Shown: piece by piece, positions 1 through 20,980 of the stretch
Layout: the number at the start of each line of letters is the position of its first letter
Numbering within the stretch: the stretch's first letter is position 1
Source: a virus
Direction: 5' to 3' (one strand)
Virus record (IMG/VR): IMGVR_UViG_3300005613_000483
Coordinates: 1 to 20,980 of that record
Length of the DNA stretch: 20,980 nt
Translations under genes and position numbers: made by a program
Notes under the pieces: model-generated
The model's input: the letters and a program-made list of their open reading frames with translations, nothing else
The model's database searches: none
Told to the model about the DNA's origin: nothing

Positions 1-137
1 GTTACATCACCTTTTGGCATACTTTTTTCACCTCCTTTCATTTGAAATTTCTGAGGGAGGAGTTGCATAAGGGGCACCACACCATGATCCGTCAATGCGT
101 CCTTCGTATGTCCTTCCTTAAGTCTTACATTAAACAT
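1..137 (-). CDS. Partial hypothetical protein, 5' end only
   Basis: The reading frame is open from an ATG at 137 down to the window edge (45 codons), so only the N-terminus is seen. A GAGGG Shine-Dalgarno lies about 7 bases before this ATG. A second in-frame ATG at 20 has an even better ribosome site, AAAGGAGGTG, about 8 bases upstream, so the protein could start at either place. The visible N-terminus (MFNVRLKEGHTKDALTDHGV) matches no family I recognise. It follows two small membrane-protein genes on the same strand and probably shares their promoter near 592-614. No function is offered. Confidence 0.55.
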   Translation of the reverse strand, partial: MFNVRLKEGHTKDALTDHGVVPLMQLLPQKFQMKGGEKSMPKGDV

Positions 138-162
138 CTTCTTTCCCTCAGAAAAGTTTTAA

Positions 163-393
163 TTAAGCATTTGATTCTGCCCTTACAGCTATAAATGACT
201 TTATCGTTCCAATGATAACACAAATAAATAACGCGACCGATAGCACTATGGGTATAATATACCATCTTCCAGAAATAAAATTACCTATTAAATCTTTCTG
301 AATGGTATTCCAATCTAGTAGTGCAAAAGTAAATATCGCCGCAAAAGAACCGCTTAAGAAAGAGCAAAATGTTAATACAATTAAGTGTGGCAT
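163..393 (-). CDS. Small two-helix membrane protein, unknown function
   Basis: This 76-residue protein starts MPHLIVLTFC. The start at 393 is chosen because GGAGG lies 5 bases upstream; a longer frame from 423 would overlap the preceding gene and bury this site. Two hydrophobic segments (about residues 3-26 and 45-64) flank a short polar stretch (DWNTIQKDLIGN), which suggests two membrane helices with a short loop. It lies 13 bases after a 49-residue single-helix protein, and the two look co-transcribed. Small phage membrane proteins can be holins, spanins or superinfection-exclusion factors. No lysis gene is visible nearby, so none of these roles can be assigned. Confidence 0.65.
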   Translation of the reverse strand: MPHLIVLTFCSFLSGSFAAIFTFALLDWNTIQKDLIGNFISGRWYIIPIVLSVALFICVIIGTIKSFIAVRAESNA

Positions 394-406
394 AATATCC
401 TCCATA

Positions 407-556
407 TCAAAAATAAAATACAATTGCTCCTACTAAAAATCCCACTACAAATGATAACACGAATACTATGATACCAATATTTCTGGCTCGTTTTCTCAAA
501 TGTCTACCTAAATAAAAATATGCTTCATCAACTCCCTTTTTCCTTTTAAATACCAT
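407..556 (-). CDS. Very small single-helix membrane protein
   Basis: This 49-codon frame starts MVFKRKKGVDEAY, with AAAGGAAA about 5 bases before the ATG at 556. The first 27 residues are polar and strongly basic (KRKK, RHLRKRAR). Residues 28-49 form one long hydrophobic segment rich in Val, Ile, Phe and Gly, ending FYF at the stop. By the positive-inside rule the basic N-terminus should face the cytoplasm. Its stop lies 13 bases before the next gene, whose ribosome site begins just after it. It is the first gene behind the minus-strand promoter-like element at 592-614. I recognise no family. Confidence 0.6.
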   Translation of the reverse strand: MVFKRKKGVDEAYFYLGRHLRKRARNIGIIVFVLSFVVGFLVGAIVFYF

Positions 557-591
557 ATTTATTTCCTTTCAAAAATAACAAGTTTTAATCC

Positions 592-614
592 TTCACTTAT
601 TTATATATATAGTT
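592..614 (-). promoter_or_regulatory. Minus-strand promoter-like element, copy 1
   Basis: On the minus strand this reads AACTATATATA followed by TAAATAAGTGAA. It is 22/23 identical to the element at 7522-7544, and both lie 36-38 bases before the first gene of a minus-strand unit. It contains TATAAATA (605-598), which equals the T4 late-promoter -10 box. I infer a late-type phage promoter; this has not been tested. Confidence 0.6.
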
Positions 615-630
615 AGAACATAATATAAAT
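615..630 (+). promoter_or_regulatory. Plus-strand promoter-like element, copy 1
   Basis: AGAACATAATATAAAT matches the elements at 1641-1656 and 7579-7594 (consensus AGAACAWAATATAAA). It faces the gene at 713, and its upstream flank abuts the minus-strand element at 592-614, so the two would fire back to back. The TATAAA core suggests a -10-like box. The predicted 5' leader is about 80 bases. Confidence 0.5.
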
Positions 631-653
631 GTATTACCTATGTGATAGTCTCA

Positions 654-694
654 ACAGACTTTAAGCAAAAAAATGAGGTCTTAGTCTGTGACCT
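654..694 (+). promoter_or_regulatory. Leader with two mutually exclusive hairpins
   Basis: In the leader of the 713 gene, ACAGACT (654-660) can pair with AGTCTGT (683-689), and AGGTC (676-680) can pair with GACCT (690-694). The two pairings interlock and the second ends 4 bases before the Shine-Dalgarno AGGAGG. Only one could probably form at a time. The stems are short, so chance cannot be excluded. Confidence 0.25.
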
Positions 695-712
695 GTTAAG
701 GAGGAATCTATC

Positions 713-1555
713 ATGACTTATAAAGATCATTTCGTTGTTGAAGTTAAATGTAAAGGCAAAATTCTTCGAGTTAAGGATGATGCTGTTTACCTACCTTTTG
801 GAAGTGAATATTCACTTCTTCTAAAAAATCTCAATTCAAAGAGAGCATCTGTTAAAATTCATATTGATGGTCAAGACGTTCTTGATTATAGTTCACTTAT
901 TTTAGATACTAACTCGTCTACTGAACTTAAAGGTTTTTTGAAAGGTTCAATTGCTACCAATAGTTTTAAGTTTATCAAAAAAACAAAAGAAATTCAGGAG
1001 CATAGAGGTGATAAAATTGACGATGGTTTAATTAGAGTAGAATTTGCTTTTGAAAAACCAAAACCTAAAACTATAATTCATGAGGACCATCACCACCATC
1101 ACCACCATCATGATTATTGGCATTGGTGGCCAAATTGGACTTATACTAGTAAAGATATTAATGACATTCCAATTGCAAGATTTTGTGATAGCGGAACTGG
1201 AAAATCACAAGATGGAGCAGAAACTGTTCATGCATATAATTGTTCTAATAATATGTCTCGTTCAATTTCAAATGTGGTAGAAGATTCTTTGGGTGTTGAA
1301 TCTTTGGGTGTTCCTCTTGATGAAGAAGGAATTACTGTAAAAGGATCTGAATGTTATCAATCCTTTAGATATGGTTCTATTGGAGAGTTAGAGCAACCAG
1401 AAGTTATTATTATTAATCTCAAGGGTTTAAAAGATACTGGTACAGTCGTTGAACAACCAGTAACTGTTAAAAACAAACTAACTTGTCCAACTTGTGGAAC
1501 CAAATCAAAGTCGTCATATAAATATTGTCCAAATTGTGGTACATATTTAGAGTAA
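713..1555 (+). CDS. Conserved-looking phage protein with His8 tract and C-terminal zinc ribbon
   Basis: This 280-residue protein starts 9 bases after an AAGGAGG site. Residues 1-115 look like a beta-rich domain (VYLPFGSEYSLLLKNLN, VKIHIDGQDVL, GLIRVEFAFEK). Residues 123-144 hold an unusual linker with eight consecutive histidines (126-133) and then an aromatic patch (DYWHWWPNWTY). Residues 205-240 form a second beta-rich patch (GITVKGSE, VIIINLKG). The C-terminus is a zinc-ribbon knuckle pair, C258-x2-C261-x10-C272-x2-C275. It is a one-gene unit, with a promoter-like element upstream and a terminator at 1577-1613. The first domain resembles proteins I have seen in other large phages, but I know no function. 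A virion-surface or metal-binding role is only a guess. Confidence 0.75.
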   Translation: MTYKDHFVVEVKCKGKILRVKDDAVYLPFGSEYSLLLKNLNSKRASVKIHIDGQDVLDYSSLILDTNSSTELKGFLKGSIATNSFKFIKKTKEIQEHRGDKIDDGLIRVEFAFEKPKPKTIIHEDHHHHHHHHDYWHWWPNWTYTSKDINDIPIARFCDSGTGKSQDGAETVHAYNCSNNMSRSISNVVEDSLGVESLGVPLDEEGITVKGSECYQSFRYGSIGELEQPEVIIINLKGLKDTGTVVEQPVTVKNKLTCPTCGTKSKSSYKYCPNCGTYLE

Positions 1556-1576
1556 TAAATAAAACATAGGTAATAT

Positions 1577-1613
1577 ATGGGTTGTAGATATTGTGTCTGC
1601 AACCCATTTTTTT
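1577..1613 (+). terminator. Rho-independent terminator after the His-rich gene
   Basis: ATGGGTTGTAGA (1577-1588) pairs with TCTGCAACCCAT (1596-1607) around a 7-base loop, with one G-U pair, and is followed by seven T residues (1607-1613). It isolates the 713 gene from the next promoter at 1641. Confidence 0.85.
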
Positions 1614-1640
1614 CGTCAGTACTAAACCTTGTAGAAATTA

Positions 1641-1656
1641 AGAACAAAATATAAAG
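1641..1656 (+). promoter_or_regulatory. Plus-strand promoter-like element, copy 2
   Basis: AGAACAAAATATAAAG shares its first 15 bases with the 7579 copy. It lies 28 bases beyond a terminator and 35 bases before the ATG at 1691, which is where a promoter for the structural gene and possibly the sheath gene should be. Confidence 0.55.
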
Positions 1657-1690
1657 TATATCACCACCGATTTTAGAGGGAAATAATATA

Positions 1691-2383
1691 ATGACAAAGA
1701 AAATACAAACGATAGAAGTAGTCGCCAGAGATTATTATGGTGAGGAATGTTTAGCAGATAGATGTAATATGGGGGATAAAGTTATAGAGAGAAAAACACC
1801 TCATGGTTATGTCGAGATTTATGAGGTGGATGAGAACAATAAGAAGAAATTAGTTGGAAAAAGTAATTTAGTTTTATATCAAGGAAGAGAAATGTTAGCT
1901 CAAAGACTAGTGAATATAGCTAACAGTAATGTTACACCAACAAAAGATGAATTTATAAGTTGGTTTGGTGTTGGTGATGGTGGTGTTATTCCAGGTGATC
2001 CTCTGAACCCATCAGCTCCCACTTTAACTGATATAGACCTATCATCTAGAGTTATGATAACAGCCACGGATTCCTCTGCTGCTGATTATCATACTATATC
2101 TTCGGGTTATCCAAAAGAAGGTTATTATAAGATTCCATTTGATTCAGTTGAATTTGAGCAAGATTCTTTAAATGATGATATGTGGTTAGTTCTTAAAATT
2201 CAAACTACTTTAACAGCTGATTATGCTAATGGGGAACAAATAAGTGAGGCTGGGTTGTTTTCTGCTGAATCTGCATTAGGAGGATATTCTGGTCAATTCA
2301 GTTTATTTGCAAGAGTTACTTTTCCATCAATTGTTAAAACTTCCGATAGAAGACTTATCTTCTCTTGGTATTTATATGTATAA
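1691..2383 (+). CDS. Putative virion structural protein upstream of sheath
   Basis: This 230-residue protein starts after GAGGG about 10 bases upstream. Its mid-section (residues about 90-105) is Gly-rich (WFGVGDGGVIPGD). The C-terminal half is beta-rich (ISEAGLF near 192, LFARVTFPSIVK, then a terminal FSWYLYV). Motifs of the ISEAGLF and FARVTF kind occur in phage tail, collar and fibre-associated proteins. That, together with its place just before the sheath gene and behind a promoter, suggests a virion part. There is no enzyme motif and no signal peptide. A 137-base gap separates it from the sheath gene, with no clear terminator, so the two may be co-transcribed. The exact role is unknown. 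Confidence 0.65.
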   Translation: MTKKIQTIEVVARDYYGEECLADRCNMGDKVIERKTPHGYVEIYEVDENNKKKLVGKSNLVLYQGREMLAQRLVNIANSNVTPTKDEFISWFGVGDGGVIPGDPLNPSAPTLTDIDLSSRVMITATDSSAADYHTISSGYPKEGYYKIPFDSVEFEQDSLNDDMWLVLKIQTTLTADYANGEQISEAGLFSAESALGGYSGQFSLFARVTFPSIVKTSDRRLIFSWYLYV

Positions 2384-2452
2384 TATTTAAAATTTTATAG
2401 TTACTAGAAAAGATTAGAAAGCGTATTCAAAAAACAAATAGAGAAGTTAATT

Positions 2453-2468
2453 AGAACCAAATGTGTTT
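2453..2468 (+). promoter_or_regulatory. Possible degenerate promoter element before sheath
   Basis: AGAACCAAATGTGTTT matches 10 of 16 positions of the AGAACAWAATATAAA element. It lies 52 bases before the sheath start, in the otherwise featureless AT-rich gap 2384-2520. This is weak and could be chance. Confidence 0.2.
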
Positions 2469-2520
2469 AAGAAGATTTTGAATTAATTTAAAAATAAAAA
2501 ATAATATGGAGGATACGCTA

Positions 2521-4473
2521 ATGGCTAACGTTAGTCCCGGTGTTTACACCAAAATTATAGACCTTTCCCAATTTGTCCAAGCTGTCCCATCTACAATTGG
2601 TTTTATCTCTGCCTTAACAGAAAAAGGTGAAGATAATGTCCTGAAGTTTATCGGATCTAGAGCAGACTTTATTGCGGAGTTTGGGGAACCAGATATTGCA
2701 ACATATGGAAAAAATTATGGACAAGGACCATATTTTGCATATAACTATTTAGGTGAATCTGGTGCTTTATTTTTCCTACGAGCTTTACCTGATAATGCTG
2801 CATATTCTAATATAAGAATTGATGCACTTTTAGGGGCTGGTGATACTACGGCTTCTATGCAAATAACATATATAGATGGGATAAATGCTGAAACTGAATT
2901 TGGAACTAATCTACAAAATGTTGGGAGTACATACCCAATTTGCTTTATTTATCCAATTGGAAGGGGTCAGTGGTATAATAAATTATCTATTAGATTAACA
3001 GAGGTTGCAAATCCAACTCTCTGGGATACTTATATTTTAGATATTTATGAAAGACAGTCAGATGGTCAAGATGTTATAATTGAGTCGTTTGAAGTTTCAT
3101 TTGATCCTAAGGCAAGAGACACAGCTGGAGATTCTATTTGGATCGTTGATATTTTAAATCTTTATTCTGCAGTTTTAAATGCAACAATGTATAAGAATGA
3201 AGCTCTGGAACAATTCTCAGCTGGTTATGATGAAAATGTCAAAGTTTATGATAAAGATATTGGAACAACATCAGTTGTCTTAACAGGTGGCTCTGCTTCA
3301 ATTACAGATAATAAGCAGGATTTCGTTGATTGGGAAACTGGAAACCCATCTCTCAAGGATTATACTGTAACAGCTAAAGATGCTAGAGGAAATGAAATTT
3401 GGGGTTGGTTAGGAGTTGCTGGAGGTACAGATAATGATACTATCACTGTATTTAGTGATAGAGCTTTAACAACTCAATCATGGAATGGAGCAACTACAAC
3501 TTTTGATGCAGCAACTGACATTGAATATAGAATCAAAAGATCTTATGGTTCTATTGCTCAAGCTTTTACTTCATCTGAACCGATACCATTGAAAAAAGGA
3601 AGTGAAGGTGATTTGTTAGAAGCTGATGGTTCATTAGATACTGCTGAAGCAACAACTTTATTGAACCAAGCATATTCTGGTATCATTGATGACTCAGTTC
3701 TTGATAATGAAAATACTTACTTCTCTATGGTATTTGATTGTGGTTATCCATCAGATGTTAAATCAGCTATCAGTACTTTATGCCAGACAAGACGTGACTG
3801 TGTTGGTATTTTAGATAATGGTGATAATTCAACAGTTAATTTAGCACTAGATGCAAGAAATAATGATCATACTTTTAATACTTATTTTGTTGCTCTTTAT
3901 GAGTCATATAATAAAATATTTGATTCATTTACTGGTCAAGATATGTGGGTATCGCCCGTTTATCATATGTCATATCTGTTACCGAGAAATGATGCTGTTG
4001 CCGAGCTTTGGTATGCTGCTGCTGGTTTTAATAGAGCAGCCATTGATACAATTAAAGAAATGAGATTTAACCCAAGACTAGGTGAAAGAGATCAACTGTA
4101 TCTAAAACAACTTAATCCAATTGTTAAATTTAATCCTGGTTATGTTGTTTGGGGTCAGTTAACATCTCAAGCAAAAGCAAGTGCACTTCAAGACTTGAAT
4201 ATTGTTAGACTGGTTCTATATATTAAGAGAGCATTTGAAGACTTTTGCCGTTTCTTTATTTTCGAGCAAAATGATGCTATTACTTGGTCTCTTGTGTCTT
4301 CACAACTAATTGATTTTCTTGAAGTAATCAAAAGGAAACGTGGATTATATAATTATTCAGTAGAGGTTAGTGCTACAGAATATGAAAGAAAAACAAAAAC
4401 GTTTCATGTTAACGTAACATTAGAACCAACAAGAGTTGTTGAGAAGATTGAACTTAATTTCTTTATTCAATAA
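2521..4473 (+). CDS. Contractile tail sheath protein
   Basis: This 650-residue protein assembles around the tail tube and contracts to drive the tube through the host envelope. The N-terminus MANVSPGVYTKIIDLSQF matches the start of phage sheath proteins (PGVY followed by an acidic/hydrophobic strand), and GFISALTEKG follows as expected. The C-terminus (SATEYERKTKTFHVNVTLEP, then VVEKIELNFFIQ) is the conserved sheath interlocking arm. The start is set at 2521 because GGAGG lies 8 bases upstream; an ATG at 2506 overlaps that site and would add five residues that the family lacks. The length is close to T4 gp18 (659 residues). Unlike in T4, the tube gene is not next: a minus-strand cassette intervenes. 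Confidence 0.92.
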   Translation: MANVSPGVYTKIIDLSQFVQAVPSTIGFISALTEKGEDNVLKFIGSRADFIAEFGEPDIATYGKNYGQGPYFAYNYLGESGALFFLRALPDNAAYSNIRIDALLGAGDTTASMQITYIDGINAETEFGTNLQNVGSTYPICFIYPIGRGQWYNKLSIRLTEVANPTLWDTYILDIYERQSDGQDVIIESFEVSFDPKARDTAGDSIWIVDILNLYSAVLNATMYKNEALEQFSAGYDENVKVYDKDIGTTSVVLTGGSASITDNKQDFVDWETGNPSLKDYTVTAKDARGNEIWGWLGVAGGTDNDTITVFSDRALTTQSWNGATTTFDAATDIEYRIKRSYGSIAQAFTSSEPIPLKKGSEGDLLEADGSLDTAEATTLLNQAYSGIIDDSVLDNENTYFSMVFDCGYPSDVKSAISTLCQTRRDCVGILDNGDNSTVNLALDARNNDHTFNTYFVALYESYNKIFDSFTGQDMWVSPVYHMSYLLPRNDAVAELWYAAAGFNRAAIDTIKEMRFNPRLGERDQLYLKQLNPIVKFNPGYVVWGQLTSQAKASALQDLNIVRLVLYIKRAFEDFCRFFIFEQNDAITWSLVSSQLIDFLEVIKRKRGLYNYSVEVSATEYERKTKTFHVNVTLEPTRVVEKIELNFFIQ

Positions 4474-4487
4474 TTAAAACAAAAAAA

Positions 4488-4520
4488 AGAGCTGCTCAAG
4501 AATAAATCTTGAGTGGCTCT
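4488..4520. terminator. Strong, probably bidirectional terminator
   Basis: AGAGCTGCTCAAG (4488-4500) pairs with CTTGAGTGGCTCT (4508-4520) over 13 pairs, including two G-U, around a 7-base loop. A TTCTT run follows on the plus strand, and an eight-A run precedes it, giving a U tract on the minus strand. It sits between converging sheath and CreA-like genes and could stop both. Confidence 0.88.
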
Positions 4521-4528
4521 TTCTTCCG

Positions 4529-5038
4529 TTATTTTGGGGTTAGTGGTTTCCCAAGAGGAACCACTGAAATGGAATGTTTTAATGACCCATCTAATATCTT
4601 AGTTGTATATACTAGATAAATCATCGTATCTTTTTCTTTGTCATAAAATCTTGCAATTTTCATAATCTTACTACCAATAGATTTTCTTACATGAGCAATA
4701 TCTTTATTTACTGTTGTATTGATCAATCGTTTTCCATTTTTATCAATGGGAATATCACCTGTTAATCTTACTGAAATTGAGGTATTGCTTGGATCTGCAA
4801 GCGCTAGCACTTTTCCAGTTTTTATTGTTGTGAAGAATATAGATATAAATGGATTCTCTGGATCATCAACACGAATAACTTTGACTATATCATTTCCTTG
4901 TATTAATCTTTTGATACATACAACGTCCCCGATTTGTACTGCTTTAACCCCAGCAAAACCCTTTTGTACAAAAATGCCACTAAAGAATGATAAAACACAT
5001 AGAATAATAACAGCTATCATAATTTGTTTTCTTGTCAT
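4529..5038 (-). CDS. creA: CreA-family protein, membrane-anchored or exported
   Basis: This 169-residue protein has a hydrophobic N-terminal segment (about residues 6-23), so it is exported or anchored facing the periplasm. From residue 36 it follows the bacterial CreA family (PF05981) closely in order: IGDV (36-39), DDP (58-60), KTG (73-75), LADPSNTSIS (80-89), RFYD (130-133), YLVY (141-144), GSLKHSISVVPL (151-162). E. coli CreA, a small periplasmic protein of unknown biochemical function, has the same blocks as I remember it. The cysteines usual in the CxxxxxKTG and ISC blocks are replaced by Ile67 and Val90. It is the last gene of the five-gene minus operon, 2 bases after the previous stop, with an AGGAG site inside that gene's end. 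Finding this in a phage tail region is odd and suggests acquisition from a bacterium. Confidence 0.82.
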   Translation of the reverse strand: MTRKQIMIAVIILCVLSFFSGIFVQKGFAGVKAVQIGDVVCIKRLIQGNDIVKVIRVDDPENPFISIFFTTIKTGKVLALADPSNTSISVRLTGDIPIDKNGKRLINTTVNKDIAHVRKSIGSKIMKIARFYDKEKDTMIYLVYTTKILDGSLKHSISVVPLGKPLTPK

Positions 5039-5040
5039 AA

Positions 5041-5580
5041 TTATCTCCTGTCTAAATTTGTTATACTATTTTTAAGAGCATTTATTTCTTCTTGATATTT
5101 TGTAATATCATTAACTATCTTTACTGCCTCGTCAATTACATTCTGCTGTAGTAGAGGTATTATATTTACAATAAGAAAATTTATTCTCATAACCTCTTGA
5201 CCTCGAATATAAGTACCTCTATCATTTTCCCATCTTTCTATATATTCTTTATAATTACCATGTCCTCGTCTAAAAGGATTATCAACTTTTTTTAATATTA
5301 AACCAAGTTCTCCTAATAGAGATAAATAGAACATACATGACTTAGGTGATAGAAGAGCATTATTCATAGTATTAAACACCGGTGAATGAACCACCGCTTG
5401 AGATATTATACTAACTTGTCTAATATCTATTTTATCAACCATAAAAATACCAACTTGCTCTCTCATAGATAAATGTGCATTTAAGTCGAAATTCTCGGGT
5501 ACAGCAACAAATTCTGCTACAAAATAATTTTTAATACGTAAGTTCGATTCTCTATGACCTTGTGCATCATCTATATTCAT
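5041..5580 (-). CDS. Hypothetical protein of the radical SAM/CreA cassette
   Basis: This 179-residue protein starts MNIDDAQGHRES. The start at 5580 is chosen because AGGAG lies 7 bases upstream, just after the preceding stop codon; a frame extended to 5718 would overlap that gene by 125 bases. The protein looks soluble and mostly helical. It has a hydrophobic core (NFLIVNIIPLLQQNVIDEAV, about residues 133-152) and a C-terminal amphipathic stretch suggestive of a short coiled coil (TKYQEEINALKNSI). A basic loop, FRRGHG, lies mid-protein. I recognise no catalytic motif or family. The tight spacing on both sides shows it belongs to the operon; its partner is unknown. Confidence 0.7.
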   Translation of the reverse strand: MNIDDAQGHRESNLRIKNYFVAEFVAVPENFDLNAHLSMREQVGIFMVDKIDIRQVSIISQAVVHSPVFNTMNNALLSPKSCMFYLSLLGELGLILKKVDNPFRRGHGNYKEYIERWENDRGTYIRGQEVMRINFLIVNIIPLLQQNVIDEAVKIVNDITKYQEEINALKNSITNLDRR

Positions 5581-5593
5581 ATTTGCTCTCCTG

Positions 5594-6100
5594 TTAGTGA
5601 TGACTGATTCTAAGGCATGGTTGGTTTCCCCAGTTGTTTTGGTGTTCAAGTTCTGCATAAATTCCTCCATCTTCGTCACCATATGTGAAAAAATAGACAT
5701 AATAATTTTCTCTCCCAATTAAAAAAGTTTCTGCCATTTTTCTAGCTTCTTCACTCCTGAGAATTTCGCATTCATCATAATAAAGATGATACCATAGTCG
5801 ATTAGCATACATCTCACTTCTAGTAATTCCTTCTCTTTCACTAAATTTTTCAAAATAATCAACGTCGGAATCTTCAAAATAGCCCAGTTTTAATTCCTTA
5901 ACTATTTTGTTTAATAATGTTTTATTTCTTTTTGTAACTTTTTTTATATTTTGTTTTATAGCATCCAGATATATTATTTCAGCATGGGATGACTTCCATA
6001 TAAATCTCGAAACATCTTCAATTTTTTCTATTTTTTTTGGCCACAGTACTACAAAAGAAGACGAACTTGAGTTAGTAACGAAATCAGTTTTAAGCTTCAA
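5594..6100 (-). CDS. Protein with N-terminal TDFVTNSSSSSF motif, TTG start
   Basis: This 168-residue protein begins at a TTG codon (6100-6098). AAGGAGG lies 9 bases upstream and overlaps the stop codon of the radical SAM gene. Reading from TTG gives MKLKTDFVTNSSSSSFVV. I recall TDFVTNSSSSSF-type N-termini in many otherwise dissimilar hypothetical proteins of bacteria and phages, always near the first residues, which supports this start over an ATG at 6133. The rest is charged, with an aromatic-rich C-terminal part (YANRLWYHLYYDE, ENYYVYFFTYGDEDGG) and a tail ending CLRISHH. Function unknown. Its coupling to a radical SAM enzyme raises the possibility that it is that enzyme's substrate, but this is inference. 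Confidence 0.72.
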   Translation of the reverse strand: MKLKTDFVTNSSSSSFVVLWPKKIEKIEDVSRFIWKSSHAEIIYLDAIKQNIKKVTKRNKTLLNKIVKELKLGYFEDSDVDYFEKFSEREGITRSEMYANRLWYHLYYDECEILRSEEARKMAETFLIGRENYYVYFFTYGDEDGGIYAELEHQNNWGNQPCLRISHH

Positions 6101-6114
6101 TTTTTGATTCCTCC

Positions 6115-7116
6115 TTATAGTCCTAATGGACAACTATTCTTATTTAATTTTAGTTTTTTTCTAAAGGATGTAAACTTTCTTGACCTGTTCCATATATAAT
6201 ATATATCTTTTGTTTTTGTTATTGGTATTGCCCATTCATTTGGATTAGCAAAACTGCAAGGCATCATTTTCATATCTGGAGTTATATATGCTGACATTCT
6301 AGCTCCCTCACAAGTATCAATACACATCTTTTGTATTTTTTCAGGTTCAGTATAATCTAAAACATGATTAACCAAACAACTATCAATACCAACCTTGAAT
6401 TTGGATTTTGGTTGAAAGATTAGATCAGCAAATACAGAGAACTCATAAGAACTAGGAATAAGCTCTATTAAATCTTTTCCAGCACCTGCTGCTTTAAATA
6501 AAAGAAAAATAACAGCATTAAGTTTATTAATATCAACTAAAGATTGTTTCTTTTTTTTCCATGGATTATGACCATGTAAGATTTTAGTACATTTTCCAAA
6601 TGTTGTTCTATTAAAAATAAGGTGTATGTTTGTCTTCACTCCACCTTTTATAAATTTGTCTATTGCGTTATAAGTATATTCCTGATCATAGTCACTAACT
6701 GCAACAGCACCACACATTTTTGAGATTTCAACATGTTCGTCAGTTAGCCCAATCCCACTTGTAGTATAATTAGGAATTACCCCATTCATTCTGGAATATT
6801 CAACAATTTCTTTGAAATTTTCATGATGGTTGGGATCACCTCTACCTCCAAGAGCAACTTGATTTGTATGATGTTTAACTTGGTCAATAATTTTTTTATA
6901 ATCTTCTAGTTTCATATTTGGTTTATTAATATGACCTTGATAGCAAAAATAACATTTATGTTTACAAGTACCCATTACTCCAATATCTATGAGCGAAGGC
7001 AATTCTAAAGAAAATGGATCCGGCTTTCCATTAATACCTCTAAGCAGTTCCATACCGGTTAAACTATTGAAATATAATTCATAATCTTCATTTTTAAAAG
7101 ATTTGTTAAAGATCAT
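6115..7116 (-). CDS. Radical SAM enzyme
   Basis: This 333-residue enzyme should bind a [4Fe-4S] cluster and S-adenosylmethionine and start radical chemistry. The cluster motif is C51-x3-C55-x2-C58 (CKHKCYFC). GGRGDP (90-95) sits where the GGE motif contacting SAM is expected, and the following strands (PNYTTSG, GAVAVSDYD, KTNIHLIFN) fit a TIM barrel. The C-terminal part carries C265, C269, C287 and C329 with a GARMSAYITPDMKMMPC block, like a reduced SPASM/Twitch auxiliary-cluster region, but the protein ends four residues after C329 (SCPLGL), so a full SPASM domain is not present. Its ATG overlaps the previous stop (ATGA), and its stop overlaps the next gene's ribosome site, so translation is coupled on both sides. 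Substrate unknown. Confidence 0.9.
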   Translation of the reverse strand: MIFNKSFKNEDYELYFNSLTGMELLRGINGKPDPFSLELPSLIDIGVMGTCKHKCYFCYQGHINKPNMKLEDYKKIIDQVKHHTNQVALGGRGDPNHHENFKEIVEYSRMNGVIPNYTTSGIGLTDEHVEISKMCGAVAVSDYDQEYTYNAIDKFIKGGVKTNIHLIFNRTTFGKCTKILHGHNPWKKKKQSLVDINKLNAVIFLLFKAAGAGKDLIELIPSSYEFSVFADLIFQPKSKFKVGIDSCLVNHVLDYTEPEKIQKMCIDTCEGARMSAYITPDMKMMPCSFANPNEWAIPITKTKDIYYIWNRSRKFTSFRKKLKLNKNSCPLGL

Positions 7117-7484
7117 AATTTTTTCATATCTCCTATACGATTATTATCTTCAAAAAGTGGTTTTATTTTAGGAGTTTCTTTTTCCTCCTCAACTTTTTTT
7201 TCTTCTTTTGCCTGCTCAATTTTTTCGTCTTTATCAGATATCTGTTTTCCTGATTTTTTTGTTTTCTCTTCAATTGCATCTTTCGTAACTTCAATTATAT
7301 CTTTTACATTATCTTTAATATTACCAACTGATTTCTTAAGTTCTTCTGTTATAACAGTATCATTCTTAACTTCTACATCAACCTGTTTGGAATCTTTATC
7401 ATCTCCACCAAATATAAGATACCCAATAAAAATCCAAAAAATAATTCCGCCAATACCAAGACCACCTTTGCTTGATTTACTCAT
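7113..7484 (-). CDS. Membrane-anchored, highly charged coiled-coil protein
   Basis: This 123-residue protein is the first gene of the minus operon, with AGAGGGG about 8 bases before the ATG at 7484. Residues 1-8 are polar, 9-26 form one hydrophobic Gly-rich helix (GLGIGGIIFWIFIGYLIFGG), and the rest is almost entirely charged. It is rich in Lys and Glu with heptad-like spacing from about 45 to 105, so a long helix or coiled coil is likely. The helix with few preceding residues suggests an uncleaved anchor; orientation cannot be decided. The stop overlaps the radical SAM start by four bases. Its composition is low-complexity, so similarity searches would be misleading. Function unknown. Confidence 0.7.
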   Translation of the reverse strand: MSKSSKGGLGIGGIIFWIFIGYLIFGGDDKDSKQVDVEVKNDTVITEELKKSVGNIKDNVKDIIEVTKDAIEEKTKKSGKQISDKDEKIEQAKEEKKVEEEKETPKIKPLFEDNNRIGDMKKL

Positions 7485-7521
7485 ATCTTTTCCCCTCTAA
7501 AAATTAAGTTAAACTTTGCTT

Positions 7522-7544
7522 TTCACTTATTAATATATATAGTT
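7522..7544 (-). promoter_or_regulatory. Minus-strand promoter-like element, copy 2
   Basis: On the minus strand it reads AACTATATATAT followed by TAATAAGTGAA, one base different from the copy at 592-614. It lies 38 bases before the start of the five-gene operon. The core here is TATTAATA rather than TATAAATA. Identity extending over 23 bases at the same distance from a gene start is strong evidence of function. Confidence 0.6.
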
Positions 7545-7578
7545 ATTGCTTTTTTTAAAACAATGTCTACTATAGTTT

Positions 7579-7594
7579 AGAACAAAATATAAAA
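7579..7594 (+). promoter_or_regulatory. Plus-strand promoter-like element, copy 3
   Basis: AGAACAAAATATAAAA differs only in its last base from the 1641 copy. It ends 20 bases before the HAD gene start, so the transcript would have a very short 5' leader. It could drive the HAD-tube-baseplate block, since no terminator is seen before 16745. Confidence 0.55.
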
Positions 7595-7614
7595 TGTAAA
7601 TTACTGGTATTAGA

Positions 7615-8127
7615 ATGGAAATAGTAGATATATTTTTAGAAAAAGTTAACGATAATGAGTCTTTATTTGCAATGGATTCGTTTCCCACCAAGAGAAAAAA
7701 AAGAAAGATTATTAGAACTATATACCCAGAAAGTAAAGATGAAAACATTCCAAAAAGAGCAATGATTGATCTTGATGGAACTATTCATAAATATTCTAAA
7801 GGATATAGAGACGGAACTATTTATGACGACGCTTTTGATGGAGCAAAAAAGGTTATAGAATGGTTAAAGAGAAATGGTTTTGAAATAGTTATTTTTACCA
7901 CTAGAGCTTCTAAAGAGAACTCTAAAGAATTGGGTGGAGATCATAAAGAGCAAATTAAAAAAGTTGCAATCTGGTTAAAGAAATATGATATTTATTTCGA
8001 CAAAATAACTGCAGAAAAGTTACCGGCGGATTTTTATATAGATGATAAAGCCATTCATATATCAAACGGAAACTGGAATACAGTTTTAAATGTAATTAAG
8101 AAACGTATTAAGTACAAAGTTGCATGA
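7615..8127 (+). CDS. HAD-superfamily phosphatase-like protein
   Basis: This 170-residue protein has the HAD motifs in order: motif I MIDLDGTIHK with nucleophile Asp52 and acid/base Asp54; motif II IVIFTTR with Thr95/96; a Lys region near ITAEKLPAD (131-139); and motif IV YIDD with Asp143/Asp144. All catalytic residues appear intact, so it should be an Mg-dependent phosphatase or related phosphotransferase. It resembles small HAD proteins often found in phages; the substrate is unknown. The first 45 residues, including a PTKRKKRK stretch, precede the usual HAD start and may be an extension or a wrong start. The ATG at 7615 has no clear Shine-Dalgarno, and neither do ATGs at 7672 and 7762. It lies just before the tail tube gene and is probably co-transcribed with it. 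Confidence 0.82.
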   Translation: MEIVDIFLEKVNDNESLFAMDSFPTKRKKRKIIRTIYPESKDENIPKRAMIDLDGTIHKYSKGYRDGTIYDDAFDGAKKVIEWLKRNGFEIVIFTTRASKENSKELGGDHKEQIKKVAIWLKKYDIYFDKITAEKLPADFYIDDKAIHISNGNWNTVLNVIKKRIKYKVA

Positions 8128-8140
8128 GCAACTTAGGAGG
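8117..8140 (+). promoter_or_regulatory. Perfect hairpin over a stop codon next to the tube ribosome site
   Basis: AAGTTGC (8117-8123) and GCAACTT (8128-8134) form a perfect 7-pair stem around the loop ATGA, which holds part of the HAD gene's stop codon (8125-8127). The Shine-Dalgarno AGGAGG follows directly at 8135-8140. There is no T tract, so it is not a terminator. It may couple translation or mark an RNA-processing site. Confidence 0.45.
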
Positions 8141-8148
8141 AAATTAAA

Positions 8149-8877
8149 ATGGGCGTAAAGAATTCGTTTGCCGAGCTTATTGGTGATCACAATATTTTGA
8201 CAAGAAAGTTCGGAGGAACAACAATTGGTGTTGCTGATCCGTATGTAACTGGTTATCATTTTATTGTGTTCGATAAACTTCCGCCAGGGTTACCAGAATA
8301 TACCAAACTTGGAGTTAGTGGTCTTAGTGAAAGAGGACAAATACAAGATGTTCTCTCAGCATCATGCTTATCTGTAACACCACCGGGTGGAACTTTAAAT
8401 AAAGTTGAATTTACTGGACTTGGTGGAGTAAAGTGGGCTGTACCTGGAAGTGTTGATTATGGCAATACTGTTTCTGTCAAATTTTTAGAATTTAATAGAA
8501 CTCCAATTCTTGATATTATGCATTCTTGGGTAAAGTTAATTAGGGATTATAGAACTGGTATTACTGATTTAACAGATGGTGACGATGGAGCTGGATATAC
8601 AAAAGCCACATATGCTGGACTAATGTATTATTGGACAACAGCACCTGATGCTAAAACAGTAGAATATTATGCCTGCTATGATGGCGTGTTTCCAGCAAAA
8701 GATCCACAAGATTTATTTACCAGTGATGTTGAAACTATTGGACGATTAGATCTAGAAATTGAATTTAATGTGGATTATGCATGGCATGAACAATGGGTTA
8801 AAACTAAATGTGAAGTTTTTGCCTCTAGATTTGCTGATGCTGCAGATGTAGTTAAAGCTTATGGTCCAGCAAACTAA
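8149..8877 (+). CDS. Tail tube protein (gp19-like)
   Basis: This 242-residue protein starts 8 bases after AGGAGG. Tube subunits stack into hexameric rings forming the DNA channel inside the sheath. The sequence is beta-rich and lacks enzyme motifs. Features typical of myovirus tube proteins are an early PYVTGYHFIVFDKLPPGLPE stretch, SGLSERGQIQDVL, GGVKWAVPGSVDYGNTVSVKF, a middle helix TPILDIMHSWVKLIRDYRTG, and a late segment ETIGRLDLEIEFNVDYAW. T4 gp19 is 163 residues, so this is a longer version. It is followed by hub and baseplate genes, as expected for a tube gene, but is 3.7 kb from its sheath partner. The family call rests on pattern and context, not on a search. Confidence 0.75.
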   Translation: MGVKNSFAELIGDHNILTRKFGGTTIGVADPYVTGYHFIVFDKLPPGLPEYTKLGVSGLSERGQIQDVLSASCLSVTPPGGTLNKVEFTGLGGVKWAVPGSVDYGNTVSVKFLEFNRTPILDIMHSWVKLIRDYRTGITDLTDGDDGAGYTKATYAGLMYYWTTAPDAKTVEYYACYDGVFPAKDPQDLFTSDVETIGRLDLEIEFNVDYAWHEQWVKTKCEVFASRFADAADVVKAYGPAN

Positions 8878-8897
8878 GTATAATTTGAGGTAAAACA

Positions 8898-9395
8898 ATG
8901 TTATCAAAAAATTATCTTAAAGTTGTTTCTGCTTCTATAGTATATGAATCTAAACTTTCTAGAATTGCTAAGATTCAGTTACTTAAATTTATTGAGAATG
9001 AAGCGTCTAAATCTCAGCTAAAGATCCTTATATTAGATGGAGAAGTGAGAAAGGTATCTGAAGATGAAAAAGATTTAGATAAAAGATTTGTATCTGAAAT
9101 AGTTCCTGCCATTTTAATTGCTATGTTAATTCCAGCAGCTATGATGGCTGCAAAAAAAGCATATATAAATATTTTTAGTCAGGCTGCTAAAGCGTGTTCT
9201 AATAAAAAGGGAAAAGAAAGAACAAATTGTATGAAAGATTTTAGGATAAAAGCTAATTACGCTAAACTTGCAGCACTCAAAAGAGAAATGGCTAAATGTA
9301 ATCAGACTGCAAATACAGATAAGTGCAGACGAGTATTTACTGATCACATGCGAAATATTCAAAAACAAATTAGAAAAGATCAATTAGGAAGATAA
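8898..9395 (+). CDS. Cys-module protein A (hydrophobic segment plus stapled helices)
   Basis: This 165-residue protein starts 8 bases after a GAGG. Residues 1-60 are paralogous to the next gene (QLLKFIENEASKSQLKILIL against QLINFVANEASEAQIMAFLL). Residues 67-85 are hydrophobic (IVPAILIAMLIPAAMM) and could insert in a membrane. The rest is a basic helical region with C100, C111, C134 and C143. Aligned to the large protein at 11290, it keeps the inner cysteines (x10 apart) and the CX8C pair, while both outer cysteines are replaced (Ala96, Phe115); the x18 spacing from position 115 to C134 is kept exactly. This suggests paired disulfides, one pair of which was lost. The protein is located among baseplate genes. 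No known family comes to mind. Confidence 0.75.
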   Translation: MLSKNYLKVVSASIVYESKLSRIAKIQLLKFIENEASKSQLKILILDGEVRKVSEDEKDLDKRFVSEIVPAILIAMLIPAAMMAAKKAYINIFSQAAKACSNKKGKERTNCMKDFRIKANYAKLAALKREMAKCNQTANTDKCRRVFTDHMRNIQKQIRKDQLGR

Positions 9396-9415
9396 TTAAA
9401 ACGGAGGAAATTAAA

Positions 9416-9811
9416 ATGTCAGCAATATTAAAGACATTCGCTGCTTATGCAATTAAGGAAATGAAAATTTCCAAGACAGGTAAGAAACAATTAATTAATT
9501 TTGTAGCGAACGAAGCATCTGAAGCACAGATTATGGCGTTTCTCCTAGATGGTAAAATTGTTCATTTAGATGAGCATGCTGAGCAAATTGTTAAAGATCG
9601 CTTCCAGGCAAATACTAAATTGCATGAAGCTATGACAAGCAAGCAAAAACATTTTCTAACAGTTGGGGTTGCCAATTTGTTTGATCAATGCGCTAAAAAA
9701 TGTGGAACAATTGCTATAAGTGCAAAGAAGAGAGAATGTCTAAAAACTTGTAGAGCTAAAGCAGATGCTGCAATTCGCCAAGCTAAAATGAAAGCAAAAG
9801 CAAAAAAATAA
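9416..9811 (+). CDS. Cys-module protein B (twin CX3C)
   Basis: This 131-residue protein has GGAGG 8 bases before its ATG. The N-terminal half matches protein A (NEASEAQIMAFLLDG against NEASKSQLKILILDG). After a moderately hydrophobic stretch (KQKHFLTVGVANLF, 77-89) comes a twin CX3C hairpin: C92-x3-C96-x11-C108-x3-C112. The end is Ala/Lys-rich (RQAKMKAKAKK) and stops 19 residues after C112, so the CX8C part of the module is absent. The protein is basic and helical. Twin CX3C hairpins are known from small Tim chaperones of mitochondria, where outer and inner cysteines pair; whether this is more than convergence is unknown. The gene order (tube, A, B, gp26-like) suggests a tail-assembly or virion role. 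Confidence 0.75.
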   Translation: MSAILKTFAAYAIKEMKISKTGKKQLINFVANEASEAQIMAFLLDGKIVHLDEHAEQIVKDRFQANTKLHEAMTSKQKHFLTVGVANLFDQCAKKCGTIAISAKKRECLKTCRAKADAAIRQAKMKAKAKK

Positions 9812-9858
9812 TTTTTAGAAAAACTAATAAAGAAGTATAAGAAAGGAGATAGACTAAG

Positions 9859-10650
9859 ATGACGTTTAAAGGATTTAATCTGGAATATCCGGAATATGAA
9901 GTAATCACACCCCAAACAAAACATTCGTTTACTGTAAGATCTTTGAATGTTCAAGAAGAAGAGAAACTAAAAGGGAGTTTAGTTACTCCAACTAAAATTG
10001 CTGACCATTTAAATTCGTGCATTTTTGATTCAGTAGTTAAAAAACCAGAGGGTATTGACTCTCTTGATTCTTTTGTTCGTTCATTAACATTGAAAGATAG
10101 AGATGCTTTATTATATGGTCTTTTTCATATTACATATGAAGAGATTAGAAATTATCAAGTTAAATGCACAGCATGCGGTAACGAATACCCTATTACCGTA
10201 CAAGCTTCTAGTACATTTAATTTTCAGGCTTATCCAGGTAAGAATATATTAACTGATAGAATAGATGTACCTCTTCCAGTGTCTAAAGGAGTAACTGCAG
10301 TAGTTAAACAACCAACTTTATTTGATGAGATTTCTGCTCTGAAAGAACTCGGTAATAGACCAGGAAGCACTATAGAGTTAATAACTGAAACACTCATTAT
10401 TGATAGATTTACTCAAGATTTAGAAGATAAAAAAGAAGCAGCAGTTTATAAAGATAGAATTGATATTATTGATGCTTATCTTACATTAGCCGCCAGAGAT
10501 AAAAGGGTTATTTATAGCGAGTATGAAAAGGCTTTTGGTAATTATGGCATCGAACTGAAAATGAAAAGTTACTGTCCTTCTTGTAGTAATGAAGATGTTT
10601 TTGACATTGACTTGGTGGAAAACTTTTTTCGTTCATTGTACTCAGCATGA
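9859..10650 (+). CDS. gp26-like baseplate hub/tail assembly protein
   Basis: This 263-residue protein starts after AAGGAG about 11 bases upstream. It fits the T4 baseplate hub family (PF12322, T4 gp26): an N-terminal beta segment (EYEVITPQTKHSFTVRSLNV), a helical stretch (DRDALLYGLFHITYEEI), and two CxxC knuckles, C103-x2-C106 (CTACGNEYPITV) and C239-x2-C242 (CPSCSNED), probably sharing one zinc. The C-terminal DIDLVENFFRSLY is also typical as I remember the family. In T4 gp26 is needed for hub assembly but is not firmly placed in the mature baseplate, so a chaperone role is plausible. The last 62 bases overlap a second reading frame with no good start of its own, suggesting a frameshifted extension. 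Confidence 0.68.
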   Translation: MTFKGFNLEYPEYEVITPQTKHSFTVRSLNVQEEEKLKGSLVTPTKIADHLNSCIFDSVVKKPEGIDSLDSFVRSLTLKDRDALLYGLFHITYEEIRNYQVKCTACGNEYPITVQASSTFNFQAYPGKNILTDRIDVPLPVSKGVTAVVKQPTLFDEISALKELGNRPGSTIELITETLIIDRFTQDLEDKKEAAVYKDRIDIIDAYLTLAARDKRVIYSEYEKAFGNYGIELKMKSYCPSCSNEDVFDIDLVENFFRSLYSA

Positions 10651-10828
10651 GGGGATTAATGAGTATCGAGATAATCTTTCTGAAAATATTTTTGCTTGTA
10701 TGGAATTAAGTGGGCAATCATATACTGATACTATATTGATGCCTGTCAAAAAATTACAAGACTACCTCAAATGGAAATCTCAATTAGAGGAAGAAAAACA
10801 AAAGAGGATTCAAGAGGATACTAATTAG
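10589..10828 (+). CDS. Small overlapping frame, possible frameshift extension of the gp26-like protein
   Basis: This frame is open from 10565 to the stop at 10826-10828 and overlaps the end of the gp26-like gene in the +1 (equivalently -2) frame. ATGs at 10589 and 10595 have no ribosome site. The only strong site, GAGGGG at 10649-10654, feeds an ATG at 10659 in a third frame that stops after 16 codons. The 59 residues after the gp26-like stop look like real protein: NEYRDNLSENIFACMELSGQ, then MPVKKLQDYLKWKSQLEEEK, with an acidic, helical, amphipathic pattern. In T4 the small gene 51 follows gene 26, so this may be its counterpart. Expression could be by frameshifting, by translational coupling, or from an ATG at 10700. 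The start given is uncertain. Confidence 0.55.
   Translation: MKMFLTLTWWKTFFVHCTQHEGINEYRDNLSENIFACMELSGQSYTDTILMPVKKLQDYLKWKSQLEEEKQKRIQEDTN
10624..10630 (+). other. Candidate slippery site TTTTTTC
   Basis: In the gp26-like frame the codons are AAC TTT TTT CGT. A +1 slip of the second Phe tRNA (TTT to TTC) or a -2 slip (TTT to TTT) both enter the overlapping frame with good pairing. The site lies 18 bases before the gp26-like stop codon. No downstream stimulator was identified. Confidence 0.3.
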
Positions 10829-10829
10829 T

Positions 10830-11270
10830 ATGACTAACTTATTAGAAAGATTTAATCAAACCGTTGCTGGGTCAGACTCGAAACTAGCTGACTATCTCTC
10901 AAAAATATCGCCTTCTGGAGATTTTAAACGGATAAAAAATATTGAAGTAATTCTTAATTCTTGGAATAATATTCTTATAACTCCAAGAAGAAGCTATCAA
11001 TATGATCCTGAGTATGGTAGCGATCTTTATAAGATGGTTTTTGATCCAGCTGATGATCAAACTATCAGAAAGATCAAAGATGAATTGGCAGTAACACTTC
11101 AAAGATATGATGATCGTGCAACCATTGAAGATGTTGAGGTAACTTTTTTAACTAATTTAAAGGGATTTAATGTTGCTGTTGATGTAGGATATCAAGGTGA
11201 AAGTGGTCAATTATCAATTGTTGTTGACGAATCCGTATATTTTAAATTTTTTGAAGTTCCTACAGCTTAA
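10830..11270 (+). CDS. gp25-like baseplate wedge protein
   Basis: This 146-residue protein belongs to the GPW/gp25 family (PF04965), a baseplate wedge component that helps nucleate the sheath. The central region carries the family signature: IEVILNSWNNILITPRRSYQ (38-57), then DPEYGSDLYKMVFDP, and a helix (TIRKIKDELAVTLQRYDDRA) before the edge strand TIEDVEVTF. The length matches the family (T4 gp25 is 132 residues). The ATG lies one base after the previous stop; an AGAGG is about 12 bases upstream, so translation is probably coupled to the small overlapping frame before it. Despite old reports of lysozyme activity for gp25, no lysozyme motif is present. Confidence 0.88.
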   Translation: MTNLLERFNQTVAGSDSKLADYLSKISPSGDFKRIKNIEVILNSWNNILITPRRSYQYDPEYGSDLYKMVFDPADDQTIRKIKDELAVTLQRYDDRATIEDVEVTFLTNLKGFNVAVDVGYQGESGQLSIVVDESVYFKFFEVPTA

Positions 11271-11289
11271 CTAAAAGAGGTATTTAAAA

Positions 11290-12480
11290 ATGATTACGCA
11301 AAAAGATCGAGACATTTTAAAGGAAATTGGAATTAAACAGCTTTTAGATATTGTGTTGGACAGTAAAATAATCAAAGAACAGCTTACATTTAAAGAGCAT
11401 ATTGATTTCTGTAAATTTGTTATGAATCTTACGTATGAAGAAGTTATCACTCTAGTAGTCACTGAAGATATAAAAGATTTTGAAAGTAAGTTTAAGAAGT
11501 TTTTAAAATATGGATTTGCAGCAATTGCAGGACTTGCCATTGCTGTTTCTGGACCTGTTGGTTGGGCTGGTGCAGCAGTAGCTCCACCACTTGCTATGTT
11601 TGTATTATATATCTTTAGAAAACTAACAGATACATGTTCAAGATCATGCATAAATAAATTCCCAATGTCTACTGAAAGAAAAATTTGCAGATATGAATGT
11701 CAAGTCACTGCAACTCGTCGTATTGTTAATGACCTTAGATCAGAAATGACAAAATGTGGTCAATTTGCAAACCCTCAGGCATGTGAGAAAAAACTAAGAA
11801 AAGAATATGTTAAATGGAGTAGAAGATTACAACAACAAATAATTAAATTACGTTCAGCTCAACTTGGAAGAGAAGAAAAAAGAAGAAAGAAACGACAGAA
11901 AGAATTATCAAAAAGAGCTAAAGCTTTAGCAGCTAGTTATCATATTCCTCAATCACAGATAGTTAAATTAGTTAGTGAAAGTAGTGATATTAGAAATTCT
12001 CTAACTTTTAGAAAACATATTAAATTATATAATGCCGTGTCTTCAATATCTGAGGAAGACCCGGGATTAATAGTTAAACCCCCAAAAATTGATCCAAATA
12101 TGGAAAAAAAAGTTCGTACAGCTCTTTACTTAGGATTATGGGTTTTACCGGTTCCATTCTTTAATGATATTGTCAATTATATAATTAAAAAATATAATTT
12201 TTCGTGTGTTAGTAAGTGTGTATCTCAAAGGAAATTTAGTAGGAGATTGTGTTACCATCAATGTAGTTATTTGTCTGCTAGATATGCCGTAAGTATTTTA
12301 AATAAGCAATTGCCTCTTTGTAATAAAGCTAAGAAACCAGTTAGTTGTAAGAAAAAAGTTTTCAAAATGCTTGAAGACTGGAAGCAAAGAGAAGTGGAAG
12401 CTAAGATTAAATTTGAAGCTACCTTAAAAGATGAGATAACAAAAGCTAAACAAAGAAATATACAGGGTGCTAAAAAATAA
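11290..12480 (+). CDS. Cys-module protein C, internally duplicated
   Basis: This 396-residue protein has AGAGG 8 bases before the ATG. It is built of two similar halves, about residues 10-190 and 210-375. Each has a helical N-part with a shared block (LTFKEHIDF at 32-40, LTFRKHIKL at 238-246), a hydrophobic segment (76-109, with AAIAGLAIAVSGPVGWAG; 278-299, with LYLGLWVLPVPF) and a six-cysteine module. Module 1 is C116, C120, C133, C137, C156, C165; module 2 is C306, C310, C321, C325, C344, C353. In both, C4 to C5 is exactly x18 and C5 to C6 exactly x8. The linker 195-212 is very basic (EEKRRKKRQKELSKRAK). The gene lies between gp25-like and gp6-like baseplate genes. A disulfide- or metal-stabilised, possibly membrane-inserting virion protein is a reasonable inference; no known family is recognised. 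Confidence 0.75.
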   Translation: MITQKDRDILKEIGIKQLLDIVLDSKIIKEQLTFKEHIDFCKFVMNLTYEEVITLVVTEDIKDFESKFKKFLKYGFAAIAGLAIAVSGPVGWAGAAVAPPLAMFVLYIFRKLTDTCSRSCINKFPMSTERKICRYECQVTATRRIVNDLRSEMTKCGQFANPQACEKKLRKEYVKWSRRLQQQIIKLRSAQLGREEKRRKKRQKELSKRAKALAASYHIPQSQIVKLVSESSDIRNSLTFRKHIKLYNAVSSISEEDPGLIVKPPKIDPNMEKKVRTALYLGLWVLPVPFFNDIVNYIIKKYNFSCVSKCVSQRKFSRRLCYHQCSYLSARYAVSILNKQLPLCNKAKKPVSCKKKVFKMLEDWKQREVEAKIKFEATLKDEITKAKQRNIQGAKK

Positions 12481-13151
12481 TGACAATGCAAAAATATGAA
12501 AGAATATATGACTATATTCATGAGTACCAAAATTTAGTATATGAATATTACAGTAAGCATGTAGTATCTTTTTTAGTTACATATTATAATTTAAACTTAG
12601 ATGAAACAATTTGGGAAAATGAAGATGTTTTTGGTGGAGCATATGAGCAAGTTGGTAATTTGACTGGAATCAAAAGAAACAAAATTCTAGTGTTGCCCAT
12701 TTTTTATATTGAAGATATTACAACCGCTTTTGATGGTCAAGAAACTGGCTATAATAAAGAGAGTGAAACCACTTTCGTCTTTCCTAGTACATATGATTTT
12801 AGACCATACCCGCATGATATAATTAAACTTGAGCAAAATTTTTTAAGACCATCAAATGATGTCTACCCACTATTTGAAGTAACTGGTGTTGAAATTCACC
12901 CAAATACTGATAAAAGATTTTGGAAACTTAAATGTCAAGTTTTTCAAAGTGAAACTCTGGAGTCAGTTGATAACCAAATTGCTAACATATATTCATTTGT
13001 TGAGTATGATAAAAAAATACATAATATTCCAGACTCGCAATTTATTGCTAGGCTCCTTTTAAAAGATTCAAATTTAAAACCTACTTTAAATGATTTACAT
13101 GACGATAGAGTTGGATTCTATTTTACTCAACGTACACCATTAGTTTGTTAG
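12480..13151 (+). CDS. Putative baseplate/virion structural protein
   Basis: This 223-residue protein's ATG overlaps the previous stop codon (TAATG); a second ATG at 12486 is also possible. The N-terminal third is aromatic and helical (YERIYDYIHEYQNLVYEYYS). The middle is beta-rich (KILVLPIFYIEDITTAFDGQ). The C-terminal half has FRPYPHDIIKLEQNF, YPLFEVTGVEIHPNTDKRFW and KLKCQVFQSETL. Similar stretches occur, from memory, in structural proteins of large phages, and the position just before the gp6/J-like gene is where T4 gene 53 stands relative to gene 6 in function, but I cannot show homology with gp53. It has no enzyme motif. A ribosome site for the next gene (AGGAG) follows its stop directly. 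Confidence 0.68.
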   Translation: MTMQKYERIYDYIHEYQNLVYEYYSKHVVSFLVTYYNLNLDETIWENEDVFGGAYEQVGNLTGIKRNKILVLPIFYIEDITTAFDGQETGYNKESETTFVFPSTYDFRPYPHDIIKLEQNFLRPSNDVYPLFEVTGVEIHPNTDKRFWKLKCQVFQSETLESVDNQIANIYSFVEYDKKIHNIPDSQFIARLLLKDSNLKPTLNDLHDDRVGFYFTQRTPLVC

Positions 13152-13161
13152 GAGATAAAGG

Positions 13162-15630
13162 ATGTCTGATATATTATCAAGTCAAATTTATCTTTCTCGA
13201 GATTCTATTAGAGAGCAGATAAGTAATGAAATAAAAGAATATTTAGAACTTGAAAATGTGGATCTAACGAAATCATCATTTCTTAGTTTCTTAGTTGATA
13301 CCATTTCTACATTAACTGGAAACTTATTATTCTATCAACTATCAGCTTATCGAGAATTTTTTCTTACAAAGGCTCAATTGCCCGAGTCGATTTTAAATCT
13401 TTCCCCTTTTTTAGGATATAATACTAGAGAAGCTACCCCTGCGACAGTTAATGTTTTAATGACAATTCCATTCGGATTTGATGATCCATTAAGTCAATTT
13501 TCAATTCCGGAAGGATTTCAATTTAATGCAGATAATGAAATTATATTTCGCACTTATTATACCACAACAGTCGAAGTTACAAATAATGCGACTGTTAAAA
13601 TTCAAGTTGTTGAGGATAATAAAAAATTTAATTTACCCGTTGATGTTGGTACTGATTCATTTAGTTTTGTATTACCTTTAAGACAACTTTCAGAAGTAGA
13701 ACAGGAATTTCAAATTGATAGTGATATACAACAATTTCAATTTGTTACATTAGATGTACCAATAGAAGGAGAGGTGTCATCTTTAGAAGTAAACGTTCAA
13801 GAACCTGGTAGTTCAGCACTTACTTTATGGACTGAATTTAATAGTCTTTTTTTAATGAGTAATATTGATAAAGGGTATGTATCAAGAAGAACAGATACAG
13901 GAAGAAAATTAACATTTGGTAATGGACTAATTGGAGTTCAACCAACTCCTGGTTCAACAGTTTTTGTTACAAGTCTGGTTACCAACGGTGCTGAAGGAAA
14001 TGTTATTGCTGGCTCTATTAGTGATGGTGAAAGAATTTATGTACAAACTTTAGCTGGTTTAAATCAAGTAGTAAATTATGAAGTAACAAATACCTCTGCT
14101 GCGTTTGGTGGAGAAGATGAGGAATCACTTGAGGAAGTAAGAAGAAATTCAATTGCTTCATTGACAGCATTAAATAGGTTAGTCACTGGTGGTGATTATG
14201 AAAATATAGATGTGATTGTTTCTGGATCTCCCATTGCACAAAATTCTTTACCTGTTTTAAAAAGATCTGATTTACAAGTAAATGAAATTAATCTATTTAG
14301 TGGAATTTTGTTTGGTAGTGGGGCAACAGAAATTGATAACTTAGTTCCCACTAGAAATGCAGTTTTTAATTTATCTCCTGGTACTACAAAAATTTATCGA
14401 GATGATTTAATTACTATTGGAGATAGTCAATATTATAATATATTTGATATTAGTATTAATCTACTTAATACAGTGGGTGAATATGAATATATTATTTTTG
14501 AAGTTGAAGTTATCCCTGCTCTTGAAACTAGTTATGCATCTACCTTTGATATTTATACAGATAAACTTGAAGTTATAAGATCAGGAACACAAGGAATTTT
14601 TAAACTTCATTACAAATCAACAGAAAGTACTGCAGATCTGGCAAAATGCGAGATGTTGACTAAATCTAGTGGTTCAGTCAAAACTATGACAAATGACTCA
14701 ACTGGTGGGTATTTCATATATACATTTGACCCTTATACTGATATACCCTCTGGAGAGCAAACATATGAGTTTACAGTAAGTGATCCAACTAATTTTCCGG
14801 TAGCAACATATTCTAATAAAGTAACTTTTAGGCGTGATCTTAGTACATATATGAGATCAAATCTTGTTGATGCTACAACAATTATAGTTTATGATGTTCC
14901 GGTTATAGAAAAAGAATATTATGATTCAATTAATAAAAGAGATTTTGAATTAGAAGTTCTACAATTACTTATTAGTTCAATGGATTTATCTTCTAATAAA
15001 ATGTTAACTGACTTTACTAATATTAAGTTTACAAATACGTATGGTCTTTTACAGAATTTAACACTAAACGAGACTACTGTCAGCGATATTGTTGATATTG
15101 TTACAACTGTCCCAGGAACTTGTTCTGTAGGGGATAGATTTATATTCTCACCATTAAGCGGTAATGTCGAACATCAAGATAATATAATAAAGTGTATTGA
15201 TTCTACTAATATAACTTTCATTTATGAGGAAGCAACAGCAGATACTATAGCTTATGTTACAAATAAAGGAGCTAAATATATATTTTCTGAGAGAGGTTGG
15301 ATTACACTACCAGAATATACAATACCTCTTAAACTTGAAATTGAAGTATTTAGAGATGTGACATATAGTGGTACTTTAACTGACACAGTGCGTACCACTG
15401 TTTTTGAAGCTTTTCAAGATAGGTTCGGAACTAATGCTACTATATATAGATCAGAAATTATTGATGTAGTACAAGAAATAGAAGGCGTAAGTCATTGTAG
15501 ATTAAGAAAACCAGAAACTAGTATTTTCTTTAATTTTGATCTCAAAGATTTAACTGAAGAACAGCTTTTACGATATGGACCCGAATATATCTTTTTCAAA
15601 GAGGAGGATATTACTGTTAGGGTAATATAA
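13162..15630 (+). CDS. Baseplate J/gp6-like wedge protein
   Basis: This 822-residue protein starts 8 bases after AGGAG. It is a baseplate wedge subunit of the gp6/J class, which dimerises to form the inner ring around the hub. N-terminal signs are IREQISNEIKEYLELEN, a helix through LSFLVDTISTLTGNLLFYQL (41-60), and LNLSPFLGYNTREATPA (78-94), the usual start of these proteins. The family hallmark GGEDEESLEEVRRNSIASL leading into RLVTGGDYENI lies at 316-349. Residues about 410-570 look like an inserted beta-rich, Ig-like stretch (VGEYEYIIFEVEVIP, GEQTYEFTVSDP), which may explain a length above that of T4 gp6 (660). The C-terminus (LKLEIEVFRDVTYSGT, SEIIDVVQEIEGVSHCRLR) matches the family end domain. 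Confidence 0.85.
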   Translation: MSDILSSQIYLSRDSIREQISNEIKEYLELENVDLTKSSFLSFLVDTISTLTGNLLFYQLSAYREFFLTKAQLPESILNLSPFLGYNTREATPATVNVLMTIPFGFDDPLSQFSIPEGFQFNADNEIIFRTYYTTTVEVTNNATVKIQVVEDNKKFNLPVDVGTDSFSFVLPLRQLSEVEQEFQIDSDIQQFQFVTLDVPIEGEVSSLEVNVQEPGSSALTLWTEFNSLFLMSNIDKGYVSRRTDTGRKLTFGNGLIGVQPTPGSTVFVTSLVTNGAEGNVIAGSISDGERIYVQTLAGLNQVVNYEVTNTSAAFGGEDEESLEEVRRNSIASLTALNRLVTGGDYENIDVIVSGSPIAQNSLPVLKRSDLQVNEINLFSGILFGSGATEIDNLVPTRNAVFNLSPGTTKIYRDDLITIGDSQYYNIFDISINLLNTVGEYEYIIFEVEVIPALETSYASTFDIYTDKLEVIRSGTQGIFKLHYKSTESTADLAKCEMLTKSSGSVKTMTNDSTGGYFIYTFDPYTDIPSGEQTYEFTVSDPTNFPVATYSNKVTFRRDLSTYMRSNLVDATTIIVYDVPVIEKEYYDSINKRDFELEVLQLLISSMDLSSNKMLTDFTNIKFTNTYGLLQNLTLNETTVSDIVDIVTTVPGTCSVGDRFIFSPLSGNVEHQDNIIKCIDSTNITFIYEEATADTIAYVTNKGAKYIFSERGWITLPEYTIPLKLEIEVFRDVTYSGTLTDTVRTTVFEAFQDRFGTNATIYRSEIIDVVQEIEGVSHCRLRKPETSIFFNFDLKDLTEEQLLRYGPEYIFFKEEDITVRVI

Positions 15631-15632
15631 TT

Positions 15633-16745
15633 ATGGAACAACTACTTAAAAAGGCTAATATAAAAGATTCACAAATTAAGAGTCTTATAACAAAAATAGT
15701 TGCTAAAAATTTAAGTTCTCTTTCTGAACCATGTTATTATCCCGAACTCAAAAAACATTATTATGATTTTCTCAAACTAACTGGATTGACTGAGAATGAT
15801 GTAAAACAATTTACAAAAAGACGTTGGGCTGGTAGAAAAGAAATTAGATTTTTAACACATAACCAACCTGCTGCAAACTTTTATATTTTTCTAATGCAAT
15901 ATTTTTTAAGTAAAAGAGATAAAATCGCGTACCAACATTTTATGATATTTTTTATTATTAGATATTATGCGAATCTAATGCATAAAAGTTTTAAATATTG
16001 TAATGATGATACATTTAAATATGCTTTAGATATCTTAACAAAAACTCACTTATTTGTTAGAGAAAAAACTATTCCTAGTGCTCTCTATTATGTTGCTAAT
16101 GAAATGATTAGACGTTGGACAAGAGGATTAAGAACTAATGATTTAGATAGTATATCAAGGTTTATGCAAGATAGTAGAACTAGGGTTTCTCAAAGTATGA
16201 AAAGTTTTGCCTCAACATATTATAAAGCTTCTGAGGAAGGTAAGGGACTTAAAACTGCGGAGGAACCAACTGACGATGAAGAAAACGAATATCAATATAA
16301 AGCTACAGAAAAAAGTGCTAAGTTAGTTGATGACATTACTAGAAAGATTACTGTATATAGATTTACAGATCATAAAATTCAAGAGGATGCTCGGAGGTTA
16401 TCTAAGATAAGTTCATCACTTGCAACTCAAATTGTAAGTAAACTTAATAACACAAAACATTCAGATAATATAAGAATTATTCTAAAGATATTTATTAAAG
16501 ATCTAAAAGACTCTTCATCTTTATGTGGAAAAAAATATGAGGGGTATGTAAGACAATTAATGTCTATTAAAAGAACTAAAATGAAAATTTATTTTAAACA
16601 GCAAGTGAATATATTATTACTAACCTTATTGGATGAAATAGGTTACAAAAAGAAATATAGCAAAGTCACTTCACAAACTCAATTCCTAATTAATTTGTTT
16701 CTCGCCTATTATTTAACTATGATATTAAGACGTACTGTATGTTAA
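15633..16745 (+). CDS. Helical structural-module protein, unknown
   Basis: This 370-residue protein's ATG lies 2 bases after the gp6-like stop, so it is probably coupled to it; the Shine-Dalgarno is weak (AGGG about 12 bases away). The protein is basic and almost wholly helical. Residues 100-140 are aromatic and hydrophobic (AANFYIFLMQYFLSKRDK, HFMIFFIIRYYANLMH). A charged acidic patch (EEPTDDEENEYQYKATEK) lies near 210-228, and the C-terminus is hydrophobic (INLFLAYYLTMILRRTVC). No motif identifies a function. As the last gene of the plus-strand tail block it is likely a virion or assembly protein. Its stop overlaps the stop of the converging gene by three bases, and no terminator separates them. 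Confidence 0.7.
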   Translation: MEQLLKKANIKDSQIKSLITKIVAKNLSSLSEPCYYPELKKHYYDFLKLTGLTENDVKQFTKRRWAGRKEIRFLTHNQPAANFYIFLMQYFLSKRDKIAYQHFMIFFIIRYYANLMHKSFKYCNDDTFKYALDILTKTHLFVREKTIPSALYYVANEMIRRWTRGLRTNDLDSISRFMQDSRTRVSQSMKSFASTYYKASEEGKGLKTAEEPTDDEENEYQYKATEKSAKLVDDITRKITVYRFTDHKIQEDARRLSKISSSLATQIVSKLNNTKHSDNIRIILKIFIKDLKDSSSLCGKKYEGYVRQLMSIKRTKMKIYFKQQVNILLLTLLDEIGYKKKYSKVTSQTQFLINLFLAYYLTMILRRTVC

Positions 16746-18004
16746 GTTGAAGCAGTCGTATAAAACGCTTTCTGATCCGCAATCAAAGTAGTTGTTGTAC
16801 TGCTTTTAGTTGGATTTGATCTTGCTTGAACAGTTGCGTTTTCATTAGTTATAGCTTGCCTTTGACCAATAGCTTGATTTTTAGCGAATAATTCTAATTC
16901 TTCTTGTCTTGCTATACTTACTAATCTTGTTCGTTCAGCAGGGACACCAGCTTTGAGAGCTACATTATAGTCTAATATAGCTTTTTTCGTAAAATCATCT
17001 CCTCTATCATCCAAAGCTTTTAAATAACTTCTAACTGTTGGTCTATTAGTAAAAGTATCTGTTCCTTCTTCTGCTAATAAACTAGTATATAAACTAGTAA
17101 AATCAATTCGGACATCAACTATACTAAGTTGTTTTGTGTATGCTATTTGTTGTTGATCACCACCCTTTATTACAGAAACATTTGTAATGACTGCTGGATC
17201 AAGATTATAAATTCCAGCAGCTTTAATTTTATGGAAGAATGGCCAGTTGTATGTTTTTCCATCATCTGATGTTGGAACTGTTAAACATAAAAATACAGCA
17301 AGAGGCCCTATAATATGTCGTTTTGTTGATTCTTCACTTCCTGGATTTGGATTATATAGTCTGACTGTTGCAGTATATGAGGGACTGAAAGCACTATTTC
17401 TCCAAACTTGAGGAAAATCAATTCTATGACCTCCAAGCAATTTATCTACAATTTCAGCTCCGCCACCAAATGATTTTGCTAATTGTGATTCACTATTTGT
17501 TAATTGTGTTTTTAATCCCTGCAAACCTCTAGCAAGTCCAGCACCAGTTTCACCAATGGCCTTTACTCCAGTGCCAATCACCCCTTCCAGACTTTCACCT
17601 GTTGCTATAATTGCTTTCGCTATATTTTCTGCGCCTCCAAGTCCTGTTTTAGCTCCTGTTATTTGTGCTAGTTGAGACATACCCTGAGAAGCAACATTTG
17701 TAAATTGTTGTAAGAAAGTTTCTCCATAATCATTTGTAAATGAGTCAGTTGGAAAGTTATCTGCTAAGAATGCTACCCTTATTGGTACATCAGTTGAGAA
17801 TCCATGATTGCTTAAAATCTTTAGATATTTCTGTTCATCTGGATCTATTCTGAATAATGTAAGACCACTTTCAAAATGAGGTTTACATGGAACAATTTCT
17901 AAAATTGGCATACTGTTGATAATCATTTCGTCACTTACGTGTGAAGCTGGTGGTAGTCCAAATATTCCATTAAAAGGACTTAAAGGTATAATTGATTTTG
18001 GCAT
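16742..18004 (-). CDS. Putative tail tube initiator/cap protein (gp48/gp54-like)
   Basis: This 420-residue protein starts 5 bases after AAGGAG, which overlaps the tape measure stop codon. T4 has gp48 and gp54 directly after the tape measure gene; they join hub and tube. Several features fit: an early SDEMIINSMPILEIVPCKP, a Gly/Ala-rich helical middle (about 105-180, GMSQLAQITGAKTGLGGAEN), then a conserved-looking core WRNSAFSPSYTATVRLYNPN, HIIGPLAVFLCLTVP, FFHKIKAAGIYNLDPAVITN, NVSVIKGGDQ and LSIVDVRIDFTSLY (about 200-310), which is the arrangement of gp48/gp54-type and LysM-less tube-initiator proteins. The C-terminal 110 residues are charged, then Ser/Thr-rich. The call rests on order and pattern. 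Confidence 0.68.
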   Translation of the reverse strand: MPKSIIPLSPFNGIFGLPPASHVSDEMIINSMPILEIVPCKPHFESGLTLFRIDPDEQKYLKILSNHGFSTDVPIRVAFLADNFPTDSFTNDYGETFLQQFTNVASQGMSQLAQITGAKTGLGGAENIAKAIIATGESLEGVIGTGVKAIGETGAGLARGLQGLKTQLTNSESQLAKSFGGGAEIVDKLLGGHRIDFPQVWRNSAFSPSYTATVRLYNPNPGSEESTKRHIIGPLAVFLCLTVPTSDDGKTYNWPFFHKIKAAGIYNLDPAVITNVSVIKGGDQQQIAYTKQLSIVDVRIDFTSLYTSLLAEEGTDTFTNRPTVRSYLKALDDRGDDFTKKAILDYNVALKAGVPAERTRLVSIARQEELELFAKNQAIGQRQAITNENATVQARSNPTKSSTTTTLIADQKAFYTTAST

Positions 18005-18013
18005 TTTATCTCC

Positions 18014-20980
18014 TTACCCAATATTACATCGAGCAACATCAGATGCTGCACCATATGCAGATGAAAATGAACCAGCAGCAGGGGCCATTCCACCTCCATT
18101 ATTTTGTGAATTTATTAAATTAGTATTGCTTGATACAATCATTTTTGTTGAATTAATTGTAGCAGTTTCATTTTTTGATGCTGTTTTATTTAGTCCATCA
18201 ATTATTTTTTGAGTTTCAGTTTCACTATGTTTGTTTTTTGATTTTTCTTTTTCAGCTTCGCCTTTAGCTATAAATTCTTTCCATCCTCTCATTTTTTCTT
18301 CTGCTTCTTTTGGTTTTAGATGGACCCATTTACCACTAACTTTTATTGCTCTTAGTTCTCCATTTATATAAACTACTTTGTCTGCAATTCCAGCTTCTTT
18401 AAAATATGATGATACACTCTTTTTTTCTGCTGCTATTGCTGCCGCTTTTGCTGCTATTGTTTCTTCTCGTGTTTTTTCTGTTGGTGGTGCTTTTTCTGTT
18501 GGTGGTTCTTTTTTCCCATATTTACCTAATTCTCTTTCAAGATCTGAAGCTAAAGTTCCTTCATGAATACCTTTAATAGCTTTTATTGCAGCAGCATATA
18601 TTGATCCAACGACCGGAATATCTCTAATTGTACTATCTATTTTTTCTCTTAACCATTTAAATATTTTCACAATTCCATTAAGAGGAAACATTACAGTCAT
18701 TAAAACATCTGTAGCTATTTTCTTTAAATCTTTCCAAATATCTTTATCAAAAAATTCTCCAATTTTATCTTTCCACCAGTTAAAACTTTCTTTAATTCTA
18801 TCAAAAACCCAGAAAACTTTATCTTTGACAAAATTAATAATTGATTGGATCCAACCTGGTTTTTCTAGCCACTCTTTAAATGCATCCCATGCCTTTCCAA
18901 TAGTCATTCTCCAAGCAAATTTGGCTAGAACCCAAGTACTTTTTATTCCCTCTTTCATTACTTTAAATGGAAAACTAACTAAACTTTTTACTCCTTTAAC
19001 CAAATCTTTAATATTTTTCTTTGATTCCTCAAGACCTTCGGTAATACGTCCTCCGCCAACAAATCCAAGAATTCCTCCTGCTATGGCTCCAATTGCACCG
19101 CCAATTGCTACTCCAATTGGCCCTCCAAACATACCAGCTGCCATTCCAAATCCACTTCCTTTCAAAACACCACGTTTAGTTCCTTCCCAACCACTCTCTT
19201 TTCCAGCTAGAAATGCTCCTATAGCAGAAGTTATTCTACCAGCAGCAAACTCTTTTGGATTTTGCGCTAAAAATAGAGCTTGTTGAATCTCATCTTTTTT
19301 AAATGCTCTAGTTTTTACAAACTCTTTAGTAAATTCATCTGGCTCTTTAGCTGCGCCAATAGCATCATAAGTAGCCATTCCAAGACTAATAATACCAGCT
19401 ATGGCACCACCTAAGAATTTCCCTCCAATACCAACTACTTTACTACCAGCACCAACTACTTTACTACCAACACCTGCTACTCTAGCCCCCGTTCCAACTC
19501 TACCAACTTGAGCAGCTCTAGTAGCAGCACCGCCTCTAGTAAATAAAGACATTTGTTTTGGTGTTTTTGCGAACTTGCCTAATTTACCTTTTGTAAATAA
19601 TGTTTTTCCAAGTTGTCCTAAACCTAATCCACCAAGCAGTGTGCTTATTGTATTACCTAGCATACTTAAACCGCTTCCTACAAAACTTTGTATGGCACCA
19701 AATAGTAACATGATCCAATCCATCATTTTACCACGTAATTTTCTTAGTCTTGTATTTACACGTTTTAAAATACCAGTTTGTTCTCTAGCATTCTTTTTTA
19801 TATCACCTAAAAATGATAGTTGTTTTTGATCTTTATTAATTTGTCTTTTAGCTTCTTTCGATGCCAAGTCAGCAGTATATGAAATATTATCTGCCATACT
19901 GGGTGAATGAGATTTTTCTCGTTCTTCTTGCTCTCCCTTCATTTTTGTTAATTTAGAAAGATTAGAAAGTGCTTGATCTGCCCACTCCGGAGGTTTTTCT
20001 CTGAATGTACCAAATATATTTTCTCTAGTTACACCCATTCTTCCAGCAATTCTTCCTGGACGTGCAAGTCCACCAAATCCAGTAATTCCAGCTTCTTCAA
20101 GACTCTTTTTATCTAACCCCAATTTTTCAGTCATAGCTTCAAACATTCTTCTCTGTAACGAAATAATAGGTCGACTCGTCATATATTCACGAATTTTCTG
20201 AAACATTGTATATTGTTCTTGACCAGGAGCTTCAACTGCTTTACCAGATAATGCCTCTGCTGTTACTTTTGTGTACTTAACAATTTCATCTAGTTTTGGC
20301 ATTCCAGTAGAATATAGTATTCCAAGCAAGTTTGATATTTTTAAGAAGGCATTATGCGTTGAAGTTGCTCCTCTAACATCAGATGCATAACCACCTCTAA
20401 GACCAAATAATGCTCTTAAAGGAGTTACAATTGCACCTCTTAAAACTTCTGAAAATAGTAACATATTTCTAAAAGCAGGATGCTGTAATAAAGTTCGTTG
20501 CCAAGCAATTCTTAATCTTGACGTCATACCAATCATAGCAACCTTAAGTTCAAGAATTGCTTTAAGTTGTCGTCTCTGATATGACTCTTGTTTTTGATCT
20601 CTGGCTTTTTGAAACTCTTCTATAAAAGTTTTAACAATACCTCTTTGAGATTTTTCTCTTTCAACAACTATAGTTTCAATACCTGCCATACGTTCAGACA
20701 TCATTCTCATTGAGGCATCTAATTTCCGAGAAATATCAGCACTTTTTGCCTCATCTATTTGCTCCAGAATTTTATCAATTGGTGTTATAACTTCTGCAGC
20801 ATGAACTTCAACTAAACCACCTTGTCTTATAAAACCACCTTCTTGTAGTTTTGGTGGTTCTTTGGTTATTCTCTTTTTAAGATCTTGTAATTCACTTAAA
20901 GTTGCATCTTCCCTTTCTTCTGCAGCAATATCTTTCCCTTTTCTAAATACGTCAGCAACTGTGCTTCCAGCTTTAGATAA
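18014..20980 (-). CDS. Tail tape measure protein, C-terminal part
   Basis: The frame is open from the window edge to the stop at 18014, at least 988 codons; an internal ATG at 20710 is not the start, because the frame runs on without a stop and encodes EGGFIRQGGLVEVHAAEVIT just upstream, a motif of the GG..H..E kind common in tape measure proteins. The protein is long and helical, with alternating charged coiled coil (from about 20700 to 19750), Gly/Ala-rich hydrophobic segments at about 19500-19370 (GVGSKVVGAGSKVVGIGG) and 19170-19050 (GPIGVAIGGAIGAIAGGILG), then a Trp/Lys-rich amphipathic region, and a Gln/Asn/Ser tail. Such proteins set tail length and can enter the host membrane during DNA delivery. 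No lytic domain is visible in this part. The next gene starts 9 bases later. Confidence 0.85.
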   Translation of the reverse strand, partial: LSKAGSTVADVFRKGKDIAAEEREDATLSELQDLKKRITKEPPKLQEGGFIRQGGLVEVHAAEVITPIDKILEQIDEAKSADISRKLDASMRMMSERMAGIETIVVEREKSQRGIVKTFIEEFQKARDQKQESYQRRQLKAILELKVAMIGMTSRLRIAWQRTLLQHPAFRNMLLFSEVLRGAIVTPLRALFGLRGGYASDVRGATSTHNAFLKISNLLGILYSTGMPKLDEIVKYTKVTAEALSGKAVEAPGQEQYTMFQKIREYMTSRPIISLQRRMFEAMTEKLGLDKKSLEEAGITGFGGLARPGRIAGRMGVTRENIFGTFREKPPEWADQALSNLSKLTKMKGEQEEREKSHSPSMADNISYTADLASKEAKRQINKDQKQLSFLGDIKKNAREQTGILKRVNTRLRKLRGKMMDWIMLLFGAIQSFVGSGLSMLGNTISTLLGGLGLGQLGKTLFTKGKLGKFAKTPKQMSLFTRGGAATRAAQVGRVGTGARVAGVGSKVVGAGSKVVGIGGKFLGGAIAGIISLGMATYDAIGAAKEPDEFTKEFVKTRAFKKDEIQQALFLAQNPKEFAAGRITSAIGAFLAGKESGWEGTKRGVLKGSGFGMAAGMFGGPIGVAIGGAIGAIAGGILGFVGGGRITEGLEESKKNIKDLVKGVKSLVSFPFKVMKEGIKSTWVLAKFAWRMTIGKAWDAFKEWLEKPGWIQSIINFVKDKVFWVFDRIKESFNWWKDKIGEFFDKDIWKDLKKIATDVLMTVMFPLNGIVKIFKWLREKIDSTIRDIPVVGSIYAAAIKAIKGIHEGTLASDLERELGKYGKKEPPTEKAPPTEKTREETIAAKAAAIAAEKKSVSSYFKEAGIADKVVYINGELRAIKVSGKWVHLKPKEAEEKMRGWKEFIAKGEAEKEKSKNKHSETETQKIIDGLNKTASKNETATINSTKMIVSSNTNLINSQNNGGGMAPAAGSFSSAYGAASDVARCNIG
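19431..19472 (-). repeat. Two tandem 21-bp units in the tape measure gene
   Basis: CCAACTACTTTACTACCAGCA (19431-19451) is followed by the same 21 bases with one change (19452-19472). On the coding strand they give GSKVVGAGSKVVG, adding turns to a Gly-rich hydrophobic segment. A third, diverged unit follows. Confidence 0.7.

Follow-up and report, generated by a model that had tools for sequence, protein, structure and literature searches.

Paralogous proteins with a pairwise conserved cysteine module in a viral contractile-tail gene cluster

The stretch of DNA analysed here (the window) is the whole 20,980-base virus record IMGVR_UViG_3300005613_000483. It carries a contractile-tail gene cluster, amid whose tail genes lie three genes for cysteine-containing proteins, designated 8898, 9416 and 11290 after their start positions. 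The cluster includes a sheath gene at 2521 and, directly 5' of 8898, a tail tube-like gene (8149..8877, + strand; PHROG matches to tail tube and virion structural proteins). Baseplate genes encode a T4 gp26-like hub protein (9859..10650, + strand; PF12322, phrog_150), a gp25-like wedge protein (10830..11270, + strand; PF04965, phrog_261) and a gp6/baseplate-J-like wedge protein (13162..15630, + strand; phrog_219). On the opposite strand, a gene at 18014-20980 was classified as tape-measure-like from the size and composition of its large, basic product, which contains hydrophobic segments. CxxC pairs also occur in the gp26-like protein. The sheath, tube, gp25, gp26 and gp6 proteins of the cluster have a negative net charge; the three cysteine proteins are strongly basic (8898, +18; 9416, +14; 11290, +41), as are the tape-measure-like protein (+51) and the product of a gene at 15633 (+29).

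The 8898 gene (8898..9395, + strand) encodes a 165-aa protein with an N-terminal helical domain, a hydrophobic helix (residues 64-82, Kyte-Doolittle 2.12; 9087..9143, + strand, 5' of the module) and a four-cysteine module with Cys 2, 3, 5 and 6, whose core in the translation extends from C100 to C143 (C-x10-C-x22-C-x8-C; 9195..9326, + strand). The 131-aa product of 9416 (9416..9811, + strand) shares that N-terminal domain and bears a twin CX3C hairpin limited to Cys 1-4 (C-x3-C-x11-C-x3-C, residues 92-112 of the translation; 9689..9751, + strand), and no hydrophobic segment precedes this hairpin. The 396-aa product of 11290 (11290..12480, + strand) carries N-domain, hydrophobic segment and six-cysteine module twice, through an internal duplication; its translation gives C-x3-C-x12-C-x3-C-x18-C-x8-C for copy 1 (residues 116-165; 11635..11784, + strand) and C-x3-C-x10-C-x3-C-x18-C-x8-C for copy 2 (residues 306-353; 12205..12348, + strand). 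The spacings read in a first-pass annotation of this DNA were confirmed in all three translations, and the x18 distance it gave for 8898 is correct if counted from the position of the missing C4. Its description of a six-cysteine module occurring four times applies to the two copies in 11290; the other two modules are differing four-cysteine subsets.

The N-terminal helical domain, with a consensus near LSKxxKIQLxNFIxNEA...DG, is common to 8898, 9416 and 11290, their N-termini aligning as one domain. Given this common domain and the internal duplication in 11290, sequence comparison identifies the three as paralogues and not as unrelated proteins with one motif. With every cysteine masked, 6 of 11 four-cysteine modules outscored all 2,200 shuffles when compared with the six-cysteine profile, 8898 taken alone falling below the best-shuffle level; comparison of the four- and six-cysteine family profiles with cysteines left in gave a probability of 96% (E 3e-9). 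The earlier view that the copies share little else is thus superseded by the N-terminal domain, the 11290 duplication and the similarity of the cysteine-masked modules. The six-cysteine pattern, present twice in the real protein, appeared in 0 of 200,000 shuffled versions of 11290, and the patterns of 9416 and 8898 in 7 and 6 of 300,000 shuffles, respectively. Chance spacing is ruled out by these shuffles together with conservation in relatives.

Searches of viral contigs recovered relatives on more than 40 contigs, at more than 40 loci. The order tube - cysteine protein(s) - gp26-like - gp25 - cysteine protein(s) - gp53-like - gp6 is conserved in most relatives; the number and length of the cysteine proteins differ, and their cysteine content varies freely too. 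Nine matches to the four-cysteine profile were found on a 150-kb contig, and several of the proteins at the position of 9416 in relatives contain only two cysteines, 11-16 residues apart, or none. A 223-kb relative carries two modules far outside the tail cluster, both lacking a hydrophobic segment ahead of the module, and the module is therefore not tied to one machine. As further observations, one of these non-tail module genes adjoins a Volactin-type actin gene, and long relatives have Lys/Ala-rich linkers. Searches of PHROG and NCBIfam gave no match to the cysteine proteins, and Pfam no family match beyond scattered weak coiled-coil matches. No match was obtained by tblastn against cultured phages or, with the profile, in six reference phages (phiR1-37, AR9, HTVC008M, LPJP1, P-RSM4 and MarsHill; the positive control, G003, was found), and no match was confirmed on bacterial and archaeal genome contigs. 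Judged by these comparisons, the proteins form a real phage protein family, one that has no match in the libraries searched.

An RNA polymerase beta subunit is encoded on 7 of 9 module-bearing contigs tested, some of which have two. Large uncultivated phages with a multi-subunit RNA polymerase have been described as mReC Caudovirales (PMC7481178); a source metagenome of these phages, 3300017989, is shared with module-bearing contigs, the subject of that study being the polymerase and not cysteine proteins. Because of the beta subunits and the shared metagenome, the module-bearing lineage is probably related to the mReC phages.

The relatives yielded 104 non-redundant modules. All six cysteines were present in 59 modules, {2,3,5,6} in 37, {1,4,5,6} in 3, {1,2,3,4} in 3 and {5,6} alone in 2, one of which (L002) is probably a frameshift artefact; an odd number was found in none of the 104. 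The four incomplete states leave 1-4, 2-3 and 5-6 as the sole matching that fits all cysteine states, and this is the pairing that had been named beforehand. Independent variation of the cysteines, which the first-pass annotation had named as evidence against a staple, was looked for in these modules, and the opposite was found. On a tree built without the cysteine columns, C1 and C4 each change once, C2 and C3 four times each, and C5 and C6 twice each, the partners changing together every time. At least 7 full-state changes occur on this tree, 5 independent pairs lying on supported branches; the small number of independent pair losses (5-7) weakens the case for the staple. If cysteines were removed at random, agreement with the pairing would be expected in 3/15 per event, giving approximately 3e-4 for the five supported events. 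Sporadic cysteines elsewhere, for example in the N-domain, are gained and lost singly and provide an internal contrast. The C3-C5 (x22) and C4-C5 (x18) distances are invariant across modules, and length variation is confined to the stretches between pair partners (C2-C3, x8-x20; C5-C6, x5-x11).

AlphaFold models predict three helices with the cysteines at the two turns. The predicted helices comprise residues 60-99, 105-136 and 140-163 in 8898 (pLDDT 88.2), 101-123, 128-158 and 162-217 in copy 1 of 11290, and 288-312, 318-344 and 350-395 in copy 2, and the stretches of variable length span the turns seen in the models. The annotation had proposed checking predicted structures for adjacency of the paired cysteines. 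Along the sequence, the 11290 pairs, and likewise C5-C6 of 8898, lie within approximately 1.5 residues of symmetry about the modelled turns, but C2-C3 of 8898 is approximately 3.5 residues off-centre, which counts against the staple. A fold search of the PDB and of viral models returned generic helical bundles only, a missing match not being evidence of a new fold. Pairwise co-loss, fixed helix spacing with variable loops, and the placement at helices and turns support the disulfide staple suggested initially: up to three disulfides very probably hold the helical module together, and we consider it likely that the bonds actually form in the module.

Mitochondrial small Tim proteins (Tim8/9/10/13, zf-Tim10_DDP) carry a twin CX3C motif like that of the module; it lies on a pair of antiparallel helices joined by disulfides 1-4 and 2-3. 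The phage module differs in adding a third pair, CX8C, at the fixed x18 distance together with a third helix, in often missing the outer pair (37 of the 104 modules, those with {2,3,5,6}, are without C1 and C4), and in residing in tail-cluster proteins. Pfam PF02953 compared with the module gave a non-significant match (E 0.84, 9.7 bits, cut-off 22.3). The PDB profile search gave no significant match to the module; its three best matches (E 0.15-0.42) were headed by Tim13 (E 0.15) and included the vicilin-like hairpin peptide 7uv2 (E 0.16). Alpha-hairpinins form a helix-loop-helix with Cys1-Cys4 and Cys2-Cys3 bonds (PMC7191063); they are basic and are repeated within one precursor. Their motif, C-X3-C-Xn-C-X3-C, is present in the six-cysteine copies and in 9416, where co-loss points to the pairing; in contrast to the phage module, alpha-hairpinins are short secreted plant peptides, released from a precursor that has a signal peptide, and lack the third CX8C staple. 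The module thus appears analogous to the small Tim and alpha-hairpinin hairpins, membership in either group being unsupported by a significant match. The CHCH fold (twin CX9C) was rejected, as the pairs on helices have CX3C spacing, CX8C spans a turn, and the commonest patterns have no CX9C pair.

In 46% of copies the module follows a hydrophobic 19-mer at a Kyte-Doolittle threshold of at least 1.6, and in 85% at 1.2 or above; some copies, including 9416 and the two non-tail copies, lack one. The preceding hydrophobic segment pointed out earlier is therefore common but, given several copies without it, was rejected as a universal feature of the module. Of 91 hydrophobic cases, 75 carried more positive charge on the module side. 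Under the positive-inside rule such a topology does not fit ordinary export; if a protein were inserted by that route, the flanking charges would place its module on the cytoplasmic side. These charges weaken a simple membrane-anchor reading and leave delivery from the virion unaffected. With patchy hydrophobicity and charges opposing ordinary export of the module, the membrane insertion proposed at first is a possibility only. Two points count against oxidation of the cysteines: the bacterial cytoplasm is normally reducing, and a search of seven related contigs, all possibly incomplete, detected no thioredoxin-family gene while its control worked. A search for Erv/ALR oxidases gave no match, its positive control being silent too.

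The best overall explanation, and in our judgement a reasonably probable one, is that 8898, 9416 and 11290 are disulfide-stapled basic bundle proteins of the tail cluster. On this view, the three paralogues of the contractile-tail cluster are strongly basic and entirely helical, and their C-terminal module would form a three-helix zigzag in which helix 1 ends with C1 and C2, helix 2 carries C3, C4 and C5, and helix 3 begins with C6. The first turn would be stapled by C2-C3 and C1-C4 and the second by C5-C6, and each staple could be lost without the others. The proteins would most likely be synthesised in the reduced state and then built into the tail, either in the hub or in the lumen and close to the tape-measure-like protein, which is equally basic; oxidation would follow after the particle exits the cytoplasm and yield a rigid, basic and stable bundle. 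In copies with a preceding hydrophobic helix, the bundle could lie on the envelope or within it while injection takes place. Gene order by itself tips slightly in favour of the proteins being part of the virion, and a membrane- or DNA-contacting role in entry is conceivable though doubtful.

The same gene order, with genes adjoining those of the gp26-like and other hub proteins, would also suit assembly factors, i.e. membrane-tethered or cytoplasmic helpers of hub assembly that are not virion parts and whose redox-sensitive staples would form during only part of the cycle. The free variation of copy number and cysteine content, unusual for a symmetric structural part, and the charges about the hydrophobic segment, which favour a cytoplasmic module, fit such helpers; lasting cystine-type selection is, however, hard to explain in a reducing compartment, and no oxidase was found (thioredoxin with a working control, Erv/ALR without one), so that we regard this role as unlikely. 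An equally unlikely possibility is that the proteins are carried in the virion and ejected with the DNA, their helices entering the host membrane and their modules residing in the oxidising periplasm. Many modules are indeed preceded by a hydrophobic 19-mer, the charge is basic as in the tape-measure-like protein, and long relatives have Lys/Ala-rich linkers, whereas hydrophobicity is borderline in more than half of the copies and absent from 9416 and the two non-tail copies.

Binding of zinc or another metal in the reducing cytoplasm, the twin CX3C forming a four-cysteine site of a DNA- or protein-binding element, was named as the alternative in the first-pass annotation and is quite improbable. 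The module helices are basic, the gp26-like neighbour has CxxC pairs, and reduced small Tims hold one zinc through all four cysteines (PMC3759932); these, however, lose zinc binding if any one cysteine is removed (PMC3759932), whereas cysteine loss in the module is strictly pairwise. Each of {1,4}, {2,3} and {5,6} is missing from some modules, and natural modules have {5,6} only, or {2,3} and {5,6} split by a 22-residue helix, which leaves no site that holds four cysteines. A zinc Cys4 domain is accordingly disfavoured, four cysteines not being kept at one site and {2,3} and {5,6} lying at opposite ends of helix 2. Least probable are intermolecular cross-links between tail proteins, for which the inter-chain disulfides of the phage Milano sheath and baseplate (PMC10811340) offer a parallel, as fixed spacing, loss of pairs within one chain and symmetry about helix turns fit intramolecular pairs. 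Milano, a contractile-tailed phage of Agrobacterium whose sheath and baseplate proteins contain numerous disulfides (PMC10811340), is nonetheless a precedent for disulfides in tails and baseplates; the bonds stressed in that report are inter-subunit, in sheath and wedge proteins, and no comparable repeated helical module was seen there (PMC10811340).

Helical hairpins stapled by disulfides have been described chiefly in oxidising compartments of eukaryotes and in secreted peptides of plants; the present module would be a multi-copy version with pairwise cysteines in phage tail-cluster proteins. It seems distinctly improbable that the proteins represent a modular class of phage-delivered entry proteins kept reduced in the producer cell, folding through disulfides only outside the cytoplasm and bringing a basic, rigid bundle to the host membrane, with the module multiplied as other phages vary their receptor proteins. 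Cysteines selected in pairs in proteins made in a normally reducing cytoplasm directly raise the question of the time and place of bond formation. Should the proteins belong to the virion, this may partly explain how these large tails withstand conditions, or function, at the host envelope.

Besides the copies in its tail cluster, the 223-kb contig of the related locus L011 carries two more modules, both distant from that cluster. The first (L108:5837-6799) has the spacing C-x4-C-x19-C-x3-C-x18-C-x8-C and adjoins a PD-(D/E)XK-like gene with a weak hint of a terminase small subunit (E = 0.003). The second (L109:5491-6159) has Cys 1, 4, 5 and 6 and adjoins a gene for an actin-like protein matching Pfam Volactin (L109:4448-5491; E = 1.5e-73), here encoded on a phage contig. 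On a 150-kb contig, a second cluster of module proteins (L107:2256-6271) is adjoined by a papain-family cysteine protease gene (PF00112, E = 2.9e-18).

Extended linkers separate the N-terminal helical domain from the module in long forms of the module proteins at L013, L022, L033 and L103, and in several of these the linkers are Lys/Ala-rich and histone-H1-like. On a near-identical contig (L002:5665-6387), a frameshift splits the 8898 gene and the 9416 gene is truncated, which may reflect sequencing error or decay.

Within the tail cluster of the window lies a radical-SAM-like gene (6115-7116, minus strand; CxxxCxxC, read by eye), kept by relatives at 49-68% identity. The protein encoded at 713-1555 carries a naturally occurring stretch of eight histidines, and its C-terminal end is a zinc-ribbon-like CxxC...CxxC.

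The contigs of L011, L013, L034 and L103 each contain two reading frames for RNA polymerase beta subunits (about 1000 and 1365 aa), suggesting that each of these phages encodes two multi-subunit RNA polymerases.
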